Shown: positions 1 to 61,818 of the stretch, piece by piece
How the letters are laid out: every line of letters starts with the position of its first letter
Position numbering within the stretch: the first letter of the stretch is position 1
Assembly (NCBI GenBank): GCA_018003035.1
Contig: JAGNEX010000005.1
Location: 12,756 to 74,573, forward strand
Direction of reading: 5' to 3'
Origin: Acidimicrobiia bacterium
Lineage (GTDB): Bacteria; Actinomycetota; Acidimicrobiia; IMCC26256; JAGNEX01
DNA length: 61,818 bases
The notes under the pieces: model-generated
What the model was told of the DNA's origin: nothing
The model's database searches: none
What the model saw: only the letters and a program-made list of their open reading frames with translations
Translations under genes and position numbers: made by a program

Positions 1-1
1 G

Positions 2-55
2 TTGACCCAGAACAAGGCGCCAGCAATCGACCAGGACCTGTTCATGGTGATGTGA
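2..55 (+). CDS. possible 3' end of a gene cut by the left edge
   Basis: Reading from base 2 gives seventeen codons ending LFMVM and a TGA stop, with no internal stop. The composition is plausible for a protein tail, and no other gene covers this end. Too short to identify; it could be chance. Confidence 0.22.
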   Translation: MTQNKAPAIDQDLFMVM

Positions 56-133
56 CAGCGGCGTTCGATCTCGGGGCGGAACCTCGGCGCAACGACCGGC
101 AGGCCGTCGCCGTTCCGTTCCCAAAGTCGCCGG

Positions 134-736
134 TCAGGAGGCTTTGGTTGACGTTGTCGCTGGCGGGGTGACGGTGAAGTCGGTCGGGCCGAGCGGCATG
201 CCGCAGTCTGCGGCAACGGCCAGGGCGTCGAGGGGTCCGCCGTCGCTTTTGACCGAGACGGTGACCGCCCCGGCGGGCACGATCGACCGACGAACAGCGA
301 CGAAGTACGTGACCGGCGAGCATTTGGGTGAACAGTCCCGAGCGGCGTCGCCGTCGACGTTGAGGTCGATCACGAGGGTTCCGGCGTCGGCATCGCCACG
401 AACGCCCGTCACTTGCGGATCACATTCGGGCGCGCTGTCGGTTCCCCAGGCGGTGACGTTTACCAACACTTCGCTGTCGACCCGGAGCGCGGGTGCTACC
501 TGAGGCAGCCCAAATTCGAGGAGCCTGTCGCCCATGGAGGTCTCATCGGACGTCAGGCCGATCGGATCCTGGCCCGGCTCGGGAGCCTGATTCGCCCGCG
601 CCATCACCTGCCAGCTGTTGCCGTGTGGAAGAGGGCTCTCTTCGCCACCTCCGACGAGCAAGACCTGTGCGGCAAATGCCAACAGGATCACGACCCCACT
701 GACCAGAGCCATTGCGACAAGCATCCGTGTACTCAC
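134..736 (-). CDS. single-pass membrane-anchored extracytoplasmic protein, unknown function
   Basis: I chose a GTG start giving VSTRMLVAM because a hydrophobic segment follows at once (about residues 5-26) and acts as an uncleaved or cleaved signal. The reading frame stays open for 100 more residues upstream, but that part is Arg/Pro-rich and looks like non-coding GC-rich sequence. The roughly 170-residue outer part has four cysteines (ECDP, DCSPKCSP, DCGM) suggesting disulfides, and ends in a Thr-rich tail. It diverges from the flippase gene across about 235 bases. No family recognised; function not assigned. Confidence 0.6.
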   Translation of the reverse strand: MSTRMLVAMALVSGVVILLAFAAQVLLVGGGEESPLPHGNSWQVMARANQAPEPGQDPIGLTSDETSMGDRLLEFGLPQVAPALRVDSEVLVNVTAWGTDSAPECDPQVTGVRGDADAGTLVIDLNVDGDAARDCSPKCSPVTYFVAVRRSIVPAGAVTVSVKSDGGPLDALAVAADCGMPLGPTDFTVTPPATTSTKAS

Positions 737-971
737 GCCGTCATGGTGGCACAAGTCTCTCGGGGGAAGCGCAAGACGCCAACCAGGGCCAGGGCGTCCA
801 CGCCGGAGCGCCCCCAAAGGGCCCTGTGGCGGGCAGACCGCTACGATCGGCCGACGCCGACCTTTCTGCATCGGGCCGGACAACCCTGCAGCGCCCCGCA
901 AACCACCAATCGAAACCGCTCCCGAGCGCCGTTTGTTCGGACTGGGAGGGTCCGGCCTGGGTGAGACGCCA

Positions 972-2261
972 GTGAACCGTCGTAACAACCCGCTTCCCCC
1001 AGGCACCTTGACCGTCGCCGCTGGCTTGGCCGTCAACGGGATTGCCGTCTACGCGTTCACCGTCCTCGCATCGCGAAACCTGGACGATTCAAGCGGCGTC
1101 TTGACCCTCTGGTTTCTGGTCTATGTGCTGGGTCCCGGCCTGTTTTACCCGGTCGAACAAGAGCTGTCTCGAGCCGTCACTGCCCGCATGGTCCTTCACG
1201 AGCGTTTCGGACCCGTCGCTCGCCGGGCAGCGCTGCTGACCGCGGGCCTCGTGTCGGTCTTGGTGGTCCTTGCCGCGGTCGGCGCCGGTCCGGCAGCAGA
1301 CGCGTGGTTCGACGGCCAGACCAGCCTCGTGCTGGTCGGTGCGATGGTCGTCGCCTCGTACGGAGCCCTGCATTGGCTCCGAGGCGTCCTCGGCGGCACT
1401 CAGCATTTCGGGGTTCTCGGCCAGCTCCTCGCTGCCGAAGGGGGTTCTCGGCTGATCTTTGCCGCGGTGCTGGTCGCTGCGGGGGCGGCGAGCACCCTTG
1501 GCTTTGCATTGTGCATGCTCGCCGCCCCGCTGTTCGCGTGGGTGGTCGGCTGGTTGCAGCGACCTGCCGACTCGGGCACGCAGTCGCACGGTTCATGGCG
1601 AGATCTGTCCGAGCATCTGGGGTGGCTCCTGATTGGCGCCTTGTTGTCCCAGACTCTTGCCAATGCCGCGCCCCTCGCGGTTGCGCTGTTGGCAAAGGAT
1701 CACGAAAGTGACGTCGTCGAGGCATTTTCGGCTGCGGTGTTTGTGACCCGGGTTCCGCTGTTTCTGTTCCAGGCGGTGCAGGTGTCGCTGCTGCCCCGGC
1801 TGACCGCACTCGCGACACAGGGGCAGTGGCCCGGGTTCCGCCAGGGGCTGCGCCGCCTGATGTTGGTAGTCGGCGGGATCACCGTGCTGGGCGTTGTTGG
1901 TGCTGCCATCGTCGGCCCATTTGTGACCAAGATCGCCTATGACCAGGACGTCGACCGAGGGGAACTCGTCCTGCTGACCGCCGGGGTGGGTGCGACGATG
2001 GGCGCTATTGCCTTGTCTCAGGCTCAGGTCGCGCTGCGTCGCCACGCGCGAGTGGCGCTGGGATGGGGCGTCGGCCTTGCCGCCTTTGTCGTCATGATGG
2101 CGCTGCCAGGTGAGCTGATCATGCGGGCAAGTCTGGCTTCGCTCGGCGGCGCCGTCTGCGCCTGCCTTGCGCTGTCCTGGGGCGCGCTCCCCCTGCGTCC
2201 GCCGACAAGCGCCGAAGCAACATCGGGCACCGACCACCGTGCCGACGACCTGGGCCTCTGA
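972..2261 (+). CDS. MOP-superfamily polysaccharide flippase-like membrane protein
   Basis: The 429-residue protein is almost wholly hydrophobic with about twelve predicted membrane spans. Examples are TVAAGLAVNGIAVYAFTVLA near the N-terminus and paired helices to the end. Oxidoreductase or ATPase motifs are absent. Length and the early LASRNLDDSSGVLTLWFLVY pattern fit Wzx/MurJ-like MOP flippases, which move lipid-linked sugars across the membrane. The GTG start at 972 (VNRRNNPLPPG) sits directly before the first helix; the open frame upstream is shadow coding. The nearby GT4 genes support a glycan role. Family assignment is by topology and pattern, so substrate is unknown. Confidence 0.68.
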   Translation: MNRRNNPLPPGTLTVAAGLAVNGIAVYAFTVLASRNLDDSSGVLTLWFLVYVLGPGLFYPVEQELSRAVTARMVLHERFGPVARRAALLTAGLVSVLVVLAAVGAGPAADAWFDGQTSLVLVGAMVVASYGALHWLRGVLGGTQHFGVLGQLLAAEGGSRLIFAAVLVAAGAASTLGFALCMLAAPLFAWVVGWLQRPADSGTQSHGSWRDLSEHLGWLLIGALLSQTLANAAPLAVALLAKDHESDVVEAFSAAVFVTRVPLFLFQAVQVSLLPRLTALATQGQWPGFRQGLRRLMLVVGGITVLGVVGAAIVGPFVTKIAYDQDVDRGELVLLTAGVGATMGAIALSQAQVALRRHARVALGWGVGLAAFVVMMALPGELIMRASLASLGGAVCACLALSWGALPLRPPTSAEATSGTDHRADDLGL

Positions 2262-2304
2262 GCGAGGAGCGGGCAGGCAAACCCCCGAAGGCCGTCCCGC
2301 TCCG

Positions 2305-2365
2305 AACCCGTTCCGCTGCCAAACCTGTTCCGTGGGGAACCTGCTGCGTTGGGAACCTGTTCCGG
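2305..2365. repeat. four degenerate tandem units of about 16 bp
   Basis: Units begin at 2305, 2322, 2338 and 2354, each resembling AACCTGTTCCG plus a short G-rich end. The spacing is 17, 16 and 16 bases. Within it GTTCC and GGAAC arms can pair as a small hairpin. The array fills the gap between the convergent flippase and PLP-enzyme genes. Confidence 0.55.
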
Positions 2366-3820
2366 CTAAGTATCGGTCGGCATGAAGATGCGGCTGAAGT
2401 ATTCGATCAACACGGCTTCGGTCAGCGCGGGTGGAGCCTGGTCGAGCAGCGCGTTGATGTCGGCGGTCTGATCGGGAAGTCGGCCAACTTCGTCGCCCAT
2501 TCCAGCGCCCGCTAACAACAGGTCGAACGTGGCCTTATCGAGCGACGAAGGATCGATCGACGACAGCAGCGCCCCTAACTCGGCGTCGGGACGCGGAGGT
2601 CCCTCGCCTCTGACAGCGTCGGTTTCAAAGGCGAGGTCGGCAAGCATTTCGGGGACATGGTCGAGGCTTGACGGCCCGACCGAGAAATGGACGTTGTGCC
2701 GGCTCCCCGCCATCGAAAGCTGCGGCTGGATGTACCAGCCTTTGAGCCTCATCCGGTCGGCCAGCCGAAAGACGTTGACGTCTTCAGAGGTCACCGCCAC
2801 CAACGATGACTCCGGGTTGCCCATCACTTCGAGCCCGTCGATGAGGCCAATGCCTTCGACGATCCCCCGGGTCGCTCGCAAGGTCCGATCGAAAATATCT
2901 AAGTAGCCGTCGTCGCCCACGTGGTTGAGAACGGCCCAGCATGCCGCTACCGGGCCACCGGATTTGGAGCTCTGAAAGGCGGTGTTGATGATGGTGTAGC
3001 CGGTCCAATCTGCGCACGCGAAGAACTGGTGCTTGCGAACCTCGGCATCCCGATACAACACAACCGAGGCCCCTTTCGGGGCGAAGCCGTACTTGTGGAA
3101 GTCCATCGACATCGACGTCACGCCGGGCACCGTGAAATCGAAATCGGTCACCTGGGCGCCGAGCCTACGGAAGTAGGGCAACACAAAGCCGCCGATGCAC
3201 CCGTCGACGTGACAGAGGACGCCCCGCTCCGCGGCGACCTGCGCGATCTCGGCGATTGGATCGGTCACGCCGTGCGCGTAACTCACCGCCGAACCGACCA
3301 GCATCACCGTCTGATCGTCACAGGCATCGGCCATCGCCTCGACATCCGCCGTCCACGACGTGGTGTCAACCGGTACCGTCCGCGCCTCGACACCGAGGTA
3401 GTGACACGCCTTATGGAAGGCGGCGTGACCCGTCGTCGGTAACACGATGTTGGGGGACTTCACCCCTTTGGTTGCCTTACCCCAATCACGTGCGGCTTTA
3501 ACCGCCAAGACGATCGATTCGGTACCGCCGCTCGTGAACGTTCCACACGAGCCCGCCGGCCCATTCAGGTGAGACAGCGCCATCGCGACGACGTCATTTT
3601 CGAGGCGAAGCAGCGACGGAAAGACCGTCGGGTCAAGACCGTTTTCGTGTAACAGGGCCGTATAGGCCTGTTCGCCAATCTCGGCGACCTCGGGGCGTCC
3701 CGAATCGAACACGTACGCCCAAACCTTGCCCCCTTTGGCGGCTAAATCGTCAGATCGATAGGAACGAAGTGTCGCGAAGATGTCGTCTTTAGAACGGCCG
3801 CTGTCTGGTATTGAAAGCAT
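2366..3820 (-). CDS. PLP-dependent lyase/decarboxylase of the sphingosine-1-phosphate lyase/GAD group
   Basis: The 484-residue protein has the group II decarboxylase fold-type I signature. TSGGTESIVLAVKAA binds the cofactor phosphate, HVDGCIGGF carries the PLP-stacking Asp region, and SMSMDFHKYGFAPKG supplies the Schiff-base lysine in HKYG. HKYG with DxHK spacing and GTESI is closer to sphingosine-1-phosphate lyase-type enzymes than to GadA/B, so the substrate could be a phosphorylated long-chain base or an amino acid. The ATG giving MLSIPDSGRS was chosen; the open frame continues 63 residues upstream without family likeness. The neighbours do not reveal the substrate. Confidence 0.8.
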   Translation of the reverse strand: MLSIPDSGRSKDDIFATLRSYRSDDLAAKGGKVWAYVFDSGRPEVAEIGEQAYTALLHENGLDPTVFPSLLRLENDVVAMALSHLNGPAGSCGTFTSGGTESIVLAVKAARDWGKATKGVKSPNIVLPTTGHAAFHKACHYLGVEARTVPVDTTSWTADVEAMADACDDQTVMLVGSAVSYAHGVTDPIAEIAQVAAERGVLCHVDGCIGGFVLPYFRRLGAQVTDFDFTVPGVTSMSMDFHKYGFAPKGASVVLYRDAEVRKHQFFACADWTGYTIINTAFQSSKSGGPVAACWAVLNHVGDDGYLDIFDRTLRATRGIVEGIGLIDGLEVMGNPESSLVAVTSEDVNVFRLADRMRLKGWYIQPQLSMAGSRHNVHFSVGPSSLDHVPEMLADLAFETDAVRGEGPPRPDAELGALLSSIDPSSLDKATFDLLLAGAGMGDEVGRLPDQTADINALLDQAPPALTEAVLIEYFSRIFMPTDT

Positions 3821-4010
3821 GGTTGAGGGTGCCCCTTTTTGCCTCGGCTCACCCAGACCTTCCCCCATGCACCGGTACCAGCACAAGCGAATGGCTAAGC
3901 GGGCGGTGGGTTGAGACTCAAGGCAGACACCTACAATGCCCCGCCAGGGCACCGCCGATGAGCTGGGCGGCGTGCTGAGCTCAGTGAATAGCCATCCGAG
4001 GGAGACCACG

Positions 4011-4505
4011 ATGGGCTACGTAAACGATGTGACGTCCTACATGAACCAGGTGGCGGCACGGGCGCTCCCCGACCCGCCCCCGATCGACGAACTCCCCGCC
4101 GAAGTGTTCACCCCTCGCCACGCTCGCGTGTTCATCGACGCTGCGGCACCCCACACCACGATGGGGTCAGACCTCGAAGGCCAAACCCGCTTCCGCTTCC
4201 CCAAGCGAGCGATCTACCGAGTGTCCCGGCTGTTCATCCACCGCCAAGTCATGTTTAACGAGGCGACGTTGGGCGCGCTGCGCAGCTTGGACTTCTCGGT
4301 CATGAAGGTCGAGCAGAAGGCAAACCGCGCCGCGACCGCCATGGCTGCGGTCGAGATCGCGCTGCAGGACACGATCAACGACCTCGAAACCCGCATCGAG
4401 CACCTTGAGGGCGACAACGACCAGGCCGCCGCCGAACTCGATGCTGTCAAAGTCCGCCTGACCGAACTGTCCGACAGGGTGGCAACAATCTCAACCCAGT
4501 CGTGA
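4011..4505 (+). CDS. small coiled-coil protein of a polysaccharide locus
   Basis: The 164-residue soluble protein starts at ATG 4011 behind GGGAG at good spacing. Residues about 60-95 (RFRFPKRAIYRVSRLF, then FNEATLGALRSLD) resemble the basic linker plus helix often found at the N-terminus of glycan methyltransferases in actinobacterial clusters. From about residue 100 onward a long heptad-rich coiled coil runs to the end (LETRIEHLEGDNDQAAAELD). No catalytic domain follows. It sits just upstream of two GT4 genes on the same strand, so a scaffolding role in glycan assembly is inferred. Confidence 0.6.
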   Translation: MGYVNDVTSYMNQVAARALPDPPPIDELPAEVFTPRHARVFIDAAAPHTTMGSDLEGQTRFRFPKRAIYRVSRLFIHRQVMFNEATLGALRSLDFSVMKVEQKANRAATAMAAVEIALQDTINDLETRIEHLEGDNDQAAAELDAVKVRLTELSDRVATISTQS

Positions 4506-4611
4506 CCTACCGGACGGATATGACGGACGCGGCTCGCGGCCCAGGCCCGAGCCCCGGCCCCAAATTGACCGCACCGACATCCCCCGGCTGTAGAGGGCGA
4601 AGTACCGCACC

Positions 4612-5850
4612 ATGCAAATAGCGATCGTTAAACCGGATTATGGGATCACCGGCGGCTTCGAACTCGTCCTCGGACACGTCGAAGCGGCGTTGATACGGGC
4701 GGGGCATTCGGTCGAGCGGGTGTCGGTCGACATAGCGCAAATGGAGACCGACCGGAACGCCTTCGGGGTGTACATCCCCTACTGGGTCTACAAACAAAGC
4801 TTTGAGTACTTCCGTTACGCGGGTTTCATGCACGCGTTCGAACAACTCGACGTGTCCCGTTTCGACGCGGTCATCCCGACGCAGCCACCGAGTTTTGCGG
4901 TGCAACACCCCCGCAAATTGGCGTTGTTCTACCACCACCAGCGGATCTTCTATGACCTGTCGAGCGTCTACGTCGAGTCCGGTCTGGGCGACCCCGAAAC
5001 CCATCAGTTGGCCCGCTATTTGGTGCACAAGATGGACCAGCCGCGCCTCGAAGGGGTCACCGCGTTTCTGACTCCATCAGATACGGTCCGAAACCGTCTG
5101 GCGGGCTACAACCGCATCACCGAGAACGTCTTTCCGTTTCTTGCCGGGCCGGGTTTTGATTCGGTCAGTGTGGCCCAGGCAGCCGGCTACACGTCGAGTG
5201 ATCCCGCCGAGCGCGGCCATGTGCTGCACGTCGGACGCCAAGAGTTCACTAAGCGCCACGAACTGCTGGTCCACGCCATGCAGTACCTGCCAGATGTGAC
5301 CTGCCGGATGATCGGGGATGGCTCTCGCCTGCCGTGGGCGAAGTACCTGGACGCGGCTTTTAAGAACGGCGAACTCGACCCCGACCGGGTTGGACCGTAC
5401 GACTTGTGGCTCAACCCGGGCATCGGGCTTCCACCCTTACCGCCGCACATTCCTAACCGTGCCGACCCGCCCGAGGACTCAAACGTCGTCTTCCACTACC
5501 GGGTCTCAGACGCCGACCTCAAGCGTTGGTACAACGATGCGCTGTGCGTCGTAAGCCCTGCCTACGAAGAGGACTACGGACTGACAGCAATCGAAGCAAT
5601 GGCGTACGGCAAACCCGTGATCACATGTGTCGACTCTGGCGGTCTCGCCGAGACGGTCCAACACGAGGTGAACGGCCTCATCGTCGAACCGACCGGTCAG
5701 GCGATCGCCGCAGCAATCGAGCGCCTCCATAAGGACGCCGATATGTGCGCGGAGCTCAGCCACAACGCACGGCGACGAGCGGCCGAGTACACCTGGGAGA
5801 GAGCCGAGCAGCAGTTCCTCTCCGCTCTCGACGCGGTTCTGGCCCAGTAA
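4612..5850 (+). CDS. GT-B family 4 glycosyltransferase
   Basis: The 412-residue protein begins MQIAIVKPDYGITGGFELVL, a GT4 acceptor-side Rossmann start with the Gly-rich GGFE turn. The donor half has HVGRQEFTKRHELLVHAM and the EX7E element in EEDYGLTAIEAMAYGKPV, the nucleotide-sugar phosphate and ribose contact region. It would transfer a sugar from a nucleotide donor to a lipid-linked or polymer acceptor on the cytoplasmic side. The next GT gene begins two bases after its stop, so the two are an operon. Sugar and linkage cannot be read from sequence. Confidence 0.88.
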   Translation: MQIAIVKPDYGITGGFELVLGHVEAALIRAGHSVERVSVDIAQMETDRNAFGVYIPYWVYKQSFEYFRYAGFMHAFEQLDVSRFDAVIPTQPPSFAVQHPRKLALFYHHQRIFYDLSSVYVESGLGDPETHQLARYLVHKMDQPRLEGVTAFLTPSDTVRNRLAGYNRITENVFPFLAGPGFDSVSVAQAAGYTSSDPAERGHVLHVGRQEFTKRHELLVHAMQYLPDVTCRMIGDGSRLPWAKYLDAAFKNGELDPDRVGPYDLWLNPGIGLPPLPPHIPNRADPPEDSNVVFHYRVSDADLKRWYNDALCVVSPAYEEDYGLTAIEAMAYGKPVITCVDSGGLAETVQHEVNGLIVEPTGQAIAAAIERLHKDADMCAELSHNARRRAAEYTWERAEQQFLSALDAVLAQ

Positions 5851-5852
5851 CG

Positions 5853-8384
5853 GTGACCGGTCCACTTTCGATCGGCATTATCTGCCCGGCCGATCCGGGC
5901 GGAGCGCGTGGAGGCGCCGAATCGGTCTGGGCGGGCCTGGCGGAAGCCATCGAAACCCACACCAAGAACCGCGCCGAAGTGGTGGCGTTACCGTCGCCAG
6001 AGTCGAACTTTGTCGAACTGATCGATTCGTACCGCCTGTTCGCGCAGTTGGACGTATCGGCCTTCGATGTCGTCATCACGTCGAAGTATCCGGCGTGGAT
6101 GATCCAACATCCTCGCCACGTGCTCTACATGTTTCACCCGCTGCGGGGCCTGTACGACGAGTTCAACCGCATCGATCTGATGACGCGGGCCTTGCATGGT
6201 CTGCCCCGCTGTGACCCGCGCCCTGAGCCAGACCTCGCAGCGCTCCAGCAACGAGCGGCGGACCTGGCCGGCCACAACGCAGCCATCGAACTGCTCGACG
6301 ACCTCGCCGATGCCGTTCGGCGACACGGCCCCGACCACGACGCCTTCCGCTTCCCCGGCCCGTGGGTCCGAGACATCATCGTGGCGCTGGACCGGGTGGC
6401 CCTGAGCCCACAGGCCGTCGTCAAACACGCCTGCATCTCACGAACCGTCGCCGAGCGGGTTGGGTACTTTCCCCCGGCCGTCGTGCCGACGGTCATCTAC
6501 CCGCCGTCCGGTTTGACCGGTTTTCACTGTGAGCCCGGGACCGGGTTCTTCACAGCGAGCCGCCTTGATGCCCCCAAACGCCTCGACCTGCTGATCGAGG
6601 CAATGGCGGTCGTCGAAGCCGACATTCCGCTCCGAATCGCTGGAGCAGGGCGAGAAGCCGACCGCCTCGCCGAACTGGCCGCGGACGATCCGCGGATCCA
6701 ACTGTTGGGCCCGCTCGATGATCGTGCGCTGGTCGACGAATACGCCTCCGCTCTTGCCGTGCCGTTCATCCCGATCGATGAAGATCTGGGGCTGATCACT
6801 CTGGAAGCAATGGCATCGTCGAAACCGGTGATCACCGCGGATGATTCGGGCGGCCCTCTCGAGTTCGTCGTCAACGAAGTGAACGGTCTGGTAAGACAGC
6901 CATCTCGTTTCGCCCTCGGAACCGCACTCGATCGCGTCGCTCAGAATCCGGACCTTGCCCAGAGGTGGGGGCGAGCAGGTCAGCTCCGTGCCCGTCGAGT
7001 GACCTGGGCCAGTTGCGTCCACAAACTGTTGGCTGGCGTGGTCGAGCAGCGAAGCGACGCCCGCGAGGTCGAGGCCGCCTCCCGCCGCATGGCCGACCGG
7101 AGATCGGCGTCCGGTGCGTTGTCCAAACGGCCGCTGGTGATGCTTCAGACCTTCCCGGTGTACGACCGAGCAGGCGGCGGCAAGATCAGGGCGCTTGAGA
7201 TCGCCCGCCATCTTGCAGATGACCGGCGAGTCGACCTGGTCACCCTCGCCACACCACATATGCGATCCGGGACTTTCAGGCTCGCCCCCGACCTGGTGGA
7301 GTACGCCATCCCCCAGAGCGAGGAACACTTTCGAGCCGAGATGGAGGTAGACCGGCAGGTGCCGATGCCGATCACCGACATCATGGCGGCCGAGTTGATC
7401 GATCTGACCCCCGCCTACCTGGAGCGCCTCAGCGCGAGTCTGGACGGAGCCGGTGCAGCGATCCTGTCGCATCCGTACCTGTTGAGCGCGCTCGACGCCG
7501 TTGGGTGGAGCGGACCTGTTCTGTACGAAGCGCAAGACGCTGAAAGCCACATCAAAGATTCGGTCCTGCCAAAGACGGCGATCGGAGATCGGCTCCGGGA
7601 GATCACCCGCGAGGTCGAATCGGCGACGGTCGAACGCTCGGCGCTGATCACGACACCCTCCGACGCCGATCTGCGAGCGCTCGATAAGAGCTACCACATC
7701 CCGCCCGGTAAGGCGGTGGTGCTCCCCAACGGGGTCAACTGCGGCGAGATCGACTTTGTCACCGGCGAGGATCGACGCGACCGGCGGCGGATCTTCCTGC
7801 GCCGATGGAGTTCGGTCAGCCAGGTGCTTGCTGGCGATCCAAACGGTGAAGAGCGGGCACTGGCGGTGTTCATGGGGTCCTGGCACGACCCCAACATCGA
7901 AGCGGCTCAGCACGTGTTCAACCTCGCCGCCCGCATGCCTGACGTCGTGTTTGTGTGCATCGGCAGCCACGGCGACACGTTCAACCAGTGGCGCACCCCA
8001 CCCAATGTCGTGCTGACCTCGACGGTCCCCAACGTCATCAAAGATTCGCTCCTCTCGGCGGCCGACGTTGCCCTCAACCCAATGTTGTCGGGGGCTGGCA
8101 CCAACTTGAAACTCGCCGAGTACATGGCCGCAGGGGCGCCGACCGTGTCGACCCGGTTCGGGGCCCGCGGCTTTGCCGTCAAGGACGGGGTCCATGTCCA
8201 CCTCGCCGATATCGACGGGTTTGCCACAGCCGTGCGCCGGATCCTCGACAACCCGCCGGAGGCCGACGCTCTGGCGTACCGGGCGCGCCGCCTGGTGGAA
8301 AAGCGGTACGACTGGTCTGTCGTCGTCGGCCAGTACGCCCAAGCCGTCGACCACATCATCTCGTCGCAGTCGCCAAGCCCGTAG
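5853..8384 (+). CDS. tandem two-domain glycosyltransferase (GT4-GT4 fusion)
   Basis: The 843-residue protein starts at GTG 5853, two bases after the preceding stop. The first GT-B unit spans about residues 1-400: GGARGGAESVWAGL near the start, then FTASRLDAPKRLDLLIEAM and EDLGLITLEAMASSKPV. The second unit begins near residue 430 (MLQTFPVYDRAGGGKIRALE) and contains VFMGSWHDPNIEAAQHVF and LSGAGTNLKLAEYMAAGAP, again GT4-like. Both donor halves look intact. Such fusions may add two sugars in succession. An opposite-strand open frame of over 600 codons here is a GC-codon shadow. Confidence 0.85.
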   Translation: MTGPLSIGIICPADPGGARGGAESVWAGLAEAIETHTKNRAEVVALPSPESNFVELIDSYRLFAQLDVSAFDVVITSKYPAWMIQHPRHVLYMFHPLRGLYDEFNRIDLMTRALHGLPRCDPRPEPDLAALQQRAADLAGHNAAIELLDDLADAVRRHGPDHDAFRFPGPWVRDIIVALDRVALSPQAVVKHACISRTVAERVGYFPPAVVPTVIYPPSGLTGFHCEPGTGFFTASRLDAPKRLDLLIEAMAVVEADIPLRIAGAGREADRLAELAADDPRIQLLGPLDDRALVDEYASALAVPFIPIDEDLGLITLEAMASSKPVITADDSGGPLEFVVNEVNGLVRQPSRFALGTALDRVAQNPDLAQRWGRAGQLRARRVTWASCVHKLLAGVVEQRSDAREVEAASRRMADRRSASGALSKRPLVMLQTFPVYDRAGGGKIRALEIARHLADDRRVDLVTLATPHMRSGTFRLAPDLVEYAIPQSEEHFRAEMEVDRQVPMPITDIMAAELIDLTPAYLERLSASLDGAGAAILSHPYLLSALDAVGWSGPVLYEAQDAESHIKDSVLPKTAIGDRLREITREVESATVERSALITTPSDADLRALDKSYHIPPGKAVVLPNGVNCGEIDFVTGEDRRDRRRIFLRRWSSVSQVLAGDPNGEERALAVFMGSWHDPNIEAAQHVFNLAARMPDVVFVCIGSHGDTFNQWRTPPNVVLTSTVPNVIKDSLLSAADVALNPMLSGAGTNLKLAEYMAAGAPTVSTRFGARGFAVKDGVHVHLADIDGFATAVRRILDNPPEADALAYRARRLVEKRYDWSVVVGQYAQAVDHIISSQSPSP

Positions 8385-8458
8385 CTGCGAGAGCCGCGCC
8401 TCGGCCGGTCTAAACGGTTGCCAAACAGGGTCCCGTCCGAATGCCCGCGTCCATTGGG

Positions 8459-8464
8459 TAAGTT
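8459..8464 (+). promoter_or_regulatory. -10 box (TAAGTT) for a leaderless transcript
   Basis: TAAGTT fits the actinobacterial TANNNT -10 form and lies six bases before the ATG at 8471, which would place transcription start at the start codon. There is no clear -35 and no ribosome site, which agrees with leaderless translation. Confidence 0.45.
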
Positions 8465-8470
8465 GCGCTC

Positions 8471-9661
8471 ATGCTGCGTGTACGACCCGCCGTTGACTCT
8501 TCATCGTTCGATGATCATCTGTCCCGCGACCGGTGGATGATGCGCCGGTTGTCGTTTGCGGTCACGTTTGCAACGCTGGTCGCCATGACCGGTTTGGGGC
8601 TAACGCATGCATCGGCCGCTCCTGCCGACCCATACCCGAGGGCGACCCTGGCGGCGGCGGTTCCGGTTGCAACCATTCAGACCTTCGCCGACGCTGGGCT
8701 CCAAGGTGAAACGGTCGCGCCCATCGAACTTGACCTGCCGGCGTTGTTCACCGACGCGGCCGACCACGTTCAACGCTCTGTCGACGAATGTGGATGCGGT
8801 TTGGGAACTCCTGATGCCGCCAATCATGTGTACGGAACAGCGGTCATACGCGCTATCGATTCGGTCATCGCCGGAACCGCGGTTCCCGACCTTGCCGCGC
8901 TGTACAGCGGCCTCTTTGGTTCGGGGTACTTCGGGGGGCTGTTCCTCAAAGCCGGTTTGTCTGGCGATGGGAACGGCGCGTTACTTGCTACGCCGATCGC
9001 ACGTTTCGCGCAATCGGCAGGAGTCACGACCGCACGCTTGATCGAGGAGGCCATTCAGTCTCTCTCGGGGCTGGCCGTCGCCGGTTCCGACAGCGCGGTC
9101 CGCCAAGCCGCGCAGATATGGCTCCCCATCTTGAGCGCGATCGGCGGATACAACAACGGCTATGTGGCGGTGGCGCTCGCACACCCACCGGGGGGCGCGC
9201 CGGGCGGCCCACCCTCACAAGTCGTCGTCTGCGAAGGCACATTTCGTTGTCTGTCTCCGTCGTTTCCGATGACCGCCGATACGGTTCTTGAACCGGGTCG
9301 CCAGCAACTGTTGGCCGGGAACGACCCGGCATCGGTCCAACTCCGCAGGCTCACCGTCGGGGTCGAAAAGGCGGCATATTCGTCAGGCGCGGGAGTGTGG
9401 CAAGCGATCCTGAGCGGGCAGGATTTTGGGGCAGCGACCTACGACACGATCATCGATCTGTCCATCGGCTTCCTGAAGGTCGTTCACGGATCGATCCTCG
9501 CCCTTGCCGGAGGGCTGCTTCGGGGCGACATGAACCTGGTTCGGCGTGGCCTGCTGAGCACGGCATCGTTGGTGACGTGGGCGGGTTCGTATTTCGTCGG
9601 GCTGGCGTCGCCACAACCGCCCGCTGGCACCCCTGGAGTTCCGCCCGCCCCACAAGGCTGA
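8471..9661 (+). CDS. secreted protein of unknown function
   Basis: The 396-residue protein carries a signal peptide: RRLSFAVTFATLVAMTGLGL followed by a likely cleavage after ASA. ATG 8471 is favoured by a -10 box six bases upstream, although ATG 8537 gives a more usual signal length. The mature part has a CGC pair (VDECGCGLG), a further CEGTFRC pair, a Gly/Pro-rich loop (PPGGAPGGPPSQ) and Ala/Leu-rich helices. No known domain recognised. It stands alone between the GT pair and a hairpin terminator, so it is probably monocistronic. Confidence 0.65.
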   Translation: MLRVRPAVDSSSFDDHLSRDRWMMRRLSFAVTFATLVAMTGLGLTHASAAPADPYPRATLAAAVPVATIQTFADAGLQGETVAPIELDLPALFTDAADHVQRSVDECGCGLGTPDAANHVYGTAVIRAIDSVIAGTAVPDLAALYSGLFGSGYFGGLFLKAGLSGDGNGALLATPIARFAQSAGVTTARLIEEAIQSLSGLAVAGSDSAVRQAAQIWLPILSAIGGYNNGYVAVALAHPPGGAPGGPPSQVVVCEGTFRCLSPSFPMTADTVLEPGRQQLLAGNDPASVQLRRLTVGVEKAAYSSGAGVWQAILSGQDFGAATYDTIIDLSIGFLKVVHGSILALAGGLLRGDMNLVRRGLLSTASLVTWAGSYFVGLASPQPPAGTPGVPPAPQG

Positions 9662-9733
9662 TCGGCGAAAGGTGGGGGTACGTCCAGAGCGCCGGCCACG
9701 GGCGACCGGTGCGGGAGTCGGGAAGTGAGCCAA

Positions 9734-9769
9734 CCCAGTCTGACCGAGCCGCCCGCCGGTCAGACTGGG
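9734..9769. terminator. 13-bp perfect stem between convergent genes
   Basis: CCCAGTCTGACCG pairs perfectly with CGGTCAGACTGGG around a 10-base loop. It lies 73 bases after the secreted-protein gene and 12 bases after the lipoprotein gene on the other strand. There is no proper U-tract on either side, so it may act as a bidirectional, U-poor terminator. Confidence 0.6.
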
Positions 9770-9780
9770 GGATGCGCGAA

Positions 9781-10791
9781 CTAGGCCGACCCGTCCGCCG
9801 TCCTGAGCGCAGTTAAGCGCTGAGTCGCGTATCCCAGATCTTGCCGCCGCTTGTCCAAGGCGTCGCGCAGTTGGCTGAGCGACTGCCCACCGTTCGACCC
9901 CTGCGACGCGGCCGACGAAGTCGATTCGACCCCGCCCCCGCTTCTGAGTTGGGTGCCCGAAGCAGCAGTTTGAGCGTTCTGAGCCGCTGTGAGGTAGGCG
10001 CTCAACGCGCCACGAAGACCGGCGAGAGCGCTCCCAACGCCACCGAGGGCTTTGGCCGTATCGTCATCAGGCGCCGAGTCGGCGAGCTGTCCCGTCGATG
10101 TTTCGAGTTGGGCGAGGTGCCATTGCAGTGTCGAATCGACCGACGCGAGCTGATCGGGGTGTTGGCTGGCCAACACTTTGGAGACCTGCTCGTCGGCCCA
10201 CTGAGCTTTTGTGACGACATCGTCGATTCCGCTTGCCGTCTGATCGGCTCGTTCGTCGTTGACCTGGCTCTGACTTCGACGCCGATCGTTGGCAGCGGCG
10301 ATCAAAGCGATGAACCCCAGGATGATCGCCCCGACGATGAGGAACCCCCACACCGGAAATCCACTGTCCGATGAGCTTGAGCCGCCCGAAGAGTCGCTAG
10401 AGGAAGCGGAGTCTGACGAGGAGCCGGTAGCCGGCGGTGCCGTTGCTTCGTTGTTCGAGCCGTTCGATCCGCCGCCCGTGCCGTTCGATCCGCCGCCCGT
10501 GTCGTTCGAACCGCCGCTCGGCAAGGAGACATCTGGTAGCGACACGTCCGGCAAGGAAACGTCGGGCAGGGAGACATCTGGCAGGCTCACATCCGGCAGC
10601 GAGACACTCACGTCGGGCACGGAGACGTCCGAGGAGTTGCCAGTACCGCTATCGGAACACGCGCCAAGGGGCGCTATTGCAAGGACGCACCCAACGATGA
10701 ATCCAAACTGCCGTCGGCTGGGCGGCCACGCATGTGTCGGCCGAGCCGAGTGACTTGAGTCAGCGGCCGAGGCGGCCCGCAGCGACCTCAT
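9781..10791 (-). CDS. repeat-bearing lipoprotein with a second membrane segment
   Basis: The 336-residue protein has an N-terminal signal ending in a lipobox (LAIAPLGAC), then about eight PDVSL/PDVSV pentapeptide repeats. A Gly/Asn/Ser-rich spacer follows, then a second hydrophobic helix (FPVWGFLIVGAIILGFIALI) and a cytoplasmic-looking helical region ending in heptad-like sequence. The ATG at 10791 overlaps the upstream TGA by four bases (ATGA), so it is translationally coupled to the YggT-like gene. The combination of lipid anchor and internal helix is odd. Function unknown; an envelope spacer or stalk is a guess. Confidence 0.7.
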   Translation of the reverse strand: MRSLRAASAADSSHSARPTHAWPPSRRQFGFIVGCVLAIAPLGACSDSGTGNSSDVSVPDVSVSLPDVSLPDVSLPDVSLPDVSLPDVSLPSGGSNDTGGGSNGTGGGSNGSNNEATAPPATGSSSDSASSSDSSGGSSSSDSGFPVWGFLIVGAIILGFIALIAAANDRRRSQSQVNDERADQTASGIDDVVTKAQWADEQVSKVLASQHPDQLASVDSTLQWHLAQLETSTGQLADSAPDDDTAKALGGVGSALAGLRGALSAYLTAAQNAQTAASGTQLRSGGGVESTSSAASQGSNGGQSLSQLRDALDKRRQDLGYATQRLTALRTADGSA

Positions 10792-11381
10792 GACGCTCTG
10801 CCCTCGTCGAAGCGGGATGCTTCGTCCCAACTGCTCTGAGTCGGACGGTGTTGAGGCGCGCCTGGGGGTGCGCCGTTGGCCATAGCCGCCGTTCGCCCCT
10901 GGTTGGACTCTTGCATTCCGACCACGTCGGGAAGCGGCCCAGCGTCGCTCTGAGTCCACGAAGATCGGGCCTGTTGGTAGGCCCGCTGTCGGTCGGCGAC
11001 CCGGTCCTCGGCATTCATGACGCGAATCCGTCTATTGATCCAGTGGAGCAGCGCCGCGCATCCGGCAAGGAACAGTCCATACACGACCATCGCAAACAGA
11101 ATGCTCGTATCAAAGACCGACGAGACGACTCCGGCGCCGCCTTCGCCCAAATCAACCTGATTGAACATCCCTCGGAACGGCTCCATCGCTCGGTCAAGAC
11201 TCCGATACGCCCAACTCACAAACGAGGAATCCGGGTTGGCGCCAGCGAGCAACAGGAGAAAACCGAGCAGAAGGATTACTTCTACCGCAACCAGGTACCA
11301 ATAGATAACAAGAGTGACCACTTTTGAGATAAGCCAGGCCATACGGCTGTACTCATCGTGATCCGTTTGATGTTCCGACAT
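10788..11381 (-). CDS. YggT-like membrane protein with extended C-terminus
   Basis: The 197-residue protein starts at ATG 11381 behind GAAAGG eight bases upstream. Two hydrophobic blocks (VIYWYLVAVEVILLLGFLLL, and FAMVVYGLFLAGCAALLHWI) flank SLDRAMEPFRGMFN. This recalls the VTEPVLxPIR segment of YggT proteins, which act near cell-division and osmotic functions in other bacteria. The C-terminal 70 residues are soluble and polar. Its stop overlaps the lipoprotein start, and the two form one operon. Homology is moderate by eye. Confidence 0.6.
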   Translation of the reverse strand: MSEHQTDHDEYSRMAWLISKVVTLVIYWYLVAVEVILLLGFLLLLAGANPDSSFVSWAYRSLDRAMEPFRGMFNQVDLGEGGAGVVSSVFDTSILFAMVVYGLFLAGCAALLHWINRRIRVMNAEDRVADRQRAYQQARSSWTQSDAGPLPDVVGMQESNQGRTAAMANGAPPGAPQHRPTQSSWDEASRFDEGRAS

Positions 11382-11489
11382 CGCCGTCAGCCTTTCGCCA
11401 CGTTGCCGGAATGTAGCTAATCCGCAACGCCGCAACCAGGGGCTGACGGGTATCTCAACAGAGACAAACTCGCTGATCAACGGGGCATT

Positions 11490-12437
11490 TCAGTCGCCCC
11501 AGTCGACTCGAGCACCGATCGCCTTGAGCTCGGGACGAACAACCTCATAGACCTTTTGGTAGCGGTACCAAGGGATCGTGTTCCAAGCGTGATGAATCAG
11601 ATGATAGTTCTGCCCGAGCAAAGCGATATTGAGGGCGCGGCTCGGCAGCGCACGGGTATCGAGAAAGCGTTCCGTCGAGTCATAAGGCTTATGTGGCAAT
11701 AGATCAAAAGCGAAAGTGAGAAAGGCGACAGAGATAAAGAGCGGCAGAATCCCAAGTAGAAACACAGAGTGCCCATGACCGGCCGCGAACGCCCAGATCA
11801 ATCCCACTACTAGCGCCACATCGATCGAGATTTGAAACCACAGGTGACGGCGAGTTTTTGCCCAGCCCATCCGGTAATAGCGCCCGCGGTAACTCCAAAG
11901 CGGACTGATAAGCCAAAAGATCCGCAGCACCGCAGGCTGGCGACCCACCTCGTAGTCGGGGTCGACATGTGGGTCATTCGTGTGCGAATGATGTTGCGCA
12001 TGACACGTGCGAAACGTGTGCGGGGAAAGCGTGAGGCTGACGGCGGGAAGCCAGGCCAGGCCGTCGTTCAGTCGAGCGTTCTTATGCGCCACTCGGTGTG
12101 ACGATTCATGCATCACCGTAAAGCCGATATAGCGACCGATGACGCCAAAGAGCACGGCAAATGGCGCACTGAGTACACCGGCCAGGTAACCACCGATCGA
12201 TCCGGCCATCAAAGCAACGAATGCCACAAAGAGCCACATGGTGGGATTGACCCATACGGCGAGGTCTGGCGCGCCCCGAAGCTCCCGGGGCGGCTTGATG
12301 ACAGGTTTGACGGATCGTGCAGATGACGACCGCCTCGAAGTGAGCCGGGCGGCGACGGCCGCTTCGGCCACCGAAGAGGCTTCAGAACGGACCTGCTGAG
12401 AGGACACCTTGACTGCTGATGGCTGCGATTGAGTCAT
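11490..12437 (-). CDS. membrane fatty acid desaturase (FA_desaturase family)
   Basis: The 315-residue integral membrane di-iron enzyme shows all three histidine boxes: HESSH, HAQHHSH and HLIHH. These bind the two irons that insert a double bond into acyl chains. Hydrophobic spans flank the boxes (MWLFVAFVALMAGSIGGYLA and others). The first 60 residues are a Ser/Ala/Arg-rich cytoplasmic extension. ATG 12437 is where a TTGACA/TAAAGT promoter would start transcription, so the message is probably leaderless. It diverges from the soluble acyl-ACP desaturase, indicating a shared lipid-unsaturation function. Acyl substrate and regiospecificity are unknown. Confidence 0.85.
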   Translation of the reverse strand: MTQSQPSAVKVSSQQVRSEASSVAEAAVAARLTSRRSSSARSVKPVIKPPRELRGAPDLAVWVNPTMWLFVAFVALMAGSIGGYLAGVLSAPFAVLFGVIGRYIGFTVMHESSHRVAHKNARLNDGLAWLPAVSLTLSPHTFRTCHAQHHSHTNDPHVDPDYEVGRQPAVLRIFWLISPLWSYRGRYYRMGWAKTRRHLWFQISIDVALVVGLIWAFAAGHGHSVFLLGILPLFISVAFLTFAFDLLPHKPYDSTERFLDTRALPSRALNIALLGQNYHLIHHAWNTIPWYRYQKVYEVVRPELKAIGARVDWGD

Positions 12438-12443
12438 AGCGCC

Positions 12444-12471
12444 ACTTTACAACTCTGTCCATACTTGTCAA
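12444..12471 (-). promoter_or_regulatory. promoter of the membrane desaturase
   Basis: On the minus strand TTGACA (12471-12466) is followed after 16 bases by TAAAGT (12449-12444), six bases before the ATG at 12437. A perfect -35, a TANNNT -10 and the correct distance support a leaderless start. Confidence 0.7.
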
Positions 12472-12473
12472 GT
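12463..12473. promoter_or_regulatory. ACTTG-N-CAAGT palindrome over the -35 box
   Basis: An 11-base perfect palindrome, ACTTG-T-CAAGT, overlaps the -35 hexamer of the desaturase promoter. Its position is right for a repressor operator; the regulator is unknown. Confidence 0.4.
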
Positions 12474-12718
12474 GGAAGTTGGGGTTTCCTGTTGATCGCG
12501 CACGGGGTTTCGGCGCGTTGCACCGTCCTTTCGAAGATTCCGTTACCTCCGCCCCCTTGACACGGTCGTACCAATGAGACGCAGCAGCACAAGTTGGCAT
12601 CGCCCGGTGCTCTCTCGCTGTGACCCGGACGTGTTTCAAACATTGGGCACCTTGCCGACGGGGCACCCATCGCCGCGTGGCGGCGCTGCCTCTTCGTCTC
12701 AGAGAGTTAGGCACTCAA

Positions 12719-13621
12719 ATGAACGTCGCAGAAATCCTTCGGTCATTAGAACCAACGGTCGAAGTGCTGATGGAACGTCACCTTCGAACAAGCAAAGAGT
12801 GGTTTCCTCATGAGACGACGCCGTGGAGCCTCGGAATCGATCTCGACTTCACCGAGGACTGGCGCGCAGAGCTTTCGCCCTTTAACCAGGCCGCCCGCAG
12901 CTCGCTCTATGTCAATCTGTTGACCGAAGACAACCTGCCTTATTACTTTCGCGATATCGACGCCATGTTCGGTGCAGATGGCGCATGGGGGGCATGGAGT
13001 CGGCGCTGGACGGCCGAAGAGGGCCGCCACTCAATCGCCATGCGGGACTACATGATCGTTACCAAGGCGGTCGACCCAACGCAGCTCGAACGCGCTCGAA
13101 TGCAGCAGGTCGAACGCGGCGAGGTCCCCGCGCCGGATAACGCCCTCGAAGCGCTGGCGTACGTCGCGATTCAAGAGCTGGCGACCCGCATAGCGCACTT
13201 CAATACCGGCAAGATCTTGGACGACCCAGTCGGCTACGAGATGCTCAAACGCGTGTCGACCGATGAGAACTTTCACCACCTCTTCTATCGCGACCTTGTC
13301 ACGGCCGCCTTGGACATCGATCCGAGCGCGACGGTTCAGGCCATTTCGTCGCAGGTTCAAGGATTTGCCATGCCCGGCACGGGAATCCCCGGATTCGACG
13401 GACACGCCCGGATCATTGCCCGCGCCGGTATCTACGACTTAACGGTCCACGTCGAACAGATCCTGAAGCCACTGATCTTTCGTCAGTGGAAGCTCGACAC
13501 CCTGGGCGGCCTGACTCCCCAAGCCGACCAGGCTCGGGTCGATATGTTCACCTACCTCGACGCGGTCGACGAGTTCGCCGCGAGCCAACGAGAACGATCG
13601 GCGGCCCGCGCCCGGACGTAA
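12719..13621 (+). CDS. acyl-ACP desaturase (ferritin-like, soluble di-iron)
   Basis: The 300-residue protein matches the FA_desaturase_2 (DesA/stearoyl-ACP) family. The two iron-ligand motifs are visible as EEGRHS in the first helix pair and DENFHH in the second, with conserved glutamates in LLTEDNLPYY and AIQEL. It inserts double bonds into acyl-ACP in the cytoplasm with ferredoxin electrons. ATG 12719 gives the family-like start MNVAEILRSLEPTVEVLMERH; the open frame extends 33 residues upstream but is not conserved-looking. It is divergent from the membrane desaturase across 281 bases that contain their control region. Confidence 0.88.
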   Translation: MNVAEILRSLEPTVEVLMERHLRTSKEWFPHETTPWSLGIDLDFTEDWRAELSPFNQAARSSLYVNLLTEDNLPYYFRDIDAMFGADGAWGAWSRRWTAEEGRHSIAMRDYMIVTKAVDPTQLERARMQQVERGEVPAPDNALEALAYVAIQELATRIAHFNTGKILDDPVGYEMLKRVSTDENFHHLFYRDLVTAALDIDPSATVQAISSQVQGFAMPGTGIPGFDGHARIIARAGIYDLTVHVEQILKPLIFRQWKLDTLGGLTPQADQARVDMFTYLDAVDEFAASQRERSAARART

Positions 13622-13699
13622 AGCCAGCACCCGTACGCCACACCGGAGTGCGGCCCGCGAGGTCAGACCCCCCAAGACACGCCGGATGCAGGTAGCCGG

Positions 13700-14512
13700 T
13701 TAGCCGATGATCCGATTGGTCAAACGCCCGACCAGTCCGGACCTGCCGGGGATGACGCGGGTGATGCCGCTCACCACATGCGCGTCCGGTCCGATGACCA
13801 CTCGGGCCCGTTCGCGGCGGATCCCCTTGACGATCGCCCGTGCAACCGAATCGGGGGAACGCATCAGAATGGGAGCAAGCCGCGAGCTGCCCAGCTTGGC
13901 CAGCCGCGCCCCCTCAGATCCGCGGGCGCTGTTGGTGATGTTGGTGTGGATACTGCCGGGAAACACCGCCGTCACGCCGACGCCCGACGTCACCAACTCG
14001 GCCCGCAGCGCCTCGCTGAACGACCGGACCGCGCCTTTCGTCAGCGAATAACTGGCGTTGTGCGGTAGGCCGAGCAACCCAACCATGCTGGACAGGTTGA
14101 CGATGTGTCCTTCGCCTTCGGCGAGCATCTGGGGCAGAAAAGCTCGGCACCCGTTGACCACTCCCCAGATGTTGATGCCAACGATCCAGTCGAGATCCGC
14201 ATCGGACTCGTCCATGAATGCGCCTGCCGAGGTGACCCCGGCGTTGTTGATCAGAATCGAGCACGGGCGAAAGTTGTCCCGGACCCACCCCGCCATATCG
14301 GCAAACCCTTGACGATCGGCCACATCGAGGGCGAGGGCGCCCGCCACCCGACCGAACGTTTCCGCAAGATCGGCAGTCTGCTGAGCGCGGGAAAGATCGA
14401 TGTCGACCGCGACGATGTCGCAACCCGCTTGCGCCAGTTCGAGCGCCGTCGCTCGCCCGATACCGCTTCCGGCACCGGTTACCACCGCCAATTTGCCGTC
14501 CAGCTGTTTCAC
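13700..14512 (-). CDS. short-chain dehydrogenase/reductase
   Basis: The 270-residue classical SDR has the NAD(P) motif TGAGSGIG near residue 12, ILINNAG, and an active site with Ser in NLSSMVG and YSLTK (Tyr-x-x-x-Lys). The GTG start (MKQLDGKLAVVTG) is placed just before the Rossmann strand and follows AAGGG. It oxidises or reduces a hydroxy/keto group. The adjacent phosphotransferase and DUF7064/7065-like genes on the same strand suggest a catabolic or lipid setting, but the substrate is unknown. Confidence 0.85.
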   Translation of the reverse strand: MKQLDGKLAVVTGAGSGIGRATALELAQAGCDIVAVDIDLSRAQQTADLAETFGRVAGALALDVADRQGFADMAGWVRDNFRPCSILINNAGVTSAGAFMDESDADLDWIVGINIWGVVNGCRAFLPQMLAEGEGHIVNLSSMVGLLGLPHNASYSLTKGAVRSFSEALRAELVTSGVGVTAVFPGSIHTNITNSARGSEGARLAKLGSSRLAPILMRSPDSVARAIVKGIRRERARVVIGPDAHVVSGITRVIPGRSGLVGRLTNRIIG

Positions 14513-14576
14513 GATGGCACCCTTCTGCGCAGACCTCGTTGCACTGTGGCCCTTCAGCGTAGGTCGCTCGCCCGAG

Positions 14577-15971
14577 CTAGCCCGGTGAGCCGTATCCAGG
14601 GTGATCGATCGCCAGGTGGTCGGCGGTCAGGTCCCAGAGAGCAGCGATGTCGTCCCCGTCTGTTTGGTTGAGCTCCAAACGCCTGCACCACTGCCGTTCG
14701 TCGCTGACCCCGAGTGCCCGGAAACGAGCGGCGGCACGTTCGTTGATCGTCGGTCCGAGGATCCGTTCACGTTCAGCGATCTCAAGAGCATTACGAGCGA
14801 TACGCAGTTGCCACCTGTCACCACCAGAGACGCGCTCACCCAGGCCTTCCAGGTAGTCGCCGACGACGGAGACCAAACCAGCCTTGCCTGACGGGGTGGA
14901 AGTGCCGTCGCTTTTGGGTAGACCTGCGAGCTCGACAAAGGGCAGGGTCGCATCGTCTGAGTTGCCCGTCCGCCAAGTTTCGGCCTGAGAAATGGCGGCG
15001 AGGGTGTCGTATTCGGCCTCGGAGAATCTGCGCCCGACGACGCTCAGCTCGAGGGCGCCACTCCCCGCGAACGGCGCGGCGAACCCCATCTGCGCGCAGA
15101 TGATCCCCCACCGCACGTTTGCGAGCACTTCCCACCAGAGCAGGCGCTGCATATCGATCGGTTCCCCGCCGGCGTCGCGGTACGCCTCCAGCAAAGCTTG
15201 GCGGGAGCCCAACCCGCCCGCCGGCTGGTCCGAACCGAATCTCCACGGCGCGGCGCAGAACCAGCCGAGGTCGAGCGCCGGATCGCCCGTATGTGCAAGC
15301 TCCCAGTCGAGTACGGCAGCCAACCCCCGTTCATCGACGATCAGGTTGCCAAGCCGGAAGTCACCGTGGACCAGCGTGGTTGCGGAGTCGGCTGGCCTGG
15401 TGCGTTCAAGCCACGCAAAGGCATAGCTGAACACCGGTTCCAGTCGATCGAGCGCGTCCCAAAGTTCCCGTTGAGCGGCGACCGGATCTGTGACGCGCGG
15501 AAGAAACTGAGACACCGTGTCCAGTGGGGTGCGATGGATCGCGGCGAGCGCCTGTGCGCAGTCTGAGACGGCCGAAGCTCGCGCCGCTTCGAGGTGGTCG
15601 TCGCGAAGGATTTTCCGGGCGATGGTCTCGCCTTCGATAGCCCGGGTGATGACAAAGTCCCGGCCCAGCGGCGAGTCGGCTCCCCCCATCGCAACGACGG
15701 TCGGAGCCAGGGTGTCACCGCCCGCCAACTGTTCGAGCAGCTGACCCTCCCGAAGGCACGACGACAACCGCGGGTCCGCCCCGACGCGGGACCGCTGCAG
15801 AATCAGACCGATGGGCTCATCTCCGGCGCCGACATCGCGTATCCCAGCAACTTTGAACGTCTCACGGTTGGTGCCGGCACTCAACCGCTCAACCGCCGAG
15901 ATTGCGGTGTTCTGCCAGCCAACGGCTTCGAGAATGGCCGCCAGTTGGTCGGCCAGATCTGTTTGCGTCAC
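14577..15971 (-). CDS. APH-fold phosphotransferase (acyl-CoA-dehydrogenase-associated type)
   Basis: The 464-residue protein has the kinase-like APH fold. LVHGDFRLGNLIVDE is the catalytic loop (HGDFxxxN) and AAVLDWELAHTGDP holds the metal-binding Asp. N-terminal AGTNRETFKV is the nucleotide loop. About 130 residues follow the kinase core and are not recognised. The GTG start at 15971 overlaps the preceding gene's TGA (GTGA), so it is translationally coupled. Such phosphotransferases in actinobacteria often sit with lipid or steroid degradation genes and phosphorylate small hydroxylated substrates; the substrate here is not known. Confidence 0.8.
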   Translation of the reverse strand: MTQTDLADQLAAILEAVGWQNTAISAVERLSAGTNRETFKVAGIRDVGAGDEPIGLILQRSRVGADPRLSSCLREGQLLEQLAGGDTLAPTVVAMGGADSPLGRDFVITRAIEGETIARKILRDDHLEAARASAVSDCAQALAAIHRTPLDTVSQFLPRVTDPVAAQRELWDALDRLEPVFSYAFAWLERTRPADSATTLVHGDFRLGNLIVDERGLAAVLDWELAHTGDPALDLGWFCAAPWRFGSDQPAGGLGSRQALLEAYRDAGGEPIDMQRLLWWEVLANVRWGIICAQMGFAAPFAGSGALELSVVGRRFSEAEYDTLAAISQAETWRTGNSDDATLPFVELAGLPKSDGTSTPSGKAGLVSVVGDYLEGLGERVSGGDRWQLRIARNALEIAERERILGPTINERAAARFRALGVSDERQWCRRLELNQTDGDDIAALWDLTADHLAIDHPGYGSPG

Positions 15972-16996
15972 GGCACGTCCGGGCCGGTCGGCCTGCCATC
16001 GACGATCTGATCGAGGTACTCGCTCATCCCCAGACCCACTCTTCCGTCGCAGGTAAACCTCGTCATCGCTTCGGTGATTCGAGTGTGGAGTTGGTTGCCG
16101 TCCGGGTCGGTTCTGCGATGACGAAGCGGGATAAGCGACAGGACTTCGCCGTCGACGACGTACTCGCGATGATCGGTCTTCGCGACGCAGTGCATGGATG
16201 TTTGGTAGTAACGGTCGTCCCATTCGGAGTCGATCGTGACGTCCCGGACGATGTGGTACTCACCGTTTTCCAGCACCATTCCCGTCGTTCCGACGTTGCC
16301 ACCGCGCCCCTGAGTCGTCAGCATCATGGCGAAGTCTTCCCCAAATGAAATCGGCAACCACCGGTACCATTCGATGGCTTGCCAATGCCGGGGTCCCCAC
16401 GACTTGTCGCGAAGCCCCACGCCGTTCATTTCCAGTGTGAGGCCTTCGACGGTGATCGAACCGGTCGTCGCGATGTGCTGTTCGTAGTGGGCGCGAGCAA
16501 ATGAAGTATCGGGATCGGTGTCTAGGTCGGAACCGTCGGCGTTGACCGTCTTCCCGCCCCACATCGGCGATACCCCGCGGATATCTAGTGTGACCTGGGC
16601 GGTCACGAATGGGTTCGTCGTGAAGGCTTCCCGCGGATTTGCCATTTGGCTGGGGTCGTCAAGCAGACAGACCTGACCGTCATAGGTCAGGCGAAGTTGC
16701 TTGAACGGTTCGATCACTTCGATCGTCAGGCCGCCCGCATCCATCGCCATGTTGGTGGTGATTTCGGGCCGACCAAACATGAAGCCAACGCGTCCGTCGG
16801 GAAGGTAGATGCAGACCGAGACCTCGGCGTAACCCTCGTTGATTCGGTTTCCAATTCGGAACCAGGCCCCGTAACGCTGGGCGAGATCGAAGGTATTGAG
16901 GTACATCGATTCGTTGTAGTTCGATGCGCTCTCGGGTTCGTGCGGGTACTCGTCTTCAGGTTCTAAGACGAATTTGGTCTGAGCGTTCGGCTCCAT
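15968..16996 (-). CDS. DUF7064/7065-like (Svf1/lipocalin-like) protein
   Basis: The 342-residue soluble protein starts at ATG 16996 with GAAAGG upstream. It is rich in beta strands and contains GLRDKSWGPRHWQAIEWYRW, the Asp-x-SWGxR motif seen in the CrtC/Svf1-like lipocalin-like superfamily and the DUF7064/7065 families. These are often encoded next to APH-fold phosphotransferases, as here, with a GTGA overlap between the two. A hydrophobic ligand-binding or isomerase/hydratase role is plausible but inferred. A general family match is likely; the exact family number is from memory. Confidence 0.6.
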   Translation of the reverse strand: MEPNAQTKFVLEPEDEYPHEPESASNYNESMYLNTFDLAQRYGAWFRIGNRINEGYAEVSVCIYLPDGRVGFMFGRPEITTNMAMDAGGLTIEVIEPFKQLRLTYDGQVCLLDDPSQMANPREAFTTNPFVTAQVTLDIRGVSPMWGGKTVNADGSDLDTDPDTSFARAHYEQHIATTGSITVEGLTLEMNGVGLRDKSWGPRHWQAIEWYRWLPISFGEDFAMMLTTQGRGGNVGTTGMVLENGEYHIVRDVTIDSEWDDRYYQTSMHCVAKTDHREYVVDGEVLSLIPLRHRRTDPDGNQLHTRITEAMTRFTCDGRVGLGMSEYLDQIVDGRPTGPDVP

Positions 16997-17130
16997 ACCG
17001 GCGACCTTTCGTGCGGTTCGGGTCACGGTCGGGCGTATCCAAGACACACGGGCACTGCTGCGCACCGCATGCTGGGTGGATGCTGATCGTGACCCTGTCG
17101 GCCAGTGCCGATGAGCACGGCCTGCCTACG

Positions 17131-19011
17131 TTATCGAGCGGTCGTCGCAGCTCGCTCCAGGTAGCCTCGGTCAGAGATCGAAGGCGTGGTCATGGCGCCT
17201 GGAACCCGCTGGGCGGAGGCCAACTCGGCAAGGTCGATCTCGCCCGGTGCGGTGACGGGCGACGCTGCGTTCAGCACTCGATAGGACGCGGGAACCACCG
17301 CTCGCAGATAGGCACCGAGACGGACAAACGATCGGCCCGTTCGTCGAAACCTGTAGCGGATCGGAACCTCGCGATACCCAAAACCCTTCATCACTAGATC
17401 GAGCGTGAGCACCTGTGCGTAGTTGTAGTCGTGGGCCACGACAGCGGCGCGGGCCGCGTCCGAAGACAGCGCTCTATATCCCGACTGACCATCGGTAACG
17501 GGAAGTCTGGTCATGTACCGAACCCACAAAGTCAGCAATCGGTTTCCCGCTTTGCGATGTGGCCGCATCGAAAGGATCTGACCGGCGAACCGGCTTCCGA
17601 CGACGTAGTGCGCGTCCCCAGACAGGATCGGGCCGACGATGTCGCCAAGTTGGCTGGGATCGTATTCGCCGTCCGCATCGCAGAATGCCGCCGCAGCAGC
17701 TCCGAGGCGCACCGATTCGAAAAGGCCCGTCGCCACCGCCGCGCCAAGACCACGGTGTCGGTCGTGATGTACGACGATCGCGCCGGCGTCGCGCGCCCGT
17801 TGAGCGGTCTGATCGGTGCTGGCGTCGTCGATCACGATGGTCAGTACCCGATGGCCACCGACGTTGCTTGGAACGCTCGCGATGACCGAACAGATGCGCG
17901 CTTCTTCGTTTCGCGCCGGCAAAAACATCACGATCGGAGCGGGCGCGCCCGCCAAGTCCGCTGCACGGGGGCGCCCGGGCAGGTTTTCCAGCGGCCGGTT
18001 TGGCTGCGGCAAGGCGCGCTCGGGAAGGTTGAGCGGGACCCGACTCCGTCCAAACATTCCCGGGTCGGGAACGAACAGGGCGGGAACCCCAACAAGGAGG
18101 CTGTACGCGGTTTTGACGGCGTGCAACATGACCGCCATCGCAAGTGCCACGTCAAGGGGTACACCGACGAGCCCGAGCGCGCTGGACGCAGCGAGTTCGT
18201 AGGTCCCAACGCCCGCAGGGGTCACGGCAAGCATCTGCGCCGAGACCGCAACGGCGAGCACAAAGACCGAGTCAGCGGGCGAAAGTTCGGCCCCGAACCA
18301 CCGGGCAACCATCCAGACGACCGTCGCTTCGGCCAACCAGGCAGCGGCAACCAGTGTCAGGGTCCGCGGACGAGCCAAACCTTGGCGGAACTTGTTCAAA
18401 CCAGCATGAACATTGCTCACGGTTTCGCGGTCGAGGCCGGCGTTGCTGTCCGTTCCACGCGGAGCGTCCACGCCCGCTCGGTTCGGCTCGTCGTGTAACA
18501 GCCAGAACGTCGCTACCGCAGCGGCGACCGCAGCGACTCCAAGGGCCGCACCCCACCAGCCGACACGGTCGGCCATGAGCGACGGGGCGGCAACCAGCCC
18601 AAGCAACAACAGCGCCACCGTGTCAGCGGCACGCAGGCCGACGCTAGAGACCGTCGCGTCCCTCACAGAGATCGGCGAACGGCGAACGGCGGAGACGACG
18701 CGGAGGGGTTCACCCATCCTCAGAGGTAGAACATGGTTGCCCAACAGGGCGACATGGATTGCTGCGAGAGCTTGGCTGAAGGAGATCGACGGGCTGACCG
18801 CGCACCAGGCAACGGCTCGCAGGGAAAAGGCGGTGCCGAGGGCACCGAAGACGACGAATACTCCTGCCGGCTGCTGGCGCACGCGTCTCCACGCGACATC
18901 CATCAAGTGCCAGTCGACGCTTCGAAACAACCAGACGACCGCCACCACGCCGAGGGCAATCGCCAGCACAAGGGCGGGTTTGCCGAACCGTTCAAAGAGT
19001 CGCCGTGCCAT
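17131..19011 (-). CDS. LPG_synthase_TM domain fused to a GT2 glycosyltransferase
   Basis: The 626-residue protein has about eight membrane helices in residues 1-330 with the LPG_synthase_TM/AglD-like motifs GNHVLPLRMGE and AVTPAGVGTYE. A linker rich in Pro/Arg leads to a GT2 domain: FLPARNEEARI, VIDDASTDQTA, and FCDADGEYDPSQL with the metal-binding DxD. GT2 domains of this type resemble dolichol/polyprenol-phosphate sugar transferases, so it may charge a lipid carrier. ATG 19011 gives MARRLFERF directly before the first helix. A TAACAT box lies eight bases upstream. It diverges from the iron transporter. Confidence 0.82.
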   Translation of the reverse strand: MARRLFERFGKPALVLAIALGVVAVVWLFRSVDWHLMDVAWRRVRQQPAGVFVVFGALGTAFSLRAVAWCAVSPSISFSQALAAIHVALLGNHVLPLRMGEPLRVVSAVRRSPISVRDATVSSVGLRAADTVALLLLGLVAAPSLMADRVGWWGAALGVAAVAAAVATFWLLHDEPNRAGVDAPRGTDSNAGLDRETVSNVHAGLNKFRQGLARPRTLTLVAAAWLAEATVVWMVARWFGAELSPADSVFVLAVAVSAQMLAVTPAGVGTYELAASSALGLVGVPLDVALAMAVMLHAVKTAYSLLVGVPALFVPDPGMFGRSRVPLNLPERALPQPNRPLENLPGRPRAADLAGAPAPIVMFLPARNEEARICSVIASVPSNVGGHRVLTIVIDDASTDQTAQRARDAGAIVVHHDRHRGLGAAVATGLFESVRLGAAAAAFCDADGEYDPSQLGDIVGPILSGDAHYVVGSRFAGQILSMRPHRKAGNRLLTLWVRYMTRLPVTDGQSGYRALSSDAARAAVVAHDYNYAQVLTLDLVMKGFGYREVPIRYRFRRTGRSFVRLGAYLRAVVPASYRVLNAASPVTAPGEIDLAELASAQRVPGAMTTPSISDRGYLERAATTAR

Positions 19012-19019
19012 AGAGTCAG

Positions 19020-19025
19020 ATGTTA
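19020..19025 (-). promoter_or_regulatory. possible -10 box (TAACAT)
   Basis: TAACAT on the minus strand lies eight bases before ATG 19011, with TTGCAT about 18 bases further upstream as a weak -35. A leaderless or near-leaderless message is possible. Confidence 0.35.
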
Positions 19026-19166
19026 AGAAGGCTAAACAAGTCGATGCAAGGCCAGTTCCCAACCGTGCCCAGGGGGGTCCTATCATTTGCCCCCCGAACG
19101 CTTCTCACGTCAGCGGAGAAGCGACGCATCTGCTGATGGTTTCCACTGCAAGGTTCAGGAGCTCTA

Positions 19167-20177
19167 ATGGGCAGACGTCTGGCGGCGAGTGTCTTTACCG
19201 TGGTGGCCGCGGCTACCGCGCTCTTTGGCTGCGGTTCCGACAGTAAGGGCACGGTCGTGGTTTATACCGGCCGCCACTACGACGTCGAGAAAGCCTTCGA
19301 CCAGTTCGCCAAGGACACCGGCATCTCGGTGCAGTTCCTTCCCGGTAACGACGCCGAACTCCGGGAACGGATCGAGGCCGAAGGTGAGGAAACGACCGCC
19401 GATGTGTACCTGACTGTCGATGCGGCAAACCTGGCAATCGGCACCGAACAGGGGATCTTCCGGGCCATCAAATCACCAGTGCTCGACGCTGCTGTGCCCG
19501 AATCCCTCCGCGACCCGGACGGTCGTTGGTACGGACTGAGCCTCCGAGCCCGCACGATCGTGTTCAACCCAGAAGCGATCGACCGCGAGGACGTCCCCAC
19601 CACCTACGAGGAGCTCGCCGACCCCAAATGGAAGGGGCGGCTGTGCCTGCGAAACTCTTCCAACGTCTACACCCAATCCCTCGTCGCCAGCCTGATCGCC
19701 CACGACGGCTACGACGAGGCGCTCAACGTGGTGAAGGGGTGGGCGGACAACGCAGACATCATGGCTAACGACGTGCTGATCCTCGAGTCGATCGCCGAAG
19801 GGGCTTGTGATGTCGGTATCGCCAACCATTACTACCTGGCTCGCCTCCTCCAAGACGATCCTGACTTTCCCGTAGAACTCCTCTGGGCCGACCAAGACGG
19901 GTTGGGTGTCCACGTCAACATCTCCGGCGGCGGAGTCACCAAGTACGCGGATGACCCCGACCTCGCCCAACAGTTGCTCGAATGGTTGGCGACCGATGGC
20001 CAGAAGGTCTTCGTTGACGGCAACCACGAGTACCCCGTCAACCCCGACATTGAACCGGACGACCTCATCTCGGAAAACTTTGGCGCCGACTTTCGCCAAG
20101 ATGACCTGAACGCGCAGACGTTTGGGGAACTCAATGCCGAAGCGGTCAAGTTGATGGATGAGGCCGGGTACAAATAG
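19167..20177 (+). CDS. fbpA: iron(III)-type ABC transporter substrate-binding lipoprotein
   Basis: The 336-residue protein has a signal and lipobox (ATALFGC), then the FbpA/FutA start VVVYTGRHYDVEKAFDQFAK. Further family features are GRWYGLSLRARTIVFNP, DPKWKGRLCLRNSSNVY and ANHYYLARLL, whose paired tyrosines are the Fe ligands of the family. It captures ferric iron outside the membrane and delivers it to the permease three bases downstream. AGGAG precedes ATG at normal spacing. I assign iron from the family and the Tyr-Tyr motif; no clear Fur/IdeR box is seen upstream. Confidence 0.85.
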   Translation: MGRRLAASVFTVVAAATALFGCGSDSKGTVVVYTGRHYDVEKAFDQFAKDTGISVQFLPGNDAELRERIEAEGEETTADVYLTVDAANLAIGTEQGIFRAIKSPVLDAAVPESLRDPDGRWYGLSLRARTIVFNPEAIDREDVPTTYEELADPKWKGRLCLRNSSNVYTQSLVASLIAHDGYDEALNVVKGWADNADIMANDVLILESIAEGACDVGIANHYYLARLLQDDPDFPVELLWADQDGLGVHVNISGGGVTKYADDPDLAQQLLEWLATDGQKVFVDGNHEYPVNPDIEPDDLISENFGADFRQDDLNAQTFGELNAEAVKLMDEAGYK

Positions 20178-20179
20178 CG

Positions 20180-21889
20180 GTGGGTGCGTTGAGAACGCGG
20201 GCGACGGCAAGTCCCCTCCCATCGGGACGGCCGACAACGTCGTGGCGAGACAAACTCAGCCGCCTCGGCTGGCCCGCGGTCACCCTGGGTGCGGCACTGG
20301 CGGTGCTGGCACCGCTCGGGTTCGTCGTGTTCAGCCTGTTCCCTCCGTCAACCGACGTCTGGCGCGAACAGTGGCAGACCCGGCTACCGGGGCAGCTCTG
20401 GGACACCGCCGTTCTGCTGACCGGCGTCGCTATCGGAACGGTCACCCTCGGCGCATCCCTAGCCTGGCTGACCACCGCATATCGCTTTCCCGGGTCGAAG
20501 GTCTTTTCGTGGCTGTTGATCGCGCCGCTCGCCGTTCCGAGCTACGTATTGGGGTTCATTACCTTGTCGGTGATCGGCTACACCGGTCCTGTCCAAGGTT
20601 GGTGGAGGGACGTCTTTGGACAAGACGCCTGGTTCCCTGAGGTCCGCTCCATCTGGGGCGCGATCGTCGTGTTCACCCTCGTGTTGTACCCGTATGTCTT
20701 TCTGTTGGCCCGGGCCGCATTGAGCGACCAGGCGGGCGGCGCCTATCAGGTAGCTCGCAGCCTGGGCGCGCCACCTTCTGAGGCGGCCCGTCGTGTTGTG
20801 CTGCCACTCCTTCGCCCCGCGATCGCTGCGGGCGCGGCGATCGCCATGATGGAAACGCTGACCGACTTCGCAACGGTTCAGTACTTCGACATCGAGACCG
20901 TTTCGGTCGGTGTCTTCCGCATCTGGCGCGGCACGTTTGACCGTAACGCCGCGGCGGAGTTCGCCAGCCTCGTCCTGGCGTTCGCTCTCATCGTGATCGC
21001 CATCGAACGCGTAGCACGGGGCCGCGCACGGTTCGACCAGTCAAGTGGCCAAGACGCGTTCATTCGCCCCATCGTGCTGAGCGGCCGATCGAAGTGGTTG
21101 GCCTCCGCCGGCTGCCTTTCGGTGTTGCTACTGGCGTTCGGCGCACCCATCGCTCAGCTCGTCTCCTGGGCAACTTCGCAGCTCGCCGACGGCGATGTCG
21201 GCCGGATTTGGGAACAGTTCTCCGGGTACCTCAAAAGTTCCGCCTCACTAGCAATCGTCGCGTCGGCGTCGTGCCTGATCGTTGCATTCTTCGTCGCGAA
21301 TGCGGGTCGCTTCAGCGATTCGGTACTCGTTCGCGCCACTACCAGGCTCAGCGCCGCTGGGTATGCCGTCCCGGGACCGGTCATTGCTATGGGCGTGTTG
21401 TTGACGACGATCGCGCTCGACGACGCGCTCGAATCGATCGGTTTGGACCTACCGGGGGCGGTCGCCACCGGGTCGTTTGTCGGCTTGGTGTACGCCTACT
21501 CGGTTCGGTTCCTTGCCCCTGGTCTGCAGGCGATCGAGTCTGGGCTGAGTCAGATCCCTGACGAATTGACAGCATCTGCGCGCACTCTCGGCTGGCGCCC
21601 CGCCCGAATCGCGGGACGCATCCACCTCCCGATGGCGCGCACCTCGATGGTAAGCGCCGCCGTACTGGTCGCCGTAGACGCGATCAAAGAGCTGCCAATC
21701 GCCTTGTTGCTACGACCGTTCGGTTTCGACACCCTGCCGATCTGGACGTACAACTTGGCGTCGGAATCCCGATACCCCCAGGCGTCGATCCCGGCCTTGG
21801 CGATCGTTCTGGTCGCGATGGTGCCCGTCGCCGTACTTTCGCTGCAGCTCAGACGTACCCGTCGGGCTCAAGAGGCAGGAACGCAGTGA
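20180..21889 (+). CDS. fbpB: iron-type ABC transporter permease
   Basis: The 569-residue protein has two BPD_transp_1 units, each with the EAA loop: ARSLGAPPSEAARRVVLPLL in the first half and ARTLGWRPARIAGRIHLPMA in the second. About twelve hydrophobic spans fit FbpB-type double permeases. The GTG start lies three bases after the binding-protein stop, and the ATPase start overlaps its TGA, so the three genes are one operon. It forms the membrane channel for the ferric-iron importer. Confidence 0.88.
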   Translation: MGALRTRATASPLPSGRPTTSWRDKLSRLGWPAVTLGAALAVLAPLGFVVFSLFPPSTDVWREQWQTRLPGQLWDTAVLLTGVAIGTVTLGASLAWLTTAYRFPGSKVFSWLLIAPLAVPSYVLGFITLSVIGYTGPVQGWWRDVFGQDAWFPEVRSIWGAIVVFTLVLYPYVFLLARAALSDQAGGAYQVARSLGAPPSEAARRVVLPLLRPAIAAGAAIAMMETLTDFATVQYFDIETVSVGVFRIWRGTFDRNAAAEFASLVLAFALIVIAIERVARGRARFDQSSGQDAFIRPIVLSGRSKWLASAGCLSVLLLAFGAPIAQLVSWATSQLADGDVGRIWEQFSGYLKSSASLAIVASASCLIVAFFVANAGRFSDSVLVRATTRLSAAGYAVPGPVIAMGVLLTTIALDDALESIGLDLPGAVATGSFVGLVYAYSVRFLAPGLQAIESGLSQIPDELTASARTLGWRPARIAGRIHLPMARTSMVSAAVLVAVDAIKELPIALLLRPFGFDTLPIWTYNLASESRYPQASIPALAIVLVAMVPVAVLSLQLRRTRRAQEAGTQ

Positions 21890-22986
21890 TGAAGGACCCG
21901 GTCGCCACGACAGGACCCGCTCCGGATGGGAACGCAGAGCAAGAGGTCCGTGGAGCCCCCGCCGTGAGTGTCGAAGATGCGCGCAAGAACTTTGGTTCCA
22001 CCGTGGCCCTCGATGGGGTGAGCCTTACCCTTGCTGCCGGTGAACGCTGCGCCCTCGTTGGACCGAGCGGGTGCGGCAAGTCGACCCTGCTTCGGGCCGT
22101 CGCCGGTCTGGGACCCCTGGACGGAGGTCGTCTTTTCATCGGCGGCGAGTGCGTCGATGACGGATCCCGAGCGTTGCCCCCTGAATCGCGGCGGATCGGC
22201 CTGGTCTTTCAAGAACATGCCCTGTTCCCGCATATGACGGTCGCAGCCAACGTGGTATTTGGGATCCGCAACCAAAAACGCTCCGCGTCCGACGAACGCG
22301 TTGCTGAAATGCTGAACCTGGTCGGCCTCGGCGGCTATGCCAACCGCTACCCGCACGAGTTGTCCGGCGGTGAGCGACAGCGGGTCGCGTTGGCACGAGC
22401 ACTTGCCCCCGCTCCACAGCTGATGCTCTTCGACGAGCCGTTTGCCAGCCTCGATACAAATCTGCGCGGCCAGTTGCGATCGGCGGTGATCGATGCCCTG
22501 GCCGCCACCCAGACCCCTGCGATCATCGTGACCCACGACCAGCAAGAAGCGCTCGCAGTCGGGGATCGCGTGGCGGTCATGCGCAGCGGCAGGCTCGTGC
22601 AGATCGACACCCCGTACGCCGTCTTCCATCGCCCGGTCGACCGCTTTGTCGGAGCATTCATGGGAGAAGCGGCGTTCCTGCCGCTCGCTGGAACGCAAGC
22701 TGCCCCGGAGACGTCGCTGGGAACGCTCGACGCTCCGGTCGACGGCCTGGACGGGGCGTTGGCGATGGTGCGTCCGTCGGATGTGACGTTCATCGAGCGG
22801 TCAGACGGCACCGCCGCGATCGTCGACGCCGAGTTCCAGGGCGCGCGTTGGAGTTACCGGGTGCAGGTGCCAGACGGGTTGATCTCGGTCGAGATGTCCC
22901 ACACAACACCCTTTGAAATCGGTCAGCGTGGCGACGTTGAACTGCTGCCGGGGCACCGCCAAGTGGCCGTGCGCCCAGACCGTTGA
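21889..22986 (+). CDS. fbpC: iron-type ABC transporter ATP-binding protein
   Basis: The protein has the Walker A GPSGCGKST, Q-loop VFQEHALFPHMTV, signature LSGGERQRVALARAL, Walker B LMLFDEPFASLD and switch HDQQEA. A C-terminal beta domain of about 110 residues is of the kind found in FbpC/PotA-type ATPases. ATG 21889 overlaps the permease TGA by one base; a GTG three bases earlier is an alternative. It drives uptake by the preceding two proteins at the inner face of the membrane. Confidence 0.88.
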   Translation: MKDPVATTGPAPDGNAEQEVRGAPAVSVEDARKNFGSTVALDGVSLTLAAGERCALVGPSGCGKSTLLRAVAGLGPLDGGRLFIGGECVDDGSRALPPESRRIGLVFQEHALFPHMTVAANVVFGIRNQKRSASDERVAEMLNLVGLGGYANRYPHELSGGERQRVALARALAPAPQLMLFDEPFASLDTNLRGQLRSAVIDALAATQTPAIIVTHDQQEALAVGDRVAVMRSGRLVQIDTPYAVFHRPVDRFVGAFMGEAAFLPLAGTQAAPETSLGTLDAPVDGLDGALAMVRPSDVTFIERSDGTAAIVDAEFQGARWSYRVQVPDGLISVEMSHTTPFEIGQRGDVELLPGHRQVAVRPDR

Positions 22987-23034
22987 TCCGCAGACCGATG
23001 ACACCGGACAGATGAACCAAGAACGGCAACGGTC

Positions 23035-24477
23035 GTGACCACTTCGGTAGACGTTGCAGTGGTCGGCGGAGGTCCCGCAGGCCTCACGGTGGCCGACGCT
23101 GCGGTTCGTCGCGGCCACTCGCTCCTGCTGATCGAGGCCGCCCCAACGGTGGGTGGCATGTCGGCCAGTTTTGAGGTCGCCGGTCAACGGGTCGATTACG
23201 GCAGCCACCGTCTTCATCCTGCCGCTCCGCCCGAGGTCGCACAGTTGCTCGCGGACCTGCTGGGCGACGACCTGCAGATTCGACCCCGCAGGGGACGTCT
23301 TCGAGTGGCGGGCGGCTGGACAGCGTTCCCATTGCAGCCGAAGGCCTTGGCGCGAGACCTCCCGATTGGCATCGCTGCTCGTGCCACATCAAGCGTTGCC
23401 GGCTCGGCTCTGCGACGCGCTGCGAGGCGTGGCCGTGTATTCGACGGGCCAGACACCTACGAGACGGTCATTTCGTCGGGGCTCGGGAGCTTTGCGCTCG
23501 AACGCTTTCACCGACCGATGTCCACCAAGCTCTGGGGTGTCGACCCCAGCGAACTCGACGGTGAACTCGCGAGGCGACGGATCAGCGTCAGATCGCCGGG
23601 GGCGCTCATCTCGGCGCTGCGCCGCGGCCCGCAAGGCACGTTTTGGTACCCGCGGCTTGGCTTCGGCCAGGTCGTCGAAGCCCTGGCCGCGCGAATCGTC
23701 GACGGAGGAGCGACGATCCTGACCTCTACCGAGGTGGCAGGAATTGCCTTTGGTGATGTCACCAGCAAACCAATGATCACCCTGGGCGACCGCCGCCGCA
23801 TCGAGGCTGGGCGCATCTTTTGGACCGGAACCGCCGAATCGCTCATGTCAGCTTGTTCGACGGCGGCCAACTCTGGGGCGAGCCGGACGGACGGCACGGT
23901 TGGGGAACCCGCCACCAGCGACTCTGCCCCGACCCGTCGCGGCGTCCTCCTCGTGTACCTCGCCCTTAAACAGAACGAGTTCAGCAGCTTCGACGCGCAC
24001 TACGTACCCGACCTCGACGTCCCATTTCACCGTTTGTCCGAACCGAAGAAGTACCGAGACGGACCCGACCCGGTCGGCCAGACCGTCCTGTGTGCAGAAA
24101 TTGCGTCGACACCCGGCGACGTCCATTGGCAGGCATCCGATGCTGAACTTGAGACGCTCGTCATCGAGGCAATGAGCCGGATCGGCCTCGCGCCCAGCGG
24201 ACCGGTGGTGCACTGCGAAACTCGCCGGATCGCCTCGGTATACCCGGTGCTGCGACCAGGTGATCAAGACCGCAGGGCATGCCTTTTGGCCTCGCTCGAC
24301 GATCGAGCTGGAGTCACGCTCCTCGGCCGACAGGGGCGAATCAGCGGCGACAACATCCACCACGTCATGCAGATGGGCCTCGACGCGGCTGCCTGCCTCG
24401 GCGTCGACGGCGCATGGGACCGCAACCGGTGGGCCAACGCGACGCAAGGCTTTGAACGCTTTGTGGTCGAAGATTAA
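23035..24477 (+). CDS. FAD-dependent amine-oxidase-fold oxidoreductase
   Basis: The 480-residue protein opens with the dinucleotide motif VVGGGPAGLTVADAA followed by LLLIEAAPTVGGM and YGSHRLHP, typical of the protoporphyrinogen oxidase/phytoene desaturase/UDP-galactopyranose mutase group. A C-terminal HHVMQMGLDAAA completes the FAD site. SHRLHP and VDPSEL resemble PPOX-like enzymes in sugar clusters that act on nucleotide sugars or lipids, so a glycan or lipid role is inferred. GTG start; the next gene overlaps its end by 17 bases. Confidence 0.78.
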   Translation: MTTSVDVAVVGGGPAGLTVADAAVRRGHSLLLIEAAPTVGGMSASFEVAGQRVDYGSHRLHPAAPPEVAQLLADLLGDDLQIRPRRGRLRVAGGWTAFPLQPKALARDLPIGIAARATSSVAGSALRRAARRGRVFDGPDTYETVISSGLGSFALERFHRPMSTKLWGVDPSELDGELARRRISVRSPGALISALRRGPQGTFWYPRLGFGQVVEALAARIVDGGATILTSTEVAGIAFGDVTSKPMITLGDRRRIEAGRIFWTGTAESLMSACSTAANSGASRTDGTVGEPATSDSAPTRRGVLLVYLALKQNEFSSFDAHYVPDLDVPFHRLSEPKKYRDGPDPVGQTVLCAEIASTPGDVHWQASDAELETLVIEAMSRIGLAPSGPVVHCETRRIASVYPVLRPGDQDRRACLLASLDDRAGVTLLGRQGRISGDNIHHVMQMGLDAAACLGVDGAWDRNRWANATQGFERFVVED

Positions 24478-25888
24478 GTCCCAGAGCGCGGCACCAACGC
24501 CGAGCCAGCTCCCGATTCGTTCATGGCTTTTGATCGTGGCGGTGGCGGTTCTCCTGGCGAACCTTGCGGGCCTCAACGCGCGGGCGACGTACGGTGCTCG
24601 GGTCAGCGGCGACGAGCCGCAGTACCTCCTGACGGCGACGAGCATTGGGGAAGATGGCGACCTCAACATCGCCGACGAGCTCGCCGAAGAACGCTTTCGC
24701 ACGTACCACCGAGCAGATCTGAATGGCCAGACGTTCAGCCTCGACCCGCAGGGAACCCAGATCAGCCCTCACGACCCCGGTTTGCCCGCGCTTTTGGCGG
24801 TCCCTATGCGTCTCGGAGGCTGGCGAGGGGCAAAAGCGGCGCTGATTGCGTTCGGGGTTGCGTGCGCCGTCGGGACCGCATGGATAGCAATCCGAAAGCT
24901 GGGCGTCGCCCCTTCAGTGGCGGCGACGTCATCGATCGCGGCTGGCTGCTCGCTGCCGCTTGCCGCGTACTCCACCCAGGTGTACCCCGAGATTGTGGCC
25001 GCCTGTCTGCTGCTTGTCATCGTCGGTGCGCTGCTGACCCCGGCGAGCGACGATGCCTTCCAGTGGTGGTTCTGGGCGGGGGTGTTGGCCGTAACGCTCA
25101 TGCCGTGGCTCTCGATCAAGTACTTACCGGTGGCGGCAGCGGCAGGTTTGGCGCTGGTGTGGACGCGGCGAGACGACGGAGCGCTGCTAGTGGTGACCGC
25201 CTGCTTTGTCGCGTTGTGTGGCGTCGTCTACTTGGTGGCTCACCGCGAGATGTTCGGCGGTTGGACCGCGTACGCCACGGGCGACCATTTCATCCAGACC
25301 GGCGAGTTCAGCGTGATGGGAAGCTCCCCCAATCCGGTCGGGCGGACGCGGCGACTCGTCGGTCTGCTGCTCGACCGCACGTTTGGCATCGCCGTCTGGC
25401 AGCCATTTTGGCTGCTTCTCCCCGTCGGGCTGGGTGCTGCGGCCGGGGCGCGACGCTCTGGACTGCGCCTCTTGCTCTTCATCGTTGCCAGCGGTTGGCT
25501 CACCGCCACCTTTGTGGCGTTCACCATGCACGGCTGGTGGGTGCCCGGCCGCCAGATCGTCGTCGTCATGCCAATCGCCACCCTGCTCATCGCCGTATGG
25601 CTGGGTAGGTTTTCGCGGCCGGCAGCCCTAGCCCTGGGAGCGATCGGAGCGATCGGGATCGTCAACTGGCTGTGGCTCGCATTGGAGGCCAGCAATGGAG
25701 CCCTCCGGTTGATCATCGACGCGCCAAACACGGCGAACCCTCTGCCCCACGCGCTCATGGCGATCACGCCCGACGGTATGCGCGCCTCGGCAACAGATGA
25801 CGTCTTGCTGGTTGCTTACGGGGCGGTGCTGCTCGCCACGGTCGGATGGGGCTACGTCACAGCACGTCGGGCCGGCCAGCAGGCGTGA
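24461..25888 (+). CDS. GT-C-like membrane glycosyltransferase, unclassified
   Basis: The 475-residue protein has about eleven hydrophobic spans. Its first extracellular loop carries SGDEPQYLL, like the D-E motif of GT-C/PMT-type enzymes that use lipid-phosphate sugar donors. I chose TTG 24461, which overlaps the upstream stop by 17 bases; the open frame continues further upstream but in the shadow of the FAD gene. The LPG-GT2 fusion nearby could make the lipid-linked sugar donor. Acceptor unknown. Confidence 0.65.
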   Translation: MWSKIKSQSAAPTPSQLPIRSWLLIVAVAVLLANLAGLNARATYGARVSGDEPQYLLTATSIGEDGDLNIADELAEERFRTYHRADLNGQTFSLDPQGTQISPHDPGLPALLAVPMRLGGWRGAKAALIAFGVACAVGTAWIAIRKLGVAPSVAATSSIAAGCSLPLAAYSTQVYPEIVAACLLLVIVGALLTPASDDAFQWWFWAGVLAVTLMPWLSIKYLPVAAAAGLALVWTRRDDGALLVVTACFVALCGVVYLVAHREMFGGWTAYATGDHFIQTGEFSVMGSSPNPVGRTRRLVGLLLDRTFGIAVWQPFWLLLPVGLGAAAGARRSGLRLLLFIVASGWLTATFVAFTMHGWWVPGRQIVVVMPIATLLIAVWLGRFSRPAALALGAIGAIGIVNWLWLALEASNGALRLIIDAPNTANPLPHALMAITPDGMRASATDDVLLVAYGAVLLATVGWGYVTARRAGQQA

Positions 25889-25969
25889 CCGACTCACGCC
25901 CGCCAACGAGCGAAGTCTCCACGACCGCTGGACGGTTCAATCACCGACCTAGACCCGCCTTGGCACTGC

Positions 25970-27829
25970 TCACGAGCCCGAACCCTGTGACCCGTCGGCC
26001 TGGTATCGGTCCTCGAGGATCGTTCGAAGATCGACCTTGATCGACCGTCCCAACTTCTGGCTGAGGTCATCGGCGAGTTGTTGCACGCTCGGCACGCCGG
26101 ACTGTGTTCCCGTGATGACCACCGTTGCCTGATCGTCAGACAGGATGACCCGCTCTAAGCGATGGTTCTTTGACTGATCGACCCACTCCTGCGCCACCTT
26201 TTCGGCCCGCGCCTGCCCGAGGAGGTTCGAAGCCGAGCGACTTCCGTTCAACATCAGGATGCTGACCACCACGGCAGCAGCGACCGCAAACCCGACCGCA
26301 GCAGTTCGCATTCGATTCTTTGTTTCCGACACTCGGTGAAGTGGCGCAACCCCGGTCAGAACGAACGTGAAGCCGCCCACAAGGATGATCGCCAACGCGT
26401 TGGTCGCGAACAGCAGCAGCGCTCCGGTGCCGCGGCCCCAGTCGGACTGGGACCAACAAATGCCGGTCACGGCAAGGGGCGGAACCAACGCAATAGCGAC
26501 GGCGACCCCCGGCAGCGACCCGGAGCTTTCCTTGCGGGACAGGCTGAATGCGCCGGCCCCACCGGCAGCGATTGCAATGAACAGGTCGAGCAGGGTGGGG
26601 TTTGATCGCGAAGCGATCTGAGAGTTGTTCACCGTATCGACGACGGTCGGCGACATCAGCGACGTCAGCGCTCCAATACCGATACCCACCGCAATACCGC
26701 CCAAGACGAGCGTTCCCTCACTTCGCAGGCGCTTGGGCCAGCCCATGGTCAGGCTCACAGCGGTACCCATCAACGGCGTCATCAGCGGAGCGATCAACAT
26801 GGCCCCGATGACCACGGCCGTCGAATCACTAAGAATCCCGAGAGACGCGATGACCGACGCAAAGCCCATCAGCACATAGAACTGCCGCGTCCGTCCGACC
26901 CCGTCATGCCCTTCGAAGATGACCTTGTCATAGACCGAACGGCGGTCAGCGGCGCTTTGCGTCCGGGCATCGAGCCACTGTCCCACCAACCCCGCGAGGG
27001 TCGAATAGCGCACGGGCACGGACCGGCTCGGGTCGAGCAGGACGACGAGCGAGAAGAACGCCAAACCGGCCCACGCAAAGGCGACAGCCCGCAGCACGAA
27101 CAGAATCAGATTGTCGGCTAGCAGCAGGAACATCAGCCCAATGGCCAGCGACGCAAACCCCAGCGCCAACGCCGACAACATGCCCGACGTCTTGTAGAGC
27201 GAACGGATGCGGAGGAACCCAAACAGCAGGACGGCAACCCCGAGCACCCGGGCCGCAAACGCTGGAGAATCGCTTCCCCAGACAAACAGCACCAGACCAA
27301 TGGCGATGACCGCCAACCCCATGACGAGCGCGCGCCGCTTGTCCCGTTCGGTGAAGGACAACAGCACCGATCCGGCGCCCATCCAACCAACGCCCAGTCC
27401 GACGATCCTTGACACAACGGTTCCGGTCGGCTGCGGCCACAACAAGATGCCGCCAGCCAACACAAAGATTCCCGCGCAGTACACGAGAATTCGTTGACCC
27501 CACGGGTTCTTCCACAGCAGCTTCAGCATCTGCAGCGTGCCGTTCAGACCCGGAAGTGTGTCCTTGGAAGCGATGTCGAAGAGCTTTTCGCGCAGGTCGG
27601 TCGCGGCGCGGCTACTCGTCCGTGCAGCGCCGCGACGATCCTCGCCGCCCGTAGACCGTTTTGAGCCGTTGTTCCGGTCAGAATCGTCGCGGTCGTCGCG
27701 GTCGTCGCGGTCGTCGCGGTCGTCGCGGTCGTCGCGGTCGTCGCGGTCGTCGCCGTCGGAGCTATCGCCAGCGGTCGGGTCATTCACTTCGGGCTTTGCG
27801 GGATGGTCCGACTTCGATTTCTCTGACAC
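25970..27829 (-). CDS. DUF308(HdeD-like)-DUF389 fusion membrane protein
   Basis: The protein is about 619 residues. An acidic, low-complexity N-terminus holds about seven DDR repeats. Residues about 100-290 form HdeD-like paired helices (VYCAGIFVLAGGILLW and similar). The DUF389 domain follows with FYVLMGFASVIASLGILSDS, GAMLIAPLMTPLMG and AIALVPPLAVTGI. A small soluble alpha/beta tail ends it. GTG 27829 has GGAA upstream; a TTG at 27859 is the alternative. DUF389 proteins are uncharacterised multi-spanners. The neighbour is a stand-alone HdeD-like gene, suggesting they act together, perhaps in acid or envelope stress. Confidence 0.8.
   Translation of the reverse strand: MSEKSKSDHPAKPEVNDPTAGDSSDGDDRDDRDDRDDRDDRDDRDDRDDSDRNNGSKRSTGGEDRRGAARTSSRAATDLREKLFDIASKDTLPGLNGTLQMLKLLWKNPWGQRILVYCAGIFVLAGGILLWPQPTGTVVSRIVGLGVGWMGAGSVLLSFTERDKRRALVMGLAVIAIGLVLFVWGSDSPAFAARVLGVAVLLFGFLRIRSLYKTSGMLSALALGFASLAIGLMFLLLADNLILFVLRAVAFAWAGLAFFSLVVLLDPSRSVPVRYSTLAGLVGQWLDARTQSAADRRSVYDKVIFEGHDGVGRTRQFYVLMGFASVIASLGILSDSTAVVIGAMLIAPLMTPLMGTAVSLTMGWPKRLRSEGTLVLGGIAVGIGIGALTSLMSPTVVDTVNNSQIASRSNPTLLDLFIAIAAGGAGAFSLSRKESSGSLPGVAVAIALVPPLAVTGICWSQSDWGRGTGALLLFATNALAIILVGGFTFVLTGVAPLHRVSETKNRMRTAAVGFAVAAAVVVSILMLNGSRSASNLLGQARAEKVAQEWVDQSKNHRLERVILSDDQATVVITGTQSGVPSVQQLADDLSQKLGRSIKVDLRTILEDRYQADGSQGSGS
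27684..27754. repeat. 9-bp tandem repeat (GCGGTCGTC) coding for DDR units
   Basis: About eight near-perfect copies of the 9-mer lie in the 5' part of the DUF389 gene and encode Asp-Asp-Arg units. The repeats stay in frame, so copy-number change would only alter the length of an acidic/basic tail. Confidence 0.8.
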
Positions 27830-27952
27830 TGACAAGTCCGTTCCAACGGAGAACCCCAAGGAGCGAGAGCCGCTTTCACAACCAACCGTCGCGCCACTGG
27901 TTGCAGCGCGCTCCAGTCTCGAAGCGGGCCACGCCCTTCGGCACCCGGTGAG

Positions 27953-28519
27953 CTACTCGGCTGTTCGCCGTACCCTGAATGCAGCGACCATGAACATGGC
28001 TCCCAAAATGATCAAGTACAACGCCGAAACCCAAGCGATCACGCCGATGCTCGGTGTCGGCCACACCAACACAGCAATCCCGGCTGCGATGCTGAGGACG
28101 GCAAGCACGGCTTCCCAACCCCTGTTGTCGGTGTTCTCACCGTTGACCGCGTCCGCAAGGTCGATGATTCCTGAGACCAACCAGGCGATCCCAATGAACA
28201 GCGTCAGTGCACCAATTCCGGTGAACGGTCGCCGCAACACGATGATGCCGCCTACCAACACGATCACTCCGCTGACGGCCGCGAGGATCCGATGGTGCTC
28301 TGCCCGGTCAAAGGACAGAAAGATTCGGTAAATGCCCGAGATCAGCATCTGGATACCGAGCAAAACGGCGATCGCCACAAGGGTCGGTCCCGGCCAAAAC
28401 ATCAGCAAGATGCCGCAGCCGACGGAGAGCAGACCGACGGTCAAAGCACCGACCCATGCGCCGCGCGCGATACTCCGGATCAGCGGCTGGATAGGGATGA
28501 TGTCCTCGTCGTACGCCAT
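27953..28519 (-). CDS. HdeD-like (DUF308) membrane protein
   Basis: The 188-residue protein has six hydrophobic helices in three pairs, with VGLLSVGCGILLMFWPGPTL, LLGIQMLISGIYRIFLSF and GGIIVLRRPFTGIGALTLFI typical of HdeD. It starts at ATG 28519 after AAGGTGG. HdeD proteins protect against acid in some bacteria; a role here is inferred. It precedes the DUF308-DUF389 fusion on the same strand, separated by 123 bases. Two 13-base repeats lie about 80 bases upstream. Confidence 0.85.
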   Translation of the reverse strand: MAYDEDIIPIQPLIRSIARGAWVGALTVGLLSVGCGILLMFWPGPTLVAIAVLLGIQMLISGIYRIFLSFDRAEHHRILAAVSGVIVLVGGIIVLRRPFTGIGALTLFIGIAWLVSGIIDLADAVNGENTDNRGWEAVLAVLSIAAGIAVLVWPTPSIGVIAWVSALYLIILGAMFMVAAFRVRRTAE

Positions 28520-28600
28520 GGCTCAAGCCACCTTCGAGTCGTGATCCGCCGCGTGTCAGGTCAGACTGAAATCACCGAGGGTTGACTCAAACGAACAAAG

Positions 28601-28626
28601 TCACCACGCTGAGTCACCACGGTGAG
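28601..28626. repeat. two tandem 13-bp repeats upstream of hdeD-like gene
   Basis: TCACCACGCTGAG is followed directly by TCACCACGGTGAG (12 of 13 identical). The array lies 82-107 bases before the HdeD-like start, a position where an activator or repressor might bind. Confidence 0.5.
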
Positions 28627-28752
28627 GCCATCATAGGCAGGGCCTTTCGCCGCGTCGACCAGGTGAAACGACGTTGATATTGGGAGTTCGGAGTACCGAT
28701 TGCCCCCGGTCCCAGAGCTGGCAAAAACCCGTTTGGAGCAGGTCGTTCGCCG

Positions 28753-30894
28753 TTATCCGTGGACTCGATGCCACCCTGCCCAACCGGGCGGAAGGGTCAC
28801 CACGATCAACGGCACATCGACCCCGCGCAGCAGCGTTTCCACAGCCGGCCCGACACTTCGCTGCGAGCCATGTTCGCGAAGCGTCGTCCCCACGATCACC
28901 ATGTCGACATCGCCCAAGGCGATCAGCCGAGCGACATGGTCGGAAAGTCCCCGCCCTCGCAAAGCGAGCGCTCGCGCACTGACCTCGTAGGACTCCATCG
29001 TTTCAAGCGCGTCGAACAGAGCCGGTTCGGCGCGACTCAATGGTGTGGTGTCCCCCATGCGGCGTTCCGTGTAGGGCACTCGCTGGCGGGTGTCGACGTT
29101 CAAGCAGATGACCTCACTGCCCGTCGAGCGGGCGAAGTTGGCAGCCAACTCCTGGGCAGCGCGGGCCGATTTGGTGCCTGCGACCGGCACAAGCACCTTG
29201 CGGCTCGTCGAGAGGTCTGACGGACCCGCGGAGGAATCGCGTACCAACACCATCGGGATCTGGGTCTGATCGAGGAGCTTGCCGATTGGCGCTGGAAGCT
29301 GCGAACTGCCTGACCCCGGCGGCAAGCCGGTCACAATCGATCCCGGGCCACGCGCGGCCTCGGTCTGCAGGAGGTTCTCGATCGTGTCGTCCTGGCTCGT
29401 TCTTTCACGCAGGCGTCGGCCCTTGAAGCGCTCGGCAAGACCGACGAGCGGTATCGACGCGTCCGACCCGGCGGTGACGACCGTCACGTCCACACCAGGT
29501 GGCCAGGTGTGGTGCAAGAACTGTGCCGCCGCGCTCGACGCGTCTCCTCGTCTTGTCGACAGCACTGGCGGTCTGGTACCGATGACGAGGCGCTGCCGGC
29601 GCTGCTCCTCTTCGGCGAGTCGCTGTTGTTCCGCGGCGTTGCCCGGCCAGTTGCGCAGTGCGATACGCAGCGCTGGTGGTGCGATGAGGGTGGTGATCAA
29701 TGCCATTGCGACGACCGCGCCGTAGGAGGCTTCGTTGAGCACACCGATCGACAGCCCGACCGAAGCGATCACGATCTCGAGCGCTCCACGAGCATTCAGG
29801 CCGGCTGCCAGCGCCATGCGTTCGGGTCGGGGCAGACCGACGATCGATGCCCCGCCGGATGCTCCGATCGCCTTCCCGAGGGTCGCGACCACGACCAGGG
29901 CCGCGGTCCAAAACAGCACGGTGCTGTCAGCGAACACCGCAAGGTCGATGCGAAGTCCGGCGGTCGCAAAGAAGACGGGAGCTAAGAAGGCCCCTGCCGC
30001 CTGTTCGATCAGCCGCGACGCCCGCTCATCGCGCCACGGAGACCCGCCGATCACCAGTCCGGCAACGAACGCACCGAGGACCGCTTCAAGATGTAACGCC
30101 TGGGTGAGCGCGGCGCTCATCACCACCATCGTCACGAGCACGAACGTCGGCGTCGTCGACATCGCTGCCATCGTGGCGGTTCGCTGCAGCACGCGGTCCA
30201 CGAGCACCCGCCCGAGAACAAACATGCCGCCGAGATACAAGATCAGGTACAGAACGGTTCGCAACAGATCAGAAGGATCGAGCGCCCCCGAATCGGCGAA
30301 TCCAACCACCACCCCAAGCAGGACCCACCCAACGACGTCGTTGGCTATAGCGCACGCGAGGATCAGCTGACCCACGTCGCGCCGGATCATGCCCATCTCG
30401 CTCAACACCCGCACCGCTACGGGTAGCGACGAAATCGACAAGGCCACGGCGATAAACAGCGCAAAGATCGTCGTCGTGGTGTCGATCCCGCGAAGGTCAG
30501 CGACGGTCACCATACCGAGGGCGAATCCAGCGATCATGGGCACGACCAAGGAGGCGACGCTGATGATCGCCACCGGTCGGCCCAGCTTCTTCAGCACACC
30601 AAGGTCGGATTCAAAACCGGCCGCGGAAAGCATCAGAACAAGCCCCAGCCACGCAACTGCATAGAGCATTCCGCTCTGCATATCGCCGTCTGGGAAGAGC
30701 CAATCAAAAGCTCCCGGAGCGATCTTGCCCAGCACTGACGGTCCCAAGACGACGCCAGCCAATAGCTCACCTACGACTGCGGGCTGCCCAACTCGGTGGA
30801 GTAAATACCCGAGGGTCCGTGCGACGAGGAGTATGGCCACCAGCTGAGTCAAAAAGACGAGCACCTGATGGTTGTCTGGAGCGGCAACCGCCAT
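28753..30894 (-). CDS. CPA2-type cation/proton antiporter with C-terminal USP-like domain
   Basis: The 713-residue protein has about twelve spans over residues 1-410. The family motifs are GELLAGVVLGPSVLG, the ACAIANDVVGW ion-site region with its Asp pair, and GLNARGALEIVIASVGL. The C-terminal 270 residues are soluble and end in a universal-stress-protein-like segment (RKVLVPVAGTKSARAAQELA, MVIVGTT). It exchanges protons for Na+ or K+; the ion cannot be decided. ATG 30894 follows a TAGAAT box by six bases, pointing to a leaderless message. The N-terminus begins in the first helix, consistent with this start. Confidence 0.87.
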   Translation of the reverse strand: MAVAAPDNHQVLVFLTQLVAILLVARTLGYLLHRVGQPAVVGELLAGVVLGPSVLGKIAPGAFDWLFPDGDMQSGMLYAVAWLGLVLMLSAAGFESDLGVLKKLGRPVAIISVASLVVPMIAGFALGMVTVADLRGIDTTTTIFALFIAVALSISSLPVAVRVLSEMGMIRRDVGQLILACAIANDVVGWVLLGVVVGFADSGALDPSDLLRTVLYLILYLGGMFVLGRVLVDRVLQRTATMAAMSTTPTFVLVTMVVMSAALTQALHLEAVLGAFVAGLVIGGSPWRDERASRLIEQAAGAFLAPVFFATAGLRIDLAVFADSTVLFWTAALVVVATLGKAIGASGGASIVGLPRPERMALAAGLNARGALEIVIASVGLSIGVLNEASYGAVVAMALITTLIAPPALRIALRNWPGNAAEQQRLAEEEQRRQRLVIGTRPPVLSTRRGDASSAAAQFLHHTWPPGVDVTVVTAGSDASIPLVGLAERFKGRRLRERTSQDDTIENLLQTEAARGPGSIVTGLPPGSGSSQLPAPIGKLLDQTQIPMVLVRDSSAGPSDLSTSRKVLVPVAGTKSARAAQELAANFARSTGSEVICLNVDTRQRVPYTERRMGDTTPLSRAEPALFDALETMESYEVSARALALRGRGLSDHVARLIALGDVDMVIVGTTLREHGSQRSVGPAVETLLRGVDVPLIVVTLPPGWAGWHRVHG

Positions 30895-30900
30895 CGGGGG

Positions 30901-30906
30901 ATTCTA
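30901..30906 (-). promoter_or_regulatory. -10 box (TAGAAT) for leaderless antiporter mRNA
   Basis: TAGAAT on the minus strand differs by one base from TATAAT and lies six bases before ATG 30894. No ribosome site is seen between them. The -35 region is weak. Confidence 0.55.
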
Positions 30907-31012
30907 CGTGGAGTGGTATCCCTTTGGACGTTTTGAAGATTCAACGTCTGGTCGTTTGAGGTGGTTCAGCAGCCCTTCGGCGCGCCGGTTGCCGGCCAGA
31001 AACCGCCAGTGT

Positions 31013-31288
31013 TCAGGTGTTCGGCGTCGAGCTGGCCGCTTGCCGACGGGCGATACGTCGCAACGGCGGTTCGCTCGTCGGCGGCTGACGACGTTCGGGA
31101 AGGTCGTTCAGCAGCTCAAGGGTCGCCAAAGCAACAGCTTCGACGGCCCGGTCGACGGCAGGCTGGTTCGCTGCAGACACCTGCTGCAGGCCACCGACCT
31201 TACGTACGTACTGAAGGGCCGCTGCACGCACTTCGGTCTCGGTTGCTGGCGGCTCAAGGCCGCGGAGAATGGTGATGTTTCGACACAT
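31013..31288 (-). CDS. DUF2277 family protein
   Basis: The 91-residue protein starts MCRNITILRGLEPPATETEV and continues AAALQYVRKVGGL, the recognisable DUF2277 pattern (MCRNIxxLRxxEPPAT). The family is small, soluble and of unknown function, often in actinobacteria. The rest is Arg/Pro-rich. It is divergent from the small-peptide gene 215 bases away. A GACACA/TGTGTC inverted repeat covers its start codon. Confidence 0.85.
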   Translation of the reverse strand: MCRNITILRGLEPPATETEVRAAALQYVRKVGGLQQVSAANQPAVDRAVEAVALATLELLNDLPERRQPPTSEPPLRRIARRQAASSTPNT

Positions 31289-31302
31289 CGAACAAGTGTG
31301 TC
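31282..31302. repeat. inverted repeat over the DUF2277 start codon
   Basis: GACACA and TGTGTC arms, nine bases apart, span the first codons and the bases just upstream. It could be an operator or an mRNA hairpin that hides the start; six base pairs may also be chance. Confidence 0.3.
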
Positions 31303-31369
31303 ATCCGTCGCACGCCTACCCACAGCAGGACTTTCTCATTTCCCAACCCAGACACAGGAGTGCTAAGCA

Positions 31370-31399
31370 ATGCGCTGGGTTCGGCATCCCCGCGGCTAG
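31370..31399 (+). CDS. possible nine-residue leader peptide
   Basis: AGGAG at good spacing precedes ATG and the reading frame MRWVRHPRG, then TAG. A perfect 7-bp hairpin begins two bases after the stop, and the small hydrophobic peptide gene follows 104 bases later. This layout resembles a leader-hairpin arrangement, but there is no other evidence that it is translated. Confidence 0.3.
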   Translation: MRWVRHPRG

Positions 31400-31401
31400 A
31401 C

Positions 31402-31422
31402 CCGGACGCTGTCGCCGTCCGG
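31402..31422 (+). other. perfect 7-bp hairpin in the small-gene leader
   Basis: CCGGACG pairs with CGTCCGG around a 7-base loop. It lies 81 bases before the 32-residue gene. No U-run follows, so it is more likely an RNA structure than a terminator. Confidence 0.45.
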
Positions 31423-31503
31423 CGGCGGTGCAGCAATTCCCGCACCTCGTGGCAAAAACGGGACCACTGAGGGGCGGTTTTCGAATACCTAGGGGGAAAA
31501 ACA

Positions 31504-31602
31504 ATGCTTGACGCAATCATGCCTTTTCTGATGGACCTTCTGATGCAGATCATCGAAATGCTCCTCGGCGAGCTGATGGGACTGCTGGGCGGCCTCTTCT
31601 AA
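31504..31602 (+). CDS. 32-residue hydrophobic amphipathic peptide
   Basis: A complete gene too short for ordinary gene finders. AGGGGGA lies nine bases before ATG; the 32 codons end in TAA. The peptide begins MLDAIMPFLMDLLM and ends MGLLGGLF. It has four acidic residues (3, 11, 18, 23), no basic residue and five Met after the first. Positions 11, 15, 18 and 22 line up on one face of a helix, so it should be amphipathic or membrane-inserting. A strong terminator follows 36 bases later. Function unknown: membrane-associated small protein, pore or toxin-like peptide are all possible. Confidence 0.7.
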   Translation: MLDAIMPFLMDLLMQIIEMLLGELMGLLGGLF

Positions 31603-31638
31603 AACACGTTTGACCTTTGCAATAACGATTTGTGAATG

Positions 31639-31679
31639 GGGTGCGGGACGGCTTTGGCCAGCCCGCACCCTTCTTCGTT
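31639..31679 (+). terminator. rho-independent terminator of the small gene
   Basis: GGGTGCGGG pairs with CCCGCACCC around a 14-base loop that itself can form GGC/GCC. TTCTTCGTT follows as a T-rich tail. It lies 36 bases after the 32-residue gene and before the phosphoesterase gene. Confidence 0.8.
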
Positions 31680-31718
31680 GAGACGCCCCCCGTAGGCAGC
31701 GGCGTGTCACCATGTGGC

Positions 31719-32303
31719 ATGGCTCGCTGGTACACCGCCGACCTGCACCTCGGTCACGCCAACATCATCCGGTACTGCGATCGACCCTTCAGCGATGTCG
31801 ACGAGATGAACCGTGCACTCATCGACCGCTGGAACAGCGTGGTGGCGGACGACGACGAAGTGTGGGTGCTCGGAGACGTAGCCCTCGGCCCGATCGCCCA
31901 GTCACTCGCCCTTATCGACGAACTGCACGGCGACAAGGTGCTCGTCGCTGGCAATCACGATCGATGTTTCGACGAGTTCCCCACCCCCGGAAAATGGACG
32001 GCGGCGTATCGAGCTGCAGGTTTCTCTTCGGTCGTTTTTGGCACGACCACCACGGTTGGCGACGTGACGGTCAAGGCGAGCCACTTTCCCTACCGAGGTG
32101 ATACTCACGCTGAACCCAGCTTTGAGGCACACCGCCCGACCGACGATGGAGGCTGGTTGGTCCACGGTCACGTCCACCAACGCTGGTTGACCAACGAGCG
32201 AATGATCAACGTTGGCGTCGATGTGTGGGACTTCTATCCCGCCTCCGAGAATGCCCTTGCCGGCATCATCACAAGCTCTGGCGATTGTCTCCAGCACAGG
32301 TGA
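31719..32303 (+). CDS. metallophosphoesterase
   Basis: The 194-residue calcineurin-like enzyme shows the metal motifs in order: DLHLGH, GDVALG, GNHD and HGHVHQRW, with SHFP as the fifth. These bind two metal ions for phosphodiester hydrolysis. The compact form with DLHLGHANIIRYC resembles phage-like and stand-alone phosphoesterases; the substrate is unknown. ATG 31719 gives MARWYTADLHLGH. The terminator immediately upstream means it must have its own promoter within about 40 bases or depend on read-through. Confidence 0.85.
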   Translation: MARWYTADLHLGHANIIRYCDRPFSDVDEMNRALIDRWNSVVADDDEVWVLGDVALGPIAQSLALIDELHGDKVLVAGNHDRCFDEFPTPGKWTAAYRAAGFSSVVFGTTTTVGDVTVKASHFPYRGDTHAEPSFEAHRPTDDGGWLVHGHVHQRWLTNERMINVGVDVWDFYPASENALAGIITSSGDCLQHR

Positions 32304-32340
32304 GTCGAGCCGTGCTGGAGGCGAGAGCGAGCCGGGATTT

Positions 32341-33441
32341 TCAGTGAACCCGTAGCGTCCGAGCGGGGACAACCCGTGCGTTCGCTCCGAACGAGATGGG
32401 GTTGATCAGTGAACGAACATTGATGAACCCGCGCGCATGACCGCCGGTATCGAGCCAGTTCGGGTGTTCGCTTGCCCCATCGGTAACCACCAGTTGCACG
32501 CGGCCCTCCGCGCTGGCGCGGGCCTTGGCGTAGGTCACCGAACTATGTCGCTGACGGGGCTCGACGCACTCATGCCAGATGTTCTCGAGGCTGACCGACC
32601 AGTACGCATCGGTCGGTGCCTCAAACTCGACGACCAAGGCTTCACCCGGCCGGAGGCGGAACATCGCCATCAGATAGTGGTTGTCTGGCGTGCTCTCACC
32701 TGCGCCCAAATCGGACGACGACGCCGCCACGAGCTGGTTAGGCATCTGGAGAAGCTCTGGCTGAACAGTCTTGAACATGGTTGCGAGTCGAGCGATCATC
32801 CACGCCATCGTCGTGAACTGTTCCGCCAAGGCGTGGTCTTCAATCGCCGCTGGCGAACCCGCTGGACCGACCGCCGTGATGTCGAGCGACGAAACGACAT
32901 CGACCTCGCGGTCCGCGAGGTAGTCGCGTACCAAGACCGCAGACACGTCTCTCGGAACCTCGATGAAAGGTTGGTGTCCAGTCTCGGCGGGTTTGGTCTC
33001 TTTAGGGCCCAACAAGAAGCTGAATGATCGGTCGGCTTGTACCGCAAGGTCCGCGTCGGAGAGATAGGCGGCCATGCGGCGGGGCTCGACACCCTGTCCT
33101 GCCAGGATCTGGAAGGACAGGTACGGACTCGAACCCCGAACGCCGTCGATTCGGTAGGCACGGGAGCCGTCGATCGTCGCAACCCGATAGTCGATATCGG
33201 GGCTGCCGCCGCCTACAAAACGAGACGGCGTGTTCATCGTCATGAACCACGGAGAGTGAGGCTCACAGTCCAAGGTGAGTTCAGATGCCAGCGCCATCGC
33301 TCGGCCGAGCATCCGCTGACCTTCCAACAACTCTTGTTCGGTCTCTGCGCACTCGACGACCATCTGCGACAGTTCGCCGATCATGTCGCGCACCGACAGC
33401 ATCGCCTCACGAGAGCGTGGGGCAAGTCTGGTGCGTCCCAT
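32341..33441 (-). CDS. DUF1214-domain protein
   Basis: The 366-residue protein starts at ATG 33441 behind GGAG. The GTG 15 bases upstream is an alternative. Its C-terminal half, with ALVVEFEAPTDAYWSVSLEN and a final RSLINPISFGANARV-like strand region, fits DUF1214, usually paired with DUF1254 in larger proteins. The N-terminal part has SPYLSFQILAG. The family's function is unknown. Convergent with the phosphoesterase gene (37 bases apart). Confidence 0.65.
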   Translation of the reverse strand: MGRTRLAPRSREAMLSVRDMIGELSQMVVECAETEQELLEGQRMLGRAMALASELTLDCEPHSPWFMTMNTPSRFVGGGSPDIDYRVATIDGSRAYRIDGVRGSSPYLSFQILAGQGVEPRRMAAYLSDADLAVQADRSFSFLLGPKETKPAETGHQPFIEVPRDVSAVLVRDYLADREVDVVSSLDITAVGPAGSPAAIEDHALAEQFTTMAWMIARLATMFKTVQPELLQMPNQLVAASSSDLGAGESTPDNHYLMAMFRLRPGEALVVEFEAPTDAYWSVSLENIWHECVEPRQRHSSVTYAKARASAEGRVQLVVTDGASEHPNWLDTGGHARGFINVRSLINPISFGANARVVPARTLRVH

Positions 33442-33538
33442 TTCGTCTCCAAACACCTGTCGAGCCGTGCGGTCGGCCCCGCTGCCCCATCATGGCCCGT
33501 GTTGGACCATCGACGCAGCCGCCCGCAACCCCATTAGC

Positions 33539-34498
33539 ATGCACCATCTGACCGTCACAACCATGACGTGTGGAGAACCGGTGGTCACACTTTCCGATAT
33601 TCAAGTCACCCTAGATGGGCATCTCGCTCTGAGTGTGAATCGGCTGACCCTGAAAACGGGTACGAGCGTCGCGCTCATGGGGCCAAACGGATCCGGAAAG
33701 ACCACCCTTTTGCGCTTGCTATCAGGCCTTATCTCGCCATCGAAGGGCACGATCACCGGGACGTTACCGGCCGCACACGTCACACAGCACCACGATCAGC
33801 GTCATTGGATTCCGATCACCGCGGGTGAGGTGATCACGATGGGCAGATATCAGCGCCGCGGTCTGTGGGGCCGCGTGCGCCGCAGCGACAAAGAGCTGAT
33901 CCAACGCTCCGCCGAACGCCTGGACGTCGCATCACTGATGCGGCGACCTTTCGGCGACTTATCCGGCGGACAGCAGCAGCGGGTTCGAATCGCTGCCGCG
34001 CTCGCCCAAGACGCGGCCTGCTTGTTACTCGACGAACCCATCACCGGACTCGACCTTCCGAGCCAGCAGATCATCCTTGAGCTCATCGACTCAGAGCGGG
34101 CCAACGGCCGACTCATCGTCATCTCGACACACCACGTCCAAGAAGCCCAGCACTGCGACGAAGTGGTTCTGTTGCGAACCAGCTTGGTGGCCGCCGGACC
34201 ACCTGAACGAGTCCTCCAACCTGGCCCCTTGGCCGCAGCCTTCGGCGAGCGCATGTTGGCCGAAGACAATCCCGACGTAGCGACCGCAGTCCTCGTCGAC
34301 GCTCACGGCCATCACGGCGACGGTGACCACACTCACACCCACAGTCACAGCCATGTTCAGGGCCAGGGTCAGGGCCAGGGCCAGGGTCAGGGCCAGGGTC
34401 ATAACCATGCACACACCGAGCCCGGTCCGTCAGTGAAATCCACCCCCACCGAGGCTCCGGGCGCGCCGCCATTCCCAGACGCTGGTTCAAAGCGGTGA
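33539..34498 (+). CDS. zinc-type ABC transporter ATPase with His-rich tail
   Basis: The 319-residue protein is a ZnuC/MntB-like ATPase: Walker A GPNGSGKTT, signature LSGGQQQRVRIAAAL, Walker B LLLDEPITGLD, and switch STHHVQEAQHCDE. After about residue 250 comes a metal-binding tail with HGHHGDGDHTHTHSHSH, a run of Gly-Gln, and HNHAH. The Fur/Zur regulator gene overlaps its stop (GTGA). No permease or binding protein lies beside it. ATG 33539 is used; a second ATG 24 bases later (MTCGEP) is possible. Confidence 0.8.
   Translation: MHHLTVTTMTCGEPVVTLSDIQVTLDGHLALSVNRLTLKTGTSVALMGPNGSGKTTLLRLLSGLISPSKGTITGTLPAAHVTQHHDQRHWIPITAGEVITMGRYQRRGLWGRVRRSDKELIQRSAERLDVASLMRRPFGDLSGGQQQRVRIAAALAQDAACLLLDEPITGLDLPSQQIILELIDSERANGRLIVISTHHVQEAQHCDEVVLLRTSLVAAGPPERVLQPGPLAAAFGERMLAEDNPDVATAVLVDAHGHHGDGDHTHTHSHSHVQGQGQGQGQGQGQGHNHAHTEPGPSVKSTPTEAPGAPPFPDAGSKR
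34358..34400 (+). repeat. 6-bp tandem repeat (CAGGGY) encoding Gly-Gln run
   Basis: About seven copies of CAGGGC or CAGGGT encode the Gln-Gly spacer between two His clusters of the ATPase tail. The run is in frame and 43 bases long. Confidence 0.85.
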
Positions 34499-34944
34499 CG
34501 GACGACGTCCACGAAGAGGTCCGTCGGTGGTTGGCGCGTTCCAACCAGCGCTACACGACCGGCCGTCGACGCCTCATCGAAACGATGCTCAAAGCGGCCG
34601 AGCCACTGACCTTGCCCGAAATCGTCGAGCTCACGCCCGACCTCCCACAGAGCTCTGCCTACCGGAACCTGGACGTGCTCGAACAGTGCGGTGTCGTCCG
34701 CCGCATCGCAACCCCGGCGGATCACGCGCATTTTGAGCTGGCCGAACCGCTCGGCGAGCACCATCACCACCTGGTCTGTCTCGGCTGCGAGAAGGTCGCA
34801 GACATCGTCCTACCGGACGGCTTTGAAGACCTCGTCGATAACCAGCTGGATGTGGCCGCTCGAGCGGCAGGCTTTCAGCTCACCCACCACTCGATCGACC
34901 TGTATGGGCGCTGCACGAACTGCAGGGACGTCGATTCGGCCTAG
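34495..34944 (+). CDS. zur: Fur/Zur-family metal-responsive repressor
   Basis: The 149-residue regulator has a winged helix (RYTTGRRRLIETMLKAA, LPQSSAYRNLDVLEQ), the Fur metal segment GEHHHHLVCLGCEKVADI, and a C-terminal zinc pair CTNC. The GTG start overlaps the ATPase TGA by four bases, so the two are coupled. Zinc is inferred from the HHHH/CxxC pattern and the His-rich ATPase next to it. Its stop shares CTAG with the stop of the convergent pseudokinase gene. Confidence 0.83.
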   Translation: MTDDVHEEVRRWLARSNQRYTTGRRRLIETMLKAAEPLTLPEIVELTPDLPQSSAYRNLDVLEQCGVVRRIATPADHAHFELAEPLGEHHHHLVCLGCEKVADIVLPDGFEDLVDNQLDVAARAAGFQLTHHSIDLYGRCTNCRDVDSA

Positions 34945-37286
34945 TTACTCGCCGCCTTTACCGTGTTTTGGGTTGCTGGTTCAAGGTCGCGGGATTCCAG
35001 GTAGGAGTAGGCGGCCGTCGCCTCGCTCGACCCAAGGACATCGACCTCGCTATTGAGACGGGTCATCGTTTGAGTATCCAGTCCAGCGAGGGCCTTGTCG
35101 ATGACGCCGGCAGCGGCCGGGTACTTCTTCAAGACAGCCGCGTCCACGGTCATAGAAATGTTGTAGGGCTCAAAGACATCTGCCCCGTCGACCACCGCCA
35201 AATGCATCGCAACCAGTCGCCCGTCCGTGGTGAAGACCTCGCCGACATCGCATTCCTCGGCGGCGAGCGCCAGATAGATGTCAGAACCCGCAAGCTCTTT
35301 GATCTGGCCTTCGGGGATGGCAAAGCCGGTCTGTTCTTCAAATCTGGCTAGCCCGTCGACCCGCGACCGAAAGTCGGGCTCCATACAGACCACAACGCTG
35401 TCGTCGCTCTCGATCCACTCCACCAAGTCGTCGGTGGTAGCGATCCCATCGAGTTCCGCTGTCGCCTGTCGAACAGCGAAGCCGTAGGTGTTGTTGAACG
35501 GGGCGAAGCCCACCCACTCGATCCCGTTCTCGGCCTTGTCCCGTGTATCGAGAAGTTTGGTGAGCTCGGTGCCCTGAGCCGGCGGCTCATCTGTCTCCTC
35601 CCAGATCACCGACCAAGCGGTCGCATTGAACTCTGGGTACATCTGGATGTTGCCGTCGAGCAGGGCTTCGCGGAGCTCTGGGGTGCCGCCCATGTTGAAC
35701 TGACGCTCCACCACTGCGCCTTGGGCCTCTAGGGCTTCGGCGACGATCTCGACGAGTATCCGCTGTTCGGTGTAAGCCTTCGAGCCGATCGTCACCGACA
35801 TCCCCGACAATGCTTGACCTGCGTTTGCAGACCCGCCCTCTGAGTCGTCGCCGCCTGAGGTTTCCGATGCGCCAGCCTCTTCGGCTGCGCCGGCGACGAC
35901 CGAGCCTCGCCGGCTCGACGGGCCATCTTCCCTGGTCAGGACGATCAGCCCTGCGATTGTCGCCACGACGGCCAACGCCGCCACCAGCCAAGGTTTCGAC
36001 GGATTGGGCGGCTGCGGTCGGCGACGGTCCTTCCTGCTGACATGGGCGTCTGCGTCGTCGTCAGCCTCATCCTCGTGGCCGAGCGAGCCTCCCAACCGGT
36101 TTGGTTGCGGCGTCCACAGCACGTTGGTCGCAGCGCTCGGTCCGCTGATCGTCGTCAGGTCGACGTCATCGTCCGATCTGCCAGCGCCGGTCGGCGTGGT
36201 GCTGATCTTGATCGGACCCGACGCTCGGTAGGCCGGGATGTCCTCGGTTCTCGTCCGAGGCAAACCGTCGAATCCGATCGGCACGATCGTGGTCTCGTCC
36301 AGTTCCTCCGGCTCCTCAGCCCACGGGCTTTGACCGGGCTTCGCACCAACCTCGCGGCCGATGAGATCGGGTTGCGCGGGTACGGCCATCGTCTGCTCGG
36401 TGTCGTTGACCGTAGAACGAGGACGTGGCGCCGCGGCGGGCCGTTCACCGCCAAAGCGGTGCAAAACGGTCAGGCCAGCAGCACGTTTTGACGGCTCGGG
36501 GCTGAGGAGCCGGGGCAGCGAACCTCGAACCGAAGTCGGAACTGCAGCGCCCAAACTTCGCAGCAGCTCTGATACGGCACCGGGTTCCAGATCTGCTGGC
36601 GACGGTTCAACGCCGGTCACTGCCTGGTACATGGCCGCGCCGAGCGCGTAGCGATCGGAAGCCGCTGTGGGTTTATCCCCAGCAGCGAGTTCGGGTGCTC
36701 GCGCTCCGGCACGCAAACCCGCGTTAAGCGCCTCGGGTCCGTCGGATCGCGCTTCGAGATGCCGAATGGTGCCGAGGCCGCCATGGGCCAGTTCGCAGGT
36801 GCCATCGGCTCGCATGTGAAAGCTGTCAGCCGAGATCGCTCCGTGCACGATCCGTTGCTGGTGCAGTGCCTCCATCGAGCGACCGATCGACCGGACTAAA
36901 CGGTCAAGGCTCGCCGCCGAGTCGAATCCCTCGTTGAGGGCCACGTCAGCGACAGTGTCCTTCGTCTCGACCTCTTCAAGCACCCAGAGCTTGCCGTCAC
37001 GTACGCCTGCGTCGATGACGAGCGCGATTCCTGGCTTGGCTTCCGGCCGATACCGCAGCGTCATCGCTCGTTCGTCGAGTTCGTCCAGATCGACGTCTGG
37101 AAAATGACGCCAGGTCAGGATGCCCAACCATTCCCCGTTGCGCATATAGCTCTGCCATAGCGAACCAAAGCGGTTGGACGGGCCATCCACCTCCCAGTCA
37201 TGGATCACAGGGGGTTTATCGGTGGGCGGCACGTGCCGCCCAGAAACATGGGGGCCTAGTTCAGAAGTTGGTCGACTTTCAGACAT
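34941..37286 (-). CDS. pseudokinase-TM-OpuAC (glycine-betaine-type binding) fusion
   Basis: The 781-residue protein starts at ATG 37286 behind GGAG. Residues about 30-270 form a kinase-like fold: APEL near residue 197 and ASDRYALGAAMYQAVTG match the activation end and helix F. The catalytic loop reads VHGAISADS (no HRD Asp), the DFG site reads HGG, and no VAIK-type lysine is visible in GILTWRHFP, so it is probably a pseudokinase. A polar Asp-rich linker leads to one membrane helix (about 432-452). Residues about 496-775 are an OpuAC-like domain (VTIGSKAYTEQRILVEIVAE, YPEFNATAW), which binds betaine-type solutes. It looks like an outside solute sensor tied to a cytoplasmic pseudokinase. Confidence 0.8.
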   Translation of the reverse strand: MSESRPTSELGPHVSGRHVPPTDKPPVIHDWEVDGPSNRFGSLWQSYMRNGEWLGILTWRHFPDVDLDELDERAMTLRYRPEAKPGIALVIDAGVRDGKLWVLEEVETKDTVADVALNEGFDSAASLDRLVRSIGRSMEALHQQRIVHGAISADSFHMRADGTCELAHGGLGTIRHLEARSDGPEALNAGLRAGARAPELAAGDKPTAASDRYALGAAMYQAVTGVEPSPADLEPGAVSELLRSLGAAVPTSVRGSLPRLLSPEPSKRAAGLTVLHRFGGERPAAAPRPRSTVNDTEQTMAVPAQPDLIGREVGAKPGQSPWAEEPEELDETTIVPIGFDGLPRTRTEDIPAYRASGPIKISTTPTGAGRSDDDVDLTTISGPSAATNVLWTPQPNRLGGSLGHEDEADDDADAHVSRKDRRRPQPPNPSKPWLVAALAVVATIAGLIVLTREDGPSSRRGSVVAGAAEEAGASETSGGDDSEGGSANAGQALSGMSVTIGSKAYTEQRILVEIVAEALEAQGAVVERQFNMGGTPELREALLDGNIQMYPEFNATAWSVIWEETDEPPAQGTELTKLLDTRDKAENGIEWVGFAPFNNTYGFAVRQATAELDGIATTDDLVEWIESDDSVVVCMEPDFRSRVDGLARFEEQTGFAIPEGQIKELAGSDIYLALAAEECDVGEVFTTDGRLVAMHLAVVDGADVFEPYNISMTVDAAVLKKYPAAAGVIDKALAGLDTQTMTRLNSEVDVLGSSEATAAYSYLESRDLEPATQNTVKAASN

Positions 37287-37411
37287 GGCGCGCTCCACAA
37301 ACGTGATTCGCCACGTTCAGTGGCTCATCACGCCGTTTTCGTCATGCCGCACCTTTCCCCGCTGCAACATTCTGCAGGTCATTGGAGCAAAGCGCAATAT
37401 TCAACCACTTA

Positions 37412-38647
37412 TCAACAACCGCTCCGAGTGCCTCCGGGCGGTGCGTTGACGGAGCGTGCGGTGGCTCTCAACGTGAGGGCAACGTCGAAGGCGCCGCGAA
37501 GGCGTTCGATGACCGCCTGCCACCCGTAGTTCTGCGCAACGTAGCGAGCTCCGTTCGCGCCAAGTGCCGACGCGACTTGGGGTTCGCGCACCAGCAGTCG
37601 AGCAAACGCAGCGAAGGTGTCTGGCGCATCAAAACTGATGCCGCCCTGAGACCTGCGAGCATGAGCCGTGGTCACGTCGCAGGCTTCGTTGACAAGGACG
37701 GGACGCCCGACCTGCCACGACTCCATGATGGCGAACGAGAAACTTTCGTGCGGGCTGGGTGACACCAGCGCCGCACAGCCGCGGAGCAACGCCCACTTTT
37801 CGTCGTCGCTCACCGGCCCGAGGGTGACAAGGCCGGGGCCAGGCTGGGGTTCTTGTGCAACCGGACCGGCGTACACCAGCGACAGGCCGTCATCGTGCAA
37901 CCGCGCCGCATGAAACATGCGTGCCAACACGCCAGCGCCCTTCCCGTCGTCCACTCGTCCGAGGCACAACAGGTACGGAGCCTGCACCGGCAAGAGCGTC
38001 CCCGTTCCCGGCCTGACATCTGTTGCCGGAGGGGGCGGATCAACTCCAAGGCCGACGACCGCGACGTTGCGGTGGGCGAGGCCAAAACGGCGGAGAACGA
38101 GTTGCGCTTCGGCTTCGGTGTAGCAGGCCACCACATCGGCGCTGGCGAACACCGCGTCCATCATCGGAAGGGTGAGCGCTGGCTCCCGGTGTGCGGCCGG
38201 TAGGAGCACGGTGGGCACCTGAGCCCGTTCCAGACCTAGAACCGTCGGTTCGTAAAGGTAGGGCGAGAAACAGAGGAGATCGCCATCCCAAGCCTCGATC
38301 GCGTCGAGCAGGTCAGGACTCGTCGGTCCTTGTGCGCGCAACCAGCCGAGCTGGTCGGCCGGCGATGCCGCCCTCGGCGCGCTGAGGACCGCACCCCCGA
38401 TCCGGTCGAAGTCCGGGTGACGGCCCGACGCGACCGCAAAGCGTTTGACCGCTACCCCGTCTTCACGCGTCTCACCGACGGGAAGCGTGGGTTCCCACGT
38501 CCGATAGTCGGTCGAGTTGGTCGTCAGCACCGTCATGCGGACACCGGACAGCGCCAAGTGACGCGAGAGCGACCTCACGGCATGTTCGGCCCCGCCGATG
38601 ACGTCGGCACCATACCGAGGGACCACAACACCAACTCGAAGTGTCAC
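37412..38647 (-). CDS. GT-B family 4 glycosyltransferase
   Basis: The 411-residue GT4 begins VVVPRYGADVIGGAEHAVRSL. Its donor half has LCLGRVDDGKGAGVLARM and SPHESFSFAIMESWQVGRPV, the EX7E-like region. The GTG start overlaps the preceding TGA (GTGA), and it is the last gene of the wzm-wzt operon running leftward. The cytoplasmic enzyme adds a sugar to the exported glycan; sugar unknown. Confidence 0.85.
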   Translation of the reverse strand: MTLRVGVVVPRYGADVIGGAEHAVRSLSRHLALSGVRMTVLTTNSTDYRTWEPTLPVGETREDGVAVKRFAVASGRHPDFDRIGGAVLSAPRAASPADQLGWLRAQGPTSPDLLDAIEAWDGDLLCFSPYLYEPTVLGLERAQVPTVLLPAAHREPALTLPMMDAVFASADVVACYTEAEAQLVLRRFGLAHRNVAVVGLGVDPPPPATDVRPGTGTLLPVQAPYLLCLGRVDDGKGAGVLARMFHAARLHDDGLSLVYAGPVAQEPQPGPGLVTLGPVSDDEKWALLRGCAALVSPSPHESFSFAIMESWQVGRPVLVNEACDVTTAHARRSQGGISFDAPDTFAAFARLLVREPQVASALGANGARYVAQNYGWQAVIERLRGAFDVALTLRATARSVNAPPGGTRSGC

Positions 38648-39798
38648 CGGCTGCTGAGCGCTTCCACTCGTGGACCGAACCCGGCGGGCAGCGTTCCCAT
38701 CTCGATCATCCGTTTGACGAACTCCACCCGACTCTTCCGCCAGTCCAGGTTGGTGACCCGATCGAACCCCCGCAAACGCATTGCATGCACTGCCTCCGGG
38801 TTCGTGCTCAGGGTGTGCACCGCCGCCGCCAACGTTTCGGGATCGTCGTCGGGCAGCATCAGTCCGGCATCGCCCACCGTCTCCGCTACAGCGCCAGCAT
38901 CGGTCGCGACGACGGGCAATCCGGTCGCCATCGCTTCTACCAGCGGGATCCCAAAGCCTTCATGCTGGGAGGCGCTCACAAAGACGTCGGCAAGGAGATA
39001 CAGATTCGCGAGTTCGGTGTGCCCGATCGAACCATGAATTCGCACGCGGCCCGCCACCTTGTGACTCTTGGCCACCTGTCGGACATAGGCGCCATAGGAC
39101 GCAGGCGAAGGCCCTCCGACAAGGTCGAGTGACGCTTGGTCGTCGTAGCGAGCAATCGCGACCGCCAGGGCTCGCACCAGACGGTCCTGGGCCTTGTTCG
39201 GGGTGAGGCGCCCCACGAACAACCATCGGGCTCGACGCGTGCGGACCCCGAGGTCACGGTGGACGGGTCGGATCTGGCCCGTCGCTTCGGTCGTCATTCG
39301 GTCGGCGAGCACCGGGACGACCGCGACGGGTGAGGCGCCCAGAGCGGCGAACTCCTCGGCGTTGAAGGTCGAATCGGCGATCGTCGCATCTGCCCGGGCC
39401 GCCAATCGGCGTGCCTGGCGTTCGCCACGCTCCAGCTCGGCGACCATCGCGTCGTCCCAGCCGACGAAGTACTTGGCAGGCGTCAGGTTGTGATAGTTGA
39501 CCACGAGTTTTTCGGGTCGATGCGACACCGTGTCGGCAACCGGCGAACCCGTCGCCAAGTGATAGATGTGCACCCGCTGAGCGGCCGGTCCCTCAGGCGC
39601 GTATGAGAGGTACGGACGAGCCTGGCGGCCGAGGCCACGCCCTATCCGGTCGGCATAGATCTCACTGTCGAGGCCGAGCGCACGAAACGTCCGTTGCAAA
39701 AGCTGCGCGTGTCGACTGACCGCGTCGCGGGCCGTGAACGACGCGACGAACTGATGCACGGCGGCGACCGGGCCGGCATCGTGCATCGGCGCCGTCAC
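38644..39798 (-). CDS. GT-B family 4 glycosyltransferase
   Basis: The 384-residue GT4 has LVVNYHNLTPAKYFVGWDD, FVGRLTPNKAQDRLVRALAV, and SQHEGFGIPLVEAMATGLPV, the classic EGFGIPLVEA donor-site motif. This form is close to the O-antigen mannosyl- or rhamnosyltransferases often beside Wzt. GTG start, with GTGA overlaps at both ends, so it is coupled to the genes before and after. Acts on the cytoplasmic face before export. Confidence 0.88.
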   Translation of the reverse strand: MTAPMHDAGPVAAVHQFVASFTARDAVSRHAQLLQRTFRALGLDSEIYADRIGRGLGRQARPYLSYAPEGPAAQRVHIYHLATGSPVADTVSHRPEKLVVNYHNLTPAKYFVGWDDAMVAELERGERQARRLAARADATIADSTFNAEEFAALGASPVAVVPVLADRMTTEATGQIRPVHRDLGVRTRRARWLFVGRLTPNKAQDRLVRALAVAIARYDDQASLDLVGGPSPASYGAYVRQVAKSHKVAGRVRIHGSIGHTELANLYLLADVFVSASQHEGFGIPLVEAMATGLPVVATDAGAVAETVGDAGLMLPDDDPETLAAAVHTLSTNPEAVHAMRLRGFDRVTNLDWRKSRVEFVKRMIEMGTLPAGFGPRVEALSSR

Positions 39799-40757
39799 GC
39801 CGCGATCAACCTGATCAGGTCAAACCCGGTGTGGTGCTCGACGTCTCGGACCGACCACCCGACCTGGGGAGCGATCGCTCGCCACGTGTCGACACGCCAC
39901 GGCCGGTGCGCAGCAAGATCTTCGGCAAGTACCCCTGCCGTCGCCGCCCACACGGTGCCGTGCCACACCACCACACTGAGCGGAGCCGCTGCCGGCACAG
40001 CGCGTCGGGACGCGTCCAGGATCTGCAGTCGATCCGGCGGCGCAATAACGTCGAGGACGCCCAACATCACGATCCCGGCGAGTTCGCCGCGTTGGATGTG
40101 TCCCAGGTGCGTTCGCAGCGACCCCCGGCGCCCCGGGGTTTCCAGGGGGAGCGCAACACCGTCAGCAACCTTCGCTGCGGTTGGCGCCTGGACGTACCAA
40201 TTGCCAAGCCGTCCCGCCGCAGTCGCATCGGAGTCATCGAATTGGTCGGCACGACATGCGGCCACGAGAGTCGGATGTGCCGACGGAGCGTGGGCCTCTA
40301 CAACCGTCGCCCAGTCTGACCGGTCCAGGCCAGGGCTGACGGCGGCCAACACCGACCAAATCTGGTCAGCTCGGGTCTGTGCCGCCTGCAGTCGAGCGAG
40401 CTGAGTTTCGAGTTCGTCGACGCTGTCTTGCGTTGCCAATCCGTAACGCCCGGCCTGGCGGCGCGCAGCGCGAAGTTGCAATCCCACACCTCGCTTGGCC
40501 ACATCTTTGGCCCGGCCTTTGAGCGACCGCGGGTTGCCGATGGTCAGTGCGTCGGGATCTGTCGGGTCGAGGTCCGGGTCCCGCCACCATGCCGTCGAGG
40601 CGTCTTCGGACGCTCGGGCACGGCCCACCTCGTCCTTGACGGCTTGCACCAACGCGTCGAGGTCGACCTCGGGCGAAACCTCGTGTGGCGGGGCGTCGGC
40701 GTTGGGCTCGTCATCGCCGTGACCGACACCCGTCTTCGGACCGTTCTGTGAGGTCAT
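39795..40757 (-). CDS. unrecognised protein of the glycan export operon, coiled-coil plus methyltransferase-like C-terminus
   Basis: The 320-residue soluble protein has an acidic N-terminus, then a basic helix (SLKGRAKDVAKRG) and a coiled coil (SVDELETQLARLQAAQTRA). The C-terminal half (LPLETPGRRGSL, VMLGVLDVIAPPDRLQILDA, LSVVVWHGTVWA) recalls a worn Rossmann methyltransferase but has no clear SAM motif. It lies between Wzt and the glycosyltransferases, 14 bases from the first and overlapping the second. A chain-end modification or length-control role is inferred from position only. Confidence 0.6.
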   Translation of the reverse strand: MTSQNGPKTGVGHGDDEPNADAPPHEVSPEVDLDALVQAVKDEVGRARASEDASTAWWRDPDLDPTDPDALTIGNPRSLKGRAKDVAKRGVGLQLRAARRQAGRYGLATQDSVDELETQLARLQAAQTRADQIWSVLAAVSPGLDRSDWATVVEAHAPSAHPTLVAACRADQFDDSDATAAGRLGNWYVQAPTAAKVADGVALPLETPGRRGSLRTHLGHIQRGELAGIVMLGVLDVIAPPDRLQILDASRRAVPAAAPLSVVVWHGTVWAATAGVLAEDLAAHRPWRVDTWRAIAPQVGWSVRDVEHHTGFDLIRLIAA

Positions 40758-40771
40758 GTGCGTGCCCGTGG

Positions 40772-42004
40772 TTAGTTCGACTGCAGCTCTACCTGCATGG
40801 GGATATCCACCAGTCCCGGGCGGGACTCTTGGTTATGGACATTGAACTCGTACTGCTGTTCTCGCCAGTCATAAATCTCGCTCGTGTCGGCAGTGTGCAG
40901 ACCGAGGGACACAAAGTACCGTCCGTCTCTCAACGGAATCGAGGGAAAACGGACATTGAGCTCGCCGCTATCGGGCAGTTTGCCGAGGGGCGCGCCGACG
41001 TCCTCGTTGGTGGCCTGAAACAGGATCTGGCCGAGCCCATCGTGGACCTGAACGGTCAACACGGCATCGTCGATCTCGTACCGGCAGGCGAAACGCACCT
41101 GTAGTTCGAGCCACCCGCCCGTTGTCATCCACCGCTGCGAGTCAGACTTTTCGTGTTTGGTCGCCACCGAGGTAAAGCGAGCACGCAGGGTCCGCTCGGC
41201 AACCCGGTCCGAGTCCTTGGTCGCTTCGATGAGGGCATCCAGTTCGGGGTCCAGACTGCCCGTCGTCTGACGGCGCCGAAACAGGTGCTCACGAAGGACC
41301 TGAATACCGTCCTCAGGCGGTCCGAGAGCGATCAAGTTGCCGTGGTCAAGCACGGCCACCCGGTCACAAACCCGGCGCACCAGGTCCGAGGAGTGGGTGA
41401 CCAGAACGATCGTCCTGCCTTCGGCCTGGAACTGGCTCACCTTGTCCAAGCATTTGGCTTGGAAGGCTTCGTCACCGACCGAGAGGACCTCATCGACCAG
41501 AAGAATCTGGGGCTCGATCGTCACCGCAACGGCAAAACCGAGACGGACGAACATCCCCGAGGAGTAGTTCTTGACTTGGTTGTCGATGAATGGCTCGAGT
41601 TCGGCAAAGTCGACGATCTCGTCGAACCGATCGTCGACTTCCTTCTTGCTCAGGCCCAGGATCGACGCGTTCAGGTAGACGTTCTCGCGCCCGGTGAGTT
41701 CGTGGTGAAAACCGGCACCGAGTTCGAGAAGAGCCGCCAGACGCCCAGCGGTCCGGATCTCGCCCTTGGTTGGGCGCAGGATCCCCCCGATGCATTTGAG
41801 CAGTGTGGATTTTCCCGAACCGTTGTGCCCCAGGATGCCGAGGGTCTCGCCCTTTGCCACGTCGAGGGTGACGTCGCGAAGCGCCCAAAACTCCGAAGTC
41901 GTTTGGCGGCGGAACGAGAGCATCTGTTCCTTGAGCGAAGCCGACTTTTCGTGGTGCAGGGTGAATCGTTTGGATACGCCCCGAATCTCGATCGCCGCAG
42001 CCAC
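40772..42004 (-). CDS. wzt: polysaccharide ABC exporter ATPase with C-terminal Wzt-type domain
   Basis: The 410-residue protein carries Walker A GHNGSGKST, the type-specific GRLAALLELGAGFHHELTG, signature YSSGMFVRLGFAVA, Walker B ILLVDEVLSVGD and THSSDLV. This is the Wzt/TagH pattern. After about residue 260 comes a beta-rich domain like the Wzt C-terminal glycan-binding module, which recognises the chain-end modification in O9a-type export. The GTG start is one base after the permease stop. It powers export of the glycan built by the following GTs. Confidence 0.9.
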   Translation of the reverse strand: MAAAIEIRGVSKRFTLHHEKSASLKEQMLSFRRQTTSEFWALRDVTLDVAKGETLGILGHNGSGKSTLLKCIGGILRPTKGEIRTAGRLAALLELGAGFHHELTGRENVYLNASILGLSKKEVDDRFDEIVDFAELEPFIDNQVKNYSSGMFVRLGFAVAVTIEPQILLVDEVLSVGDEAFQAKCLDKVSQFQAEGRTIVLVTHSSDLVRRVCDRVAVLDHGNLIALGPPEDGIQVLREHLFRRRQTTGSLDPELDALIEATKDSDRVAERTLRARFTSVATKHEKSDSQRWMTTGGWLELQVRFACRYEIDDAVLTVQVHDGLGQILFQATNEDVGAPLGKLPDSGELNVRFPSIPLRDGRYFVSLGLHTADTSEIYDWREQQYEFNVHNQESRPGLVDIPMQVELQSN

Positions 42005-42005
42005 G

Positions 42006-42905
42006 TCAGATCTCCTCGGCGAAGTCGCCACTCGTCCTGCGGAAATACCGCAGTCCGCCGTACAGAACCAGCAGCGACACAACCCCTGCGAGACCTAGTT
42101 GGATGATGTACCAGGTCATAGGTTCATTCGGCAGTACCTGTTTGACGTCTGGGCAGTTGGTGATGTCCACCTCGCCTGTGGACTCACAGAAGTACACGAC
42201 GTTGTGAATTGCCCGCTGGAACGTGATGATCACGGCGGTGATGGGGTTTCGTTCAAAACCCCAGCGAAACAGCGGTGAGATCCGTTCCGAGTAGATCGTG
42301 CCGAACGGGTAAACGATCGGCGTCAGCCAGAACCATGCCAGTAGGCCGAGCTCAACGAAGTGTTCGGTGTCGCGCAGACGCACGTTGAGGCTCGACGTCA
42401 CCAGGGTGATACCGGTCGCCATCGCCACCGCGATCAGTAACGCCGGCGGCAACAGCAACATGAATCGGAACGACACGTCGTGCCAAACGATCACCAACGT
42501 CACGAGCAAGACGATGCACTGCAGGAAGAAATGTACGATCGCCGCGCCAACCTGGGCGAGCGGCAGCACCTCGCGAGGGAAGTACAACTTCTTGACCAGG
42601 GAAGAGTTCGCAAGGACCGATCCCGTCCCAAGCGCGATCGAGTTGGAAAACAGCGTCCAGACCAGGTAGCCGGACAGGAAGAACACGAAGAACTGCGGCA
42701 CACGGCTGTCGAGCAACACGTCAAACGCCAGCCAAAACACGACCAGATAGAGCGCCGGATTCAGCAGGGTCCACATAAATCCGAGGACGCTGTTCTTGTA
42801 CTTAACCTTGAGTTCTTTGCGGACCAACCCGCCGAGTAATTCTCGGTAGGTCCAGATCTCTTTGAGTTGACCACGAATTCCGACGTTGGAAGATGCGTTC
42901 ACCAA
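42006..42905 (-). CDS. wzm: ABC-2 type polysaccharide export permease
   Basis: The 299-residue protein has six spans and the ABC-2 start LVRKELKVKYKNSVLGFMWTLLNPALYL, split here for length, plus SSLNVRLRDTEHFVELGLLAWFW. It matches Wzm/TagG permeases. The frame can start at TTG 42905 or at GTG 42902; the residues after that are the same. It forms the transmembrane channel with Wzt. It is divergent from two GT4 genes across 180 bases. Confidence 0.9.
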   Translation of the reverse strand: MVNASSNVGIRGQLKEIWTYRELLGGLVRKELKVKYKNSVLGFMWTLLNPALYLVVFWLAFDVLLDSRVPQFFVFFLSGYLVWTLFSNSIALGTGSVLANSSLVKKLYFPREVLPLAQVGAAIVHFFLQCIVLLVTLVIVWHDVSFRFMLLLPPALLIAVAMATGITLVTSSLNVRLRDTEHFVELGLLAWFWLTPIVYPFGTIYSERISPLFRWGFERNPITAVIITFQRAIHNVVYFCESTGEVDITNCPDVKQVLPNEPMTWYIIQLGLAGVVSLLVLYGGLRYFRRTSGDFAEEI

Positions 42906-43085
42906 GGTCGGAACTGAAGATTCGGGTGCTGGTGCGGTCAGTGTGACACTCCCCGCTCGCTTGTCGTTTCATCACGACGTCACGGCGCACCTGTTGCGCC
43001 GGAACGGGGCATCGTACCGGCCATAACATCGCTGGGCGATTCGCAGCGGTGTGCCGAACAGAGTGCTTTTCGGTCACCATTGGGT

Positions 43086-44174
43086 ATGCGCATCGCCATA
43101 GATGTCACCCCGTTAGCCCATCCCAACAGCGGAATCGGCCACTTCGTCTCCCTGTTGGTCCCGACGATGGAATCGCGCGGTTTCGACGTCACCCAGTTCG
43201 CAGTCTCGGGTAGCGCCACCGCTGGACGGTCGCATTTTCCCGGTGCCGAACTTGTGCGGGTCCCCAGCGCAACGGCCGCGTTCCGGTTCTGGGGCAGTTT
43301 CGCTGGACGGGTTCCCGACGCGTTGAAACACGTTGATCTGGTGCACGGAAGCAACTACGTAACACCTCCGCCGGGCGGCTCTCCCTGCGTTTGTTCGGTG
43401 CACGACGCAAGCCCGTGGCTGGCCGATCGGTGGGGCGAGCGGCCGAACAAGACGGTCACCCGACTGATCGAGCGGCGGGTCAAACACGGAGCCTGGGTCC
43501 ACACGTTGACCAACGCGACCGCTGCGGTTCTGTCCGATCTGCTGGAAACCGACCGCGTTAGGGTCGCCCCCATTCCCCCAGCCCGAGTGGCGGACGCCAG
43601 CAGAGACGACCTGCCAGTCCGCCTTGCCGGTCGCCCGTACATCCTGTGTCTTGGTGCTGAGAAGCGACGCAAGCAACTCGACGCGGTCGTCGCTGGCTTT
43701 CGCGAGTTGGCCCATATCGAACCTGACATCGCCCTCGTGATCGCCGGAGCCGAAGGAGACGCATCGGCGTCGCTGACCGAGTCAATCTCTCGGCTCGGCG
43801 GGCTCTCAGAGCGCGTCTACCGGCTGGGACAGGTAGACACCCCCAAGCGCAATGCCCTGGTCACCTTTGCCCGAGCGGTCTGTTATCTGTCCCACCACGA
43901 GGGGCAAGGCCTTCCCGTGCTGGAGGCCCAAAGTCTGGGCGTACCGGTCGTCATTGGACAAGACGCCGCTGTCGCCGAAACGGCCGGCGATGGCGCTGTC
44001 CCGTGTGACCCGAGCGACGTCGAGTCGGTGGCCAGCGCACTCCAAACAGCCGTTGAGGACGACTCCCGACGGGAGCAACTGCGTAGCGCTGGGCTTGCCA
44101 ATGCGTCACGCTTCACCGTTGAGAGGTTTGGTGACGATATGGACGAGATCTACCGGCAAGCGGCGGGGCAGTGA
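43086..44174 (+). CDS. GT-B family 4 glycosyltransferase
   Basis: The 362-residue GT4 begins MRIAIDVTPLAHPNSGIGHF and has ILCLGAEKRRKQLDAVVAGF and SHHEGQGLPVLEAQSLGVPV. ATG 43086 starts the first Rossmann strand; a TTG six bases upstream is possible. The next gene's GTG overlaps its stop. With the following gene it forms the rightward arm of the export locus. Confidence 0.88.
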   Translation: MRIAIDVTPLAHPNSGIGHFVSLLVPTMESRGFDVTQFAVSGSATAGRSHFPGAELVRVPSATAAFRFWGSFAGRVPDALKHVDLVHGSNYVTPPPGGSPCVCSVHDASPWLADRWGERPNKTVTRLIERRVKHGAWVHTLTNATAAVLSDLLETDRVRVAPIPPARVADASRDDLPVRLAGRPYILCLGAEKRRKQLDAVVAGFRELAHIEPDIALVIAGAEGDASASLTESISRLGGLSERVYRLGQVDTPKRNALVTFARAVCYLSHHEGQGLPVLEAQSLGVPVVIGQDAAVAETAGDGAVPCDPSDVESVASALQTAVEDDSRREQLRSAGLANASRFTVERFGDDMDEIYRQAAGQ

Positions 44175-45385
44175 CCGACGAGACCCCAGAACCCACACCG
44201 TCGCAGGGCGAATCCGCGAACGGCGAGTCGAAGGATCGCCAAGCCGACACCTTTGACGGCGATCGCGCGCCTGTAACCGTCGGCTTACACGTGGGTCAGC
44301 TCACCCAACCCATCCCAGGAGGGATCGGCCGGTACGTTGACGCGTTGATGCATGCGCTCCCCGGCCATGGAGCACAGTTGCGGACGTTTGCATCAGGTTC
44401 GCTCGACACCACCGTGCTGACAGCGCCCCTCGACCCTAGGGTTCGCCACCGCGACCTTGGTTGGCCGGGGCCACGGTGGCGGTACGCGGCGTGGCACATC
44501 CTCCGCAGCCGAACTTCGCCCGTCGACGCGCAGGTCATCCATGCCCCCAGCCTGGCGATTCCACCCCACCGCGATCGACCGCTTGCGGTCACGGTTCACG
44601 ACCTCGTTTTTCTCACCCGCCCCGAGACGCTCACCCGCAGGGGGCGCACCTTCCACATGAAGGGGTTCGAGCTGGCCCTGCGCGAGGCCGATGCCATCAT
44701 CACCCCGACGACGATCGTCGCCGACCACCTAATAAACCTGGGCATTGCGCCTGAACGAGTGGCTCGAGTTCCCCACGGAATCGCCCCACCGATGCCGCCC
44801 CTCGCCCCCGAAACCGAACGGTTAGCCCTGAGTGAAATGCAAGTGCCCGCCGAGTACGTCCTGTTTGTAGGCACGGTGGAGCCCCGCAAAGGGCTGCCCA
44901 CCATGCTCAAGGCATTCGAGGCAGTGCGCTCTCAGCACCCCGACCTCGAGCTGGTGATCGCTGGCCCACCCGGGTGGGGGGACACAGCCGACTTAGATCG
45001 ATCCGGTGTGCGACGGGTCGGCAAGGTCACCGATCAGCGCCTGGCAACGCTCTACCGCAACGCACGGGCATTGGTATCGCTGTCGCTTGAAGAAGGTTTT
45101 GGATTTCCCGTGCTCGAAGCCCAGGCGTATGGCTGTCCCGCGCTGGCGTCCGCCATTCCGGTGCACCAAGAGATCGCTGGCCCTGCGGCTCTCTTGGTAC
45201 CGCCCCGCCAACCCGACGCGGCTGCGGAGGCGCTTCTCACGCTGCTCCAAGAGTCCTCCGCAGACAACGCGGCACGCCGTGCGTTGGGCATCGAGCACGC
45301 AAGCGGATTTACCTGGGAAGCGAGCGCTCGAGGTCACGTCGACGTCTACCGCCGCCTCGCCGAGGAGCGTTCCGGCTCGCTCTGA
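44171..45385 (+). CDS. GT-B family 4 glycosyltransferase with acidic N-terminal extension
   Basis: The 404-residue GT4 starts GTG overlapping the previous TGA. About 35 polar residues precede VTVGLHVGQLTQPIPGGIGR, the usual start, so the extension is unusual for the family. Donor motifs are LFVGTVEPRKGLPTMLKAFE and EEGFGFPVLEAQAYGCP. HAPSLAIP and VHDLVF match mannosyltransferase-like GT4s. A 15-bp hairpin lies just downstream. Confidence 0.88.
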   Translation: MTDETPEPTPSQGESANGESKDRQADTFDGDRAPVTVGLHVGQLTQPIPGGIGRYVDALMHALPGHGAQLRTFASGSLDTTVLTAPLDPRVRHRDLGWPGPRWRYAAWHILRSRTSPVDAQVIHAPSLAIPPHRDRPLAVTVHDLVFLTRPETLTRRGRTFHMKGFELALREADAIITPTTIVADHLINLGIAPERVARVPHGIAPPMPPLAPETERLALSEMQVPAEYVLFVGTVEPRKGLPTMLKAFEAVRSQHPDLELVIAGPPGWGDTADLDRSGVRRVGKVTDQRLATLYRNARALVSLSLEEGFGFPVLEAQAYGCPALASAIPVHQEIAGPAALLVPPRQPDAAAEALLTLLQESSADNAARRALGIEHASGFTWEASARGHVDVYRRLAEERSGSL

Positions 45386-45431
45386 CGGTGTTTGGCCCTC
45401 ACGAAGTTGGCGCTCTGGCACCGGTCCACAC

Positions 45432-45473
45432 GCGAGCAGATGGCGGAACCGTTGAGGCCCGCCATCTGCTCGC
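45432..45473. terminator. 15-bp perfect stem between convergent genes
   Basis: GCGAGCAGATGGCGG pairs perfectly with CCGCCATCTGCTCGC around a 12-base loop, 46 bases after the GT4 stop and 76 bases after the RTX gene's end on the other strand. There is no T-run; it probably stops both genes or protects their 3' ends. Confidence 0.6.
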
Positions 45474-45549
45474 TACGTTGCTCACACCAGCGTTCCGCTC
45501 CCCAGAACGTCGGCTGGTGTTCGCAACTACTCAGTTGGAATTCGGGGTT

Positions 45550-46566
45550 CTACTCACAGCTCACGATCTCGTCGTTTCCGCCACCGCTGCCGCATTGGTC
45601 CGTCCCGTCGCCGCCATCGACGATGTCGTTTCCGGGACCCCCGTTGAGCACATCGTTACCGCCCATACCTCTGAGGGTGTCGTTGTCGGAACCGCCAAAG
45701 AGCTTGTTGTCCAAACGGTTCCCGACGAGGATATCCATCCCCTCATCGCCGCGGAGCTCGCCGTTTCCAAGGCGTGCACCGTCGTCGTCGAGCATCGTGA
45801 TGAGATCGTTTCCTTCCCCTCCACTGAGCTCGAAGTCTCCAGGGCCTTCCAGAGCACGAAGGGTGTCGTTGCCCTCGCCTCCTTGTCCGATAACGGTCGC
45901 GCCGCGGTCACTTTCCAGCGTGATGCGGTCCCCTCCTGGACCACCGTCGGCAAGTCCTTGTCCAGAGATGGAAATCAGGTCGTTGCCACCTTCACCGTAG
46001 AGTCGGTCGTTGCCGCCACCATCCCGCAAGGTGTCGCCATCGCTGCCACCCCGAAGGATGTCATCTCCGCCCCTGCCGTTGAGGATGTCGTTGCCCGAAC
46101 CACCGTTCAAGGTGTCATTGCCGGCCTGGATGGCCCGTGCGTCACCGACACCCGCATCGAGGAGGTCGTTACCAGAACCGCCCCAAATCGTGTCGTTTCC
46201 CGAGCCTCCGTAAATTGAGTCGTTCCCGTCACCGCCGTATATGACGTCGGCGCCTGAACTCCCGCAAATAATGTCGTCTCCACCGTTGCCGTAGATGAGG
46301 TCATCTCCGCCTCCGGCCCAGATCACATCAGGACCATCTGTTCCACGGATGGTTTCGGATCGATCGGTGCCTCGCACGAGGCCGGCCAAAGATTCACACG
46401 GCTCACCATCACGCAGGGCTGCCTGCGATTGAACCGGAAGAATCACCATGACCGACAGCGTGACGATCCCGAAAAGAGCGGCCCACCAGCGCCTAAAAGG
46501 CGCCCTCTCTTCGATTCCAAGACCACCCTTCGTGATTGCTAGTCGAGGGTCTTGTTCGCCAGACAT
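45550..46566 (-). CDS. secreted RTX-type calcium-binding repeat protein
   Basis: The 338-residue protein has a membrane/signal segment (AALFGIVTLSVMVILPVQSQAA) after a charged N-terminus of about 25 residues. It then runs about twenty copies of the nonapeptide GGxGxDxI/L, e.g. GGDGNDSIYGGSGNDTIWGG. Calcium bound between repeats folds them into a parallel beta roll outside the cell. No catalytic domain precedes them. GGAG lies seven bases before ATG. No type I exporter is nearby, so secretion by Sec is likely. It may bind or structure the surface glycan; that is inference. Confidence 0.85.
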   Translation of the reverse strand: MSGEQDPRLAITKGGLGIEERAPFRRWWAALFGIVTLSVMVILPVQSQAALRDGEPCESLAGLVRGTDRSETIRGTDGPDVIWAGGGDDLIYGNGGDDIICGSSGADVIYGGDGNDSIYGGSGNDTIWGGSGNDLLDAGVGDARAIQAGNDTLNGGSGNDILNGRGGDDILRGGSDGDTLRDGGGNDRLYGEGGNDLISISGQGLADGGPGGDRITLESDRGATVIGQGGEGNDTLRALEGPGDFELSGGEGNDLITMLDDDGARLGNGELRGDEGMDILVGNRLDNKLFGGSDNDTLRGMGGNDVLNGGPGNDIVDGGDGTDQCGSGGGNDEIVSCE

Positions 46567-46762
46567 GTCATATCTCCAATCGTTCCGCGCCCTGCACTAC
46601 TGGACGCTGGAAAAAACAATATTGCGAACCCCTGTGATAGTCGAGACGGAAGAAGCGATTTGTGACTGAAGAACACAATCAAACCGCAGGAGGAAGACTT
46701 TGCATAGCTCAATCGTCAACACTCGCGAACATACAGTATAGGCAACATTCAGGGATATACCC

Positions 46763-47989
46763 TTGTCACCATACGTCCCACAAGGCACAGAATTGACTCG
46801 TAGTCGACAGTTATTAAACGTAGAAATCGACGTCTCCGCGGTACCAGATCGACCAGTGGGCGCTGGAAGGTACGTGCTGAGCCTGACGCAGGCGCTCGCA
46901 AACTCTGGCCCGATACAACGCACTGACGCTGGAGAATTGCCGGATATCTCACTTCGAGTGGTTTCGCGACTTCACGACCGAGACCGCTGGATCGGCGACC
47001 GAACCACCGTCACCGACATCGTCCCCAACAATCGCGCTCTCCGTCTTGCCTGGGAGCAGACGCGACTACCACGCACCTTGTTGAACGAATATTCCAAACA
47101 CCCGTTCATTTGGCATAGTCCGCACTACACCTTTCCGTGGAAAGTACGCGGTCGTATACCGACAATTGTCACGATTCATGACATGACCTTTTTTGACTAC
47201 CCCCAGTTTCACGAACGTAAAAAAGTTGCCTTCTTTCAGCGCTCCATAGAGCGTGCTGTCACCGGTGCCGACGAACTCGTCGCCGTGTCAGAGCACACTG
47301 CGCACCGCATCGCGGCGCGCTTTCCCCAGCATCGACCGATCACGGTCATCCCTCACGGCATCGATCACTCGCGGTTCAACGAAACGCGCACAGTGGCGGA
47401 CGAAGAGATCGTCGCCCAGCTCGGGAACGAACCCTTCGCGCTCTTCGTGGGTACCCTCGAGCCACGAAAACAAGTCGATCTGTTGATCCAAGCGTTCGAT
47501 CAGATCGCAGACCGCCACCCCGATCTGCGCCTCGTCCTCGCCGGCCGAGATGGCTGGGGGATGGACGCCATTCAGGCAGCTTTGACAGCCGCTCGACATA
47601 AGGAACGCATCGTTCGACTCGGATATGTCAAGGAGACGATCCTTCCGGCGCTCTACAGGGCTGCGAGGGTGACCGTGTATCCAAGCACTGTCGAAGGCTT
47701 TGGCCTCCCAGCCTTAGAAGCCATGGCGTGCGGTTCGCCGCTGATCATCGCATCGGGAACGCCGATGGATGACTTCGCGTCGCCCGCCGCTCTGCGTATC
47801 CGCCCAACGCTCGGCTCGCTCACCGAGGCACTCGACGCTTCGGTTTCTGACACGGACCTCAGGCGCGCGCAACGCGAACAGGGCCCCCGGACCGCTTCGG
47901 CATTCACTTGGAAGCGCACCGCAACAGCCCACCAACGGCTCTACACCGAGTTGGCGCAGCGGCGCGGCGTTCGCACTTCCCTCGCATAA
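46763..47989 (+). CDS. GT-B family 4 glycosyltransferase, AT-richer 5' half
   Basis: The 408-residue GT4 has DVSAVPDRPVGAGRYVLSL, VTIHDMTFFDYPQFHERKK, LFVGTLEPRKQVDLLIQAFD and PSTVEGFGLPALEAMACGSP. I use TTG 46763, eight bases after AGGGA; a later TTG is possible. The upstream region and the first 500 bases are visibly AT-richer than the surroundings, suggesting a different origin for that part. The next gene starts 17 bases after its stop. Confidence 0.82.
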   Translation: MSPYVPQGTELTRSRQLLNVEIDVSAVPDRPVGAGRYVLSLTQALANSGPIQRTDAGELPDISLRVVSRLHDRDRWIGDRTTVTDIVPNNRALRLAWEQTRLPRTLLNEYSKHPFIWHSPHYTFPWKVRGRIPTIVTIHDMTFFDYPQFHERKKVAFFQRSIERAVTGADELVAVSEHTAHRIAARFPQHRPITVIPHGIDHSRFNETRTVADEEIVAQLGNEPFALFVGTLEPRKQVDLLIQAFDQIADRHPDLRLVLAGRDGWGMDAIQAALTAARHKERIVRLGYVKETILPALYRAARVTVYPSTVEGFGLPALEAMACGSPLIIASGTPMDDFASPAALRIRPTLGSLTEALDASVSDTDLRRAQREQGPRTASAFTWKRTATAHQRLYTELAQRRGVRTSLA

Positions 47990-48006
47990 GGGACCACAAT
48001 GCGGCG

Positions 48007-48924
48007 ATGCGTGCCTATGTAACAGGAGCGTCCGGCTTTGTCGGGCAGTACCTCGTCCCGTATCTGAGAGCCTGCGGCGACCAGGTCGTTGCCCCGGGGA
48101 CGGGAGACGAACCCAAAGCGCCGGACATCTGCGCTCCCGAAGAGCTGCATGCTGCGCTGCAGCATGCACAACCTGAAGTCGTCTACCACCTGGCGGCCCA
48201 GTCCAATGTTCGGGACTCTTGGGACGATCCTGGCGGCACGTTTGACGTGAACGCCCGTGGCACCCTCAACCTGTTGCGCGCGTGTATCGATGCGGGCGTT
48301 CGCCGCGTTCTCATCGTTGGCAGCTCAGACTGCTACGGGGCCGTGTCTCCCGAGGACCTCCCGTTGACAGAACGGTCAGAGCTCAACCCGCTCACCCCGT
48401 ATGCCGCTTCGAAGATCGCCGCTGAATACATTGCTCGCCAGTGGGCGCTTGCCGGAGCGATCGAGACGGTGTCAACCCGATCGTTCTCACACACGGGCCC
48501 CGGTCAGAGGACGGCGTTCGTCGTACCCGGCTTCGCCCAGCGCATCCGACAGGCAGTCATTGACGGGACCGACAAAATCCGGGTCGGCAATCTCGATCCG
48601 GTTCGCGACTTCACCGACGTCCGCGATGTGATCCGCGCCTACCGAATGTTGATGGAGAACGGGTCCAGCGGGCAGGCGTACAACGTCTGTTCTGGTGTCG
48701 GCCGATCCGTCAACGAGATCGCCGAGCGACTCATATCCCTGTCGGGCCACCGAATCGAACTTGAAGTTGATCCGAGTCTGGTCCGGCCCGTCGAGGTTCC
48801 TCAGCTCGTGGGCAGCCCGGCCAAGCTCAAAGATGCGACCGGATGGGAACCGTCGGTTCCCTTCGAACAGACCCTGCTGGACGTGTACCACGACGCGCCG
48901 AGCAACGCAGGTACTGCGGGTTAG
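48007..48924 (+). CDS. NAD(P)-dependent nucleotide-sugar epimerase/dehydratase, Rmd-like
   Basis: The 305-residue extended SDR has TGASGFVGQYL (NAD(P) motif), VYHLAAQSNV, the catalytic YAASK and RSFSHTGPGQ. RSFSHTGPGQ closely matches the RPFNHTGPGQ motif of GDP-6-deoxy-D-mannose reductases and GDP-mannose dehydratases, so it probably makes or finishes a 6-deoxy-hexose donor such as GDP-rhamnose. It follows the GT4 gene on the same strand. The stop overlaps the convergent RmlA-like gene's stop. Confidence 0.8.
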   Translation: MRAYVTGASGFVGQYLVPYLRACGDQVVAPGTGDEPKAPDICAPEELHAALQHAQPEVVYHLAAQSNVRDSWDDPGGTFDVNARGTLNLLRACIDAGVRRVLIVGSSDCYGAVSPEDLPLTERSELNPLTPYAASKIAAEYIARQWALAGAIETVSTRSFSHTGPGQRTAFVVPGFAQRIRQAVIDGTDKIRVGNLDPVRDFTDVRDVIRAYRMLMENGSSGQAYNVCSGVGRSVNEIAERLISLSGHRIELEVDPSLVRPVEVPQLVGSPAKLKDATGWEPSVPFEQTLLDVYHDAPSNAGTAG

Positions 48925-49985
48925 GGAACGACCGCCTCCGAATGGTCACCGAGCATGAATCGGTACACCTGAGGGAGGCGCTCGCGCCTGCGGACCACGA
49001 CTTCTCGGCCTATCAGGCTGTCATCGACCCGTGCAACGCCCAAGAGCTTTGCGCCAGCGAGCAATACCGAATGCTCGACCTCGGACTCTTCGATCACGCA
49101 GTCCGGCCCGATGGATGAAAACGGCCCGACATACGAGTTGGAAATGCGGGTCCCCTCGCCGATGACGGCGGGCCCGCGAATGACGCTGTTCTCGACGATA
49201 GCCCCCGCTTCGACCTGGACTGCCCCGGTCAGCCTGGACAGTGCGTCGACCTGACCGTCGATCCTCGTTTCGAGAGTCTCAAGGACCATTCGGTTGGCTT
49301 CAAGGACCTCTTGACGCTTGCCTGTGTCGATCCACGGTCGCATGAGGACGTGTGAACGAACTGTGTCGCCGCTTTCAATCAACCACTGGATTGCGTCGGT
49401 GATCTCCAGCTCATTGCGCCACGAACGCGGGATAGCTCGGACGGCATCGTGGATTCTGGGCGAGAACAGATAGACACCCACCAAAGCAAGATCCGACGGC
49501 GGGTCCTTCGGCTTTTCCACCAGACGAATCAGCGATCCGTCCTCGTTCAGCTCGGCGACACCGAAATGCTGCGGCTCTTCGACGGCGGTCAACAGGACCT
49601 GCGCATCGGGGAGGTGTTCTTCGAACTCGCGAACGAAGGTGGTGATGCCCCCGATCAGGAAGTTGTCTCCCAGGTACATCACAAAGGGATCATCGGCGAG
49701 AAAATCCCGGGCGATCTGAACTGCATGGGCAAGGCCCTCGGGCTTGTCCTGTCGGATGTAGGTGATTCGAGCACCCCACCGACTTCCATCGCCGACCGCC
49801 TCCATCACCTCGGGTGCGGTGTCTCCGACGACGATGCCGATATCGGTGACACCTGCAGCGACGATGGCTTCGATGCCATAGAACAAGATGGGTTTGTTCG
49901 CCAGTGGGACGAGCTGCTTCGCGCTCGTATGCGTGATCGGACGCAGCCGCGTCCCCGAGCCACCTGCAAGTACCAGTGCCTTCAT
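48921..49985 (-). CDS. glucose-1-phosphate thymidylyltransferase, long (RmlA-long) type
   Basis: The 354-residue nucleotidyltransferase starts MKALVLAGGSGTRLRPITHT, with the metal/nucleotide motif LAGGSGTRLRP and LVEKPKDPPSDLALVGVY later. The C-terminal 110 residues form a left-handed beta-helix (VENSVIRGPAVIGEGTRI), so this is the long form seen in StrD/RmlA-long. It couples dTTP and glucose-1-phosphate to make dTDP-glucose. A TACAGT box seven bases upstream suggests leaderless expression. It converges on the SDR gene, sharing stop bases. Confidence 0.85.
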   Translation of the reverse strand: MKALVLAGGSGTRLRPITHTSAKQLVPLANKPILFYGIEAIVAAGVTDIGIVVGDTAPEVMEAVGDGSRWGARITYIRQDKPEGLAHAVQIARDFLADDPFVMYLGDNFLIGGITTFVREFEEHLPDAQVLLTAVEEPQHFGVAELNEDGSLIRLVEKPKDPPSDLALVGVYLFSPRIHDAVRAIPRSWRNELEITDAIQWLIESGDTVRSHVLMRPWIDTGKRQEVLEANRMVLETLETRIDGQVDALSRLTGAVQVEAGAIVENSVIRGPAVIGEGTRISNSYVGPFSSIGPDCVIEESEVEHSVLLAGAKLLGVARVDDSLIGREVVVRRRERLPQVYRFMLGDHSEAVVP

Positions 49986-49992
49986 GCCACGG

Positions 49993-49998
49993 ACTGTA
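49993..49998 (-). promoter_or_regulatory. -10 box (TACAGT) for the RmlA-like gene
   Basis: TACAGT on the minus strand lies seven bases before ATG 49985, at the distance for transcription to start at the ATG. No good -35 or ribosome site is seen. Confidence 0.4.
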
Positions 49999-50037
49999 AC
50001 GCTTTCGGTTTCAAAACCTTGACCGAACGCCGCCTGG

Positions 50038-50760
50038 CTACACGGTTCCAGCGTGGCCGACCAGCCAAGTTTCGATGATGGCGAGGACGCGAGGGTCGAC
50101 GTGAGTTTCGTGCCCGGCTCCCCTCATCAAACGGAGTTGCACGTGTCGCCCGCCGCGGTCGGCAATGCTGCGCGCCGCCGTTGGTGGAACCGAGCGATCG
50201 TCTTCTCCGTGGATCACCAGGACGGGCCGCGGGTTACAACGGCGCACATCCTCTGGAACGTCGATCCCGCGAAGTTCACGCCGCCACAGGTCGGGATCTT
50301 CCGGTTCTTGAGGCATCAAACCCGCGTGTTTCAGGCGGGCCATCAGATGGGTGGGTTGCGCGAGCCAGTTGTGGACGTTGGAAGGTGTACTCGTCAGTAC
50401 CAGACCTGCGATCTCTGGAACGATCGAAGCGACGCGTGCTGCGACCGTGCCGCCAAAGCCTGCGCCGAGCAACCAAACACTGCTCGAGTCGGGATCAGGG
50501 GCGGTGGTGCGCACCACTTCGCTCAGGGTTTCGACCCAGGAATCAAAGCTGAACGACGAGCCGCTCCCCGTTTGGCCGGGCATGAGGCTAAACCTGGTGC
50601 CCCAGCCAAGACTGTGGTGAAACCGTTCCGCTAGCACCGCTATATCCCGATTGGTCTGGCGCGCTTCAAGGGGAACCTCGGGCAGGTCGGGTACCAAAAT
50701 GAGCACCGGTGTCCGAGACCCTGCAGGCGTGGAATACGACGTCACCGTTTCGTCGGTCAA
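50038..50760 (-). CDS. alpha/beta-hydrolase-fold protein with missing nucleophile
   Basis: The 240-residue protein has the hydrolase fold. VLVIHGEDDRSVPP carries the Asp and GAGHETH the His. The nucleophile elbow, normally GxSxG, reads GAGFG at about residues 99-103, so the Ser position is Gly. It is either inactive, uses another residue, or binds a ligand. TTG start with GGGAG eight bases upstream. The gene stands alone on the minus strand between RmlA-like and a divergent lipoprotein gene. Confidence 0.7.
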   Translation of the reverse strand: MTDETVTSYSTPAGSRTPVLILVPDLPEVPLEARQTNRDIAVLAERFHHSLGWGTRFSLMPGQTGSGSSFSFDSWVETLSEVVRTTAPDPDSSSVWLLGAGFGGTVAARVASIVPEIAGLVLTSTPSNVHNWLAQPTHLMARLKHAGLMPQEPEDPDLWRRELRGIDVPEDVRRCNPRPVLVIHGEDDRSVPPTAARSIADRGGRHVQLRLMRGAGHETHVDPRVLAIIETWLVGHAGTV

Positions 50761-51013
50761 GTCTCGCGCTCCCGTTCAGACCGAGGGTTCTCGTACGCTT
50801 TTAGCTCGACCAGCTCAGAAGCACGCTCGATCCAACATGCTCCCCCGCCCCAACTAACCGACCGAGAAGGCCGGGTGGGCCGGCTCGAGACGACGCATCT
50901 TAAACCCGACCGAATTGCACATGTTTGGATCTTCGCGCTTACGCGACTCAGCCGATCAACCCGAAACCCCGAGCGGGCGGTGGCCTTCCGCCACCTCGGC
51001 CTCGCGTAGAGGG

Positions 51014-52102
51014 ATGCTTCTGCGTCCGCCGTTTCCGGCCCGCGTCGCGTGGTTCCTGCTGATCCTGGTGATCTCGGCGGCGCTCGTCGGCTGTTCTGAG
51101 CGGTCATCGAAGCCCGTTCAACCCGCGGCAGTCGCACCCGTGCCTCCTTCGGGCTTGGCTACTCCGCAGCCTGAACCTGAAATCCTCACCTACCCCTTGG
51201 CGCAAGAGTTCTCCGGGTTCAGCCAGATGGGCGACGAACGCCGCGCTCGGACGGTTTCCGCCGACAAGTTGCTCCGCCAGGTCTGTACCGACGGCAAATC
51301 TGCGTGCATCAAGGTGGAACAGCAGGGCGAACAATGGGCGGTGTCCCGGCACGGTTTGACCCGACGCGCAGGTAAGGCGGGTGCCATCGTCTGGTGCGGC
51401 CAACCTGACGGCCTCCGCTCTATGTGGTCCACCGAGTTTCGGTTCAGTTCTGCCGACGCGGACGGGCCGAGTTTCCCTGACCACGTGAACATTTGGTCGA
51501 TCGGCAAGTCTGGTCAACGCGCGGTCTTGGTCGACCAGGTCTGGAACAACTCGCCGGACGGGCCCAACATGCACGTCGTAGATATCGTGAGCAAGCCGTT
51601 GAACGCCGATTGCCCTCAGGTTCTCCACGTCAGCTCAGGCCCGGGAACCACGGTTACGACCGACGGCACAGGCGTCGAAGTGACGTTTCCGCGCCAGGCG
51701 GCCCAGCCGTCGACAACTGCTCAAACGGACCTTTCGGGGTCCACCGGCTCTATGCCAACACCATCAAATGCTTCGAACCCGTCGGCCGACGACCAAGCCG
51801 AGTCCGCCACAGGGGAGACGGCCGGCCAGACAGGCTACGCGGCTGACATGTCCGCTCGTCGGTACTGCGTGTACGTCGAATCGAACGTTTGGTACGCCGA
51901 CGTCAGCGAGGAGCCGGACTTTGACTGCGGGCTCAAAAAGCCTGTGTCGCCTGTCGAAACCTTTGCGAGCGCCGCATCGAGCGAGCCAACTCCAGAATCG
52001 GCAACCCCAGCCCCGGCCACATCAGATCCGGTGACATCAGATCCGGTGACATCGGGCACCTCGTCCGCCGCGCCGACCAGCGGTCACGAGCGGCCGGACT
52101 AA
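51014..52102 (+). CDS. lipoprotein with unknown extracellular domain and Thr/Ser/Pro tail
   Basis: From ATG 51014 the signal peptide (ARVAWFLLILVISAALVGC) gives a clear lipobox at residue 27. Earlier in-frame starts at 50921 (ATG) and 50915 (TTG) would add a 31-residue charged leader, which is less usual. The folded part, roughly residues 70-220, carries several Cys and Trp residues (QVCTDGKSACIKV, MWSTEFRF, VWNNSPDGPNMHV) but matches no family I know. A low-complexity region follows. A short Cys-bearing segment (RRYCVYVESNVWYADV) then leads into a Thr/Ser/Pro tail with DPVTS repeats. It is outside the membrane, function unknown. Confidence 0.65.
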   Translation: MLLRPPFPARVAWFLLILVISAALVGCSERSSKPVQPAAVAPVPPSGLATPQPEPEILTYPLAQEFSGFSQMGDERRARTVSADKLLRQVCTDGKSACIKVEQQGEQWAVSRHGLTRRAGKAGAIVWCGQPDGLRSMWSTEFRFSSADADGPSFPDHVNIWSIGKSGQRAVLVDQVWNNSPDGPNMHVVDIVSKPLNADCPQVLHVSSGPGTTVTTDGTGVEVTFPRQAAQPSTTAQTDLSGSTGSMPTPSNASNPSADDQAESATGETAGQTGYAADMSARRYCVYVESNVWYADVSEEPDFDCGLKKPVSPVETFASAASSEPTPESATPAPATSDPVTSDPVTSGTSSAAPTSGHERPD

Positions 52103-52163
52103 CCGCCTGGGGACATGGCACCGACGGACACCGCACCGGTGGGGTGGCCTTGTTTGCCTAGGA

Positions 52164-52180
52164 GGGGCTGGCGCAGCCCC
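52164..52180 (+). terminator. short GC hairpin with T-rich end
   Basis: GGGGCT pairs with AGCCCC around GGCGC, 61 bases after the lipoprotein stop; TTGTG follows. It is in the 85-base gap to the convergent membrane-protein gene. A modest intrinsic terminator is likely. Confidence 0.45.
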
Positions 52181-52187
52181 TTGTGCC

Positions 52188-52712
52188 CTACGAGCTGAAA
52201 ACGGGTGGATCCTGTTCAGCGGCTTCGTCTGGCCGAACGAGGCCGGTCGCCCCGATCGCAGCCAAATAGCGTTCAACAGCCTCGACCACCGAAAACACTT
52301 CGAACTCTGAATAGGGTTCGCCGCGTGGCCCCACCAGTCCCCCCAGGTAGTCGACCAAACCAAAATCAGAAAGAAAAGAATCCGTGGTCTGGGCCCCACT
52401 GCGGCGCCGCGATTCAGCCCTTGGCCCAGGCGCAACGGGCTCGCTCTCGACGGACAGCGGCACACTCTCGGCGACGAGCGTCGGGTTGCTGAGTGCACCG
52501 CCGATCGAGTTCACCAGGAACTGTGCGTCATCCTCAGTCAGGGTTGCCGCAGCTCGCTGGTCGATAGTCTGGACCACCCAGATGTACGCGACCGCTTCGT
52601 CATAGAGCACCGGTGGTCGGTCGCGGGAGAACCGCTGGCGTTCGCGACCCACGACGACGAGGCCGATCGCCACGCTCAACAGGAATCCAAGCAGAAACGC
52701 CACAGCGACCAT
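52188..52712 (-). CDS. small single-pass membrane protein
   Basis: The 174-residue protein starts ATG 52712 with GGAGGG upstream. An N-terminal helix (VAVAFLLGFLLSVAIGLVVV) leads straight to a basic stretch RERQRFSRDR, so the rest is probably cytoplasmic. A helical middle (DEAVAYIWVVQTIDQRAAAT) and a C-terminal helix (EFEVFSVVEAVERYLAAIG) bracket a Ser/Arg-rich loop. No family recognised. The strong hairpin upstream separates it from the acyl-CoA dehydrogenase gene. Confidence 0.6.
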   Translation of the reverse strand: MVAVAFLLGFLLSVAIGLVVVGRERQRFSRDRPPVLYDEAVAYIWVVQTIDQRAAATLTEDDAQFLVNSIGGALSNPTLVAESVPLSVESEPVAPGPRAESRRRSGAQTTDSFLSDFGLVDYLGGLVGPRGEPYSEFEVFSVVEAVERYLAAIGATGLVRPDEAAEQDPPVFSS

Positions 52713-52762
52713 TCAAGAACCCTCCTTCGGCCACGCTACCGCTGAGTCTGATCTGCACAAGT

Positions 52763-52792
52763 AAAGCGGGCAGCCGTTCGGCTGCCCGCTTT
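52763..52792. terminator. bidirectional intrinsic terminator
   Basis: AAAGCGGGCAGCC pairs perfectly (13 bp) with GGCTGCCCGCTTT around a four-base loop. The A-run on one side and T-run on the other make it work in both directions. It ends the acyl-CoA dehydrogenase message, whose stop is 61 bases away. Confidence 0.8.
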
Positions 52793-52853
52793 GATACACC
52801 CCGGGGTGTGACCCCCAAATGAAGTCTTTGGCAAATGGAGTTCTCGGCTGGTC

Positions 52854-53984
52854 CTAGATGCCGATCCGTTGCGCTAGCAGCTCTCGGTGATACGTGGGAT
52901 CACCGAGGAGGGTCTCACTGGACTTGGCCCGCTTGAAATACAGGTGAGCGTCGTGCTCCCAAGTGAAACCGATACCGCCGTGGATCTGGATGTTCTCGGC
53001 GGTGGCGTCGAAGTACGCCTCCGAGCAGTAGGCCTTGGCCAGTGAAGCAACCGACGGCAGTTCGTCATTGTCTTCTGCAGCGCACCACGAGGCGTAGTAG
53101 GCCGCCGACTTGGCCGACTCGACTTCGAGCAGCATGTCGGCGCACTTGTGCTTGATCGCTTGGAACGAACCGATCGGCCGTCCGAACTGGATGCGGACCT
53201 TGGCGTATTCAACGGCCATGTCCAAGACTTCTTGTGACCCGCCAACCATCTCGTTGGACAGGGCAACTGCGGCCTGGTCGAGGGTCTTGGAGAGTGCTGC
53301 CGCACCGTCACCAACGGTGCCGAGAAGCTGCGCCGGGACCTTGTCGAAGTCGAGCTTGGCTTGCTTGCGGGTCATGTCCATGGTCGCAAGCGGCGTCCGG
53401 GTCAGACCAGCGGCGTCGCCATCAACGGTGAAGAAGGTGATGCCGTCCTCGCCGGAAGTCCCGGCGGTCCGGGCAACCACGACGATCTTCGTGGCGGTGT
53501 GGCCATCGATCACGTAGTGCTTAGTGCCCGACAGGGTGTATCCGCCGTCGGCCTCGGCGTATTCCATTTCAATGCCGTCGACATTCCACTTACCCGACGG
53601 CTCCGTGAAAGCGAGGGTGCCACGCTCGGACCCGTCAGCGATACCCGGCAGCAACGCAGCCTTCTGGTCCTCGGTGCCGGCGTTCATGATGGCGTTCGCT
53701 GCGAGAACCACCGACGAGTAATACGGGGCGCAGATCAATCGGCGGCCCATCTCTTCGAGGATGATGCCGAGCTCGATGAACGTAAAGCCTTGGCCGCCAT
53801 ACTCCTCTGGGATTTGGATTCCTGTGAGGCCGAGCTCCTGAGCCATCTGGTTCCAGACAGCCTCGTCGTAGCCGTCTGAGGTTTCCATGAGGCGTCGCAC
53901 CTCGGTCGATGGCGACTTGGCCTGAAGGAAGTCCCTCACAACCTCGCGTAGCGCGTCTTGTTCTTCACTGAAGGCGAAGTTCAC
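52854..53984 (-). CDS. acyl-CoA dehydrogenase
   Basis: The 376-residue FAD enzyme has the family blocks LGLTGIQIPEEYGGQGFTF, GTLAFTEPSG, SGTKHYVIDG, YAKVRIQFGRPIGSFQAIKH and IHGGIGFTWEHDAHLYFKRA. It introduces a trans-2 double bond in an acyl-CoA. The usual catalytic Glu positions vary among subgroups; I cannot fix the chain length. The GTG start has GAGGAG upstream and gives a normal family N-terminus (VNFAFSEEQDALREVV). Probably monocistronic, ended by a strong terminator. Confidence 0.9.
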   Translation of the reverse strand: MNFAFSEEQDALREVVRDFLQAKSPSTEVRRLMETSDGYDEAVWNQMAQELGLTGIQIPEEYGGQGFTFIELGIILEEMGRRLICAPYYSSVVLAANAIMNAGTEDQKAALLPGIADGSERGTLAFTEPSGKWNVDGIEMEYAEADGGYTLSGTKHYVIDGHTATKIVVVARTAGTSGEDGITFFTVDGDAAGLTRTPLATMDMTRKQAKLDFDKVPAQLLGTVGDGAAALSKTLDQAAVALSNEMVGGSQEVLDMAVEYAKVRIQFGRPIGSFQAIKHKCADMLLEVESAKSAAYYASWCAAEDNDELPSVASLAKAYCSEAYFDATAENIQIHGGIGFTWEHDAHLYFKRAKSSETLLGDPTYHRELLAQRIGI

Positions 53985-54107
53985 AGAGATCTCCTCATTG
54001 GCGATGTGGTGTCGCGGTTCAAACTCGCTCGCCCCCCCCTGGTGGCCGTCTCCCAAGCGCTGCGCCGGAAGATTTGGCCCGCAAGCTGGGGTGGCACAGC
54101 GGGCGAT

Positions 54108-54113
54108 CTTATA
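54108..54113 (-). promoter_or_regulatory. possible -10 box (TATAAG) upstream of acyl-CoA dehydrogenase
   Basis: TATAAG on the minus strand, about 125 bases before the dehydrogenase start, is the best -10-like hexamer in the 299-base divergent gap. No clear -35 is seen. The rest of the gap holds no recognisable feature except a T-run at 54186-54191. Confidence 0.25.
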
Positions 54114-54283
54114 TGGCTGCCGAGCTTGGGTACCAGTGCGATGGCCGCTCCGCTCCCGGTACCGCCCGATCCGTGGCCAACGCGATTTTTTCGCTCGCCT
54201 CATCTGCCGTCTCGGCCTGTCTCAGACAAGCTGCGCCGGTACCGTTCGGAGTCCATCGGAACGCGACCATTTCGGGGATGACT

Positions 54284-54910
54284 ATGAGCGAACCAATTGC
54301 CCTCGGACGACCACATCTCGAAGACTCCGCCGCCGTGGTCTACAAGTGGGTTGTGGGCCCGTTTGACAACAACGTCTTTGTCATCCGCTGCAAGGAGACC
54401 GGCGAAGCGGTGCTGATCGACGCTGCCAACGAGCACGACTTCCTTCGCGAGGTTGCTCAGGTGACCGGCGTTCGTCGAGTGCTGACCACCCACGGCCATT
54501 GGGACCACATTCAGGCGATAGCCGCGTTTCGAGACGACGGAATTGACATCGCGATCGGCGAACAAGACTCCTCGATGCTGCCCGCATATGACCTGATCAT
54601 TCAGGACGGCGAGGTCACCGAAGTCGGCCGCTTACGGCTGAGCCATCTCCACACGCCGGGACACACACCGGGTTCGATGTCGTTCGTGCTCGAAGGCACC
54701 CCGTGGCTCTTTGCCGGGGACACACTCTTTCCGGGCGGTCCTGGGCGCACCGACCTCGAGGGAGGCGACTTCGACACCGTGATGACGTCGATCGAGTCAC
54801 GCCTGTTCAGCCTGCCGGCTGACACTCTGGTCATGCCTGGCCACGGCGCAGACACCACCATCGGCGCCGAAGCCCCCCACTTCGAGGAGTGGCTAGCCCG
54901 CGGCTGGTAG
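54284..54910 (+). CDS. metallo-beta-lactamase-fold hydrolase
   Basis: The 208-residue MBL enzyme has THGHWDH, the HxHxDH zinc motif, then HTPGHTPGS, AGDTLFPGGPGR with the bridging Asp, and the final MPGHG. The small size resembles glyoxalase II-like and other thioester or lactone hydrolases. ATG 54284 is used because GGGG lies seven bases upstream; ATG 54278 is an alternative. Its 3' end overlaps the convergent TetR gene by 18 bases. Confidence 0.85.
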   Translation: MSEPIALGRPHLEDSAAVVYKWVVGPFDNNVFVIRCKETGEAVLIDAANEHDFLREVAQVTGVRRVLTTHGHWDHIQAIAAFRDDGIDIAIGEQDSSMLPAYDLIIQDGEVTEVGRLRLSHLHTPGHTPGSMSFVLEGTPWLFAGDTLFPGGPGRTDLEGGDFDTVMTSIESRLFSLPADTLVMPGHGADTTIGAEAPHFEEWLARGW

Positions 54911-55561
54911 CTCTTTGGGGGTCCGAGGACTGACGTCTCGAGATGCCACCGACTCTGGAGCTTGGGCAGCAGGCACCACCTGGGTTGCGATCTGGCGCAG
55001 CGTCTCAGCAAGGATCACGTGGGCCTGGCTTCGTGTGATCGACTTGTCGGTCATCCACTGCACCGCGATGGAACGTGCAAACTCTGCGTACGCGTTGAGC
55101 GCTGCCGAGAACAACTCCTCATCGAGCTCTGGCGGGAAGGGCACCTCGTGGATCATTCGTGCCACCAGTGACGCCCGAGCTTCACGCAGAATTGCCGAGA
55201 TCTCGACGTCCCCCACTTCCATCATCGAGCCCGCATCTACCCACAGGCCACCGAACCCGGCGATCATGTCGAGCCAGAGGGACACGCACGGATCGATGAC
55301 CTCAGGAAAGGTCTGGGGGGCACCCTTTGGCACCAACGGCACGGATTCAGGAATCACGGTGATTGCCCGGATCACTTCGATGTACACGTCGCGTTTCGAT
55401 CCGAGGTAGTGGTGGATCAGCCCGCGTGTAACCCCTGCCGCGTCGGCAAGGTCTTGAAGCGAAACGTCGGTGTAGGGAGTGACTCGAAAGACGTCGATGG
55501 CCGCGGCGAGAATCTGTCGCCGCCGGGTATCCGGATCGATCCGAGTGCGTTGTCGCGTCAC
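54893..55561 (-). CDS. TetR-family transcriptional regulator
   Basis: The 222-residue protein has the N-terminal TetR helix-turn-helix (RRRQILAAAIDVFRV, VSLQDLADAAGVTRGLIHHY), followed by a helical ligand domain. The GTG start overlaps the stop of the upstream DUF2236 gene (GTGA), so it is co-translated. It probably represses the operon it sits in, at a site in the DUF2236 promoter, and may respond to a lipid ligand given the neighbours. Confidence 0.87.
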   Translation of the reverse strand: MTRQRTRIDPDTRRRQILAAAIDVFRVTPYTDVSLQDLADAAGVTRGLIHHYLGSKRDVYIEVIRAITVIPESVPLVPKGAPQTFPEVIDPCVSLWLDMIAGFGGLWVDAGSMMEVGDVEISAILREARASLVARMIHEVPFPPELDEELFSAALNAYAEFARSIAVQWMTDKSITRSQAHVILAETLRQIATQVVPAAQAPESVASRDVSPRTPKELPAAG

Positions 55562-56403
55562 GACGGAGCAGAGCCCTGTCTGCTCAGCATCAAAGAGCCG
55601 GCACCCTTCTTGACCCGGATAGGCCGCTTGCGGCGGACCTGGTACAACGCTGGTGCATGCCGGATTGACTGAGGTACATACCTGCCAAGGCGAGCGGTTG
55701 AGAAGAACGACTTGGCTGTGCGCTCAAGACCTGGCGTGAGGGTCAGTCCGAACATTTCACGGACCGATTCGGGCAAGAGGTAAACGGTCACGGCCGTGCT
55801 GGCCCCGGACAACTTGTCGAACGGTCGGGGCAGCGGTGGCGCCATCGACGCTCGCATCACATCCATCGCTGGCTCGGTGATGTGGAGGTCGTTGGCCACA
55901 ACCTTGTCCCAATAGTCGCGAAACGCATCCCAGTTTGCGGGTATCACGTCGACCGGGGTGTGGCATCCGACCGCGACAGCCTTTTGCTCTTGGTAGAAAC
56001 GTTCCCGCTGGTCTGGTCGCAGGGGCCCGTAAACGTTTTCATACACAGCGACGGACGTGTCAACCAGTGTGGCCCAGACCCACACAAGGAGCGCAGGATC
56101 CATTGCGGTGTAGCGCTCGCCCAGTTCGTTTTCTCCAGCCACGCGGCGATGTCTTGCCGCCAGGATCTTCTCTTGCTGCTTTGACTGTTCCGGCGTACCG
56201 AAAGCGAGCTTGAACATCACGTCCAACGTACGGAACAGACGATTCCACGGGTCGGTGCGGTAATCAGAAAAGTTCGCGACGCCCGCGGCAACGGACGGGT
56301 GAGCTACCTGCATCAGCACCGCACGGCCACCGCCGGTCATCACAACCGGCTCCAAGTTGATACGGCGAGAGATGGCGTTCTTGGGAAGCGGGAGCGTGTA
56401 CAT
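55558..56403 (-). CDS. DUF2236 / MpaB-type oxygenase-like protein
   Basis: The 281-residue protein fits the DUF2236 family (MpaB/rubber-oxygenase-like heme proteins). MTGGGRAVLMQVAHPSVAAGV is the GGxRALxxQxAHPxVAxGV family core with its conserved His. WVWATLVDTSV and the FYQEQKAVAVG helix follow. Such proteins cleave or oxidise hydrophobic substrates. ATG 56403 lies seven bases after TAAGGT, suggesting a leaderless message. The TetR gene is coupled behind it. Substrate unknown; lipid or terpenoid is inferred. Confidence 0.83.
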   Translation of the reverse strand: MYTLPLPKNAISRRINLEPVVMTGGGRAVLMQVAHPSVAAGVANFSDYRTDPWNRLFRTLDVMFKLAFGTPEQSKQQEKILAARHRRVAGENELGERYTAMDPALLVWVWATLVDTSVAVYENVYGPLRPDQRERFYQEQKAVAVGCHTPVDVIPANWDAFRDYWDKVVANDLHITEPAMDVMRASMAPPLPRPFDKLSGASTAVTVYLLPESVREMFGLTLTPGLERTAKSFFSTARLGRYVPQSIRHAPALYQVRRKRPIRVKKGAGSLMLSRQGSAPS

Positions 56404-56410
56404 ATCTCTA

Positions 56411-56438
56411 ACCTTAGCGCTTATTGACTAATCGCCAA
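56411..56438 (-). promoter_or_regulatory. promoter and possible operator of the DUF2236-TetR operon
   Basis: On the minus strand TTGGCG (56438-56433) and TAAGGT (56416-56411) are 16 bases apart, and the -10 is seven bases before ATG 56403. The spacer carries a partial inverted repeat, TTAGTCAAT and AAGCGCTAA, that would suit an autoregulating TetR protein. Confidence 0.6.
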
Positions 56439-56441
56439 CAA

Positions 56442-57167
56442 CTAGCCCCATGCTAATTCGGCGACGCGTCCATCGGACCTTGCTTCTTCCCCTGAACCGC
56501 TCCACACAAGCTGACCGCTCACCAAAACCAGCACTTGATCAGCTAGTTCGATGGCACTCTCGGCGTACTGCTCGACGAGCAGAATTGTTCTGCCGGCCTT
56601 GGCCACCCGCCCGATGACTTCGAAGAGTTGTTGGGTGATGATCGGGGCAAGACCCAACGAGGGCTCATCAAGCAACCACGTGCCAGCACCGGAGACGATC
56701 GCTCGTCCAACGGCGACCATCTGCTGTTCGCCACCGGAGAGCGTTCCAGCGGCCTGGTTTCGACGTACGCCGAGGACAGGGAACATCTCCATGACCTCGT
56801 CCATTGCCGCTCGAACGGCTTCCTTGTCGTTGCGGCGACGATATCCCCCAAGAAGGAGGTTCTCTTCCACCGACAGACCCGGGAACAGCCGACGACCTTC
56901 GGGCACCAGCATCAGTCCGTCGCGGGCAATCTTGTACGCCGAGTCACCGAGGATTGAACGGTCACCCCATTTGATGTCACCCGCGACGTGTTGGTTGACT
57001 GCGCGGAGTCCCGCGATCGTACGCATCAGGGTGGACTTTCCGGCGCCGTTCGGGCCGATAATCGCGGTGATCTTGCCTTCGGCGACGTTTGCCGAAACGT
57101 CGTTGATCGCCCGCACGGGCCCATAGCGAACCTCGAGGCCGGAGATGTGGATGTCGTGGTCAGCCAA
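56442..57167 (-). CDS. livF: branched-chain amino acid-type ABC ATPase LivF
   Basis: The 241-residue ATPase has Walker A GPNGAGKST, VPEGRRLFPGLSVEENLLLG (the LivF-specific Q-loop stretch), signature LSGGEQQMVAVGRAI and Walker B WLLDEPSLGLAP. TTG 57167 is chosen because GGGAGG lies seven bases upstream and the length then matches the family; it overlaps the permease-ATPase fusion by eight bases. The open frame continues 16 residues further. Works with the next three genes. Confidence 0.88.
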   Translation of the reverse strand: MADHDIHISGLEVRYGPVRAINDVSANVAEGKITAIIGPNGAGKSTLMRTIAGLRAVNQHVAGDIKWGDRSILGDSAYKIARDGLMLVPEGRRLFPGLSVEENLLLGGYRRRNDKEAVRAAMDEVMEMFPVLGVRRNQAAGTLSGGEQQMVAVGRAIVSGAGTWLLDEPSLGLAPIITQQLFEVIGRVAKAGRTILLVEQYAESAIELADQVLVLVSGQLVWSGSGEEARSDGRVAELAWG

Positions 57168-59139
57168 GGTAGGCCTCCCGAACCGCTTGGTCGTTACGAA
57201 TCGTCTCCATGTCACCCTGCGCGAGTAGTTGGCCCTGATCGAGCACGATGATCCTGTCGACCGTCGCCTCGATCACATCCATGTGATGTTCCACCAGAAC
57301 GATCGCACGATCCTTGCTCCTCAAACGGCCGACCAACTCGACGAGTTGAGGAAGGTCATCTGGATGCATACCGGCAGCGGGTTCATCCAACAGCAGAACG
57401 GACGGCTCGACTGCAAGTGCTCGGGCGATCTCCAAGCGGCGCAGCGACGGCATCGAGTAGTTGTCAATCGAACCGTCGATCCGGTCCAGCCCCACGGAGT
57501 CCGCAAGTTCTTGTGCCCGCTCCGACAGGGACTTTGTCGTCGTGACGCTCGGAGGAAGTGTCAAAAGAGATGCGGGCAAGTTGACGGGCGACTTGGCGCC
57601 CGCGGCAACCATGATGTGCTCACGTGGTGTCAGGCCGGGCCACGAGCGGACATTCTGATACGTGCGAGCGATGCCCTTGCGCGACCTGAACGCGGGGCCG
57701 GCCTTGTCGATGTTCTCACCCTTCAGGGTGAGGTGGCCTTGCTGGTGATGGTAGATACCCGCCATCACGTTGATGAACGACGACTTTCCAGAACCGTTCG
57801 GACCGATGAGGCCGACGACTTCGCCCGCTCGAAGCGTCACGCTCACGCCATTGAGTGCGGCCAGCCCACCAAAGCGGAGGCCGATATCAGAGGCCTCAAG
57901 CAGGATCGGCGCATCTTCCGGCGGAGGCGCTGCCTTTGCTTTAACTCGGGCAGCGACCTTGTGAGCCTCCGCCACCGAGGTCAACTCCGCATCCATCTGC
58001 GCGTCGTCTGAACCCTCAGATGACTTGGTTGCACCGTCCGCTTCGGCCGACGCCGATGGGGCACCGGAAGCGGATCCGGCCGATCCGGTTGATGGGTGGT
58101 TCGAATCCGATGCACTTGCCCGAGCAGCGTCCGACCGAGCGCCCCGGTGAAACAACGAGTGGAAGAACTGGCGTACCCGAGCGTTGGTGAGCAGCGGCGG
58201 AATGATCAGTCCCATCAGACCCAAGACGACAAAGGAGTGATCTCCCAGCCACTGCGCGACTCCGGTGCCCGATGAGGAGAGGTCCTTGGCGCGCAAGAGA
58301 ACCGCTCCGAAGAGGCCGCCAAAGAGGTGGTTGACCCCACCCAAGAAGGCTGCAATCACAAACTCGAAAGACTGCTGCACCGCTACCAGCTGGACCGACG
58401 TTTCAGCCTGCTTCTGGCCGACGAAGGCACCAGCAAGCGCCGTTAGTGCACAGGTGAGAGCGAAGAACTCCGTGCGGCGGGCCATAACCCGAAGTCCCAC
58501 ACCCTCCGCCGAGAGCGAATCATCGCGAATGGCGCCCATGGCGCGCCCTCGCTCGGAACGCAGATATCCGCCGAGTAGGAAAGCCGCGATCCCAAAGATG
58601 ATCGCCGCTGCGTAGTACTCGCCCAAGAACACATTGCCTCGGGCCATCGGCAAATCTTCGAAGACGATCCTGCCGCCCGCGGCTCCACGACCAAAAAGAC
58701 TGCTGAAAGAAACCTCGAGAGACGGGATCAGAAGGGCCAAGGCGAACGTTGCCAACGTGAGGAAGAAGGGCTTGAGGCGGGCGGTCGCAAGCGCGATCAC
58801 CGCGCCCGCGAGGGCACCAAAAAACGCCGCGAGAATGAACGACCACAAACCGTCAGGGTGCCAGCCGAAGAGACTGATGTCTTCAGCCCAAAGGGTGGCC
58901 GCGAAGGCTCCGACCAAAAAGAAGAAGGAGTGACCAAGCGACAAGATGCCGCCCCGACCAGTTAAGGCCCCGACGGCGATGGCTGGTGTCGCCAGAATCA
59001 ACATGTTGGTCACCGCGGAGATGACGGTTCGGTCGGCGGCCAGGGACGTCGGCGCTTGGGTTTCGCCGATGAAGATCACGACGGCCAAGATTCCGAGGGC
59101 GACGATCCAACCTTTTTTGCTTGGGAGTGCGCTCTGCAT
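57160..59139 (-). CDS. LivM permease fused to LivG ATPase
   Basis: Residues about 1-325 are a LivM-type permease (GRGGILSLGHSFFFLVGAFA, GAIRDDSLSAEGVGL). A Ser/Ala/Asp-rich linker of about 85 residues joins it to a LivG ATPase at about 412-659: Walker A GPNGSGKSS at 447, ARTYQNVRSWPGLT, Walker B VLLLDEP at 582. The signature reads YSMPSLRRLEIARAL where LivG normally has LSYGQQRRLEIARAL, so the key Gly is replaced by Pro. LivM-LivG fusions are known in some actinobacteria. ATG 59139 overlaps the LivH TGA by one base. Confidence 0.88.
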   Translation of the reverse strand: MQSALPSKKGWIVALGILAVVIFIGETQAPTSLAADRTVISAVTNMLILATPAIAVGALTGRGGILSLGHSFFFLVGAFAATLWAEDISLFGWHPDGLWSFILAAFFGALAGAVIALATARLKPFFLTLATFALALLIPSLEVSFSSLFGRGAAGGRIVFEDLPMARGNVFLGEYYAAAIIFGIAAFLLGGYLRSERGRAMGAIRDDSLSAEGVGLRVMARRTEFFALTCALTALAGAFVGQKQAETSVQLVAVQQSFEFVIAAFLGGVNHLFGGLFGAVLLRAKDLSSSGTGVAQWLGDHSFVVLGLMGLIIPPLLTNARVRQFFHSLFHRGARSDAARASASDSNHPSTGSAGSASGAPSASAEADGATKSSEGSDDAQMDAELTSVAEAHKVAARVKAKAAPPPEDAPILLEASDIGLRFGGLAALNGVSVTLRAGEVVGLIGPNGSGKSSFINVMAGIYHHQQGHLTLKGENIDKAGPAFRSRKGIARTYQNVRSWPGLTPREHIMVAAGAKSPVNLPASLLTLPPSVTTTKSLSERAQELADSVGLDRIDGSIDNYSMPSLRRLEIARALAVEPSVLLLDEPAAGMHPDDLPQLVELVGRLRSKDRAIVLVEHHMDVIEATVDRIIVLDQGQLLAQGDMETIRNDQAVREAYLG

Positions 59140-60041
59140 CACGCCTTCTCCTCTGCGACTCGACCCAGGATGCCCTGCGGACGAATTGCCAGAACGGCCA
59201 GCAGGCCGAAGAACAACAGCGGATCCTCCAAGCGTGTGTTCTCGGTCACACGGAGAATCGCGACGAACAGGCCGAGCGAGAACCCGCCGAGCGCAGCACC
59301 CTTGACGGAGCCGAGACCACCGATCAGAGCTGCCGTCAGCGATTTAAAGCCCAGCAATTGGAATTTGGTTTGGCCGACTCCGACGGCCGGCGCAAGGCCG
59401 ATAGCTGCGACGGCCGCACACACACCAGCGATGACAAAGGATCGGACGATGACGGTCCGGGGGTTGATTCCCTGCAGAGCGGCCGCGTCACGGTCCTGGG
59501 AAACCGCCTGGAACAACCGACCCGACAGCGAATGGCGCTCGGCCCAGATCAGTGACCCGATGAGTACCAGCGCCGAGCCGACAAGCAAGAGGTCATTGGC
59601 CTCGACCGGCGTGTCGACAAGCTGAAATCCGGTCCAGCCGAAGACCGATGAAACGACCGGCGACACCGGGAGTGTTTGGTTGGTGAACCAGATGAGTGCA
59701 ATCTCGATGAGGAGCAACCCGGCTGCGAAGGTAGTCAGAATCCAGCCAATATTTGATGACGGATCGAACCGGCCGAAGGGCACGATCGCCGCGTAGTACA
59801 CCAGTACCGACGACACCACGCCGATCAGGAGCGCAACGAGCACCCCGAGCCAGGCCGGGCCATCCAACCAGTCGGCGCTCGTGACCCAGAGCAGGCCGTA
59901 AGCCGCAGCGAGGCTGATCGCTCCGGTGGCAAGGTTGACCAATCGAGTCGTGGCAAAAACGACGCTGAAAGCCACTGCCAGCAATGCCAGCAGTGAACCT
60001 TCGGTCAGCGCCGCAACAATCATCTCGGCAAGTTTGCTCAT
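59139..60041 (-). CDS. livH: branched-chain amino acid-type ABC permease LivH
   Basis: The 300-residue permease has eight to nine spans. FSVVFATTRLVNLATGAISLAAAY and IGGLGSVKGAALGGFSLGLF are the LivH loops. Its ATG follows the binding-protein TAA with no gap, and it overlaps the next gene. The RVTENTRLEDPLLFFGLLAV C-terminal motif also matches. It is one half of the membrane channel. Confidence 0.88.
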   Translation of the reverse strand: MSKLAEMIVAALTEGSLLALLAVAFSVVFATTRLVNLATGAISLAAAYGLLWVTSADWLDGPAWLGVLVALLIGVVSSVLVYYAAIVPFGRFDPSSNIGWILTTFAAGLLLIEIALIWFTNQTLPVSPVVSSVFGWTGFQLVDTPVEANDLLLVGSALVLIGSLIWAERHSLSGRLFQAVSQDRDAAALQGINPRTVIVRSFVIAGVCAAVAAIGLAPAVGVGQTKFQLLGFKSLTAALIGGLGSVKGAALGGFSLGLFVAILRVTENTRLEDPLLFFGLLAVLAIRPQGILGRVAEEKA

Positions 60042-61592
60042 TTAGTGGATCTTGCACTCGTTCGTGAAGCTGTCAACAGTGGTTGTTTCGTTCGGATCTT
60101 TCAGTGTGCACTGAGAGCCATAACCCTGTGCCAGCAAGCGATCTACAAGCTCAGGATGAATCTCGCGGTTCATCTTCGCGGTCGGACGGGGTACCCAGCA
60201 AGGCTGGTATTTCAAGCCTTTGAAGGTGTTTGTCCATTCCTTCCCCAGCTCGTAAGGTGGATCGGTTTTCGCAGGCCCTGATTCATATTCCAGACTCACG
60301 ATCACCAGCTCTTCGGGCTTTGTTCGTTGGTGATCGTCAGCAGAGAACGAATACGGCAGGTAGGAGAACTCAAACTTCGGGTAGTTCTCGATCGCCATCG
60401 TGACGGCATCACGGTCGTTTATGGACCCGGCCTCAGAGATGCCCGTCACCAACGTGTAGAGACCGTCGGCGGGACCCTCTTCCCCCCCGGTGATGCGGTG
60501 CGAACCGTCGGGGTAATGCTTCGCAGCCATCTCGACGAGGGGAACCTCGGGAGTCATCAACATGCCACCGATGTGCCATCCAGTCATCGAGCCGATCTTG
60601 GCCGCGTCACCCGCAAGATCGACCCAGCGGCGCTCACCCATGTTGACGGGCGTGCCACAAAGTTGAGGGTTAAACGTCGGCCCCTTGGCCGTGGGCAGAT
60701 CGACGTAACCGTGGCCTCGAGCGTCGAGCTCTCTGGCGATCAGCGCCGTCTCGTCGGGACCACCGACAATCACGACTGCCTCGGCGTCGGTTTCAACAAG
60801 CTGTGCAACCGTCGGCCCAAAGTCGGTTTGGCCAAACAGGAACTGAACGTCTCCGAGGACTTCGACACCGGCCTTGGTGACGGCTTCCTCGTAGCGCGTC
60901 ATCAGTTCTTCTTCGAAAGCGCCCGTCAGAAGGATGTCCCGACAGAGCACTACTCGCGTGTATCCACGGTCTTTGACGGCGTAGTCGATGATCGGATCGA
61001 CCACTCGCTCCACGCTCATCAGGAACTGAAAGATTGACCGCGGGGTACCGGGGACCGGCCACAGTCCTCGTTCAAAGGAGACGTCCTGGAACACCGACAT
61101 GATCGGCATCTTGTCCCGCAAGATCGAGGTGGAGATCTGGGGCAGACCAAGCGCTGTACACCACAGGATGCCGCCGAGATTTTGGACACCTGCCAGCTTG
61201 TCGTAGGCGCGTTGCGCGCCATCGACCATCTCTTCGACCATGGCACCTTCGTACACAAGACTGATCTTGCGGCCGTTCGCGCCACCGCGGGCGTTGAGCT
61301 CGGCGAGGGAGACGTCAAGGGAGCGTTTGATCACGTCGCCGACGAACGCGCCCACACCTTCGGTCGGCATGACGACTCCGATCCGAATCGTGTCGTCGGT
61401 CCCGCCGGTGTCAACGTCTGCAGACGTGCTGCCCGACGTCTCTGCGGAGACTGATTTGTCGCTGCACGCAGCGAGCGAAGCGGCAAAGCCGGGGACCATG
61501 AAAAATCCCGCAAGGCCGCCGGTCCGCTTGATGATCTCCCGGCGGGTCAGCCCCTGACGAGGCTGACCCGGGAGGACAATCTTGTCGGTCAC
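60042..61592 (-). CDS. Tat-exported substrate-binding lipoprotein of the Liv-type transporter
   Basis: The 516-residue protein has a Tat-like signal with RR (LTRREIIKRTGGLAGFFM) ending in the lipobox ASLAAC. The mature part is a type 1 periplasmic-binding fold: TIRIGVVMPTEGVGAFVGDV, RVVLCRDILLTGAFEEEL, EAVVIVGGPDETALI. At over 500 residues it is longer than usual LivK, as in some actinobacterial amide/urea-type binding proteins. The substrate is not certain. GTG 61592 starts one base after the upstream gene's stop. First complete gene of the operon. Confidence 0.87.
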   Translation of the reverse strand: MTDKIVLPGQPRQGLTRREIIKRTGGLAGFFMVPGFAASLAACSDKSVSAETSGSTSADVDTGGTDDTIRIGVVMPTEGVGAFVGDVIKRSLDVSLAELNARGGANGRKISLVYEGAMVEEMVDGAQRAYDKLAGVQNLGGILWCTALGLPQISTSILRDKMPIMSVFQDVSFERGLWPVPGTPRSIFQFLMSVERVVDPIIDYAVKDRGYTRVVLCRDILLTGAFEEELMTRYEEAVTKAGVEVLGDVQFLFGQTDFGPTVAQLVETDAEAVVIVGGPDETALIARELDARGHGYVDLPTAKGPTFNPQLCGTPVNMGERRWVDLAGDAAKIGSMTGWHIGGMLMTPEVPLVEMAAKHYPDGSHRITGGEEGPADGLYTLVTGISEAGSINDRDAVTMAIENYPKFEFSYLPYSFSADDHQRTKPEELVIVSLEYESGPAKTDPPYELGKEWTNTFKGLKYQPCWVPRPTAKMNREIHPELVDRLLAQGYGSQCTLKDPNETTTVDSFTNECKIH

Positions 61593-61593
61593 A

Positions 61594-61818
61594 CTACGCC
61601 TCGACGTCGGAAACCGAGTCGCGACGGAGCATCCAAACCACACCGGCACCGAGCATGAGCACACCCAAACCAAGGGCGGCCTGCTCGGCCGAGGATGCGC
61701 CGGTCTTGGCCATCGTGGCCCCGGTGGTCGAGGAACCGGTGGTCGACGAGCCGGTGGTCGACGAGCCGGTGGTCGACGAGCCGGTGGTCGACGAACCAGT
61801 CGTTGAGGAGCCAGTCGT
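61594..61818 (-). CDS. C-terminal end of a wall-anchored-like surface protein (5' end outside)
   Basis: The coding frame enters from the right edge and ends TAG 61596-61594. The visible 74 residues are a Thr/Ser/Gly-rich repeat (GSSTT units), then ATMAKTGASS, a hydrophobic helix (AALGLGVLMLGAGVVWML) and a basic RRDSVSDVEA tail. This is the layout of a sortase-type anchor, with MAKTG in place of LPXTG. No sortase gene is in view. It is close in front of the Liv binding-protein gene. Confidence 0.65.
   Translation of the reverse strand, partial: TTGSSTTGSSTTGSSTTGSSTTGSSTTGSSTTGATMAKTGASSAEQAALGLGVLMLGAGVVWMLRRDSVSDVEA
61721..61818. repeat. 15-bp tandem repeat (CCGGTGGTCGACGAG)
   Basis: About six copies, two near the right end degenerate, encode the Gly-Ser-Ser-Thr-Thr stalk of the surface protein. 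The repeat runs off the window. Repeats of this kind change length easily. Confidence 0.8.

Follow-up and report, generated by a model that had tools for sequence, protein, structure and literature searches.

A gene on the minus strand of the window, by which we mean the whole 61,818-nucleotide stretch of Acidimicrobiia bacterium DNA that was analyzed, encodes a protein in which a pseudokinase is joined, through a linker and one transmembrane helix, to an OpuAC-type solute-binding domain. This four-part anatomy is well supported. The combination is a singleton, present in one genome, with no second case in the other genomes and the papers that we searched. Solute-binding sensors, bacterial pseudokinases, and single-pass receptors of the kinase type are known individually. 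We judge a ligand-sensing receptor with a dead-kinase platform to be the most likely reading of this protein, the rivals being lineage-specific decay, orphan transport, and sensing of a surface polymer. We give about an even chance to the proposal that it is a single-pass receptor that senses a betaine-like solute outside the cell and passes the signal on via a scaffold-type pseudokinase. The features of the gene, in window coordinates, are as follows.

34941..37286, minus strand: whole gene, 781 amino acids plus stop, in the order pseudokinase, linker, transmembrane helix, OpuAC domain
36447..37205, minus strand: kinase-like domain, predicted to be cytoplasmic, residues ~28-280 (weak Pfam Pkinase match, AlphaFold, Foldseek, and alignment)
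36837..36845, minus strand: HGA replacing HRD, residues 148-150, with Ser at 152 and 155 (catalytic Lys and Asn positions)
36777..36785, minus strand: HGG replacing DFG, residues 168-170
35997..36419, minus strand: low-complexity cytoplasmic linker rich in Thr and acidic residues, residues 290-430 (from the sequence)
35934..35996, minus strand: single transmembrane helix without a lipobox, residues 431-451 (hydropathy)
35805..35933, minus strand: short extracellular spacer rich in Gly, Ser, and acidic residues, residues 452-494 (from the sequence)
34977..35804, minus strand: OpuAC/ProX-type solute-binding domain, residues 495-770, with seven contact positions and C634/C679

The reading frame runs from an ATG at 37286 (an alternative GTG at 37298 lies 12 bases upstream) to a stop at 34941 and comprises 781 codons without an internal stop and without any N or ambiguous base. 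The codon-position composition resembles that of coding DNA over the whole length of the frame, is even, and continues across the domain join, with no sign of a frameshift. The only hydrophobic helix is the one at residues 431-451, all other segments scoring 1.3 or less (Kyte-Doolittle scale, 19-residue window). Since basic residues (RKDRRR) stand just before this helix on its N-terminal side, the positive-inside rule places the kinase-like part in the cytoplasm and the OpuAC part outside the cell, a topology predicted from sequence. The linker contains Thr/acid motifs, for example, ELDETTIVPI and DVDLTTISG.

The Pfam Pkinase profile (PF00069) matched residues 84-234 below threshold, with an E value of 4e-5 and 23.5 to 26.5 bits compared to a gathering score of 31.7. 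The kinase-like domain was aligned with 34 bacterial kinases, and the resulting 35-sequence alignment was supplied to AlphaFold. In this alignment, there is no Lys in the N-lobe from the start of the domain to helix C. In the catalytic loop, HRD is changed to HGA, the catalytic Lys to Ser152, and the Asn to Ser155; DFG is changed to HGG. The VAIK Lys, HRD Asp, and DFG Asp that mark an active Ser/Thr kinase are thus all missing. The structural residues are retained: Pro198-Glu199 of the APE motif, the helix-F Asp211, and Arg268, the equivalent of an invariant kinase Arg that is the partner of the APE Glu. That these three features are retained although all catalytic motifs are lost argues for a fold that has probably been maintained rather than left to random decay.

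The AlphaFold model of the kinase-like domain (pTM 0.74) has a C-lobe of high confidence and a weaker N-lobe, for which pLDDT is a modest 52-69 over model residues 1-60. When the model was compared with the PDB using Foldseek, kinases accounted for 50 of the 50 matches listed (E about 1e-10, TM scores up to 0.73, the highest with B-Raf), and the nearest solved chains by sequence were StkP, B-Raf, and PknB. The domain is very divergent (18-25% identity with its best homologs), and its closest matches within the class are mostly ordinary kinases. As far as the data go, it is a pseudokinase of PknB-type descent. The GLW-for-HRD signature of GLW pseudokinases is absent, the motif here being HGA. 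The MviN-like ActPs3 family is marked by family-specific constraints and an activation-loop deletion. In the window protein, the motifs are fully degraded and a transmembrane helix follows, but MviN is not a top match, and membership in this or another named pseudokinase family would be tentative. Two loci from order relatives, L016:868-2301 and L026:21-1406, encode PASTA-type kinases in which VHGA or VHGG replaces HRD and DFG is missing; the two form a second degenerate kinase group. They were rejected as candidates for the same protein, as they keep the N-lobe Lys and have a PASTA domain and a Thr-rich tail.

The Pfam OpuAC profile (PF04069) matched residues 497-764 over profile positions 2-256 of 257 (E 9e-42, 143.9 bits compared to a cut-off of 21.2). 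Modeled apart from the kinase-like domain, the OpuAC part reached a pLDDT of 91, and Foldseek matched it to structures of OsmF/YehZ, ProX, EgtU, and OpuBC. Pocket positions were mapped onto Archaeoglobus ProX via a HMMER alignment. The betaine contacts of ProX, namely Lys13, Tyr63, Thr66, Tyr111, Arg149, Tyr190, and Tyr214, correspond to Lys503, Phe553, Thr556, Tyr601, Arg642, Phe685, and Tyr708, so that all seven positions are either kept or changed from Tyr to Phe. Nearly all ABC-linked relatives have an identical contact set except for Tyr at 553, and nearly all conserve the Cys634/Cys679 pair. Relatives of the OpuAC domain bind various betaines and quaternary amines.

One other protein of the same class (L060:7654-8763, genome G257) is likewise an orphan OpuAC protein on a single transmembrane helix without a lipobox. 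It differs in having a short Pro-rich inner tail rather than a kinase and in having lost most pocket residues; its gene clusters with one for CDP-glycerol glycerophosphotransferase. Since the contact residues of the window protein match those of the ABC-linked relatives, unlike those of L060, its ligand pocket looks functional at the level of sequence. Overall, these results bear out what the earlier note had read from the letters: a kinase-like domain, one helix, and an OpuAC domain in that order (open frame, Pfam, and hydropathy), the first a pseudokinase by its motifs and of predicted kinase fold, the last full length.

We searched for the same fusion in other genomes. The best relatives of the OpuAC domain (~40% identity) are lipoproteins, mostly encoded within ABC importer operons. 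An ABC permease was present at 90 of 100 related OpuAC loci examined, and none of the loci had a kinase, either within the same frame or close by. Elsewhere, the order (58 genomes), the class (395), and the phylum (397) yielded no kinase-OpuAC fusion; these samples overlap, and only the top candidates per genome were scored in them. A scan of GTDB species genomes gave more than 500 OpuAC matches, and the fusion was absent from the best 80; a search of GTDB contigs using the complete protein revealed no relative, and no homologs split into two genes were found. Apparent fusions in the phylum sample (frames of ~460-1040 amino acids around OpuAC matches) were rejected, being wrong-frame extensions upstream of ordinary lipoprotein starts. 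A search of the literature for OpuAC combined with kinases returned no relevant report. Within these searches, the domain order, which the earlier note did not know from any described protein, was found in the host only.

Occurrence in a single genome across these overlapping order, class, and phylum samples and the 80 top-ranked GTDB loci, together with the divergence of the kinase part, could mean that the gene is a recent fusion or a decaying gene of one lineage, with a degenerate kinase remnant that has no signaling role. We consider this unlikely. The 2.3-kb frame is wholly open, with coding-type codon composition throughout, and the pocket, the cysteine pair, and the kinase structural residues are all conserved. 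Had the domain been decaying, the APE motif, the helix-F Asp, and the Arg should have gone as well.

Upstream of the gene, on the same strand, lie two glycosyltransferase genes, one unknown gene, and a Wzm/Wzt-type polysaccharide exporter, separated from it by a gap of 125 bases (counted to the ATG). Convergent ABC ATPase and Fur-family genes lie downstream. This gene content says nothing on osmolytes. At 39795-40757 of the window, between glycosyltransferase and Wzt genes, a 320-residue protein without a Pfam family match is encoded.

There is no OpuAC-type permease in the neighborhood, as the earlier note had stated, and the same result was obtained for the host assembly (3.04 Mb in 147 contigs, completeness 92.8%, contamination estimate 0.29 percent). 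A profile search of this 92.8% complete assembly for OpuA/OpuB permeases yielded none; the sole match, to a phosphate permease of the PstC type, had an E value of 1.8e-7, compared to 1e-88 to 4e-80 in three control genomes. Judged by this profile, the OpuAC domain thus does not belong to an ABC importer with a cognate permease nearby or elsewhere in the assembly. No BCCT carrier was found in the host assembly either. The host has a second OpuAC match, on contig C78, which is weak (23 bits) and partial and falls in a 343-amino acid frame.

These searches bear on a further explanation, in which the OpuAC part is a membrane-tethered binding protein feeding a transporter encoded elsewhere in the genome and the kinase-like part is a mere anchor or a regulator of uptake. 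Permeases of the same type at 90 of the 100 related loci and pocket residues matching those of transport proteins would fit such a role, and ~7% of the genome may be missing. However, the assembly lacks both such a permease, for which the profile gives E values between 1e-80 and 1e-88 in the three controls, and a BCCT carrier, and we regard this explanation as somewhat less likely still than decay.

The position of the gene 3′ of a glycosyltransferase/Wzm-Wzt-type operon raises the prospect that the receptor recognizes not a free osmolyte but a quaternary amine linked to a polymer or located at the cell surface, and that it is tied to the adjacent surface-polysaccharide genes. The clustering of the membrane-anchored orphan L060 with a CDP-glycerol glycerophosphotransferase gene points the same way. 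Yet, the 125-base gap sets the gene apart from the operon, and the loss of pocket residues in L060 means that the functions of the two proteins may differ; we hold such a ligand to be improbable. Least probable is an artifact, in which contamination or a chimeric assembly has fused part of a kinase gene to an OpuAC gene: the genome is in 147 contigs and includes the near-duplicate contigs C49 and C50, but the join is in frame and passes through a proper transmembrane helix, which has a basic juxtamembrane stretch of its own and lacks the lipobox that free OpuAC proteins carry, and both the even composition and the low contamination estimate speak against it.

In the preferred receptor reading, a full OpuAC/ProX-type clamshell outside the cell would bind a betaine-like solute of the glycine betaine, proline betaine, choline, and ergothioneine class. 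Inside, the Ser/Thr kinase-derived pseudokinase, presumably incapable of phosphate transfer, would serve as a platform for docking under the control of the ligand. When the ligand makes the outer domain close or pair, the state of the pseudokinase and the Thr-rich linker may be altered, which in turn may change the recruitment of, or phosphorylation by, active PknB-type kinases, as well as FHA binding. The FHA step is modeled on the recruitment of FhaA by MviN in mycobacteria and would hold here by analogy. The host encodes three kinases whose HRD and DFG motifs are intact, including a partly masked PASTA kinase, along with FHA proteins and a PP2C phosphatase gene adjoining an FHA protein gene. 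Therefore, the parts for linker phosphorylation and FHA docking are present, and we infer that host kinases and FHA proteins may act on this protein. Likewise, the identity of the ligand, ligand-coupled signaling, phosphorylation of the linker, and recruitment of FHA proteins are our suggestions. The earlier note had proposed an osmolyte sensor acting through a pseudokinase; the intact pocket residues favor the sensor part, while the ligand, given the various quaternary amines bound by relatives, and the cytoplasmic output are conjectural. Occurrence in a single genome, the divergent sub-threshold kinase part, and the modest N-lobe model count against the receptor reading.

Two host contigs, C50 and C49 (L162 and L163), are near-identical. 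The FHA and PP2C genes recur on both, with minor differences, which points to a strain mixture or a duplication in the assembly.

Known systems offer precedents for some of these steps. The solute-binding protein GlnH controls the kinase PknG through GlnX (PMC6069109, PMC9769921), and the MviN pseudokinase recruits FhaA once phosphorylated by PknB (PMC12599244). By analogy, the proposed steps are plausible, not proven. The GlnH-GlnX-PknG relay similarly informs a Ser/Thr kinase pathway of an outside solute through a solute-binding protein, but it comprises three proteins, an amino acid ligand, and an active kinase, whereas the window protein is one polypeptide whose pocket is of the betaine type and whose kinase domain is dead. 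The MviN/MurJ pseudokinase (ActPs3 family) is actinobacterial, with all motifs degraded and a transmembrane helix and outer domain following; the window protein lacks the MurJ flippase part, its outer domain is OpuAC, and MviN is not among its best sequence or fold matches. PknB/StkP-type PASTA kinases share with it an inner kinase fold, one transmembrane helix, and an outer sensor domain, but the window protein has no catalytic residues and its sensor is OpuAC rather than PASTA. The OpuAC, ProX, OsmF, OpuBC, and EgtU proteins share the fold and ligand-contact residues of the outer domain, which, unlike them, is tethered by a transmembrane helix to a pseudokinase and has neither a lipobox nor a permease.

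For most bacterial Ser/Thr kinases and pseudokinases, little is known of the signal that they sense; here, the intact contact residues allow a guess at the class of ligand, and the protein offers a way to connect one defined small molecule outside the cell with the output of a pseudokinase. If it is a receptor, it would be a one-protein counterpart to the GlnH-GlnX-PknG relay. That it represents an undescribed type of bacterial receptor, in which an ABC-import clamshell, one helix, and a scaffold pseudokinase read an osmolyte into a Ser/Thr phosphorylation/FHA network without transport, we put at a little short of even odds.

In three class relatives, L061 (with L002), L052:7505-10572, and L054:1835-4530, the gene for a BCCT secondary betaine carrier is immediately followed by one for an OpuAC-type lipoprotein. 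The two genes overlap by 4 bases in L052 and L054, and no ABC permease lies nearby at the three loci. This arrangement suggests a BCCT carrier assisted by a binding protein.
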